44,325 nucleotides of DNA, from contig JANQFP010000098.1 in the NCBI GenBank assembly GCA_028277795.1, forward strand, positions 1 through 44,325, read 5' to 3'. Both the position numbers and the translations under genes were made by a program. This document shows positions 1-44,325 of this stretch, piece by piece. The notes below the pieces were generated by a model. The model saw only the letters and a list, made by a program, of their open reading frames with translations. It made no database searches and had not been told where the DNA came from. This DNA comes from Rhodospirillales bacterium. GTDB taxonomy: Bacteria; Pseudomonadota; Alphaproteobacteria; Rhodospirillales; JANQFP01. Within the stretch, counting starts at the first letter, position 1; each line of letters begins with the position of its first letter.

Positions 1-19
1 TCTCGAAACAAGGACGTGG

Positions 20-42
20 ATGCCCGTGACAAGCACGGGCAT
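20..42. repeat. Short intergenic hairpin repeat
   Basis: A perfect 9-bp inverted repeat, ATGCCCGTG at 20-28 and CACGGGCAT at 34-42, with a 5-nt loop. It resembles the small dispersed 'gatgcccg...cgggcatgac' palindromes common between genes in Alphaproteobacteria. No T-tract follows, so it is not a typical terminator. I see no gene in positions 1-229. Confidence 0.5.
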
Positions 43-229
43 GACGACTTCTGCTTGTTCGACCTCGCAGGGACACCACCGGTTTTGCTGAACCGGACAG
101 CAGTGGCCCGCAACCGGTCGCCATGCCCGGGGTCTGCGAACGGCTGCTCATTCCCCTCATCGGACACTCGTCATTCCGAGCGCAGATCCACATACTGAAT
201 TACTCGCGGCCGACCAATGAGGCGGACAC

Positions 230-721
230 ATGGATGAATTCGAAAGGCTCTACGCACCCTCCGACGACACGAATTTCGAGGCCAGGTACGAAGCGAGCTG
301 CCACTGCGGGACGGTTCGATATCACGTCTGCTGCGATCCCGTAGACGCGAAGATCTGTCACTGCAAGATGTGCCAAAAGCTGCATGGCGCGCCGATGCAG
401 TGGGCCGCCATATTCCACAAGCACCACGTCAGATTTCGCTCGGGGCTCAATCACTTGATGTTCTTCAACGGCACTCTGAACAGAGCCGAGAGAGTTCTGC
501 CCTGCAAAGTAAGCTGCAGTCTTTGCGGCACACCCCTCGCTGATGAAGGAAGGAATATGTGGCTCGCGTTTCCGTCGCTCTTCGACTTCGGCACACCGCC
601 CAAAATACCCGAGGCGTTTAAGCCAAGGTGTCACATATTCTACGCAGCCAAGGTTTTCGATATGGATGATGGGTTGCCCAAGTGGTCTGGCCACAGTGAA
701 ATCTCGGATCGCCTCGGGTGA
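230..721 (+). CDS. GFA-family (CENP-V-like) zinc protein
   Basis: A 163-residue protein of the glutathione-dependent formaldehyde-activating (GFA) family, a small zinc-binding beta fold. The ligand pattern is visible: CHC at residues 24-26, CHCKMC at 43-48 and a third pair in CSLCG near residue 97. Family members are cytoplasmic; the founding enzyme condenses formaldehyde with glutathione, but most relatives have no proven substrate, so the reaction is not assigned here. The ATG at 230 follows a GAGGCGG sequence at a suitable distance. The gene stands alone, with a repeat element starting 65 bp downstream. Confidence 0.85.
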   Translation: MDEFERLYAPSDDTNFEARYEASCHCGTVRYHVCCDPVDAKICHCKMCQKLHGAPMQWAAIFHKHHVRFRSGLNHLMFFNGTLNRAERVLPCKVSCSLCGTPLADEGRNMWLAFPSLFDFGTPPKIPEAFKPRCHIFYAAKVFDMDDGLPKWSGHSEISDRLG

Positions 722-785
722 TTGATCTCTCGTCGGAACGAAGGGACCCTCATTCTCGGATTTCCAGGGATTTCCGGGGATTTCC

Positions 786-956
786 GGGGACAGTATCCGT
801 TTTCCCGGCGGCACGGATGGCCGCTTGGTGGCGACGCCTTCATCGGGCAGTTGGAATGGGAAACGGGTCAGTTCCTCGCACCTGATAGACCGGGGCGCGG
901 TAGCGAGGCGGCAGCATTGGGCGCATGGGGATATAGTGAAATACGATACCATCCCC
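786..956. repeat. 172-bp inverted-repeat element, copy 1
   Basis: First of three related elements. It begins GGGGACAGTATCC at 786-798 and ends with a decayed inverted copy, GATACCATCCCC, at 945-956. Its interior shares long stretches with the copies at 2550 and 2862, such as 'cggcggcacggatggccg', 'cagttcctcgcacct' and 'agaccggggcgc'. It has no coding capacity of its own, so it looks like a MITE-type non-autonomous element. It is preceded by a small tandem array of TTTCCGGGGA-like units (761-790). Confidence 0.75.
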
Positions 957-1004
957 GGGGTTTCGGCACTGAAAACGCGGATACCCAGGGCACAGAAAGC
1001 AATA

Positions 1005-2303
1005 TCACGCGCGGCGAAATCGCCAACGCACAGAAATCAGAAAAGCCGCGATCAAGCCAAAAGAGAATAGCGATTGGATCGCCGCCATCAGACGGAGAAC
1101 AAGAGGATATTCGAAAAGCGCAGAATGAATAATTGAATCAATTGGCTGGTATTTTCCTGACCAAATTGTAAACGGCTGCAGCATCTGTTCAATAGAGAAC
1201 GAAACGACGACAGCAAGGGAACTGGCCCAATCATTGATCCAAACCGTAGTGAAAAGCTCTGGGTCAGCGGCATGGAATAGCTTGGTATATACACCGGCGC
1301 TGAAGAGCGTTAAAGCCCCTAGCCACACTAATGGTCGTACAGTACTGATTCCATATGCTGACGTGGCGTCATATAACCAAGAAAATAATTTCTCGAATGA
1401 TAACCAATGAAGCGTCCGTCGTTCACAACGCTTCTCCATCGCGTGAAATACACCTTGTTGGACGCGGTCTCGTCGATCCTCCATTTTTCTACGCAGTTCT
1501 TCATAGGCCAACCTTGCCTCTGCGCCTGAGTACTTGAACTTGGCAGTGGAAAAGTCAACGTCGGCATGAATCGCGCAGTCAAAGAAATCTGGGAGTCCAA
1601 AAAATACGGTATCCGCGAAGGACGTTCCCGATAATAACCGTCTATTCCGAAAGCAAACGGAACTATCAAACCTGCACCCAGAGAAATCCGCAACAATCGA
1701 AAACTCACGATTTATACAATGAAAAATGAATGCTCCAGAAAACGTCGCGTCCTCCCACAATGCCCCTCTAGAGAAACGTGAGTCAGTGAATACGGAATTA
1801 CCTGAAAACCGCGCATTGCTGAAATCTGCAAATCCGTCAAATACCGCACGGGAAAACTCGCAACTTTGCTCAAATATTGTTTTGCGAAAACTAGCCTCCC
1901 CCCTGAATACTGCCGAGTCGAAACGACTCGTGTAAAAGTGAGTTCCGTCGAAATTCGCTTTTCCTGCGAAAAATGTTTTTTCAAATGAAGCTCGTCGAAG
2001 TACAGTCTTACTTTCTATGAATCGTCCAAAATAAATATCGCCAGGAAATGTAACGCCCTTAAGGTTGAGTATGGCCTCCTCTGCTACATACGCTTGAATT
2101 ATTTCGATAAGGTGTTGATTGAATTCGTCGATTTCCGCTTGTGTCCATTGGGCTTTGCGCATCCTAGATACGGGATTCCCTAGGGCATTGCCGGCTGGAA
2201 GATGAAATACACAGACTTTCGACCCATCTTCCATCACAACAAGACGATCTTCAGGGACCTCGAACTGGCAGGGATCCTCGTCAGTACCGTACTTGCATGG
2301 CAC
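1005..2303 (-). CDS. Pentapeptide-repeat protein with C-terminal membrane segments
   Basis: About 432 residues. The N-terminus carries a small Cys/His set (PCKYG, then C about 8 residues on, then CVFH near residue 38), suggesting a zinc-knuckle-like motif. Residues about 85-270 are repeats of the A(D/N)F-x-x type seen as ASFEKTFF, ANFDGTHF, ASFRKTIF and ADFSNARF, which form a right-handed quadrilateral beta helix in this family. Two or three hydrophobic segments follow, at about 315-340, 360-380 and 405-425. I chose GTG at 2303 because GGGAG lies 9 nt upstream; a TTG at 2333 would add 10 residues. Base composition is clearly AT-richer than the neighbours, suggesting horizontal acquisition. 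The function is unknown. Confidence 0.8.
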   Translation of the reverse strand: MPCKYGTDEDPCQFEVPEDRLVVMEDGSKVCVFHLPAGNALGNPVSRMRKAQWTQAEIDEFNQHLIEIIQAYVAEEAILNLKGVTFPGDIYFGRFIESKTVLRRASFEKTFFAGKANFDGTHFYTSRFDSAVFRGEASFRKTIFEQSCEFSRAVFDGFADFSNARFSGNSVFTDSRFSRGALWEDATFSGAFIFHCINREFSIVADFSGCRFDSSVCFRNRRLLSGTSFADTVFFGLPDFFDCAIHADVDFSTAKFKYSGAEARLAYEELRRKMEDRRDRVQQGVFHAMEKRCERRTLHWLSFEKLFSWLYDATSAYGISTVRPLVWLGALTLFSAGVYTKLFHAADPELFTTVWINDWASSLAVVVSFSIEQMLQPFTIWSGKYQPIDSIIHSALFEYPLVLRLMAAIQSLFSFGLIAAFLISVRWRFRRA

Positions 2304-2549
2304 GTTTGATTTCTCCCGTGGTCCGTCAAACAAGGCCTAGCGCATATAGCGCTTCCGAAGCCCGAATGGTATTTGCCCGGAGTTGGTGTTTCAACCGGAT
2401 GTTATGTTGTTAGGACTAGGGCAGCGCACGTCGCGTCTCCGCGACACTCGCGCCTGACCTGTCCCCCGGTTTCTCGCAGTCCCGGGGACGCAATTCCGAG
2501 TTCCGGGCGAGTTCCGGGGACCGAGCTCCGGAGACATTTCCGCAATTAC

Positions 2550-2684
2550 GGGGACAGAATACGGTTTTCACCGCGGCACGGATCGCCGTCCGGCGGCGAT
2601 GCCTGCATCGGACTTTTGGAACGGAAAAGGACCAGTTCCTCGCACCTGACAGACCGGGGCGCAGGGGCGAGGTGGCGGCTGGGG
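2550..2684. repeat. 172-bp inverted-repeat element, copy 2 (right end lost)
   Basis: Starts GGGGACAGAATACGG at 2550 and follows the other copies through 'cagttcctcgcacctgaca' and 'gaccggggcgcaggggcga', then diverges at about 2680 with no recognisable right inverted repeat. It is in the same orientation as copy 3. The stretch 2304-2549 upstream contains only degenerate 'ttccggggac' fragments and no gene I can support. Confidence 0.65.
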
Positions 2685-2733
2685 TACCCCTGTAATTCCG
2701 GACCCGCCGCATCCGGTGTTGCGGCCTCGGGAT

Positions 2734-2861
2734 CTATCGCGTGGCCTTCCGACGGCGTGCCCACCCCAGGCCGGCAACGCCGACGCCAAATAGCGCGAGG
2801 GTGGCGGGCTCGGGAACATCAGAGACCTCGAAGTCCGCGAAGACGGCATTGTCGCATTTCC
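2734..2861 (-). pseudogene. C-terminal remnant of a PEP-CTERM protein
   Basis: Read on the minus strand, this stretch encodes a textbook PEP-CTERM tail: VPEPATLALF, then a hydrophobic span (GVGVAGLGWA), then RRRK and a TAG stop at 2736-2734. Such tails direct exported proteins to exosortase for processing and surface or extracellular display. Only about 40 residues remain. The reading frame continues upstream directly into repeat copy 3, so the body of the protein has been lost or displaced. No exosortase gene lies in this window. I am confident of the motif; that it is a dead fragment is an inference. Confidence 0.75.
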
Positions 2862-3033
2862 GGGGACAGTATACCGTTTTCGCGGCGGCACGAATGGCCG
2901 CCCGATGGCGACGCCTGCATCGGGCGGTTGGAATGGGAAACGGGCCAGTTCCTCGCACCTAAGAGACCGGGGCGCAGGGGCGAGCCAGCAGCATTGGGCT
3001 CATTGGGATATCGAGAAATAGGATACTGTCCCC
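2862..3033. repeat. 172-bp inverted-repeat element, copy 3 (best preserved)
   Basis: The most complete copy, with the ends intact: GGGGACAGTATACC at 2862 and GGATACTGTCCCC ending at 3033, giving terminal inverted repeats of about 13 bp with one interior mismatch. Length matches copy 1 within one base. The right flank has a short tandem 'cccgaattcc' repeat. The following 3034-3194 contains no gene I can support. Confidence 0.8.
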
Positions 3034-3194
3034 GAATTCCCCGAATTCCTCCATGCATGATATCGACACCGCTGAAAAGGTTACCCGGTGGTCTGAGTAC
3101 ACCTGGAACCGCGACCCCGCCTGTGACCCGTTTGCCAAGTAGCATTCCGGTTCAGAAACACCCAACAACCGCCCAGATCACGCCGACGGCAAAG

Positions 3195-3656
3195 TCACTG
3201 CCCGAGCACCCGAGGCCAGTTGGCGTCCCCCTTGGCGATGTTTCCGGGAACGTCCTGTTGCCACTGGCGCTGCACGCCCTTGGAATAGTTCAGGTACAAT
3301 TTCCCCTCGTGAATGTGCCAGGCTTCCGGGTCGGCTGAGGCGGTGTAGCCCTGGGAGACGGCCCAGGCGCAGTATCCGCCGTATTGGGGGGCATACGTCT
3401 CCGGATCGGCCTGAAACGCGTCCCGGTTCGCAGCCGAGGCGAACCGCCACGTCGCGCCGTTCCAGTCGTGGGTGAAGTCGCGGCTCCCCTCCACGGGGCG
3501 CCCGTCCCGGAAATAGGCGACCGTGTCGTAGCCGCCGACGGCCAGGTCGGAAAAGGCGCCCGTATAAATCCGGTCCTTGGCGGCCGAGACCGGCGCGGCC
3601 GGAAGGCCGATCATCCCGACGAGCAATAGCGCCGAAAACACCCGGATCATCACCAA
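3195..3656 (-). CDS. Exported YHS-domain protein
   Basis: A 153-residue protein with an N-terminal signal peptide (hydrophobic core ALLLVGMIGLPAAPVSAA, cleavage probably after the second-to-last Ala), followed by a YHS domain. The domain is recognised from GGYDTVAYF, then WRFASAANRDAF, ADPETYAPQYGGYCAWAV. YHS domains occur in metal-linked proteins, and this stand-alone periplasmic type has no defined activity. A TTG at 3656 has GGAGG 8 nt upstream; ATG at 3650 is an alternative that gives the same mature protein. It is a single gene with a repeat-rich region downstream. Confidence 0.85.
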   Translation of the reverse strand: MVMIRVFSALLLVGMIGLPAAPVSAAKDRIYTGAFSDLAVGGYDTVAYFRDGRPVEGSRDFTHDWNGATWRFASAANRDAFQADPETYAPQYGGYCAWAVSQGYTASADPEAWHIHEGKLYLNYSKGVQRQWQQDVPGNIAKGDANWPRVLGQ

Positions 3657-3890
3657 GGCCCCATCCTCCCCGCAGCAGCTGAGTTGATCTCACGCACATA
3701 TGGGGACCGCCGCGGTTCAGACCAACCGGGAACCGATGACCAAGTCGGCTCTTGGCTGAGATCGCCCATTCAGACTCCCGCAACCCGACTTTCGGTGAAC
3801 GATCGAAAGCGGACGCGTCTCCTGCCGGTGACCGCAATTTCGTTCGCATCTCTTTCCTTCGAATCCGCCGCCCATAACGACTCGCGCATC

Positions 3891-3919
3891 TTGACAATTT
3901 TCTGCTAGTTAGGTATATT
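3891..3919 (+). promoter_or_regulatory. Consensus sigma-70 promoter
   Basis: TTGACA at 3891-3896, a 17-nt spacer and TATATT at 3914-3919, a near-perfect match to the vegetative consensus and unusual in such GC-rich DNA. It sits 38 bp before the GTG start of the terminase-like gene. The rest of 3657-3890 shows no gene. Confidence 0.75.
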
Positions 3920-3956
3920 TCCCTTTTTCTGTGCAAACAGTCGTGGGAGGTGTGCC

Positions 3957-4445
3957 GTGACCGATCCCGATCACCCGGCGGGTCCGGGGGCGCCGCTGCC
4001 GCCACGGCGGGAGGCGTTCTGTCAGCACTACGTGGTCGATCCCAATGGGACCGTGGCGGCGGTGGAGGCGGGGTACGCCCCCGGCTCGGCGCGCCAGGAA
4101 GGGTACCGGCTGCTCAACGACCCGGCGGTGGCCGCCCGCATTTCCGAGCTCCGGGCCGACATGGCGAGCCGTCACGGCCGGGCCGTCGATGACCACATCG
4201 CCAAGCTGGAAACCGTCTACCGCAAGGCCATGACCGAGCACCATTTCCACGCCGCCGTGCGCGCCGTCGAGGCGCAGGCCCGCCTGGCCCGCCTGGCCGC
4301 CGCAAGACGCACGAACGACGCGGCGCCCGACGCCGGTCCTGGTGAGGCAACCGACCCGGACCCCGCCGCCATTGCGGACCCTGCTACGGGCAACGACGGC
4401 GCGGCCGCCCCGACCGCGTGGCCCCGGCTCGCTGACATCGGCTGA
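3957..4445 (+). CDS. Orphan phage-type terminase small subunit-like protein
   Basis: 162 residues. Residues about 15-75 match the N-terminal helix-turn-helix region of phage terminase small subunits: RREAFCQHYVVDPNGT, AAVEAGYAPGSARQEGYRLL, then a helical region ending ARISELRADM. In phages this subunit recognises packaging sites and loads the large subunit. The C-terminal 60 residues are Ala/Pro/Asp-rich and probably disordered. The GTG start has GGGAGG 6 nt upstream. No large terminase, portal or other phage gene is nearby, so a role as a DNA-binding protein at the adjacent iterons is more plausible than packaging; that is inference. Confidence 0.75.
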   Translation: MTDPDHPAGPGAPLPPRREAFCQHYVVDPNGTVAAVEAGYAPGSARQEGYRLLNDPAVAARISELRADMASRHGRAVDDHIAKLETVYRKAMTEHHFHAAVRAVEAQARLARLAAARRTNDAAPDAGPGEATDPDPAAIADPATGNDGAAAPTAWPRLADIG

Positions 4446-4470
4446 CAAATGCTGACATCTGCTGACAAAT
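4431..4470 (+). repeat. Four 10-bp iterons GCTGACAnnn
   Basis: Exact 10-bp period: GCTGACATCG (4431), GCTGACAAAT (4441), GCTGACATCT (4451) and GCTGACAAAT (4461). The first two units overlap the last codons and the stop of the terminase-like gene. A 10-bp period places each unit on the same face of the helix, as expected for cooperative protein binding. The following 4471-4604 has no recognisable feature apart from a short CACGCC/GGCGTG inverted repeat. Confidence 0.85.
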
Positions 4471-4604
4471 CTACCGGGCGATCGGCGGGAAAACGGGGAA
4501 AATCCCAAGTGTTTCCAAGCCCTTGCACGCCACGGGCTGCCCGAGGCGTGTCGCAGACCGCGGCGCCGGGGGTCCCGATCCCAACCCGACTGCGACGGGC
4601 CAGG

Positions 4605-4647
4605 ACATCGGTTTCGCGGCGGCACGGATGGCCGCCCGGCGGCGACG
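4605..4647. repeat. Partial core of the 172-bp element
   Basis: About 40 bp resembling the left interior of the 172-bp element ('ttcgcggcggcacggatggc', then 'cgcccggcggcgacg'), without either terminal repeat. It is probably a decayed fragment. Confidence 0.5.
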
Positions 4648-4726
4648 GCCGCTCATGACCGATGCGGAAAGCGGCCCCGTTGTCCGGCTCCCCTTTTTCC
4701 GAAGGCAAACATGACCTGGCCGTCTC

Positions 4727-6094
4727 CTATCCGGGCGCCTTTTCGCACCCGAACCGGAACCACAAGTAGCCGCCGGCTCCGGCAATCAGGGACGCGAACA
4801 GAACGCCGGTCTTGGCCATCAGCAGATTCTCGTCCTGACCGGCAAAGCCCAGTCCGGCGATGAAGATCGACATGGTGAACCCGATGCCGGCGACGAGACC
4901 GACGCCGACCAGATGGCTGAGGGTCATGTCTTCGGGCAGCTTGCCCAGGCCCAGCTTGATTGCCAGCCAAGTCAAACCGGCGACCCCGGTCAGCTTGCCC
5001 GCCACCAGCCCGAGCATGACGCCAAGGGCGACCGGGTGGGTGAGGGTCTGCCCCAGGGCATTGGGGTCGATGGGGATGCCGGCGTTGGCCAGGGCGAACA
5101 GCGGAATGACGAGAAACGCCACCGGCATGTGCAGGGTGTGCTCCAGGCGCTGGAGCGGGGATTCGACCGAATGGACGCCGTTCTCGAGAGTCTGAAGCAG
5201 GGCCCGGGATTCGTTGTCATGAATGATGGAAGCGCTCTTCGGCTCGGCCTCGTCGCCCCGCGCGTCGCGCAACGCGTTGAGGAGCTTGCCCATGTGATCG
5301 ACGAACAGGATGTGGCTGAACTTGGGGCGGACCGGAATGGTCAGCGCCGTCAACACGCCGGCTATGGTGGCGTGAACACCCGATTGCAGCATGGTGAACC
5401 ACATCACGCCTCCGACCAGGAAATAGGGCCAGGGCTTGCGAATGCCCAGCCGGTTGAACAACACCAGGACGACAAGGGCCACCAGGGTCAGCAGCAACCA
5501 GTTGGTATGGATCTCCGCGGTGTAGAAGAGGGCAATGACCGCCACCGCGCCCAGGTCGTCGACGATGGCCAAGGCGAGCAGGAAGGTCACGACGCTCTTG
5601 GGGACCCTGGGCCCCAGAAGAACCAGGACACCGACGGCAAATGCGATGTCCGTTGCCATGGGCACGCCCCACCCGGCAACGCCCTCTCCCCCCGCATTCA
5701 TCACGTAGAAAAAAAGGGCCGGGATCGCCATGCCGCCGAACGCGGCGATAACGGGCATCAGGGCGGCCTTGTAGTCCGACAACTCGCCGACGATGACCTC
5801 GCGTTTGATCTCGAGCCCGACAACCATGAAGAACAACGCCATGAGGCCGTCGTTGATCCAGTGGTGGAGCGTATGGCGCAGTTCCCAGCCACCGAGGTTG
5901 ATGGCGAGCTCCGTGTGCAGGAGGTGCTCGTAGTGATGATGGAGGAAGCTGTTGGCCAGGAACAAGGCCACGAGGGTGCAGGCCATCAGGATCAGGCCGG
6001 ATGCCGTCTCCTCTTGGATGAACTCCTCGATTGGGGTGGCAATGCGATTGAAGGTCTTTTCCCATGGCTGGTAATTGGCGTGGCTCTTGTCCAT
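4727..6094 (-). CDS. nhaA: Na+/H+ antiporter NhaA
   Basis: Inner-membrane antiporter that exports Na+ (or Li+) in exchange for H+, for pH and salt homeostasis. The family signatures are present: MATDIAFAVGVL carries the TM4 aspartate, and LAIVDDLGAVAVIALFY carries the adjacent aspartate pair that binds the ion in TM5. About 12 hydrophobic segments run through 455 residues, longer than the E. coli protein because of an inner insert (about residues 265-300). I start at 6094 because GAGGG lies 5-7 nt upstream; an upstream ATG at 6118 has no ribosome-binding site. It is monocistronic. Confidence 0.93.
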   Translation of the reverse strand: MDKSHANYQPWEKTFNRIATPIEEFIQEETASGLILMACTLVALFLANSFLHHHYEHLLHTELAINLGGWELRHTLHHWINDGLMALFFMVVGLEIKREVIVGELSDYKAALMPVIAAFGGMAIPALFFYVMNAGGEGVAGWGVPMATDIAFAVGVLVLLGPRVPKSVVTFLLALAIVDDLGAVAVIALFYTAEIHTNWLLLTLVALVVLVLFNRLGIRKPWPYFLVGGVMWFTMLQSGVHATIAGVLTALTIPVRPKFSHILFVDHMGKLLNALRDARGDEAEPKSASIIHDNESRALLQTLENGVHSVESPLQRLEHTLHMPVAFLVIPLFALANAGIPIDPNALGQTLTHPVALGVMLGLVAGKLTGVAGLTWLAIKLGLGKLPEDMTLSHLVGVGLVAGIGFTMSIFIAGLGFAGQDENLLMAKTGVLFASLIAGAGGYLWFRFGCEKAPG

Positions 6095-6159
6095 CGGTCC
6101 CTCGTGGTCCCCGGTCATCAGGCGGCTGATGTGATTCAGAGTGATGATTGCTCATGAAT

Positions 6160-6181
6160 CGGCGTCGAACGCCGGGTTTTT
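6160..6181. other. GC-rich hairpin followed by T-run upstream of nhaA
   Basis: CGGCGT at 6160-6165 pairs with ACGCCG at 6169-6174, followed by GGTTTTT. On the plus strand this has the form of a small intrinsic terminator, but no plus-strand gene precedes it. It lies 66 bp upstream of the nhaA start, so it could shape the nhaA leader or end an unseen transcript. Confidence 0.4.
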
Positions 6182-6388
6182 CTAAGCGATGAGATGCCCG
6201 ACCGGCAACATGGCGAGCATGGTGTCGGGGATGGAAAGACCCGGGTGGTGCGGCTGTGTGGCCAGCGCTGCCGCCATCACGCTCTGGTTCAGGGCCGTCG
6301 TTCCCTACTCCCGGCCTGATGCGCCTCGTGGTTCCTCGTCCGCCCGTCAGGTCCATGGGCCTGCTGTCGGCGGCGCCGTGCGTTCGGT

Positions 6389-6504
6389 GAAGCGCGGAGG
6401 TCGCCGGGGGCACGCAGAGGGCGCGGAGGAGGCCTCCCGCGCCGCGGCGCGGCGCATTCCTTCCTCTCGGCGGCCCCGGCGGACCTCCGCGAACCTCCGC
6501 GTTG
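6389..6504. repeat. Long imperfect palindromic repeat, copy 1
   Basis: The arms 'aagcgcggaggtcgcc' and 'ggacctccgcgaacctccgc' flank an apex of 'gcgccgcggcgcggcgc'. Read on the minus strand it is homologous to the element at 12111-12310, sharing the apex, a following 'attcc' and 'cgcagag'/'cgcggagg' modules. It is non-coding. The remaining part of the 505-bp gap, 6182-6388, shows nothing I can name. Confidence 0.6.
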
Positions 6505-6566
6505 AATTGGAGGCACTGCAGGCGACGGTTCGTCGGGTTCGCCGTTGACAGGAGGCGCCGGCTGAG

Positions 6567-6596
6567 CCATTATTCAATTAATTAATTGAATAATGG
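6567..6596. promoter_or_regulatory. Perfect 30-bp AT-rich palindrome
   Basis: CCATTATTCAATTAA at 6567-6581 is followed without a gap by its exact reverse complement at 6582-6596. It lies directly before the GTG start of the four-gene cytochrome unit and overlaps the place where a ribosome-binding site would be. An uninterrupted AT-rich palindrome in GC-rich DNA suggests an operator for a dimeric regulator, or a stem in the leader transcript. Confidence 0.7.
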
Positions 6597-6599
6597 CGA

Positions 6600-7451
6600 G
6601 TGCGGGTGGGCGCGTTCCTTTTCACCAACGAAACGGCGGTGCGGCTGGGGGCCTTCGTCGGCGTGTTCGCCGCCATGGCCCTGTGGGAGGTGGCGGCGCC
6701 GCGCCGCGTGCCGCGGGTCGGCCGCCGCATCCGATGGCCCGGCAACCTGGGCATCGCGGCCCTCGACGCGGTGCTGCTGCGGCTGCTGTTCCCGGTGGCG
6801 GCGGTGGGCGTCGCCGTGGCGGCCGAGGACCAGGGGTGGGGCCTCCTGCACGCCCTCGACATGCCCCGCTGGCTGGCCGTCGTGGCCGCGGTCGTCGTCC
6901 TCGACCTGGTCGTCTACCTGCAGCACGTGCTGTTCCATGCGGTCCCCGGCCTGTGGCGGCTGCACCGCATGCATCACGCCGACCTGGACGTCGACGTCAC
7001 CACCGGCGCCCGCTTCCACCCCGTCGAGATGGTGCTGTCCATGCTGATCAAGCTGGCCGCCGTCTCCGTCCTCGGGGCGCCGGCCGAGGCGGTGGTGGCG
7101 TTCGAGGTGCTGCTCAACGCCACCGCCATGTTCAATCACGGCAACGTGCGGCTGCCGCTCCCCGTCGACCGCGCCCTGCGCTGGGTGGTGGTGACGCCGG
7201 ACATGCACCGGGTCCATCACTCGGTCGAGCGAGCCGAGACCGACAGCAACTACGGCTTCAACCTGTCCTGGTGGGACCGGCTGTTCGGCACCTACCGCGA
7301 CCAGCCCCGGGCCGGGCACGAGGCCATGACCCTCGGCATCGAGCAGTTCCGCGAGCCCGCCGACCTGCGGCTCGACCGCATGCTGGTCCAGCCCTTCCTG
7401 GACGACACCCCCACCGTCCCCCTGGGCGGGCGCAAAGGGGGTCGGGCATGA
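6600..7451 (+). CDS. Sterol desaturase / fatty acid hydroxylase family membrane protein
   Basis: 283 residues, with about four hydrophobic segments and the histidine clusters of the diiron membrane hydroxylase superfamily: QHVLFH near residue 106, HRMHH near 122, a conserved HGN near 180, and HRVHHS near 203. These bind a diiron centre that inserts oxygen into or desaturates lipid substrates. The substrate is unknown. The start is GTG at 6600 (or 6606); there is no clear ribosome-binding site because the palindrome abuts it, so a leaderless start is possible. The stop overlaps the next ATG (ATGA), indicating translational coupling with the polyferredoxin. Confidence 0.85.
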   Translation: MRVGAFLFTNETAVRLGAFVGVFAAMALWEVAAPRRVPRVGRRIRWPGNLGIAALDAVLLRLLFPVAAVGVAVAAEDQGWGLLHALDMPRWLAVVAAVVVLDLVVYLQHVLFHAVPGLWRLHRMHHADLDVDVTTGARFHPVEMVLSMLIKLAAVSVLGAPAEAVVAFEVLLNATAMFNHGNVRLPLPVDRALRWVVVTPDMHRVHHSVERAETDSNYGFNLSWWDRLFGTYRDQPRAGHEAMTLGIEQFREPADLRLDRMLVQPFLDDTPTVPLGGRKGGRA

Positions 7452-8620
7452 CCGCCCGGGCGGCCGCGACCAAAGGCCGCAAGGCTTTCGTCACCAAGGC
7501 CCTGCCGGCGTCCAAGCAGCGGTCGCTGGCCGGCAAGTACGCGTGGTGGGTGCAGGGGCTGACGCTGACCGCGTTCGCCTATGCCTTCATGGGTTGGCTC
7601 AACGAGAGCTACCTCTATCTGTGGGACAACCCCATCTGGCTCAACCGGTACACGGAATACGCCATCATCCTGGGCTTCGGCGTCTGGCGCATCCTGGCCG
7701 AGCACAACCCCTACACCCGCAAGCGCCTGATCGTCCTGGTGTCCTGCGTGACCGTGCTGTGGTGGCTGATCCCGTGGCTGTTCCCCTTCTTCGAGCCCTA
7801 TGTGGGCTACCTGGGCACCCAGCCCGCGTTCCCCTCCCTGCACACGCCGGGGACCCTGACCTTCTTCGCGGTCCTCGGCGCCGTGCTGCTGTTCGGGCGG
7901 CGGATCATCTGCGGCTGGAACTGCCCCTGCGTCGGCATCCGCGAGACCGTCGGCTTTCCCTTCCGCCACGTGACCCCCCGCGGCCCCTGGGCTTGGCGGC
8001 TGCGGCACACCAAGTGGGCGTTCTTCGCCCTCTACGTGGTCGCCGGCGCCGCCGTGCTGACGCCCCTCAATTCGTGGTCGTCCGCCTTCGTCGGCGCTTT
8101 CGCGCTGATCGTCGTCATCCCCTATTTCGCCTCCATGCTGGCCTCGCCGGTCATCGGCAACCGCGGCTACTGCCGGTACCTGTGCCCCTATGGCGCCACC
8201 TTCGGCCTGCTCAACCGGGTCGGCTTCTACCGCGTCGACTTCGATCGCCACACCTGCAACGACTGCGGCGTCTGCAACAACGTGTGCGACATGGGCATCC
8301 CGGTGCTCGCGCTGGGCCGCGCCAAGGGCCGCATCGACGTGGCCGACTGCATGGGCTGCGGCCGCTGCGTCACCGAATGCGGCAAGGGCAGCCTGGCGTT
8401 CCACGACGTGCGCAGCGTGCTGGCGCCGGCGGTGCGCCGCGACCGGTCGCGGCTGCGGGCGTGGGCGACGTCCCGGGGCAAGGCCGCGCTCGCCCAGGAG
8501 GCCGTCTTCGCCGCCGTGCTGCTCACCGTCCTGGTCGGCTCGGTCTGGCTGTCCTCGGCCGTCGGCACCGCCAACGAGCTGTCCACCGACCTGTGGGCCT
8601 CGCTATGCCTCGTCCACTGA
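7448..8620 (+). CDS. NapH/RdxA-like membrane polyferredoxin
   Basis: 390 residues with about six membrane segments. Two membrane-linked cysteine motifs typical of NapH/NosR/CcoG proteins are present, CGWNCPC near residue 156 and CRYLCPYG near 243. A cytoplasmic pair of [4Fe-4S] motifs follows: CNDCGVCNNVC near 270 and CMGCGRCVTEC near 302, then a C-terminal membrane helix near 365. Such proteins pass quinol electrons towards periplasmic cytochromes or assemble redox centres. GGGGG lies 5-9 nt upstream of the ATG. The coupling to two multiheme cytochromes suggests it is their membrane electron partner; this is inference. Confidence 0.85.
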   Translation: MTARAAATKGRKAFVTKALPASKQRSLAGKYAWWVQGLTLTAFAYAFMGWLNESYLYLWDNPIWLNRYTEYAIILGFGVWRILAEHNPYTRKRLIVLVSCVTVLWWLIPWLFPFFEPYVGYLGTQPAFPSLHTPGTLTFFAVLGAVLLFGRRIICGWNCPCVGIRETVGFPFRHVTPRGPWAWRLRHTKWAFFALYVVAGAAVLTPLNSWSSAFVGAFALIVVIPYFASMLASPVIGNRGYCRYLCPYGATFGLLNRVGFYRVDFDRHTCNDCGVCNNVCDMGIPVLALGRAKGRIDVADCMGCGRCVTECGKGSLAFHDVRSVLAPAVRRDRSRLRAWATSRGKAALAQEAVFAAVLLTVLVGSVWLSSAVGTANELSTDLWASLCLVH

Positions 8621-8627
8621 CGGGGCC

Positions 8628-9974
8628 ATGACGACCCGCCTGGCGATGCTCATCGCCGCCGCCGTGGCGGCCGGGTCCGCGCAGGCGGGCATGGACGAGG
8701 ATGCCCGGGGAGTTGGCCTGTACGGCGACCTGTGGCGACCCGATCCGGTGCACGAGTACTGGGACCCCGGCGCCTATCACCGCCCCGAGACCGAGGCGGT
8801 GGAGGGCGTGTTCACCGGCGCCGAATGCGTCGAGTGCCACGCCGACGTCACCCCCGGCATCGTCAACGGCTGGCGCGACAGCCGCCATGCGGCGCCCGGC
8901 GACGGCGCCGAACCGGTGACCTGCGCCGCCTGTCACGGCGCCGACCATCGGGCGTTGCGCTTCCCCACGCCAACTGATTGCGGCGCCTGTCACGGCGAGC
9001 AGCACGAACAGATGCTGGACGAGCGCCGCTACGGCTTCCCCAGCCATGCCCTGGCCATGGAACGCGCGGTGGACACCAAGCACTTCGTCGACAAGCCCAA
9101 GCCGGAGGTGACCGCCTGCCTGGCCTGCCATTCGGTGGCCACCAAATGCGATTCCTGCCACACCCGGCACCGCTTCGATGCTGCCGAGGCGCGGCGGCCG
9201 GAGGCGTGCCTGACCTGCCACTCGGGACCGCCCCATCCCGACGACGAGACCTACTTCGACTCGGCCCACGGCCGCCGCTACCTGGCCGAGGGCGGGACCT
9301 GGGACTGGTCGAAGCCGCTCGTCAAGGGCAACTACCCGGTGCCGTCCTGCGCCTACTGCCACATGCGCGAGGGCAGGCACCAGGTGGCCGACAAGGCCAT
9401 CTGGAAGTTCGGCCTGCGGGACGTGAACCCGCGGACCGCCGAGAACACGGTGAAGCGCCGCCGCTGGATCGCGGTGTGCACCGACTGCCATGGGGAAAGC
9501 GAGTCCGTGGCCTGGCTCCGCGCCCTCGATAACGAACGCAAGCGGGCGTGGCGCCTGCTGGATGAGGCCGAGGACCTGCTGCGGGACCTGCGCGCCGACG
9601 ATCTGTTGTACCCGGCGGCCGGCGAGCGCCCCCCCTATCCGGTGGACTGGTGGGAGCGGTTCTGGCCGCGCGCCCGCATCGGCTTCCACGAGGGACAGGC
9701 GTCTGCCTTCTACAACGTCTCCGGCATCGAGCGGCGGTACTTCGAGATGTGGTACTTCGAGAGCCTGGGGGCCTACAAGGCGGCGGCCCACGGCGCCGAC
9801 GCCCAGGTCGCGGCGGGCCACGCCGACCTGCGCCGGGCCTTGGACGACATCCGCCGCGAGGCCGAGGCGTTGCGGGAGCTCACGGCGGCGGAACGAGCCG
9901 CGGGCAAGCGGGTCGACCCGGCGCCCTTGTGGCGCGCCGGCGCCTATACGGACCTCAACCGCGAGCGCAACTGA
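8628..9974 (+). CDS. Periplasmic octaheme cytochrome c, HAO-like
   Basis: 448 residues with a signal peptide (MLIAAAVAAGSAQA). Eight heme-binding sites are visible in order: CVECH, CAACH, CGACH, CLACH, CDSCH, CLTCH, CAYCH and CTDCH. The heme region (about residues 60-290) is followed by a long helical domain with YFEMWYFESLGAYKAAAHG. Number of hemes and helical tail match the hydroxylamine oxidoreductase / octaheme reductase superfamily. Whether a tyrosine is cross-linked to a catalytic P460-type heme cannot be told from sequence alone. The substrate is unknown; hydroxylamine, nitrite or another small N or S compound are all possible. The next gene overlaps by one base. Confidence 0.85.
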   Translation: MTTRLAMLIAAAVAAGSAQAGMDEDARGVGLYGDLWRPDPVHEYWDPGAYHRPETEAVEGVFTGAECVECHADVTPGIVNGWRDSRHAAPGDGAEPVTCAACHGADHRALRFPTPTDCGACHGEQHEQMLDERRYGFPSHALAMERAVDTKHFVDKPKPEVTACLACHSVATKCDSCHTRHRFDAAEARRPEACLTCHSGPPHPDDETYFDSAHGRRYLAEGGTWDWSKPLVKGNYPVPSCAYCHMREGRHQVADKAIWKFGLRDVNPRTAENTVKRRRWIAVCTDCHGESESVAWLRALDNERKRAWRLLDEAEDLLRDLRADDLLYPAAGERPPYPVDWWERFWPRARIGFHEGQASAFYNVSGIERRYFEMWYFESLGAYKAAAHGADAQVAAGHADLRRALDDIRREAEALRELTAAERAAGKRVDPAPLWRAGAYTDLNRERN

Positions 9975-10792
9975 TGCGCTGGCTCGCAGTGATGGTGCTG
10001 GTTGCCGTCCCGGCGTCCGCGTCGGCCGACGCCCTGCCCGCCGGACCGTTCACCGAAAACGAATGCCGGGACTGCCACATCCGCGAGGGCGAGGAGATCG
10101 TGGCCGACTGGCGAGCCGGGGCCCATGGCACCGCGGTCCCGGCCGTCGGCTGCCTGGCCTGCCACGACGACCGCCACCCGGCAGCGCCACGGGCCCGCCG
10201 CGCCAAGCCCTGCATCGCATGCCATGGCGGCCGCCACGGCGACGTGGCCCGCAGCTACCTGACCTCGAAGCACGGCGTCATCACCACCCTGGAGACGGAC
10301 CGCTGGGACTGGTCGCAGCCCCTGGCCCACGGCCTCTACCGGGCGCCCACCTGCGCCTACTGCCACAACCATGCCGGCGGACACGGGACGGCCGCCGGCG
10401 AGGACGCGTGTTTCGACTGCCATTCCCCCCGCTTCGTCACCACCCATTTCGAGAGCGGCCGACGCACCCTGGACATCGGCGGTCTCAAGGTGCGGGAGGC
10501 CGAGGCCGCGGTGGCCGAGGCGACCAACGCCATCGGGCCCGAGGACGCGGGCCGGCTGTCGGACAAGCTGGGCCAGATGCGCGAGCGCTCCCTGACCGGG
10601 CTTCGGCTGGGGATCGCCCACCAGGCGCCCGACTACGTGTGGTGGCTCGGGCAGGCGGCCCTGGACGGCGACCTGGTGCGCATCAAGGCGGCCATCTCGG
10701 CCCTCCGGCGTGCCGCCACCGTCGGCAGGTCCAAACGCGCCGAAACCGGGGCGGTTCGTCCCGCCGGCCGGGCAACCGGGCCCGACGACTGA
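9974..10792 (+). CDS. Periplasmic pentaheme cytochrome c, short paralogue of the octaheme protein
   Basis: 272 residues with a signal peptide (LVAVPASASA). There are five CxxCH motifs: CRDCH, CLACH, CIACH, CAYCH and CFDCH. It shares with its upstream neighbour the start of the mature part (FTxxECxxCH) and a strongly conserved block, WDWSQPLAHGLYRAPTCAYC here against WDWSKPLVKGNYPVPSCAYC there, but lacks about three middle hemes. A helical C-terminus with APDYVWWLGQAALDGD follows. It is probably an electron-transfer partner of the octaheme enzyme. Its start overlaps the previous stop (TGATG). Confidence 0.85.
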   Translation: MRWLAVMVLVAVPASASADALPAGPFTENECRDCHIREGEEIVADWRAGAHGTAVPAVGCLACHDDRHPAAPRARRAKPCIACHGGRHGDVARSYLTSKHGVITTLETDRWDWSQPLAHGLYRAPTCAYCHNHAGGHGTAAGEDACFDCHSPRFVTTHFESGRRTLDIGGLKVREAEAAVAEATNAIGPEDAGRLSDKLGQMRERSLTGLRLGIAHQAPDYVWWLGQAALDGDLVRIKAAISALRRAATVGRSKRAETGAVRPAGRATGPDD

Positions 10793-10838
10793 GCCGCCTT
10801 GCCGTCCAGACGGCCGACGGCCTTCGACGCGCGCCGAC

Positions 10839-11663
10839 TCAGCGCCGCCCGAGCAGGGCCAGCAGGTGCCTGGCCAGCGGCTCCTGGACGTCGCTGTCGC
10901 CCCAGTACTGCGAATGGCTGAAGGCGTTCCATCTCGTGAGCGGGCCGCCGGCGCTGATCTCAATGTCCCGGACCAGTTTGCTGTAACCGGTGCTCAGGTC
11001 CTGCAGCGGCCAGCCCAGGGGGTCGTCCTCGTCGTAGTAATTCTCCCAGACGAACTTCCCGTTCGGCTTCTTGATGGGAATGATCCGCTTCGGCGGCAGG
11101 CCGCCGACGAAGATGGGGATGTTGCATCCCGTCGTCATCAGGACCCTGAGCGAGGCGAACTTGCGGAACTTCAGATCCCTCGGATCGAGGCCGCCGTGAT
11201 CGTCCTTCCAGATGCCCGGCGGGCGCTTGCCCCTGGTGTGACTCTGGGCGTCCCAGATGTAGTTGGAGATGACCTGGCAGCCGAGGGACTGGGCGATCAT
11301 GACCACCGGCGCCGAGCCGCCGAGCGCCGCATAGGCCTTGCCCATGGCGTCGAAGATACGTTTCTGCACCTCCCTGTAGGCGCTGTTGGGAATGGACCTG
11401 GAGTGCTCGAGCCCGCCCGCGTCGGAGAACCCGTAAAGCAGGAACCGCCGGAGCTTCTTGTTGTCGACCTTGGAGGCCACCCGGTCGAACAGGTCCTCCT
11501 GGAAGGGCTGGAACACGTTGGCGTAATAGATGCTGGCGAAATGGACCTCCGACCAGGCCGCCGCACCGACGCGGTCCTTCACGTCGTCGATGAGCTCCTC
11601 GTGATACGTCTTCGCCGTGTCTCCCATGCCGTGCAGCGTCAGCAGCGCGATCTTCTTGGCCAT
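10839..11663 (-). CDS. Alpha/beta-hydrolase-fold protein
   Basis: 274 residues with the marks of a serine hydrolase: a first strand followed by LHGMGD (oxyanion loop, residues about 9-14), a nucleophile elbow AQSLGC near residue 117, and a candidate catalytic histidine in AFSHSQYWGD near residue 253. No signal peptide, so cytoplasmic. The closest role is esterase or lipase-like; the substrate is unknown. I start at MAKKIALL (11663) with GGGGGG 4-9 nt upstream; ATG at 11675 would add four residues. It converges on the cytochrome genes. The frame stays open far upstream but only across a non-coding repeat region. Confidence 0.8.
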   Translation of the reverse strand: MAKKIALLTLHGMGDTAKTYHEELIDDVKDRVGAAAWSEVHFASIYYANVFQPFQEDLFDRVASKVDNKKLRRFLLYGFSDAGGLEHSRSIPNSAYREVQKRIFDAMGKAYAALGGSAPVVMIAQSLGCQVISNYIWDAQSHTRGKRPPGIWKDDHGGLDPRDLKFRKFASLRVLMTTGCNIPIFVGGLPPKRIIPIKKPNGKFVWENYYDEDDPLGWPLQDLSTGYSKLVRDIEISAGGPLTRWNAFSHSQYWGDSDVQEPLARHLLALLGRR

Positions 11664-11950
11664 CGTGCCCCCCATATCCCGGATACCCCTCCCCGAACCC
11701 GGCCGGGCCGACAACTTTCGGATGCATGATCGCCCGACCCGACGTCTCGAGACGATAGGCCCTACCGCGGCCTGTGAGAAGCCCGAACGCCCGCGCCAGC
11801 CGGGAGCACGCGCGCTGAAGGGAATATGAAAATGATCTTGTGTTTGACGAAAATACGGCATATGTTCCTTATATCGGCCTTGGCGGGATGGATGGATGGA
11901 TGGGGAGTCGCATTTCAATCGATTGAAAAAACATGTGAATTCCATGATCT
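11664..11950. other. Gene-free stretch with promoter-like sequence and GGAT microsatellite
   Basis: No gene is supported. It contains TTGACG at 11844-11849 with TTATAT at 11869-11874 (19-nt spacing, a weak promoter-like pair) and four GGAT units at 11886-11901. An AT-richer patch follows before the degenerate iterons at 11951. The order promoter-like sequence then iterons echoes the terminase locus at 3891-4470, with no gene in between. Confidence 0.35.
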
Positions 11951-11990
11951 GCTGATAATAGCTGACAACGGCCGACATCTGCGGGCAAGG
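11951..11990 (+). repeat. Degenerate 10-bp iterons related to those at 4431
   Basis: Units GCTGATAATA (11951), GCTGACAACG (11961), GCCGACATCT (11971) and a very poor fourth, GCGGGCAAGG (11981). The 10-bp period and the GCTGACA core match the array at 4431-4470. No terminase-like gene remains next to it. Confidence 0.55.
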
Positions 11991-12110
11991 CTTTAGGCTT
12001 TCAATCTTATCAAGGGGTTGGCCCGATCGGCGGCAAGCGAAAGTAAGCACCGGATGCGACAGGGTCTCGCCCTTGGCGGCGAAACGACGACTCCCTCGGG
12101 TCGGGCCCAT

Positions 12111-12310
12111 TGACACGGATGGACACGGATGGACTGCAACATGATGGAACGCGGAGGACGCGGAGTAGACGCAGAGAACGCTGAGGAAAGAGAATGCGCC
12201 GCGACGCGGCGCGGGAATCCTTCTCTGCGTCCTCAGCGCTTCCTCCGCGTCCTCAGCGTTGAAAAACCATATACAACAGAGCATTAGAATGTCGTGCTCA
12301 TCCGTGTCGC
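12111..12310. repeat. Long imperfect palindromic repeat, copy 2
   Basis: Outer inverted ends are 'gacacggatgg' (twice in tandem at 12112-12132) and 'catccgtgtcg' at the right (12299-12309). Inside, 'cgcggaggacgcggag' and 'gcagagaacgctgagg' on the left pair with 'ttctctgcgtcctcagcgc' and 'ctccgcgtcctcagcgttg' on the right around the apex GCGCCGCGACGCGGCGC. Chance translations of it produce a repetitive 'NAEDAEEA'-like peptide, which should not be taken as protein. Confidence 0.7.
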
Positions 12311-12395
12311 CGACCCCGACGCTGCGGGTGCGAGTGCGGCGCGGATGGGGTAGATGTGGCCCGCCCGGCGGCGGGCCCTTGCGGATGAGCCCCCC

Positions 12396-13622
12396 ATGAT
12401 CGCTTTGCGCGTCTTCGTTCCCTTCGCCCTGGGGTACTTCCTTTCCTACCTGTACCGGGTGGTGAACGCGGTCATCGCACCGGACCTGGTGCGCGACGCG
12501 GGCCTCGACGCCAACGACCTGGGACTGCTCACCAGCGCCTATTTCCTCACCTTCGCCGCCTTCCAGCTTCCCCTCGGCGTGCTGCTCGACCGCTTCGGCC
12601 CGCGGCGAACGGAAGCGGTGTTGCTGCTGTTCGCCGCCGCCGGCGCCGTGGTGTTCGCCACCGCCGACAGCGCCACCGGGCTGGTGGTCGGACGGGCGCT
12701 GATCGGCTTCGGGGTGTCGGCCTGCCTGATGGCCGCCTTCAAGGCCTTCGTCACCTGGTTCCCCAGCCGCCGCCTGCCCCTGGTCAACGGTCTGCAGATG
12801 GCCTCCGGCGGTCTCGGCGCCCTGGCCGCCACCGCCCCGGTGGAGGCGCTGATGCACGTCACCGACTGGCGCGGCCTGTTCATGAGCCTGGGCGTGCTGA
12901 CCCTGGCCGTGGCCGCGATCCTGTTCGTGGTCGTTCCCGAGAAGCGCGCGGAGTCGTCGGATGCGGGACCGGGCACCGGCCTGCGCGATCAGGTGGCCGG
13001 CATCGTCACCGTGTTCACCAGCCCGCTGTTCTGGCGCATCGCGCCGCTGACCGTGGCGTCGCAGGCATCCTTTCTGTCCATCCAGGGCCTGTGGTCGGGG
13101 CCCTGGCTGCGCGACGTGGCCGGCCTCGACCGCGGCGGTGTGGCCGACACCCTGTTGCTGGTCGCCGCCGCCATGGTGGCCGGCTTCATCCTCCTGGGCG
13201 CGCTGGCCGAGCGGGTGGGGCGATGGGGCTTGAGCCCCCTCGCCGTCGGCGTCGGGGGCATGACCGCGTTCATGGTCGTGCAGGTGCTGACCACGCTCCA
13301 GTGGACGGGGGCGGTGGTGCCCCTGTGGCTGCTGTTCGGGTTCTTCGGCACCACCGGCATCATCCCCTACGCCGGGCTGTCGCAACGCTTCCCCCCGCAA
13401 CTGGCGGGCCGGGTCAACACCGGGCTCAACCTGCTGGTGTTCGTCGCCGCCTTCGCCGGCCAGTGGGGCATCGGCGCCATCATCGACCTGTGGCCGGAGA
13501 CCACGGCCGGCGGCTACGCGCCCCCAGCATACCAGGCGGCGTTCGGCACCATGCTCGGCATCCAGGTCCTGGGGCTGGCTTGGTACGGGCTGTTCCGCCG
13601 TGGACGGGAGGCTACAGCGTGA
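12396..13622 (+). CDS. Major facilitator superfamily transporter
   Basis: 408 residues with 12 hydrophobic segments. MFS marks are present: the loop 2-3 motif LGVLLDRFGPRR, and GRALIGFGVSACLMAAFKAF in TM4-5. The N-terminal GYFLSYLYRVVNAVIAPDL resembles carboxylate/sugar-acid exchangers, but the substrate cannot be assigned. I start at ATG 12396, the first codon before the hydrophobic TM1; ATG 12354 would add 14 residues. The gene overlaps the convergent Ntn-hydrolase gene by 11 bp at its 3' end. Confidence 0.88.
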   Translation: MIALRVFVPFALGYFLSYLYRVVNAVIAPDLVRDAGLDANDLGLLTSAYFLTFAAFQLPLGVLLDRFGPRRTEAVLLLFAAAGAVVFATADSATGLVVGRALIGFGVSACLMAAFKAFVTWFPSRRLPLVNGLQMASGGLGALAATAPVEALMHVTDWRGLFMSLGVLTLAVAAILFVVVPEKRAESSDAGPGTGLRDQVAGIVTVFTSPLFWRIAPLTVASQASFLSIQGLWSGPWLRDVAGLDRGGVADTLLLVAAAMVAGFILLGALAERVGRWGLSPLAVGVGGMTAFMVVQVLTTLQWTGAVVPLWLLFGFFGTTGIIPYAGLSQRFPPQLAGRVNTGLNLLVFVAAFAGQWGIGAIIDLWPETTAGGYAPPAYQAAFGTMLGIQVLGLAWYGLFRRGREATA

Positions 13623-14598
13623 ACACCTCGGTCGCCGGGCGTTCCGCCTCCCATCCGCGCACGGTTAGGGTCCCCGCGGCGGCGTTGGCGATGACGCCAA
13701 GACGCGTGGCGCCGTTGAGGATGGGCGGGATCACCCAGTCGAAGTTGTCGCCGGCCCCGTCGCGGGTCCGCTCCATCAACGCCAGCCGGCCCACCGTGTC
13801 ATGACCGCGCAGCCGGCCGAACTGGCGCAGGCGCCGCCAGTGGTTGGACACGCTGGCCGGCGCCTCGATGACCGCCGCCGCGTGTTCCGTGCGCTCGATG
13901 ACGCAGCCCTCGTCGGGCTTGTTGCCGCTCAGGGTGAAGAAGGCCGGCACCGGCAGGGGTGCGTCCTCGATCATCTCCCGCGCCTCGGCATAGGTGCGGC
14001 AGCGGTCGAACACCCGGCGCAGCAGGTGGGACGGCGGCAGGCCCGAGCGGCGCCAGACGCCGACCCGCTCGATGGCCCAGTCGAACCAGCACGAGCCCGT
14101 GTAGCGGCGGGCCGGCGGCTGGTTGATGGCGGCGCTGAACCGTCCCGGTGCCATGGCCGTGATGACGCCGACGAAGCCGGGCCAGGTGACGTTGAAATAG
14201 GGCCCCGCCTCCCCGTCCTGACGGGCCACCACCGCCGTGCGCCCGAGGCCGCCCAGGGGCCAGTCGAGGGTGCGCAGCATGCGGCTGCCCGGCTGGCCCG
14301 GATCGGGGCCGATGCCGGTGGTGCACGACCATTCGTAGGACAGGTTGAGCAGATAGGCCCCCGGCCGCACCACCTGGGCCGCGATCTCGGCGATCTCGTG
14401 GCGGTAGGGGTTGTCGTTGCGGGTCAGCCAGCGCCGGGTCGCCCGGTCCCCTTGCCGCAGCAGCAGGGGGCCGTAGTGTTGGCGGCCCGCGATCATCAGG
14501 TCTTCGAGCCGTTCGCGCCCGGTGTCCAGCAGGGCAACGGGACCGTCCGCGCCCACGTCGATCAGCGGAATGGTCCTCAGGCTCGGGGTGGCGTCCAC
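13612..14598 (-). CDS. Ntn-hydrolase of the acid ceramidase/NAAA-like (C45/C59) type
   Basis: 328 residues. SCTTGIGPDPG near residue 92, followed by MLRTLDWPLGGLG and YFNVTWPGFVGVITAMAPG, matches the catalytic core of acid ceramidase/N-acylethanolamine amidase-like and penicillin-acylase-related Ntn hydrolases, in which the Cys of SCTTG is the nucleophile. These cleave amide bonds of lipids or bile salts; the substrate is not known here. In eukaryotic and some bacterial homologues the Cys becomes N-terminal by self-cleavage, so residues before it may be a propeptide. The start is GTG at 14598 with GGAGGG 8 nt upstream, preferred over a longer frame to 14757. Confidence 0.75.
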   Translation of the reverse strand: MDATPSLRTIPLIDVGADGPVALLDTGRERLEDLMIAGRQHYGPLLLRQGDRATRRWLTRNDNPYRHEIAEIAAQVVRPGAYLLNLSYEWSCTTGIGPDPGQPGSRMLRTLDWPLGGLGRTAVVARQDGEAGPYFNVTWPGFVGVITAMAPGRFSAAINQPPARRYTGSCWFDWAIERVGVWRRSGLPPSHLLRRVFDRCRTYAEAREMIEDAPLPVPAFFTLSGNKPDEGCVIERTEHAAAVIEAPASVSNHWRRLRQFGRLRGHDTVGRLALMERTRDGAGDNFDWVIPPILNGATRLGVIANAAAGTLTVRGWEAERPATEVFTL

Positions 14599-14771
14599 GA
14601 TAGGTGCCCTCCGCGGGTAAGGGGTGGCAGACCTGCGATGAAATATAGGGTATTTGGCCCCGATCATCGAGATGGCACCGGCCGCCGGCCGCCGCCGTCG
14701 CTTCCCCGCGGACGCCCGCGACTCTATGATCGTCGCCGCCCGCCACACCGCCGCCATCGAGGAGAGCCCCG

Positions 14772-16070
14772 TTGATTCCCCGCTACAGCCGGCCCGCCAT
14801 GGCCGCCATCTGGGAGCCCGAGACCAAGTTCCGCATCTGGCTGGAGATCGAGGCCCACGCCTGCGACGCCCAGGCCGAGCTCGGGGTGATTCCCCGCGAG
14901 GCCGCCCGCGCGGTGTGGGAGCGCGGCGCCTTCGAGGTGGCGCGCATCGACGAGATCGAGCAGGAGACCCGCCACGACGTCATCGCCTTCCTCACCAACC
15001 TGGCCGAGCACGTGGGCGATGAGGCCCGCTTCGTCCACCAGGGCATGACCTCGTCGGACGTGCTGGACACCTGCCTGGCGGTGCAGCTCACCCGCTCCGC
15101 CGACATCCTGCTCCAGGACGTGGACGGGCTGCTGGCCGCCCTCAGGCGCCGCGCCTTCGAGTTCAAGGACACCCCGTGCATGGGGCGCAGCCACGGCATC
15201 CACGCCGAGCCCACCACCTTCGGCCTCAAGCTGGCCGGGTACCATGCCGAATGGCAGCGCAACCGGGAGCGCCTGGTGGCGGCGCGGCGCGAGGTGGCCA
15301 CCTGCGCCATCTCCGGCGCCGTCGGCACCTTCGCCAACGTGGACCCGTCGGTGGAGGTGTACGTGGCCGAGAAGATGGGCCTGGTGCCGGAGCCGGTGTC
15401 CACCCAGGTCATTCCCCGCGACCGCCATGCGGCCTACTTCGCCGCCCTGGCGGTGGCGGCCAGCTCGGTCGAACGCCTGGCCACGGAAATCCGGCACCTG
15501 CAGCGCACCGAGGTGCGCGAGGCCGAGGAGTACTTCGCGCCGGGCCAGAAGGGCTCGTCGGCCATGCCCCACAAGCGCAACCCCATCCTCACCGAGAACC
15601 TGACCGGGCTGGCCCGCGCGGTGCGCGCCGCCGTGATCCCGGCCCTGGAGAACGTCGCCTTATGGCACGAGCGCGACATCTCGCACTCGTCGGTGGAGCG
15701 CCTGTTCGGCCCCGACGCCACGGTGACCCTGGACTTCGCCCTCGCCCGCCTGGCCGGGGTCGTGGACAGGCTCGTGGTCTACCCCGACGCCATGCAGGCC
15801 AACCTGGACCGCTTGGGCGGGTTGGTGTTCTCGCAACGGGTGCTGCTGGCCCTCACCCAGGCTGGCATGAGCCGCGAGGCGGCCTACGCGGCGGTGCAGC
15901 GCAACGCCATGGCGGTGTGGGACGGCGGCGGCGATTTCCGTGCCCGCCTGGAGGCCGACGACGAGGTTTCTGGTTACCTGGACTCGGGCGCCCTAGGGGC
16001 CCTGTTCGACCTCGGCTACCACCTCAAGCACGTGGACACGGTCTTCCAACGGGTGTTCGGCGATGCGTGA
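14772..16070 (+). CDS. purB: Adenylosuccinate lyase
   Basis: 432 residues. Catalyses two fumarate eliminations, SAICAR to AICAR and adenylosuccinate to AMP. Family marks: TSSDVLDT near residue 95, the catalytic-histidine segment GRSHGIHAEPTTFG near 138, and the fumarate-lyase signature GSSAMPHKRNP near 260. The start is a rare TTG at 14772 with GGAGAG just upstream; MIPRYSRP is the typical N-terminus of the family. The zeta-inhibitor gene converges on it. Confidence 0.96.
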   Translation: MIPRYSRPAMAAIWEPETKFRIWLEIEAHACDAQAELGVIPREAARAVWERGAFEVARIDEIEQETRHDVIAFLTNLAEHVGDEARFVHQGMTSSDVLDTCLAVQLTRSADILLQDVDGLLAALRRRAFEFKDTPCMGRSHGIHAEPTTFGLKLAGYHAEWQRNRERLVAARREVATCAISGAVGTFANVDPSVEVYVAEKMGLVPEPVSTQVIPRDRHAAYFAALAVAASSVERLATEIRHLQRTEVREAEEYFAPGQKGSSAMPHKRNPILTENLTGLARAVRAAVIPALENVALWHERDISHSSVERLFGPDATVTLDFALARLAGVVDRLVVYPDAMQANLDRLGGLVFSQRVLLALTQAGMSREAAYAAVQRNAMAVWDGGGDFRARLEADDEVSGYLDSGALGALFDLGYHLKHVDTVFQRVFGDA

Positions 16071-16077
16071 CCCCGGG

Positions 16078-16443
16078 TCAGTCGCCGACCCGCCGGTGGT
16101 CGGGGCCCAGGGGCTCCGGGTACTCGCCCGCCAGTTGCTCCAGGGCGACGGCGTAGAGCTCGTCCATGCGGGTGCGGACTTCAGCTTCCGTGACCTGTGC
16201 CTGGCGGTTGGCGAAGTCCCGCATGAGCTTCCGCACCACGTCGTCGTCGCCGGCCTCCTCCAGGTCGACGAGGACCACCTCCTTGGCGTAGGCCTCGGCC
16301 TCCGACGAGGTCAGGCCCATGGGGCCGGCGGCCCACAGGCCGAGGAGCTTGTTGCGCCGCGACCGGGCCTTGAACTGGAGCTCCTGGTCCAGCTTGTACT
16401 TGGCCTCTTCGCTCTGTTCGCGCTCGTCGAAGATGTCGTCCAT
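16078..16443 (-). CDS. F1-ATPase zeta inhibitor (DUF1476)
   Basis: 121 residues, all helical in appearance. Matches the alphaproteobacterial F1-ATPase inhibitory zeta subunit: an N-terminal acidic/amphipathic segment (MDDIFDEREQSEEAKYKLD) for insertion into the F1 catalytic interface, then the hallmark ARSRRNKLLGLWAAGPMGL at residues about 27-45, then a helical bundle. It prevents ATP hydrolysis by ATP synthase. The C-terminus is about 15 residues longer than usual. It is away from the atp operon. Confidence 0.88.
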   Translation of the reverse strand: MDDIFDEREQSEEAKYKLDQELQFKARSRRNKLLGLWAAGPMGLTSSEAEAYAKEVVLVDLEEAGDDDVVRKLMRDFANRQAQVTEAEVRTRMDELYAVALEQLAGEYPEPLGPDHRRVGD

Positions 16444-16547
16444 GCTGCCCGCCGCGCGCCCCTGTGCGGAGAAGTGTACGGCGGCGGCGGGAGGGGCGCA
16501 ACGACGGGCCGGCCGGCGCGAGGCGGCCTGTGGATGGCCGCGTAGGC

Positions 16548-17309
16548 ATGTGCACGGTGGTCGTCCTCCGCCGCCCCGGCCACGACTGGCCACTGCTGCT
16601 CGCCGCCAACCGTGACGAGATGGCCGACCGACCGTGGAAGCCGCCGGGCCGCCATTGGCCCGACCGGGCCGACGTGGCCGGCGGCCTCGACGTCCTCGCC
16701 GGCGGCACCTGGATGGCGATGAACGACGACCAGGTGGTGGCCTGCGTGCTCAACCGCCTCAACACCCTGGGCCCGGACCCGCGGCTGCGCAGCCGCGGCG
16801 AGCTGCCGCTGGAGGCCGTGGACCACGCCGAGGCGCGGGACGCCGTCGACGCCCTGGCCGACCTGGACCCGGCCGCCTACCGGCCCTTCAACATGGTGAT
16901 CGCCGACGCCCGCCACGCCTACTGGCTGTGCTCCCGCGGCGCCGAGGAAGGGGCGGCGGCGGTCGAGGTGCATCCCCTGCCCGCCGGCCTGTCCATGGTC
17001 ACGGCGTACGACCGCAACGACAGCGCGTCGCCGCGCATGCACATGTACCTGCCGCTGTTCGAGGCGGCCGAGGTGCCCGACCCGGACGCCGGCGACTGGT
17101 CGGCCTGGGAGGCCCTGCTGGCGGCCCGCGCCCACGACCCGGAGGCCGGTCCGGGGGGCGCCATGACGGTGGTGACGGATACCGGATTCGGCACCGTGTC
17201 CGGGTCGCTGGTGGCGCTGCCGTCGCTCGCCCGCTGGCCGGAACCGCCGGTCTGGCTGTTCGCCGCCGGGCGCCCGGGCGAGGCGCCGTACCGGCCGGTC
17301 GGGGCCTGA
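16548..17309 (+). CDS. TANGO2/NRDE-family protein
   Basis: 253 residues. Begins [10 protein letters not shown] and carries the eponymous [14 protein letters not shown] at residues about 15-28, then GGTWMAMN near 55 and a C-terminal [11 protein letters not shown]. The N-terminal Cys and the fold point to an Ntn-hydrolase-like protein; eukaryotic and bacterial homologues have been linked to heme or lipid trafficking, but no bacterial activity is settled. It lies just upstream of the purC promoter, on the same strand, with 113 bp between the two genes. Confidence 0.88.
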
Positions 17310-17342
17310 GAGTCCGTCCGAGAGGCCCTCCGGCGCGTGACG

Positions 17343-17371
17343 TTGTGTTGGTCCCGGACACCTGCTATATG
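17343..17371 (+). promoter_or_regulatory. Putative promoter of purC
   Basis: TTGTGT at 17343-17348, a 17-nt spacer and TATATG at 17366-17371, ending 51 bp before the purC start. Good spacing and a fair -10; the -35 is weaker. Confidence 0.5.
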
Positions 17372-17422
17372 CAGGCGGACGTCCACGGGCCCCCGCCCGA
17401 CCCATCGCGGGAATCCCACTCC

Positions 17423-18187
17423 ATGGCCAGACGCAGACAGATCTTCGAAGGCAAGGCCAAGGTCCTGTTCGAAGGGCCCGAGCCGGGCACTTTGGTGCAG
17501 TACTTCAAGGACGACGCCACCGCCTTCGACAACCGGAAGACGGGCGTCATCACAGGCAAGGGCGTGCTCAACAACCGCATCTCCGAATACCTGATGACCA
17601 AGCTCGGGGATATCGGTGTTCCCACCCATTTCGTGCGCCGGCTCAACATGCGCGAGCAGCTGGTGCGCGAAGTCGAGATCATCCCCGTCGAGGTGGTCGT
17701 CCGCAACGTGGTCGCCGGCTCGCTGGCCAAGCGCTTCGGCATGAGCGAGGGCACGGCCCTGCCCCGCTCCATCGTCGAATACTACTACAAGTCCGACGAG
17801 CTCAACGATCCCATGATCACCGAGGAGCACATCACCGCCTTCGGCTGGGCGACCCCACAGGACCTGGACGAGATCATGTCCATGTCCTTGCGCGTCAACG
17901 ACTTCCTGTCGGGCCTGTTCCTCGGCGTCGGCATCCGGCTGGTGGACTTCAAGCTGGAGTTCGGCCGCCTGTGGGACAACGACCAGATGCGCATCGTGCT
18001 GGCCGACGAGATCAGCCCCGACAACTGCCGCCTGTGGGACATGCAGACCGACGAGAAGCTGGACAAGGACCGCTTCCGCCGCGACATGGGCGGCGTCGGC
18101 GAGGCCTACCAGGAGGTGGCCCGCCGCCTCGGCATCCTGCCCGAAAGCGGCCCCCGGGACCTGCAGGGCCCCGCGGTGATGCAGTAG
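17423..18187 (+). CDS. purC: SAICAR synthetase
   Basis: 254 residues. ATP-dependent ligation of aspartate to CAIR in step 8 of IMP synthesis. Recognised from the nucleotide-binding start [17 protein letters not shown], from [18 protein letters not shown], and from the family signature [14 protein letters not shown] near residue 195. It opens the purC-purS-purQ-purL series. The 3' gap of 37 bp to purS holds an end of a terminal-repeat element. Confidence 0.96.
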
Positions 18188-18200
18188 CGGGCCGGCGCCG

Positions 18201-18234
18201 CGCAGACCGTGACGGATGTGAGAAATGCGGGCTA
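18201..18234. repeat. Solo 34-bp end of the 270-bp repeat element
   Basis: On the minus strand this reads TAGCCCGCATTTCTCACATC followed by 14 more matching bases, 32 of 34 identical to the left end of the element at 20758. The purS start codon (18225) and its upstream GTGAGAA lie inside it. No second end is seen within the purC-purS gap. Confidence 0.75.
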
Positions 18235-18467
18235 GGGTCCACGTCACCCTCAAGAGCGGCGTTCTGGACCCCCAGGGCAAGGCCATCCAGCACGCCCTCG
18301 AGGCGCTGGGCTTCGGTGGCGTCGACGCGGTCCGCCAGGGCAAGGTGATCGAGATCGACCTGGCCGAAACCGACGCCGGCAAGGCCCGCGTGGTGGTCGA
18401 GGACATGTGCCGGCAACTGCTGGCCAACACGGTGATCGAGAACTACGCGGTGGAAATCGCGGATTAG
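18225..18467 (+). CDS. purS: Phosphoribosylformylglycinamidine synthase, PurS subunit
   Basis: 80 residues, normal for PurS. A dimer of this small alpha/beta protein joins PurQ and the small-form PurL to make FGAM from FGAR. MRARVHVTLKSGVLDPQGKA and ALEALGFGGVDAVRQGK are the family hallmarks. The first codons ATG CGG GCT AGG coincide with the end of a repeat element and include AGG, rare in this GC-rich genome, so the original N-terminus was probably overwritten with little protein change. Confidence 0.95.
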   Translation: MRARVHVTLKSGVLDPQGKAIQHALEALGFGGVDAVRQGKVIEIDLAETDAGKARVVVEDMCRQLLANTVIENYAVEIAD

Positions 18468-18482
18468 GGATCCGGCCGCCTG

Positions 18483-18779
18483 ATGGCCGAGGACGAATTC
18501 GAATGGGACGAGCCCAAACGGCGCGCCAATCTCGCCAAGCATGGTGTTGATTTCGATGACATCCCAGAGGCGTTCCGGCACCCCCGCATCGAGGACTACG
18601 ATCACCGGCACTCGGGCACCGAGGACCGGTGGAAGGTCCTCGGGTACGTGAAGGGCCGGGTCGTGTTCTTCGTCTACAGCGAACGCCGCGGAACCAAGCG
18701 CATCATCACCGCCCGCCCTGCAACCCGGCAGGAAACGATGCTATACTTCCGGCGATTCTGGTTCGACGTGTGGTCATGA
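18483..18779 (+). CDS. brnT: BrnT-family toxin
   Basis: 98 residues of the BrnT type II toxin family, a RelE-like fold reported to act as a ribonuclease. Signature parts: EFEWDEPKRRANLAKHGVDF at the N-terminus, then DRWKVLGYVKGRVVFFVYSE, and RRGTKRIITARPATRQE at the C-terminal half, with the conserved HGVDF and R(I/V)I(S/T)AR blocks. The stop overlaps the next ATG (ATGA), the usual arrangement with brnA. It is located between purS and purQ on the same strand, 15 bp after purS. Confidence 0.88.
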   Translation: MAEDEFEWDEPKRRANLAKHGVDFDDIPEAFRHPRIEDYDHRHSGTEDRWKVLGYVKGRVVFFVYSERRGTKRIITARPATRQETMLYFRRFWFDVWS

Positions 18780-19159
18780 CAAAAAGGCCGATGCCCAAGC
18801 AAGATACGCTCGATGAAGCGGATTCCTTCACCGAGCCCGAGGACTGGGTCGGTGCCGCCGAAGTGCGGCCGTCCGAGAGGCCCCGGGCCGTGGGAGGCGA
18901 TGCCATGATGTTTCATGTCTATCGCGCCTCCAATGACCAGTCCCTGTTTGCCGTGATCGACAGCGCCGACGAAACCAAGCTGCCGCCGTGCCCCGGCGGC
19001 CGGTGGACGCCGTTCAAACGTTTCCCCGAACTGGGGCGGCCGCGCATCGGCTTTTCCGAAGAGGCGGCCTTGTCGGATATCCGTGACCACGGTTACCACT
19101 TGAACCGAATCGATATCGTTTCGGAGGTCAGCCCGGCCCCTTCCAGTGATCTCAAGTGA
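18776..19159 (+). CDS. Non-canonical partner of BrnT (possible brnA remnant fused to another small protein)
   Basis: 127 residues. The first 40 (MTKRPMPKQDTLDEADSF...) have the charged style of a BrnA N-terminus, but the ribbon-helix-helix DNA-binding region of BrnA is absent. From MMFHVYRASNDQSLFAVIDS (residue 44) on, the sequence looks like a separate small domain with WTPFKRFPELGRPRIGFSEE. An internal ATG at 18905 has its own GGGAGG 7 nt upstream and would give an 84-residue protein. I do not recognise this domain. It may be a novel antitoxin or an unrelated protein joined by deletion. Confidence 0.7.
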   Translation: MTKRPMPKQDTLDEADSFTEPEDWVGAAEVRPSERPRAVGGDAMMFHVYRASNDQSLFAVIDSADETKLPPCPGGRWTPFKRFPELGRPRIGFSEEAALSDIRDHGYHLNRIDIVSEVSPAPSSDLK

Positions 19160-19234
19160 GTCCCTATTGAAAACCAGGACCTCGCGGGCCTAGAGAACAG
19201 AAACGCCGGATATGTCTTCCGATCGGGCCCATCC

Positions 19235-19924
19235 ATGAAAGCCGCCGTCGTCGTCTTTCCCGCCTCCAACTGCGACCGCGACGTGGCGGTGGCCCTGGAG
19301 CAGAGCACGGGCCAAGCGCCGGCCATGGTGTGGCACCGGGACAGCGAGGTCCCGGACGTGGACCTGATCGTGCTGCCGGGCGGCTTCTCCTACGGCGACT
19401 ACCTCCGCTGCGGGGCCATGGCCTGCCACTCGCCCATCATGCGCGACGTGGTCGACCGGGCCCGGCGCGGGGTCCGGGTGCTGGGCATCTGCAACGGCTT
19501 CCAGATCCTGGCGGAAGCGGGCCTGCTGCCCGGCGTGCTCATGCGCAACGCCGGCATCCGGTTCATCTGCCGCGACGTGCACCTGCGGGTCGAGACCGCC
19601 GACAGCGACTTCACCGGCCGCTACGCCGCCGGCCAGGTGGTGCGCATCCCCGTCGCCCACCACGACGGCAACTACTTCGCCGACGCCGACACCCAGGCGC
19701 GGCTGGAGGACAACGGGCAGGTGGCCTTCCGCTACAGCGACGAGACCGGCGACGTGACAGATGACGCCAACCCCAACGGCAGCGTCGGCGGCATCGCCGG
19801 CGTGTTCAACGAAGGGCGCACCGTGCTCGGCATGATGCCGCACCCCGAGCGGCTGGCCGACCCCGCCCTCGGCGGCACCGACGGCCGGCCCATGTTCGAC
19901 GGCCTGGCCGCGGCGCTCGACTGA
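19235..19924 (+). CDS. purQ: Phosphoribosylformylglycinamidine synthase, glutaminase subunit PurQ
   Basis: 229 residues. Class I glutamine amidotransferase that supplies ammonia to Pur[17 protein letters not shown] near residue 49, the nucleophile elbow [10 protein letters not shown] near 85, and catalytic His/Glu in MMPHPER near 207 are all present. Length is normal. 75 bp separate it from the toxin-like pair, against a usual close linkage to purS, so the pair was probably inserted between them. Confidence 0.96.
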
Positions 19925-19950
19925 CCGGCGCGGCAGGGGGAGCAACCGTC

Positions 19951-20760
19951 ATGGCCATCATGCCGCTGAAGGACCAGAACCCGCTCAAGAGCATCCAGTT
20001 CCAGTACGTCACGGTGGGGTTCATCGCCGCCTGCGTGCTGGCGTTCCTGTGGCAGCTCTCCCTCGGCGATGCCCAGGGGCGCATGCTCTATGGCCTGGGC
20101 GCCATCCCCGCGGTGGTCACCGGCGCCCGCGAGCTGGCGCCGGAGCTGATCATCGTGCCCGCCCCGGTGACCCTGGTGACCAGCATGTTCCTGCACGGCG
20201 GCTGGATGCACATCATCGGCAACATGCTCTACCTGTGGGTCTTCGGCGACAACGTCGAGGACGCCATGGGCCACGTCCGCTTCGTCATCTTCTACCTGGT
20301 CTGCGGCGTGGTGGCGGCGCTGGCCCACGTGGCCGCCGACATGGACTCGGCCATCCCCACCATCGGCGCCAGCGGCGCGGTGTCCGGCGTCCTCGGCGCC
20401 TACCTGGTGCTGCACCCGCGGGCCCAGGTGCTGGTCTTCGTCTTCCGCTTCCTGATCCATCTGCCGGCCTTCGTGGTGCTGGGCATCTGGATCGGCATGC
20501 AGTTCCTCAACGTCTACCTGGAGCAGGGCGGCGGCGAAGGGGGCGGCGTCGCCTGGTGGGCCCACATCGGCGGCTTCATCGCCGGGGCGCTCCTGGTCAT
20601 CCCCATGCGCCGCAAGGGTGTGCCACTGCTCGACGGATTCGCGATGGCGCAGGCCGCGCCGGAGGCGCCGCCGCCCCCGCCGCCGGCCTCGTTCCCGCCC
20701 AGGACGAGCCGCGCCCGCCGCGCCCGCATCCCCGACGTGGAACGCAAACCACCGTCCTAG
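19951..20760 (+). CDS. Rhomboid-family intramembrane serine protease
   Basis: 269 residues with six to seven membrane segments. Rhomboid marks: HGGWMHIIGNMLYLWVFGDN, the catalytic serine in IGASGAVSGVLGAYL near residue 136, and the catalytic histidine in AHIGGFIAGALL near 206. It cleaves single-span membrane proteins in the bilayer; no substrate is evident. A proline-rich cytoplasmic tail follows. Its TAG stop is the first three bases of the repeat element at 20758, so the present C-terminus may have been trimmed by insertion. Confidence 0.9.
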   Translation: MAIMPLKDQNPLKSIQFQYVTVGFIAACVLAFLWQLSLGDAQGRMLYGLGAIPAVVTGARELAPELIIVPAPVTLVTSMFLHGGWMHIIGNMLYLWVFGDNVEDAMGHVRFVIFYLVCGVVAALAHVAADMDSAIPTIGASGAVSGVLGAYLVLHPRAQVLVFVFRFLIHLPAFVVLGIWIGMQFLNVYLEQGGGEGGGVAWWAHIGGFIAGALLVIPMRRKGVPLLDGFAMAQAAPEAPPPPPPASFPPRTSRARRARIPDVERKPPS

Positions 20761-21027
20761 CCCGCATTTCTCCCATCCGCCACGGTCTGCGTCGCGTCCC
20801 GGCGGCCGCCCCGCCAGGAGCGGGCCGAAGAGCGTAGCCGGAACTACGGTGGAGGCCCGCGACGCCGCGGGCGGCTGCCCGGACGCGACCCGAAGGGCGG
20901 CGCTGTCCCGCCGACAGGGTGCGTCGAGCCGCTTGTCCGATGTATCCGCATCGCGCGGCGCGGCTCTCCTGCCCTGTCGGCGGGACAGCGCCGCGCAAAC
21001 CATGGCGAATGGGAGAAATGCGGGCTA
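20758..21027. mobile_element. 270-bp non-autonomous element with 34-bp terminal inverted repeats
   Basis: Left end TAGCCCGCATTTCTCCCATC... (20758-20791) and right end ...GGGAGAAATGCGGGCTA (20994-21027) match as inverted repeats at 31 of 34 positions. Inside lie nested inverted repeats, including a perfect 23-bp pair at 20897-20919 and 20972-20994 around GCGGCGCTGTCCCG. There is no transposase frame. Related sequence occurs at 18201 and 44231. It fills most of the rhomboid-purL gap. Confidence 0.8.
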
Positions 21028-21032
21028 ATCCC

Positions 21033-21060
21033 TTGCTCCGGACGGGCCATCTGGTATTAA
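21033..21060 (+). promoter_or_regulatory. Putative promoter of purL
   Basis: TTGCTC at 21033-21038, a 16-nt spacer and TATTAA at 21055-21060, six bases beyond the repeat element and 40 bp before purL. This would give purL its own transcription after the element separated it from purQ. Confidence 0.45.
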
Positions 21061-21100
21061 GGCGGCGGCCCGTCCACGGGCCTGCCAGCGGAGCCCCGGC

Positions 21101-23317
<2,217 letters not shown>

Positions 23318-23333
23318 CGGGAGAGACGACACC

Positions 23334-23573
23334 ATGGCCATGGACGCCCACGAGATCGAGGACCTGATCAAGGAGGCCATCCCGGACGCCGTCGTGGTCA
23401 TCGAGGACCTGCGCGGCGACGGCGACCACTATGCGGCGCGGGTGGTGTCCCCCGCCTTCCGCGGCAAGACCCGGGTCCAGCAGCACCAGATGGTGTACGC
23501 CGCCCTGCAGGGCCGCATGGGCGGCACCCTGCATGCGCTGGCCCTGCAGACCAACGCCCCGGACGACGCCTGA
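23334..23573 (+). CDS. bolA: BolA/IbaG-family protein
   Basis: 79 residues. A small class II KH-like fold that forms [2Fe-2S]-bridged complexes with monothiol glutaredoxins. The conserved helix RVQQHQMVYAALQGRMGG carries the family histidine; HYAARVVSPAFRGKTRVQ is also typical. GGGAGAG lies about 10 nt upstream of the ATG at 23334; ATG 23340 is a near alternative. The monothiol glutaredoxin next door is its known partner family. Confidence 0.93.
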   Translation: MAMDAHEIEDLIKEAIPDAVVVIEDLRGDGDHYAARVVSPAFRGKTRVQQHQMVYAALQGRMGGTLHALALQTNAPDDA

Positions 23574-23642
23574 GCCTCCGCCCGCCACCCGGACGGGCCG
23601 GGTCGCCACCCCACCGAGACCTGGAAAAGAAGAGAGATCGCG

Positions 23643-23978
23643 ATGACTGACAACCCGGTGTTCACCCGCATTCAGCAGGAAATCGACGAGACTCCGGTGG
23701 TGCTGTTCATGAAGGGCACGCCGGTGTTTCCCCAGTGCGGCTTCTCCGGCGCCGTGGTCCACGTGCTCACCCAACTGGGGGTCAAGTTCAAGGGTATCGA
23801 CGTGCTGACCGACCCGGACCTGCGCGAGGGCATCAAGCAGTTCACCAACTGGCCCACCATCCCCCAGCTCTACGTCAAGGGCGAGTTCGTGGGCGGCGCC
23901 GACATCGTCCGCGAGATGTATCAGACCGGCGAGCTGCAGCAGTTCCTCGACACCAAAGGCGTCGAGCACGCCGCCTGA
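23643..23978 (+). CDS. grxD: Monothiol glutaredoxin (Grx4/GrxD)
   Basis: 111 residues. Cytoplasmic CGFS-type glutaredoxin that carries [2Fe-2S] clusters. KGTPVFPQCGFS is the signature (Cys near residue 33), followed by the glutathione-binding NWPTIPQLYVKGEFVGG, with DI in the downstream helix. AGAGAG precedes the ATG. It pairs with the BolA gene 69 bp upstream. Its stop directly abuts the stop of the convergent DUF4149 gene. Confidence 0.95.
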   Translation: MTDNPVFTRIQQEIDETPVVLFMKGTPVFPQCGFSGAVVHVLTQLGVKFKGIDVLTDPDLREGIKQFTNWPTIPQLYVKGEFVGGADIVREMYQTGELQQFLDTKGVEHAA

Positions 23979-24401
23979 TCAGGCCACGAGGCGGACGAAT
24001 ACTACGAGCACCGCCAGCAACTGGACGGTGTTGACGGCGACGCTGAGACGGTGGAGCCGGGCGAAGCTGGCACGCCCCGCCTCGTCGCCGGCATCCCGGG
24101 CTTGGCGGGCCGCATCGATGCGCGGCATCAGGACCACGCGGGCGAGGACGAACAGGACCGCGACGGCACCCAGGACGGCCGCGTCCACACGCCCCCAGGA
24201 CGACACGGCCGCCACGGCCGTGAGGCCGGCCATCACCCAGTAGTAGACGGGAAAGACGGCGCGGATGAATCGGCCCGCCTCGTCGGCCGGCAGCTTGATG
24301 AACACCATGGGCGCATAGACGAACGAGAAGAACACCATGCCGCCCAGCACCAGGGCGCACGCCAGCGCGGCGGCCACGTTCAGGATCACGTCGGCGGACA
24401 T
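23979..24401 (-). CDS. DUF4149/TMEM205-like membrane protein
   Basis: 140 residues, four hydrophobic segments (about 5-27, 45-68, 73-93 and 115-138). GGMVFFSFVYAPMVFIKLP and AGRFIRAVFPVYYW match the TMEM205-like/DUF4149 family of small membrane proteins. Between segments three and four, RIDAARQARDAGDEAGRASFARLHRLS is typical too. No function is known. It lies divergently from rplU. Confidence 0.8.
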   Translation of the reverse strand: MSADVILNVAAALACALVLGGMVFFSFVYAPMVFIKLPADEAGRFIRAVFPVYYWVMAGLTAVAAVSSWGRVDAAVLGAVAVLFVLARVVLMPRIDAARQARDAGDEAGRASFARLHRLSVAVNTVQLLAVLVVFVRLVA

Positions 24402-24493
24402 GGGGTCATCCGGCTCCCGCGAGGTGGGTCATCGGGCGCCTACGATAGTGCGAACCGGGCCGTGTCCCAACGCGCATTTCCCGGCGCCGGCCG

Positions 24494-24521
24494 TTGACAT
24501 CGGGGGTCCCGGCGGTATAGT
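24494..24521 (+). promoter_or_regulatory. Putative sigma-70 promoter of rplU-rpmA
   Basis: TTGACA at 24494-24499, a 16-nt spacer and TATAGT at 24516-24521, 71 bp before the rplU start. Strong match, as expected for ribosomal-protein genes. Confidence 0.7.
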
Positions 24522-24592
24522 CCGCGTCTTCCTCGGCACCACCGCTCGGAGGCGCCGGAGGATGGGTTTTGTTTGACGGTATCGAGGCACCC

Positions 24593-25021
24593 GTGTTCGC
24601 AGTCATCCGCACCGGCGGCAAGCAATACAAGGTGGCGGCCGACGACCGAATCGTGGTCGAGAAGCTGCCGGGCGAGCCCGGGGCCCAGGTGGAGCTGGGC
24701 GACGTCCTGATGGTCGGCGGCGACGGCGAAACGCCGACCGTGGGCACGCCCATGGTGTCGGACGCCCGCGTCCTCGCCGAGGTCGTCGAGCAGACCCGCG
24801 GCCCCAAGATCATCGTGTTCAAGAAGCAGCGCCGCAAGAACCACCGCCGCAAGAAGGGGCACCGCCAGGACCTCACCGTCCTCCGCATCACCGAGGTCAG
24901 CCACGGGGGCAAGGCGAGCAAGGCCGCCGCCCCGGCCCCCAAGAAGGCGGCACCCGAGGACGCGCCGGCCGCGGCGGACGCCACGGAGTCGACCGAGGCT
25001 CCGACGGAGACCGAGGAGTAG
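24593..25021 (+). CDS. rplU: 50S ribosomal protein L21
   Basis: 142 residues. [13 protein letters not shown] at the start and [16 protein letters not shown] in the 23S rRNA-binding region identify L21. The GTG at 24593 gives the family's usual N-terminus and has GAGG 5 nt before it; a TTG at 24569 would add eight residues. After about residue 103 there is an Ala/Pro/Glu-rich tail of about 40 residues, as in several Alphaproteobacteria. rpmA follows after 6 bp. Confidence 0.94.
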
Positions 25022-25027
25022 ACGGCA

Positions 25028-25285
25028 ATGGCACACAAGAAGGCAGGCGGCAGCTCCCGCAACGGCCGCGACTCGGCCGGGCGGCGCCTGGGCGTCAAGA
25101 AGTTCGGCGGCGAGGCGGTCATCCCCGGCAACATCATCGTCCGCCAGCGGGGCACCAAGTTCCACCCCGGCAGCGGCGTCGGCATGGGCCGGGACCACAC
25201 GCTGTTCGCCCTGGTGGAGGGCCAGGTGACCTTCCATCACAAGGCGCGCGGCCGGGTTTACGTGGCGGTGGAGCCGTCCGGCTAG
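25028..25285 (+). CDS. rpmA: 50S ribosomal protein L27
   Basis: 85 residues, full length. [20 protein letters not shown] places the mobile N-terminus near the peptidyl-transferase centre; [20 protein letters not shown] and the [12 protein letters not shown] end are typical. Cotranscribed with rplU; a strong terminator follows 30 bp after the stop. Confidence 0.97.
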
Positions 25286-25315
25286 GGTATCGATCCGGCC
25301 ATTCGCTCGGGCGCG

Positions 25316-25345
25316 AAGGGGAATGGCCGGCCATTCCCCTTTTTT
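25316..25345 (+). terminator. Intrinsic terminator after rpmA
   Basis: A perfect 26-bp palindrome, AAGGGGAATGGCC at 25316-25328 and its complement at 25329-25341, followed by T bases up to 25345. In RNA the innermost bases form the loop. It separates rplU-rpmA from obgE. Confidence 0.85.
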
Positions 25346-25347
25346 GA

Positions 25348-27527
<2,180 letters not shown>

Positions 27528-27535
27528 GAGGGTCG

Positions 27536-28028
27536 ATGACGTCCCTGCGGTCGCTCCTGGCCTACGCGCGCCTGCGGCGGCGTCGAGGAGTACAATTTCT
27601 TCCGCTATTTCTGGCTGTTGGCCGGGGCGCGGTTCGACCCGCCGCTGCCCTTCGAGATCACCGGTCAGGGCGACGACGGCCTGTCCGCCCGGGACAGCCT
27701 GGCCGTGTACGTGGACCGGCTGGCCGGCTCGTACGCCGCGCTGAGCTTCATGATGCGCAAGGACGGCCGCACCGCCATCGTCGGCCGCAGCTTCGACTCC
27801 CTGCGGCTGGGCCAGCTGCTGGTCCAGGAATACTGCGAGGACATGCACCATTTCATGCAGCCCGGCGTCCATTACCTGGAGTTCCAGGACATCCACGAGC
27901 TGCGGGACATCTACGACCGGCTGGTCGGCGGGGACGACTTCGCCGACGTCCGCAGGGACGGCATGGTGTATTTCGAGACCCACTACTCCGACGACGCGAT
28001 CTTGCGCCACCTGGCCACCTATGTATGA
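27536..28028 (+). pseudogene. Frameshifted small gene between proB and proA
   Basis: An ATG at 27536 has an excellent AGGAGG 5 nt upstream and starts MTSLRSLLAYARLRR. About codon 15, near 27580, the protein-like sequence continues in the next frame as VEEYNFFRYFWLLAGARFDP and runs to a stop at 28026-28028 (YFETHYSDDAILRHLATYV end). The second frame has no upstream start except TTG 27618. A one-base insertion in the GC-rich run 'cggcggcgtcg' would explain this; restored, the product would be about 163 residues. I do not recognise the family. A sequencing error or a programmed shift are alternatives. Confidence 0.6.
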
Positions 28029-28099
28029 CCTTACAAAATCCGTGAATCCGTTGACCGTCTCGGATACCGTGGGGTCCATCCGATGACGGGGTTGGAGAC

Positions 28100-29386
28100 A
28101 TGAGCGCCACCGAAACCGCCGCGCAGAACGAGGACGTCCACGCGTTGATGGCCCGCCTCGGCGCCGCCGCCAAGGACGCCGCCGAGACCCTGGCCACGGC
28201 ATCCACCGAGGCCAAGGACGCCGCCCTGCGCGCCGCCGCCGCGGCCCTGCGCGCCGACCAGAACCGCATCCTCGATGCCAACGCGCGGGACATGGCGGCC
28301 GGCGAGCAGAAGGGCCTGACCAAAGCCATGCTCGACCGCCTGATGCTGGACCCGGCACGCATCGAGGCCATGGCGACCGGCCTGGAGGACATCGCCGCCC
28401 TGCCCGACCCGGTGGGCACCGTGCTGGCGGAGTGGGACCGCCCCAACGGGCTGCGGATCGCCCGTGTGCGGGTGCCCCTGGGCGTCATCGGCGTCATCTA
28501 CGAATCCCGGCCCAACGTCACCGCCGACGCCGGCGGCCTGTGCCTGAAGGCCGGCAACGCGGCCATCCTGCGCGGCGGCTCCGAGAGCTTCTATTCGTCC
28601 CACGCCATCATGGATGCGCTCGGCCACGGCCTGGAGGCGGCGGGCCTGCCGGCCGCCGCCATCCAACTGGTGCCGACCCAGGACCGGGCCGCCGTCGGCG
28701 CCATGCTGACGGCGACCGAGTTCATCGACGTCATCGTGCCCCGCGGCGGCAAGTCGCTGATCGAGCGCATCACCGCCGAGAGCCGCATTCCGCTGTTCAA
28801 GCACCTGGAGGGCATCTGCCATACCTACGTGGACGCCGCCGCTGACCCCGACATGGCGCGCCGCGTGGTGCTCAACGCCAAGATGCGGCGCACCGGCATC
28901 TGCGGCGCCACCGAGACCCTGCTGGTGGACTCGACGGTGGCGGCCGGCCTGCTGCCGACCATGGTCGACGACCTGATCGAGGCCGGCTGCGAGGTCCGCG
29001 GCGACGGCCAGACCCAGGCCCTCGACCCCCGCGTGGTGCCGGCCGACGACGAGGACTGGGACACCGAGTACCTGGATTCCATTCTCGCGGTCCGTGTCGT
29101 CGAGGGCCTCGACGACGCTGTCGACCACATCCGCCGCCACGGCTCCCAGCACACGGACGCCATCATCACCGAGGACGCCGCCGCCGCCGAGGCCTTCCTC
29201 GACCGCGTCGACAGCGCCATCGTGCTGGTCAACGCCTCCACCCAGTACGCCGACGGCGGCGAGTTCGGCATGGGCGCCGAGATCGGCATCTCCACCGGCA
29301 AACTGCACGCCCGCGGCCCGGTGGGCGTCGAGCAGCTCACCAGCTTCAAGTACAAGGTGCGCGGCACCGGCCAATGCCGGCCCTGA
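28100..29386 (+). CDS. proA: Gamma-glutamyl phosphate reductase
   Basis: 428 residues. NADPH reduction of glutamyl 5-phosphate to the semialdehyde, after ProB. Aldehyde-dehydrogenase-type fold: [20 protein letters not shown] near 125, GGSESFYSS, and the catalytic cysteine in [16 protein letters not shown] near 273. The end [18 protein letters not shown] is typical. Preceded by GGAG; nadD overlaps its last 13 bp. Confidence 0.97.
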
Positions 29387-29979
29387 ACGCCGGCCCGCGG
29401 ATCGGCCTGCTCGGCGGGTCGTTCAACCCGGCCCACGAGGGCCACCTGCACATCAGCCGGCTGGCCCTGGACTACTTGCGCCTGGATCAGGTGTGGTGGC
29501 TGGTCTCGCCGCAGAACCCCCTGAAGGGGCCGGCCGACATGGCGCCGCTGGAGGCCCGCCTGGCCAGCGCGCTGGTGCGGGCCGACGACCCCCGCATCGT
29601 GGCCACCGACCTGGAGCGCGAGCTCGGCACCGTGCATACGGCCGAGACCCTGAGCGCGCTGAAGGCCCGCTTTCCCGACCATCGGTTCGTCTGGCTCATG
29701 GGCGCCGATCTGCTGCTCCAGATCCCCCGCTGGCACCGCTGGCGGTCCATCTTCTACACGGTGCCCGTTGCGGTTTTCGCCCGGCCTCCCTATTCTGTAA
29801 GGGCGTTGTCGAGCCGTGCGGCGAGGCGTTTCGACAGGGCGCGAATCCGCCCTTTCGCCGCCGGATCGTTGGCCGCCAGGATGCCGCCCGCGTGGGTGTT
29901 CCTGAGCATCCGGCCCCATGCGGTCTCGGCGACGCGGATTCGTGCCCACCTCGACGGGGCGCGGCGGAGACGCAACTGA
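29374..29979 (+). CDS. nadD: Nicotinate-nucleotide adenylyltransferase
   Basis: 201 residues. Transfers AMP from ATP to nicotinate mononucleotide in NAD synthesis. [18 protein letters not shown] at residues about 11-28 holds the (H/T)xGH-like nucleotidyl-transfer site, and [15 protein letters not shown] near the end is the second phosphate-binding motif. The start is inside the proA end, as often in this gene order. Confidence 0.95.
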
Positions 29980-29999
29980 AGGAGCGGGCCATATCCCCG

Positions 30000-30371
30000 A
30001 TGACCGAGACGCCGACGCCGGCCAAGCTGCTTGATGTGGTGCGGACGTCGTTGGACGGCGACAAGGCCGAGGACGTGGTCGTCATCGACCTCACCGGCAA
30101 GACCGACATTGCCGACTATCTGGTCATTGCCACCGGCGCCTCGCAGCGCCAGGTGGGCGCCATGGCCGAGCACCTGCGCGAGAAGCTGAAGGCGGGCGGC
30201 GTCAAGGGCCTGGGCGTCGAGGGCGCCGCCCAGTGCGACTGGGTGCTGATCGATGCCGGCGACGTGGTCGTGCACCTGTTCCGGCCCGAGGTGCGCGCCT
30301 TCTACGCCCTGGAGAAGATCTGGGGCGTCGCCGAGCCCCGCACCGGGACCACGGCGAACATGCCGGTATAA
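30000..30371 (+). CDS. rsfS: Ribosomal silencing factor RsfS
   Basis: 123 residues. Binds L14 on the 50S subunit and blocks subunit joining in starvation. DVVVIDLTGKTDIADYLVIATGAS and DWVLIDAGDVVVHLFRPEVRAFY-type blocks are family hallmarks (each also seen in the eukaryotic mitochondrial relative). ATG at 30000; the AAGGAG upstream is about 15 nt away, longer than usual. Follows nadD by 20 bp, a common pairing. Confidence 0.94.
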   Translation: MTETPTPAKLLDVVRTSLDGDKAEDVVVIDLTGKTDIADYLVIATGASQRQVGAMAEHLREKLKAGGVKGLGVEGAAQCDWVLIDAGDVVVHLFRPEVRAFYALEKIWGVAEPRTGTTANMPV

Positions 30372-30383
30372 GGCGCCCGTCGG

Positions 30384-30593
30384 TCAGGCGGCGTCCGGCC
30401 GGGACAACTCCAAATCGAGCTGGGCTTCGGCGTGGTAGCGCCGGATCAGGCGTTCGCGCAAGAGTGTGTACTCCTCCGCGGCTTCACGCAGTTGGCGTGC
30501 CTGCACGGCGTCGGCGGCGGTCGCCGCACGCGCCAGGTCCTGGGCGCGTTCCGACAGATAGGTGATCAGGCCGGCCCGGTCTTGGTCGAGCAT
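30384..30593 (-). CDS. Small helical hypothetical protein
   Basis: 69 residues, predicted to be two amphipathic helices: LSERAQDLARAATAADAVQA and REAAEEYTLLRERLIRRYH. There is no signal or known motif. An AAGG about 10 nt upstream supports the ATG at 30593. Codon usage looks coding on this strand. It lies convergent to rsfS, 12 bp away. Its function is unknown. Confidence 0.55.
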   Translation of the reverse strand: MLDQDRAGLITYLSERAQDLARAATAADAVQARQLREAAEEYTLLRERLIRRYHAEAQLDLELSRPDAA

Positions 30594-30991
30594 GTCGTTG
30601 GGTCCTTGCCCCCTGGAGCATCCGCGGTCCACCACAAACGACCCCCAGGCGACGCCGACCGAACCGGCCCGCCCCAATCATCCGCTTGCGGAAAAAAACA
30701 ATCCCTCCGGCGACAGGGGATGACCGCCGGACGGGACGACCCGCATACTGCCTCATTTTGCGCTGCAACAAAAGTGAAAAGTAAATCTGAGGCCGGCGTG
30801 CCTTTGCACCGACTCGCGAAACGCCGTGACGGCGCGCCGGCAAGCCCGCGCGGCGCTGAGCGCCAACGCCTTCGCATGACATGGCCCGGAGGGCCATTTC
30901 ATTGGCGGGGCGGTATGACTGGTGTCAATCCGGCTTTACGGAATCAGGTGTCTTGGCCTCGCGGACGCGGCCGTGCACACTGCAAGGCGCC
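30594..30991. other. Gap without a clear gene
   Basis: No protein, RNA gene or known repeat recognised. An AT-richer patch lies at 30755-30800. A perfect 7-bp hairpin ATGGCCC/GGGCCAT at 30881-30897 has only a short T-poor tail, so it is a weak terminator candidate. Confidence 0.4.
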
Positions 30992-31447
30992 ATGAGCATG
31001 CACATCATCGCCGTGGGCCGGGCCCGGGACGGGCCGGAGAGGGCCCTGTTCGACCACTACGCCGGGCGATTGGCCAAGCCCCTCACCCTGCGCGAGGTGG
31101 AGGAAAAGCGGCCCCTGCCCGTCACCGACCTGGTGCGCCGCGAGGGCGAGCTTTTGCGCGCCGCGGTGCCGCGCGGCGCGGTGGTCGTGGCCCTCGACGG
31201 ACGCGGGCGGACCCTGGACAGCATCGCCTTGGCGCAGAAGCTGGGGCAGTGGCGCGACGGCGGCGACGAGGTCGCGTTCCTCATCGGTGGCCGCGAGGGA
31301 CTCGACGACCCGGTCCTGTCGGCGGCCGACCTGGTCCTGTCCCTGGGGCCCATGACCTGGCCCCATCTCCTGGTGCGGGCCCTGCTGGCCGAGCAGCTCT
31401 ACCGGGCCCAATGCATCATCTCAGGCCACCCCTACCACCGCGACTGA
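30992..31447 (+). CDS. rlmH: 23S rRNA pseudouridine1915 N3-methyltransferase
   Basis: 151 residues. SPOUT-class methyltransferase acting on pseudouridine 1915 in the assembled ribosome. The knot and SAM site are seen in VALDGRGRTLDS, FLIGGREGLDDPVL, and MTWPHLLVRALLAEQLYRA, ending SGHPYHRD. AAGG is 5 nt before the ATG at 30992. Clustered with rsfS as in many bacteria. Confidence 0.96.
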   Translation: MSMHIIAVGRARDGPERALFDHYAGRLAKPLTLREVEEKRPLPVTDLVRREGELLRAAVPRGAVVVALDGRGRTLDSIALAQKLGQWRDGGDEVAFLIGGREGLDDPVLSAADLVLSLGPMTWPHLLVRALLAEQLYRAQCIISGHPYHRD

Positions 31448-31520
31448 CGCCTCCGGCCGCGATGCCCCCTTGGCGGGCCCGCCGAAATGGGGTCTCCTGG
31501 ATGCGCGAGGGAGTCCTGCC

Positions 31521-31973
31521 ATGACCTGTTCGGGGCCGTATACCCGGGTGTTTCTGACCGACTCGGACGGCCGGCAGTGCCGCCGCCTGGCCTCGGCCCT
31601 CGACGAGCGCGGCCTGACCCTCCAGGCGCAACGCTATCCCACCGGCGACGACCCGCTGGAGGATCTGTCCTTCGACGCCACCGTGGGCGACGCCGCGGGC
31701 GACCGGGCGGTGGACGGCGTCCACCTCTACAAGTACCTGGGCCCCAAACGCCGGTTGCGGCAGACCCACGTCTACGAGATCGCCGTCGAATGCCGCGACG
31801 GCGACGCCGAGTCGCCCTGGCGCGGCCATCTGTTCGCCGACACCCTGCCCGACCTGGTGGACAGGTTCGCCGACCTCTATCCCGTCCTCGCCGCCGGCGA
31901 AACGCGCGACGCCTTCGTGCCGGCCGCCGAGGCCCATGAGGTGCGCATCCTCATGTGCGCCGGGGAGTGGTGA
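31521..31973 (+). CDS. Hypothetical protein
   Basis: 150 residues, soluble, mixed alpha/beta in look. YTRVFLTDSDGRQCRRLASA opens it, HLYKYLGPKRRLRQTHVYEI is a basic middle, then an acidic second half (DTLPDLVDRFADLYPVL). GAGGGAG precedes the ATG. I recognise no family. It lies between rlmH and gpmI, with possible cotranscription with rlmH (73 bp apart). Confidence 0.7.
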   Translation: MTCSGPYTRVFLTDSDGRQCRRLASALDERGLTLQAQRYPTGDDPLEDLSFDATVGDAAGDRAVDGVHLYKYLGPKRRLRQTHVYEIAVECRDGDAESPWRGHLFADTLPDLVDRFADLYPVLAAGETRDAFVPAAEAHEVRILMCAGEW

Positions 31974-32130
31974 CCGTCCGCGATCCGGCCGCGACGCCAC
32001 GAAAGTGTGACTAGGCGCCAATCGGACCGCGCGTTAGTATGAGCCCGGCTTGGGGGGGCCAATCCGCGTCGGTGCAACGATCGCGCGGTTGGGCGGCCGT
32101 CCCGTCCGAGCCATCCCCTGGGAGAGAGCC

Positions 32131-33774
<1,644 letters not shown>

Positions 33775-33782
33775 GGCGGACC

Positions 33783-34997
33783 ATGGGGCCGGCGGCATCC
33801 CTGCTCCGCTGGCTTCTCCTGGCCGCGGTCGCCCTGGGTTCGGCGCCGGGGTGGGCCACGCCGGAGGACGACCCCCCCACCGCCAAGGACTCCCTGGGCA
33901 CGGTCGAGCGCGAACTGGAAAAGGGGCGCCGCCAGGACCGGGCCCTGGGCAGGAAGCAGGCCGGCCTCGAGAAGGACCTCACGCGCCTGCAGCAGCGGAT
34001 GGTCACCGCCGCCCGGACCATCCAGCGCCACGAGGACGAGGTGGCGCGGCTGGAGGACCGGCTGCGCACCCTGGCCGGCGAGGAGGCAGAGATGGTGGCC
34101 GGTCTGGCCGCCGACCGGGAGACCTTCGCCGTCGTGCTGGCGGCGTTGCAGAGGCTCGCCCGCCATCCGCCGGAAGCCTTGATCGCCCAGCCGCTCAGTC
34201 CGTCCGACACGGTGCGCGGGGCCATCCTGCTGCGGGCCGCCGTGCCCCGCATCGAGCGCCACGCCGACGGATTGCGCAACGCCTTGGAGCGACTGGGGCG
34301 CACCCGCCGGGACCTGGCGGCGCGCCGCGACGAGCTGGCCGCCGTCATGCAGGAACTCACGGACGAGCGGGCGGCCCTGGACGTCCTGCTGGCCCGCAAG
34401 GCCAAGACGCTGGACCGGACCACGGCGCAGCGCCAAGCGGCGGCGCGGCGCATGGCGGCCCTGGCCGACAAGGCCAAGTCCCTGCGCGAGCTGATGCAGA
34501 CCATGCGCGAGCAGGAGGAGGCCCGGCCGGCCGAACCCGCGGAGTCCGCATCGGCGGTCCGCCTGACCACGCCTGCGCCCGGCCGGCCCATCAGCGCGGC
34601 CCGGGGCTCCCTGCCGTTCCCGGCGGCGGGGCGCTTGGTGGCCCGCTACGGCGAGCCGGCGGGGCGGGGCCTGACCCGCAAGGGCATGACCCTGGAGACC
34701 CTGCCCGCGGCCCAGGTGGTGGCGCCCTACGACGGCCGCGTCGTGTTCGCCGGGCCGTTCCGCGGCTACGGGCAACTCTTGATCATCGATCATGGCGAGG
34801 GATATCATAGCCTTCTCGCGGGCTTGGCTCGGATCGACAGCGTGATCGGGCAATGGCTTTTGGCTGGCGAACCGGTGGGCGTCATGGGGCGTCCCCGCGG
34901 CACTAGGCCCGCCCTCTACGTGGAACTGCGCCGGGATGGCCGGCCGATCAACCCGCTGCCGTGGCTGGCGGCACGTGGCGACAAGGTGGACGGATGA
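33783..34997 (+). CDS. envC: EnvC-family murein hydrolase activator
   Basis: 404 residues. Signal peptide (RWLLLAAVALGSAPGWA), then a long coiled coil (about 35-235) and a C-terminal LytM/M23-like domain (about 285-395). The zinc residues of active M23 peptidases appear lost: the first site reads RKGMTLETL and the second LLAGLARID where active forms have HKGIDI and LYAHL. This fits an activator of amidases in septum splitting rather than an enzyme. It overlaps ctpA by ATGA, a classic gene pair. Confidence 0.9.
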   Translation: MGPAASLLRWLLLAAVALGSAPGWATPEDDPPTAKDSLGTVERELEKGRRQDRALGRKQAGLEKDLTRLQQRMVTAARTIQRHEDEVARLEDRLRTLAGEEAEMVAGLAADRETFAVVLAALQRLARHPPEALIAQPLSPSDTVRGAILLRAAVPRIERHADGLRNALERLGRTRRDLAARRDELAAVMQELTDERAALDVLLARKAKTLDRTTAQRQAAARRMAALADKAKSLRELMQTMREQEEARPAEPAESASAVRLTTPAPGRPISAARGSLPFPAAGRLVARYGEPAGRGLTRKGMTLETLPAAQVVAPYDGRVVFAGPFRGYGQLLIIDHGEGYHSLLAGLARIDSVIGQWLLAGEPVGVMGRPRGTRPALYVELRRDGRPINPLPWLAARGDKVDG

Positions 34998-36313
34998 AAA
35001 CGCGATCTCTCATTCTGGCGGCGGTGGTCGGCCTCCTGATCGGCCCGTGGCTCGCGGATGCAGGCGCGGCGGCCGAGGCCGAGAAGAAAAACACGGCCGA
35101 GACCTATCGGTTGCTGAACCTGTTCGGCGACGTGTTCGAACGGGTGCGCGCGGGCTACGTCGTGGAGCCGACCGACGAGGAACTCATCGAAGCCGCCATC
35201 ACCGGCATGCTGACCGCGCTCGACCCCCACTCCAGCTACCTCAACGCCAAGAACTTCCGCGAGATGCAGGTGCAGACGCGGGGCAAGTTCGGCGGCCTCG
35301 GCATCCAGGTCAGCATGGACGAGACCGGCCTGGTCCGGGTCATCTCGCCCATCGACGACACCCCGGCCCACCGGGCCGGCATCGAGCCCGGTGACCTGGT
35401 CACCCACCTGGACGGAGACCCGGTCCTCGGCCTCACCTTGTCGGAGGCGGTGGACAAGATGCGCGGTCCCGTGGGCACCGACATCCGCCTCACCATCCGC
35501 CGCGCCGACCGGGATCCGTTCGACGTCACCATCACCCGCGCCATCATCAAGGTGGACCCGGTGCGCTCGCGGCTCGAGGACAACGTGGCCTATCTGCGCA
35601 TCACCTCATTCAACGAGCAGACCGACAAGGGCCTCAAGAAGGCCATGGAGAAGCTGGAGGACGAGATCGGCGACGATGGCCTGCAGGGCCTGGTGCTCGA
35701 CCTGCGCAACAACCCGGGCGGCCTGCTCGATCAGGCGGTGGCGGTGGCCGATGCCTTCATGGAAAAGGGTGAGATCGTCTCCACCCGGCCGCGGGAAGTC
35801 GAGGAGACCCAGCGTTTCAACGCCCGCCCGGGCGACCTCAGCGGGGGGCTGCCCATGGTGGTGCTGATCAACGGCGGCTCGGCCTCGGCCTCGGAGATCG
35901 TCGCCGGGGCGCTGCAGGACCACGGTCGGGCGGTCATCCTGGGCACCAAGTCCTTCGGCAAGGGGTCGGTGCAGACCATCATTCCGCTGCCCGGGCACGG
36001 CGCCATGCGCCTGACCACGGCGCGCTACTACACGCCGTCGGGGCGTTCCATCCAGGCCGTCGGCATCGACCCCGACATCGAAGTCGAGCCGGCCCGCATC
36101 GAGACCATCTCCCAGCCCCAGCGGCGGCGCGAGTCGGACCTGCGCGGGGCCCTGGACAACGGGCCGAGCGAGGATGCGGAGCCCGGCGAGGGCGAAGGCG
36201 AGGACACCGGGGCCGCCGCCGAGCCGCCGCAGGACTACCAGTTGCAGCGGGCCCTCGACCTCCTGCGCGGGCTCTCGGTCTTCTCGCATCGGACGGACGC
36301 GGCCGGCCGGTGA
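34994..36313 (+). CDS. ctpA: Carboxy-terminal processing protease (S41)
   Basis: 439 residues. Periplasmic serine protease with signal peptide (SLILAAVVGLLIG), a PDZ domain (about 85-165; GKFGGLGIQV, GIEPGDLVTHLDG) and an S41 catalytic core: Ser in NGGSASASEIVAGAL near 300 and Lys in GTKSFGKGSVQT near 325. A Glu-rich tail follows. AAGGTGG lies upstream of the ATG. It probably works on envelope or secreted substrates with the EnvC homologue's genes next door. Confidence 0.95.
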   Translation: MKTRSLILAAVVGLLIGPWLADAGAAAEAEKKNTAETYRLLNLFGDVFERVRAGYVVEPTDEELIEAAITGMLTALDPHSSYLNAKNFREMQVQTRGKFGGLGIQVSMDETGLVRVISPIDDTPAHRAGIEPGDLVTHLDGDPVLGLTLSEAVDKMRGPVGTDIRLTIRRADRDPFDVTITRAIIKVDPVRSRLEDNVAYLRITSFNEQTDKGLKKAMEKLEDEIGDDGLQGLVLDLRNNPGGLLDQAVAVADAFMEKGEIVSTRPREVEETQRFNARPGDLSGGLPMVVLINGGSASASEIVAGALQDHGRAVILGTKSFGKGSVQTIIPLPGHGAMRLTTARYYTPSGRSIQAVGIDPDIEVEPARIETISQPQRRRESDLRGALDNGPSEDAEPGEGEGEDTGAAAEPPQDYQLQRALDLLRGLSVFSHRTDAAGR

Positions 36314-36347
36314 CGCGGCCGGCCGGGGATCCCTGGCAGGGCCGGGC

Positions 36348-37706
36348 GTGAAACTCCCCATCAAGTTGAAGGGCCTCAAGCTCCCGGGTTTGCGGCGCCG
36401 CGGCGCCGCGGACGACGAGGATGCGGACGAGGACGAGGACGACTTCGGTGAAGACGAGCCGGACGAGGACGAGGAGTCCCTGTCCGACGACCTGGACGAA
36501 AACGAGGACGGCGGCAAACGGCGGTTCCGTCTCCCGGCGCTCCCGCCGGCGCTCTCCCATGCGGTCGCCGACAAACGCCAACTGATCATCATCGCCGGCG
36601 GAGGGGCTGTCGTCCTGCTGGTGGTGGTGGGGTCGGCGTGGTGGTTCTTCATGGGCGACGACGAGCCGGCCGCCGTCGCCGCCCGCGATCCCAACATCCC
36701 CCGGGTGGTCATCGACGTGGCGCCCCAAGGCCCCGGACGGGGCGGCGCCCTAACTCCGCCCGGTGCCGACGACGGCACGGGAGAGCCGTCCACCCTCAAC
36801 ACCATCGGCGCCGACCCCGTCGGCCCCGGGGCCGGACTCGTCGTCGCGTCGGTGGCCGACGACGCCTTCTCCGGGATCCCCCGGGCCGGCGCCGAGAGTC
36901 CCCTGCCCGAGGTCCCCGATCCGGCCCTGGTGGAACAGGGAAGCCACGGCCCCCTGCCCCGGGTCGCCGACGACGGGCGGGCCCCCTGGCAGGTCTACAT
37001 GCGGCCCTTCGACCCGCGCGACGACCGGCCCCGCATCGCCGTCGTGGTTGACGGCCTGGGCCTCAACCGGACCACCACCGAGGCCGCCATCCGCCGCCTG
37101 CCGGGCAGCGTCACCCTGGCCTTCTCGCCCTACGGCCAGGGCCTCGACGAATGGGTCCCCCTGGCCCGCCAGACGGGCCACGAGATCCTGTTGTCCCTGC
37201 CCATGGAGTCGGCGGCGTTCCCCGCCCAGGACGCCGGGCCGTACGCCCTGAAGGGCCAGCTCGATGCGGAGACCAACCTGGACCGGCTGGAGTTCGTCCT
37301 CAGCCGGCTGCACGGATATGTGGGCGTCATCACCGTCATGGGATCGGGATTCGCCACCTCGGAAGCGGACGTGCGTCCGGTCCTGGCGGCGTTGAAGAGC
37401 CGCGGCCTGATGATGGTCGACGGCGGCGGCGCGCCCGAGTCGCTGGCCCCGGCCCTGGCCACGGAGATCGGCCTGCCGCGCGCGGTCACCGACCTGGTCA
37501 TCGGCGCTGACGCGTCGCGCGGAAGCATCGACATGCGCCTAGCCGAGGTGGAGGACCTGGTGCGCCGGCACGCGGCCGCGGTGGTGGTCATCGCGCCCTC
37601 CCCCGCGGCCGTGGAGCGGGTGGCGGCGTGGGCCGGCACCCTGGAGTCCAAGAACCTGGTTCTCGCGCCCGTTTCGGCCATCGCCGACCGGCAGTTGCTA
37701 CCGTGA
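36348..37706 (+). CDS. YibQ-type divergent polysaccharide deacetylase
   Basis: 452 residues. A basic start (KLPIKLKGLKLPG), then a cytoplasmic stretch very rich in Asp/Glu (about 22-58), one membrane helix (LIIIAGGGAVVLLVVVGSAW, about 79-98) and a low-complexity linker. The periplasmic domain (about 220-450) has IAVVVDGLGLNRTTTEAAI and LSLPMESAAFPAQDAGP, the divergent polysaccharide deacetylase family. The catalytic activity is not established for this group. GTG start at 36348; stop overlaps rppH. Confidence 0.85.
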   Translation: MKLPIKLKGLKLPGLRRRGAADDEDADEDEDDFGEDEPDEDEESLSDDLDENEDGGKRRFRLPALPPALSHAVADKRQLIIIAGGGAVVLLVVVGSAWWFFMGDDEPAAVAARDPNIPRVVIDVAPQGPGRGGALTPPGADDGTGEPSTLNTIGADPVGPGAGLVVASVADDAFSGIPRAGAESPLPEVPDPALVEQGSHGPLPRVADDGRAPWQVYMRPFDPRDDRPRIAVVVDGLGLNRTTTEAAIRRLPGSVTLAFSPYGQGLDEWVPLARQTGHEILLSLPMESAAFPAQDAGPYALKGQLDAETNLDRLEFVLSRLHGYVGVITVMGSGFATSEADVRPVLAALKSRGLMMVDGGGAPESLAPALATEIGLPRAVTDLVIGADASRGSIDMRLAEVEDLVRRHAAAVVVIAPSPAAVERVAAWAGTLESKNLVLAPVSAIADRQLLP

Positions 37707-38206
37707 GCAAGCACCGCAAAGACAAGCCCCGCTACCGCAAGGGCGTCGGGGCGCTGCTGTTCAACGCCGCCGGCCAGGTCCTGGTGGCGCGCCGCAACGA
37801 CACCGGCACCGACGCCTGGCAACTGCCCCAGGGCGGCATCGACTCCGGCGAGGACCCGCGCAACGCCGTGCTCCGCGAACTGGCGGAGGAGATTGGCACC
37901 GACCGGTCCGAGATCATCGAAGAGCTCGAGGGCTGGCTGCGCTACGACCTGCCCGAGGACGTGGCCGGCAAGGTATGGAAGGGGCGCTACCGGGGACAGG
38001 AGCAGAAGTGGTTCGCGCTGCGGTTCCTGGGCGAGGATCGGGATATCGACCTTGCGGCCAGCGGCCACCCCGAGTTCGACGCCTGGAAATGGGTGGAGAT
38101 CGACGCCCTGCCGGACCTGATCGTCGGTTTCAAGCGCGGCGTCTACGAGCAACTGGTGGCCCGGTTCCGTCACCTCGCCGGGCCCCCCGGCGGGGGACGG
38201 ACCTAA
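37703..38206 (+). CDS. rppH: RNA pyrophosphohydrolase (Nudix)
   Basis: 167 residues. Removes pyrophosphate from 5'-triphosphate RNAs and dinucleoside polyphosphates. RYRKGVGALLFN and WQLPQGGIDSGEDP open the domain; the Nudix box is GG-x5-E-x7-RELAEEIG at residues about 47-69. A YRGQEQKWFALRF block is specific to the RppH group. The start GTG overlaps the previous TGA. Confidence 0.93.
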   Translation: MSKHRKDKPRYRKGVGALLFNAAGQVLVARRNDTGTDAWQLPQGGIDSGEDPRNAVLRELAEEIGTDRSEIIEELEGWLRYDLPEDVAGKVWKGRYRGQEQKWFALRFLGEDRDIDLAASGHPEFDAWKWVEIDALPDLIVGFKRGVYEQLVARFRHLAGPPGGGRT

Positions 38207-38236
38207 GCCCGCGGCGGCACCGTCCGACATCCGTCC

Positions 38237-39214
38237 ATGATGGTCCTTCAGGTCATTGCCGGATTCATCCTGCTGCTCGGCGGCGCCGAGGTGCTGGTGC
38301 GCGGGTCGGTGGCGCTCGCCCAGCGGTTCGGCGTCACACCGTTGGTCATCGGCATGACCGTCATCGCTTTCGGGACCTCGGCGCCGGAACTGGTGGTCAG
38401 CGTCAACGCCGCCCTGTCGGGAGCGCCGGGACTCGCACTCGGCAACGTGGTCGGCAGCAATATCGCCAACGTCTGGCTGATCGTCGGCGCCGCCGCGCTG
38501 GTCAAGCCCTTCGCCCAGCCGCGAGGCGACCTCAAGTTCGAGTCCGTGGTGCTGGCCGTGGGCACCGTCCTGTTCATTGCGCTGGCCCTGCGCGGCGTCA
38601 TCGACCTGTCGCCCGGGCTGATCCTTCTGGTCGCGTTCTTCGGCTTTCTCGGTGGCTCATACTGGCGGGAGACGCGGCGCGGCGGGGCGGCGGCCGACTT
38701 GCACGCCCAGGAGGTGGAGGAGTACACCGGCCTGCCCGACAGCGCCTGGGTGGTCTGGGGCGCGGTCCTGGGCGGGCTCGCCGGCATCCTCATCGGCTCC
38801 GAGCTGCTGGTCGACGGGGGCGTGGCCATCGCCCGCGCCTTCGCCGTCCCGGAGGAGGTGATCGGCCTCACCCTGATCGCGCTCGGCACCTCCCTGCCCG
38901 AACTGGCCGCCTCGGCGATGGCCGCCTGGCGCGGCCATCCCGGCGTCGCGGTGGGCAACGTGGTCGGCAGCAACCTGTTCAACATGCTGGGCGTCGCCGG
39001 CGCCGCGGCGGTGGTGGCCCCGTTGCCGGTGGCGCCGCAGATGGTGGCCTTCGACCTGTGGGTGATGCTGGGCGCGACCGTGCTCCTCATGCCCTTCCTG
39101 GCCGGCGGCTGGCGCATGGGCCGCGGCCCGGCCATCGTCTTTCTTGCCGCATACGCCGCCTATATCGCCGTCCAGAGCTACGGGGTGACCCGCCTGCTGC
39201 CCGGACTCGGCTGA
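38237..39214 (+). CDS. Calcium/sodium antiporter (CaCA family, YrbG-like)
   Basis: 325 residues, about ten membrane segments in two inverted halves. The twin alpha repeats are clear: GMTVIAFGTSAPELVVSV with GNVVGSNIANV (about 37-80), and GLTLIALGTSLPELAASA with GNVVGSNLFNML (about 210-255). These form the ion path, with the two Glu residues. The exact ions are inferred from the family. Independent of rppH by 30 bp. Confidence 0.92.
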   Translation: MMVLQVIAGFILLLGGAEVLVRGSVALAQRFGVTPLVIGMTVIAFGTSAPELVVSVNAALSGAPGLALGNVVGSNIANVWLIVGAAALVKPFAQPRGDLKFESVVLAVGTVLFIALALRGVIDLSPGLILLVAFFGFLGGSYWRETRRGGAAADLHAQEVEEYTGLPDSAWVVWGAVLGGLAGILIGSELLVDGGVAIARAFAVPEEVIGLTLIALGTSLPELAASAMAAWRGHPGVAVGNVVGSNLFNMLGVAGAAAVVAPLPVAPQMVAFDLWVMLGATVLLMPFLAGGWRMGRGPAIVFLAAYAAYIAVQSYGVTRLLPGLG

Positions 39215-39263
39215 CCGGCGCCCGGTTCTTGCAATGTGAGTCGGCAGCGGCCATGGTGGCCCG

Positions 39264-40034
39264 ATGGTGACGTTTCCGTTCCAGACCGCCCTGGTGACCG
39301 GGGCCGCCCGCCGCGTCGGCGAGGCCATCGCCCGGGACCTGGCGGCGCACGGCTGGGCCGTGGCCGTCCACTACAACGGGTCGCAGGCCGAGGCCGAGGC
39401 CATTGTCGAGGAGATCGGGGCCGGTGGCGGCCAGGCGGTCGCTTTGCGCGCCGATCTGGCGCGGGAGGCCGACATGGCGGGCCTGGTCGACCGGGCGGCC
39501 GAGGCGCTGGGGCCCCTGACCTGCCTGGTCAACAACGCCTCGGTGTTCGAGCGGGATTCCCTGGCCACGGCGACCCGCGAGTCCTGGGACCGTCACATGC
39601 AGGTCAACCTGCGGGCGCCGCTGATGCTGACCCAGGCGTTCGCCGCCCAGCGGCCGGACGGCATCGAAGGCAACGTCATCAACATCGTCGACCAGCGGGT
39701 CTGGAACCTGACCCCCCACTTCACCACCTATACCCTCAGCAAGGCCGGCCTGTGGACGCTGACCCAGACCCTGGCCCTGGCCCTGGCCCCGGACGTCCGG
39801 GTCAACGCCATCGGCCCCGGGCCCACCCTGCCCAGCGCCCGGCAGACCGAGGAGGAGTTCATCCGCCAATGGTCGTCGCTGCCTTTGCGGCGGCGGGTGA
39901 CGCCGGTGGAGATCGCCGATGCGGTGCGTTTCATCCTTGACGCGCCGGCCGTGACCGGGCAGATGATCGCCCTCGACGGCGGCCAGCACCTGGGCTGGGC
40001 CCAGGCACCGGCCGACGGCGGCGACGAAGAGTAA
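39264..40034 (+). CDS. folM: SDR-family reductase, probably dihydromonapterin/pteridine reductase (FolM-like)
   Basis: 256 residues. NAD(P)-binding start ALVTGAARRVGEAIARDL; the TGAxRR form is typical of pteridine reductases and favours NADPH. Active site YTLSK near residue 154, and LVNNASVFERDSLA. It converts dihydropterins to tetrahydropterins. folB follows 31 bp downstream, strengthening this role over a generic SDR. The start is not certain (poor ribosome-binding site). Confidence 0.8.
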   Translation: MVTFPFQTALVTGAARRVGEAIARDLAAHGWAVAVHYNGSQAEAEAIVEEIGAGGGQAVALRADLAREADMAGLVDRAAEALGPLTCLVNNASVFERDSLATATRESWDRHMQVNLRAPLMLTQAFAAQRPDGIEGNVINIVDQRVWNLTPHFTTYTLSKAGLWTLTQTLALALAPDVRVNAIGPGPTLPSARQTEEEFIRQWSSLPLRRRVTPVEIADAVRFILDAPAVTGQMIALDGGQHLGWAQAPADGGDEE

Positions 40035-40065
40035 CCGCCCCCACTCACCGACAAGCGAGGGCCCG

Positions 40066-40485
40066 ATGACGGCCAGACCCGCACACGTCGTTCACCCGCT
40101 GCGCATCGCCGACGCCCGCACCGAGCTGCTCCACATGTTCGTCCGCGATCTGGTGCTGACGTGCTCCATCGGCGTCCACGGGCACGAGCGCGACGCCCCC
40201 CAACGGGTGCGCATCAACATGGACCTGGCCGTCGAGGAGGGCAAGGAGCCCCTCGACGACGAGCTGTGCAACGTGGTGTGCTACGAGAAGATCACCGACG
40301 GCGTCCGCGACATCGTCGCCAGCGGCCACGTCAACCTGGTCGAGACCCTGGCCGAGTCCATCGCCGCCATGTGCCTGGACAAGGTGCGGGTACGCTCGGT
40401 GCGGGTGCGGGTCGAGAAGCTCGACGTGTTTCCCGACGCGACCAGCGTCGGCGTCGAGATCGAGCGCTTCCGGGCCGGAGTTTAG
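40066..40485 (+). CDS. folB: Dihydroneopterin aldolase
   Basis: 139 residues. Folate synthesis: dihydroneopterin to hydroxymethyl-dihydropterin plus glycolaldehyde. FVRDLVLTCSIGVHGHERDA is the family start after a 20-residue extension, NLVETLAESIAAMCL holds the conserved Glu, and RVEKLDVFPDATSVGVEI holds the catalytic Lys. GAGGG lies 5 nt upstream of the ATG. Its end overlaps the convergent efflux gene by 4 bp. Confidence 0.93.
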   Translation: MTARPAHVVHPLRIADARTELLHMFVRDLVLTCSIGVHGHERDAPQRVRINMDLAVEEGKEPLDDELCNVVCYEKITDGVRDIVASGHVNLVETLAESIAAMCLDKVRVRSVRVRVEKLDVFPDATSVGVEIERFRAGV

Positions 40486-41147
40486 GCGGGAGTATCAGGC
40501 AAGGTCTGATCGGCCGGTGCCATCCGGTCCTGGCGAAGCTCGCCGACGGCCTGGCGGATGACGCTCGCCGCGCCCTGCAGGGCGAGGGCGGCCATGATCA
40601 CCGCCACGACGATGTCGGGCCAGCCGGTGCCGGTGCCGAACACCCCGAACGCCGCCGCCAGGACCGCCAGATTGCCGATCACGTCGTTGCGCGAGCACAG
40701 CCACACGGAACGCATGTTGCTGTCTCCCGACCGGTGGGCCCACAGGATGCCGAAAACCGCGGCATTGGCGAGCAGCGCGGCGACCCCGACGGCGCCCATG
40801 GTGGCGGCATGGGGCAAGGTGCCGTTCATCGCGTGCCAGGTGGTGGCGCCCAGCACCCACAGGCCGAACAGGGCCATGGTGGCGCCCTTGAGCAGGGCCG
40901 CCCGGGCCCGCGCGGCGAGGGCCATGCCGACCACCCACAGACTGACGCCGTAGGTCCCCGCGTCGGCCAGGAAGTCGAGGGCGTCGGCCTGCAACGAGAC
41001 CGAGCCCGCGGCCACGCCGGCGCCGATCTCAATCAGGAACATGGCCGCATTGATGGCCAGCGCGATCCACAGCACCCGGCGGGTGGCGGCGTCCCGTTGG
41101 CGGCCGTCAGACCCGCACTGGTCGTGATCACAGCAGTGGGTGCTCAT
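40482..41147 (-). CDS. Cation diffusion facilitator-type metal exporter (short)
   Basis: 221 residues, six membrane segments, without the usual cytoplasmic C-terminal domain. The N-terminus HCCDHDQC is a likely metal-binding tag. CDF features: VSLQADALDFLADAGTYGVS in TM2 and SRNDVIGNLAVLAAAFGV in TM5, each with Asp residues for metal binding. It probably exports Zn2+ or a similar ion. GAGGA lies 5 nt upstream of ATG 41147. The merR gene is divergent and likely controls it. Confidence 0.85.
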   Translation of the reverse strand: MSTHCCDHDQCGSDGRQRDAATRRVLWIALAINAAMFLIEIGAGVAAGSVSLQADALDFLADAGTYGVSLWVVGMALAARARAALLKGATMALFGLWVLGATTWHAMNGTLPHAATMGAVGVAALLANAAVFGILWAHRSGDSNMRSVWLCSRNDVIGNLAVLAAAFGVFGTGTGWPDIVVAVIMAALALQGAASVIRQAVGELRQDRMAPADQTLPDTPA

Positions 41148-41172
41148 GGGTCCTCGCACGATGGAGCTTGGG

Positions 41173-41208
41173 ATGATACCCTGGCCGCTATAGTAGCTAT
41201 AGGGTCAA
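41173..41208. promoter_or_regulatory. MerR-type operator/promoter between the efflux gene and merR
   Basis: CTATAG at 41188-41193 and again at 41197-41202 (minus strand CTATAGCTACTATAG) makes a dyad, with TTGACC on the minus strand at 41208-41203 immediately before it. The layout is like metal-responsive MerR promoters, though the usual GGGT at the far arm is shifted (AGGGTATCAT). It fits control of the efflux gene by the divergent regulator. Confidence 0.55.
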
Positions 41209-41211
41209 GGC

Positions 41212-41616
41212 ATGACCGCACGCAGCGACCTGAGCATCGGCGACCTCGCCAGGGCGACCGACACAAAGGTGGTCACCATCCGCTATTACGAGAAGATCGG
41301 CCTCCTGCCGGCACCGCCGCGCACGGCGGCGAACTACCGCGCCTTCGACGGTCGGCACCGGGACCGGCTGCACTTCATCCGCCGCTGCCGTGACCTGGGT
41401 TTCACCCTCGATCAGGTCCGCGAGCTCCTGAGCCTGTCGGCCCAGACGGACGACGAATGCGCCGCCGTGGACCGCATCGCCGTCGAGCACCTCGCCGCCA
41501 TCGAACGGAAGATCGGCGACCTGCAGCGGCTGGCCGGGGAACTGCGGCGGATCAGCCGGTGCTGCCAGGGCGGCCGCATCGGCGACTGCCGGATCATCGA
41601 GGCGTTGTCGCCCTGA
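41212..41616 (+). CDS. MerR-family metal-responsive regulator
   Basis: 134 residues. N-terminal winged helix (IGDLARATDTKVVTIRYYEK, then NYRAFDGRHRDRLHFI), a dimer helix, and cysteines for metal: C in DDECAAVDRI near residue 83, and CCQGGRIGDC near 119-128. The pattern is like ZntR/CadR-type sensors of zinc, cadmium or lead. Probably represses and, with metal, activates the divergent CDF exporter. The start lies only 4 bp after the operator-like dyad. Confidence 0.88.
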   Translation: MTARSDLSIGDLARATDTKVVTIRYYEKIGLLPAPPRTAANYRAFDGRHRDRLHFIRRCRDLGFTLDQVRELLSLSAQTDDECAAVDRIAVEHLAAIERKIGDLQRLAGELRRISRCCQGGRIGDCRIIEALSP

Positions 41617-41770
41617 CCCATCGGCGGACGCGCTGGTGCCCAACGGACGCCTCCGGCCGCCGGTAAGGAGTCCCGGTGGCTCGGTCGATTGACCGGAGCA
41701 TGCGCATGCATTTTTCGGGGATGACGCCTCCGGGGGTCCCGAGCCCCACGGGCGACGTGAACGGTCGAAT

Positions 41771-42394
41771 TTATTGCTGTTCTTCCGGAACCTTATACTC
41801 GACGAAATACGCCCAAAAATGCTTCAGGACGCCCGTCGCTTTCCACCGAAATCCGTCATCTGTCGGCGTGTAGTAGACCGGCTGATAGGGCATTTCCTGT
41901 TGCGACATGCAGTCGATACCCGGATCCCTATTCCATTTGCGATCCCAAATCTTGAAGCTGGTCGGCTTCATCACAGATCCATCGACCCACATGGACTTCA
42001 TGGCACTGCACCAAAGACGCAGGCCAATCCAAGTACTACGCTTTACGTAAAACTTCTCTCTTAAGAAATCGTGCTTCTCTCGAGAGTCCACAATCGCCAA
42101 GCGGCCCGGAATTCCCTTGTACTTCAGCCTCTTAGCCAATTGATCCGCCTTCCACCACTTGTCCCCCCAGTGGCCTCCGGTATTGTCGAACCGCAGCTCG
42201 AAATAACTTTGTGAACCCTCGAAGAAGAACGGACCGATGGGGGGATCGTTCAGTCCTTGGTAGTTCTCTTGTCTCGCCTGCTGAGCCGAGGCAGCATTGC
42301 CGAGCGCGAACCCCATTGGACCGAGTGCCACTAGAAACAGCACCAAGCGCAATAGCCCGCCGGGCCTCGCATACGCTGTCTTGTCGTCTTCCAT
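41771..42394 (-). CDS. Exported C-type-lectin-like protein
   Basis: 207 residues. A hydrophobic segment (about 14-35, LLRLVLFLVALGPMGFAL) ends in AASAQQ, a likely signal peptide. The rest has the order of a C-type lectin fold: KWWKADQLAKRL helix, GRLAIVDSREKHDFLRE, STWIGLRL, WVDGS, one Cys at CMSQQE, and a FVEYKV end strand. Its second conserved Cys is changed, so disulfides may differ. Ligand unknown. GGAGAA lies about 10 nt upstream. The DNA is AT-richer than around it. Confidence 0.7.
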   Translation of the reverse strand: MEDDKTAYARPGGLLRLVLFLVALGPMGFALGNAASAQQARQENYQGLNDPPIGPFFFEGSQSYFELRFDNTGGHWGDKWWKADQLAKRLKYKGIPGRLAIVDSREKHDFLREKFYVKRSTWIGLRLWCSAMKSMWVDGSVMKPTSFKIWDRKWNRDPGIDCMSQQEMPYQPVYYTPTDDGFRWKATGVLKHFWAYFVEYKVPEEQQ

Positions 42395-42703
42395 GTCACC
42401 GCTTCTCCCGCCACGGGGCCGGGTCGCGACCCACGTCGCCAAGCCCCGATCAGCTCCGCAGCCGATCGGCCCCCGAACGGCCAACACCACCGCCCGTCCC
42501 GCGAAGGTCGGGACCCCGGCCGCAAAGGCCATCGGCACATCCGCGACAAGCTGTTATAGGCCCTGCCGTCATCCTGAATTTAACGATGCCAGCGTTTGGT
42601 CGCAATCCCACTCGGCGGCACGGCGCAGGTGTCACGCTGCGGCTGCCGGCAACCGCCGGACCCAGATGTTTCGGGGGCCGTCGAGGCGGCCGGCGGGCGG
42701 TGC
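42395..42703. other. Gap between the lectin-like gene and gltA
   Basis: A 309-bp stretch between two genes transcribed in the same (minus) direction. I see no gene, repeat from the three families or convincing terminator in it. Confidence 0.4.
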
Positions 42704-44035
42704 TCAGCCCCGCTCGGAGAGGGGCACGTAGGTACGGGCGGTCTCGCCCAGGTAGAGCTGACGGGGGCGGCCGATACGCTGGTCCGGGTCCTCGATCATC
42801 TCCTTCCACTGGGCCACCCAGCCGACGCTGCGGGCGAGCGCGAACAGCACCGTGAACATGCTGGTCGGGAAGCCCATGGCCTTGAGCGTGATGCCCGAGT
42901 AGAAATCCACGTTGGGGAACAGCTTGCGCTCGACGAAGTACTCGTCCTCGCGGGCGATGCGCTCCAGCTCCATGGCCAGGTCGAGCAGCGGCTCGTCGGC
43001 CACCCCCAAGTCGTTCAGGACCTCGTGGCAGGACTCCCGCAGCACCGCGGCGCGCGGGTCGTAGTTCTTGTACACCCGGTGGCCGAAGCCCATCAGCCGG
43101 AACGGGTCGTTCTTGTCCTTGGCCCGCTTGATGAACTCCGAGATCCGGTCCTTGGAGCCGATCTGCATCAGCATGTTGAGCACCGCCTCGTTGGCACCGC
43201 CGTGGGCGGGACCCCACAGGGACGCGATGCCGGCGGCGACGCAGGCGAAGGGGTTGGCGGCGCTGGAGCCGGCGATGCGCACCGTGGCCGTCGAGGCGTT
43301 CTGCTCGTGGTCGGCATGGAGCACCAGGATGCGGTTCATGGCCCGCGCCACGGCCGGCTTGACCACGTATTCCTCGCAGGGCACGGCGAAGGTCATGCGC
43401 AGGAAGTTCTCGGCATAGTCCAGGTCGTTGCGCGGATAGACGAACGGCTGCCCCACCGAATACTTGTACGCCATGGCGGCGATGGTCGGCATCTTGGCGA
43501 TCAGCCGGTGGGTGGCGACCATGCGCTGGTAGGGATCGGTGATGTCGGTGCTGTCGTGATAGAAGGCGCTGAGCGCGCCGACCACGGCCACCATGATGGC
43601 CATGGGGTGGGCGTCGCGCCGGAAACCCCGGTAGAAGTAGTTGAGCTGCTCATGCAGCATGGTGTGGTAGGTGATGTGGTGGTCGAACTCGTCGAGCTCC
43701 TTCTTGTTGGGGAGCTCGCCGTGCAGCAGCAGGTAGCACACCTCGACGAACCGGGCGTTGGCGGCCAGGTCCTCGATGGAGTAGCCGTGGTGGCGCAGGA
43801 TGCCCACTTCGCCGTCGATGAAGGTGAGCCTCGAATCGCAGCTCGCCGTCGACGTGAAGCCGGGGTCATAGGTGAAGTACCCCGTATCCCGGTACAGACG
43901 CCGGATATCGATGACCTTGGGGCCGTCGGTCCCTTCCAGAACCGGCAGGTCGAACTGGCGCCCCGTGGCGTGATCGATGAGCGTGACGTGGTCCCCGGCC
44001 TGGGCCTCGGCTGATTTCGGGGATGTTTGTTGCAT
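42704..44035 (-). CDS. gltA: Citrate synthase (type II)
   Basis: 443 residues. Condenses oxaloacetate and acetyl-CoA to open the TCA cycle. Catalytic residues are within [16 protein letters not shown] (His near 278), [13 protein letters not shown] (His near 318) and NVDFYSG (Asp near 375). Residues 1-60 are the beta-rich N-terminal domain of the hexameric, NADH-regulated type. AAGGAGG is 8 nt upstream of the ATG. The upstream 44036-44230 likely holds its promoter but no clear -35/-10 pair is seen. Confidence 0.97.
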
Positions 44036-44230
44036 GGCGATACGCCTCCTTAGCGCTCTTTCCGGACCAAGATCACCGCCCCGCCGGCCTGCCCGGGACC
44101 GGGTCGCGGAGACCTCGCGTCACTCCACCCCCTGCGGACTTTACCACCTGGAGGCGGACGTCGCACGATTCAAGAGTCCCCGTCCCCCCCGAAAGGTGGA
44201 TTTCCGCTTAAGCTACAACCGGCTGGGGGC

Positions 44231-44325
44231 TAGCCCGCATTTCTCACATCCACCATGGTCTGCGCGGCGCCGTCCCGCCGACAGGGCAGGAGAGCCGCGC
44301 CGCGCGATGCGGACACATCGGGCAA
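44231..44325. mobile_element. 270-bp element, second copy, cut by the window end
   Basis: Begins TAGCCCGCATTTCTCACATC at 44231 and continues, almost base for base, as the reverse complement of the right part of the element at 20758-21027 ('gtcccgccgacagggcagga', 'gagccgcgccgcgcgatgcg'). The rest lies beyond the window. Confidence 0.75.

Follow-up and report, generated by a model that had tools for sequence, protein, structure and literature searches.

Small terminases (TerS) are familiar as components of the motors with which viruses package DNA. RIB/RIP-type IHF-binding repeats and CGTC/GTAG-tagged REPs are dispersed and intergenic, and the RIBs contain an IHF site; RIB-type IHF-binding repeats are also named in a title cited in PMC3733652. 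In lambda cosB, IHF bends I1 between R3 and R2, and this lets TerS dock on both (PMC4856287). Direct repeats at the terS gene are likewise found in the pac of SPP1, and the DNA-binding domain of SF6 TerS showed no preference for particular sequences when it bound pac DNA (PMC4737164). In the case of HK97 TerS, DNA is threaded through its channel (PMC11331095). Here we describe a bacterial chromosomal gene for a TerS-like protein that seemingly lives without such a motor.

The gene was found in the window, by which we mean the whole stretch of 44,325 nucleotides that was analysed. A sigma-70-type promoter (3891-3919, plus strand) with TTGACA at 3891-3896, a 17-bp spacer and TATATT at 3914-3919 is followed by TCCCTTTTT, an arrangement also found 5' of two paralogs in the home genome, 5' of most homologs and at 8 of the 13 home sites that lack terS. 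The orphan small-terminase-like gene, hereafter terS, occupies 3957-4445 on the plus strand, has a GTG start and encodes 162 amino acids. Array 1 (4431-4467, plus strand) consists of four GCTGACA units at 4431, 4441, 4451 and 4461, spaced by exactly 10 bp, and the terS stop codon TGA (4443-4445) lies inside unit 2 of this GCTGACAnnn array. All of these elements had been noticed in a first-pass annotation of the sequence, and each was confirmed at its position. Further downstream on the plus strand, TTCCAAGCCCTTG (4513-4525) sits approximately where other copies have the IHF consensus WATCAANNNNTTR; with two mismatches to that consensus, and read by analogy, it is at best a degenerate IHF site. 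GTCGCA, the unit found after arrays in the home genome, occurs here as a single copy (4550-4555, plus strand); in the 260 bp after 16 home arrays it was counted 22 times on the array strand versus 2 times on the opposite strand. Lone GCTGACA words in the window are at the chance level (6 versus 5.4 expected).

A PHROGs scan found no structural or packaging gene among the ten genes neighbouring terS, and the rest of the window genes gave no match to the ORFs of 80 phage contigs. Both searches agree with the earlier statement that no other phage genes are present. The terS neighbours in the home genome are metabolic genes. Elsewhere in the window, a small gene (18483-18779, plus strand) matches the PHROG family 'ribonuclease toxin of antitoxin-toxin system' (2e-18) and looks like BrnT. 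Another dispersed repeat of about 60-160 bp (GGGGACAGTAT..CGGCACGGATGGCCGCCCGGCGGCGACGCC; 770-957, 2535-2679, 2847-3034 and 4597-4652) has three to four copies within the first 5 kb, one of them just 3' of the terS array, and seems unrelated to the terS arrays.

By its sequence and its predicted structure, the window protein is a relative of the SF6/SPP1-type small terminases and appears to have kept the HTH and the helical oligomerisation domain. It matches Pfam Terminase_2 with 55.6 bits, above the curated cut-off of 26.1 (E=1.2e-14), and the PHROG terminase small subunit at 1e-18, and its PDB profile matches are 3zqp, 4zc3 and 2cmp. The AlphaFold model has an HTH at residues 16-53, long helices at 56-93 and 97-121, and a low-confidence tail from about residue 122; beyond residue 121 this tail is also variable. 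The model aligns to 4zc3, the DNA-binding domain of SF6 TerS, over 56 residues (Z 10.6, rmsd 1.0 A), and to 3zqq, a full-length SPP1-like TerS, over 95 residues with a loose rmsd of 7.8 A (Z 9.1). In the model, only the HTH superposes well on known TerS structures. TerS is under purifying selection, with dN/dS of 0.16-0.26 between the home paralogs (first 110 codons) and 0.09 between terS of Defluviicoccus species (110 codons). The home paralogs differ mostly at synonymous sites, and therefore the proteins have been in use.

The home genome contains two further terS paralogs (84% and 73% identical), each with a GCTGACA array at its stop codon. The phased pair GCTGACA-N3-GCTGACA was found 22 times in the whole home genome, with 0 matches of the reversed control and 3 stray matches in total in 59 related genomes of the same order. 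A chance origin of the arrays was rejected, as single words are at the chance level but phased pairs are far above the controls. Thirteen home array sites have no detected terS. These sites are intergenic and share the skeleton of the terS locus, namely a promoter-like box (8/13), a spacer, an array and usually GTCGCA units. Their orientation to the next gene is not fixed, and on the ground of this mixed orientation the arrays were also rejected as promoters of downstream genes. No known RNA family was found in 18 loci save one tRNA. The earlier proposal of a self-contained module is supported for the promoter-terS-array unit but not for a purely cis-acting one, since the majority of sites are remote from any terS. 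The home genome also has one TerL-like match only (L175, G000:C2:530-1930) and, on a contig other than that of the window, a distant TerS with 33% identity (L007, G000:C20:4602-4853); L007 and L175, which lie on separate contigs, may belong to an ordinary prophage.

TerS homologs were found in 41 of 297 sampled genomes of the order, in about ten families and with 1-6 copies each; most genomes compared are draft MAGs. Arrays at the stop end were significant (p<=0.03, dinucleotide shuffles) at 22 of 29 terS loci versus 3 of 24 phage terS genes, leaving 7 of the 29 homolog loci with no significant array. The best period was 10 or 11 in 19 of the 22 significant loci, and was 12 in L018 and the low-complexity L016 and 9 in L053. 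That most tested homologs have stop arrays of period 10 or 11, unlike phage terS, supports the existence of a TerS-array family. The unit motif, as read by eye for each gene, differs from gene to gene (GCTGACA, GACGACA, TTACCG, CCACCG, GTCGAT and others), and the four terS paralogs of one genome (G018) each have an array with a differing motif. Five other genomes (G060, G061, G065, G008 and G025) likewise have scattered arrays, each with its own motif, and there are few or no occurrences of the tested motifs in genomes whose TerS arrays use another motif. Because the motifs differ per paralog in G018 and track the genomes with the matching TerS, sequence comparison strongly suggests that TerS binds its own array specifically. 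The first-pass annotation had proposed testing whether GCTGACA arrays always follow the homologs; the outcome was positive in that most homologs do have an array, but GCTGACA is not universal.

The terS genes of the Defluviicoccus group have no adjacent array, and elsewhere in the genome many arrays are found in two of three such genomes and few in the third. Homologs lacking any iterons had been named in the first-pass annotation as contrary evidence; in this group it is the adjacent array that is missing, in genomes that have arrays elsewhere. The complete chromosome of Defluviicoccus sp. SSA4 (G061), whose terS is without an adjacent array, carries about 20 sites in its 4.35 Mb. These sites leave one gap of about 900 kb, which was not significant (about 0.25 by a rough formula), and a spacing pattern (10,11) for the arrays of this chromosome was discarded with counts near the control. 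In G030 and G047, the number of sites is down to about three.

Outside the home genome, the IHF consensus WATCAANNNNTTR lies after or between the arrays, on the plus strand and at a fixed distance. It is exact at 10 of 14 sites in G061, 4 of 4 in G008 and 2 of 2 in G025, compared with a shuffled mean of <=0.03 and with 0 of 60 flanking windows. In G060 it is exact at 8 of 10 loci and has <=1 mismatch at all 10, mostly 35-36 bp before array 2. The order array-IHF-array, a cosB-like architecture, was found in G060 and G061 and is weak in the home genome, where the consensus is exact in only 3 of the 13 sites. The conserved core had been considered as a recombinase site, a reading that was dropped when the core was found to match the IHF consensus. 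Just before the IHF site, several G061 loci (e.g. L177, L181 and L183) have an inverted pair of array units (AATGACGACCGGTGTCGTCATT) that could form a hairpin; the G025 sites have AATGATGACAAAATGTCATCATT. A conserved left border, TTGGCGGGTTG, lies upstream of the arrays in G065 (L206-L232) and G061 (L176-L189) and could be an element end; in G065 it sits within a hairpin-like CCGCC-N6-GGCGG.

In two genomes, the scattered sites retain traces of their origin. At 8 of 9 sites in G060, the alignment to the 5' part of a terS from that genome outscored all shuffles; it extends over about 80-120 bp at seven of these sites and only over a short promoter stretch at one (L278). The retained part covers the promoter and the ribosome-binding region, and at several sites also the ATG. 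Both G025 sites keep the 5' part of terS as well, and the HTH-coding part is missing from the scattered sites of the two genomes. As judged from these alignments, the scattered sites of G060 and G025 are demonstrably internally deleted terS genes that have kept the promoter, the start region and the array; for the home genome and G061, we infer an origin by internal deletion only from the shared skeleton. Several G061 sites still have their arrays and IHF site although their promoter box is decayed, and this points to the site as the conserved part.

Loci are shared between species, and therefore the family is old; it is also largely vertically inherited. At L056, L062, L063 and probably L059, a terS of the Defluviicoccus group follows the end of seemingly the same heavy-metal ATPase gene, an identity read by eye from the flanking sequence and not from a family search. 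In genus g52, one downstream flank of the terS locus is common to four species. A terS-free site on contig C1 of G030 has an ortholog in G047 with flanks 94% identical, and G030 also contains the L244 site. Between G030 and G047, no empty sites that would indicate recent mobility were found, the sites being mostly orthologous. The copies must have spread at some time. At L239 (G030 C2:61494) and L241 (G047 C13:108048), the left flanks are 83% identical through the array and the right flanks are dissimilar, a break of synteny at the array that is perhaps due to recombination between arrays or to rearrangement.

We favour, with a probability of about 0.55, a long-resident two-component chromosomal family, in which an orphan TerS and composite cosB-like sites would be bound to each other in cis and in trans with the help of IHF. 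The first component would be a TerS-like protein with an HTH and oligomerisation helices, and the second a composite DNA site with units of 10-11 bp, an adjoining IHF site and often a second array. With units of this length, the HTHs of a TerS oligomer may all contact the same face of the helix. The proposed targets of TerS are the array that ends its own gene and, in trans, some 5-20 further sites; bending of the DNA by IHF would let one oligomer grip both arrays, as in lambda cosB (R3-IHF-R2). We infer TerS binding, IHF bending and trans action alike. Several observations count against this reading. The SF6 domain, which has no sequence preference (PMC4737164), argues against specific binding of the array by TerS, and no covariation between recognition helix and motif was detected (Mantel p=0.29). 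The channel of HK97 TerS, through which DNA is threaded (PMC11331095), is another reason for caution. Furthermore, few home sites have an exact IHF site and the one in the window copy is at best degenerate, and about a quarter of the homologs are without a significant array. In its widest form, the proposal would be of a new genome resident, a TerS with cosB-like sites that spread as deleted terS copies and that works without a motor as a trans-acting folding or self-propagating system; we put this forward tentatively, at short of even odds.

Some of the same evidence can be read differently. The order of array and IHF site, being that of lambda cosB, would also suit a phage parasite, in which TerS and a pac/cosB-like site divert the TerL of an infecting or resident phage so that host DNA is packaged from the arrays, with the terS-free copies as sites served in trans. 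The TerS homology, the SPP1 pac with its direct repeats at the terS gene (PMC4737164) and the one TerL-like match in the home genome are in favour, and TerL could come from an infecting helper phage. However, the TerL family phrog_2 has no match in the 100%-complete carrier genome G008 and only weak matches in several other carriers, the family is largely inherited vertically, and the TerS tail past residue 121 is of low confidence and variable. Nor are there integrases or other phage genes next to the homologs, as judged by ORF comparison rather than by a specific integrase search: the window and the surroundings of 19 homolog loci gave a single ORF match to the 80 phage contigs, in L053, and in the same test 71 of the 80 phage contigs share ORFs among themselves. 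Homologs inside complete prophages, the other contrary outcome named in the first-pass annotation, were thus mostly not encountered, the one match in L053 excepted. We consider such a cassette distinctly unlikely; the packaging-signal or gene-transfer role suggested earlier is likewise possible but weak, G008 having no match to the TerL family searched. A decaying prophage remnant with chance repeats, to which the membership of TerS in a phage gene family might point, has a negligible probability, given the purifying selection, the recurrence in many families, arrays far above controls that recur across genomes, and the absence of phage genes around homologs apart from that single ORF match.

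Strong purifying selection and loci common to several species would also be expected of a fully domesticated chromosome-organising or regulatory protein, whose oligomers, together with IHF, fold or insulate the chromosome at fixed places to the benefit of the host. The several G061 sites that keep arrays and IHF site despite decay of the promoter box, and the presence of about 20 sites on a complete chromosome of 4.35 Mb, fit this. We nevertheless regard it as unlikely, since presence is patchy (41/297 genomes), one genome may have 1-6 paralogs with differing motifs, G030 and G047 are down to about three sites, the deletion copies resemble element dynamics, and orientation to genes is not fixed. 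Internally deleted copies and intergenic dispersal are in turn typical of MITEs, so that the repeats might be moved by an unlinked transposase, with TerS as a passenger and the arrays as part of the element ends. But sites read by eye showed no terminal inverted repeats or target duplications that were convincing, the arrays and not the ends are best conserved, and in ten or so families the arrays accompany TerS while their motif turns over; this we find very improbable.

If the two-component family with its cognate sites is real, the many paralogs with arrays of their own motif would be natural test cases for TerS recognition of repeated DNA, and 10-bp and 11-bp phasing could also be compared across natural copies. 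The complete Defluviicoccus sp. SSA4 genome offers a defined set of predicted binding sites, so that the idea is directly testable.

Among known systems, the phage sites are closest in their parts. As in lambda cosB and SPP1-SF6 pac, the Pfam family and DNA-binding fold are those of SF6 TerS and direct repeats lie at terS; as in lambda cosB, an IHF site stands between TerS sites (PMC4856287), an arrangement known here from sequence architecture. Unlike phage pac or cos sites, the locus has no TerL, portal or capsid genes around it, the arrays are helically phased, numerous per chromosome and mostly away from any terS, and several carrier genomes are without a clear TerL match. Prophages differ likewise in having adjoining packaging or structural genes, which here come down to one ORF match in L053. 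The PICI/SaPI phage satellites share a TerS outside a phage that could redirect packaging. However, ORF comparison with the 80 phage contigs gave no integrase, replication or capsid-interference genes here, and the present unit is under 1 kb and has scattered non-coding copies. The RAYT/REPIN systems are alike in population structure, with one or a few vertically inherited genes and a resident population of non-coding sites akin to the flanks of the gene itself (PMC8049555). A non-coding population with a long-lived gene is thus found in both, but the REP-associated tyrosine (HUH) transposase is replaced here by an assembly-type DNA-binding protein, a TerS relative that consists of an HTH and helices and has no catalytic domain, and each genome has 5-20 sites, which are partly deleted gene copies and contain direct arrays and an IHF site. 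RIB/RIP repeats and CGTC/GTAG-tagged REPs, by contrast, have neither a TerS gene nor a phased array. In open-access text, which leaves most subscription journals and preprints outside, we found no earlier description of a chromosomal TerS with scattered cognate sites. The TerS fold, the IHF site and the repeats at pac sites are each known; their combination departs from every family considered in its defining features and, if the reading is true, would form a new class among dispersed bacterial repeats.
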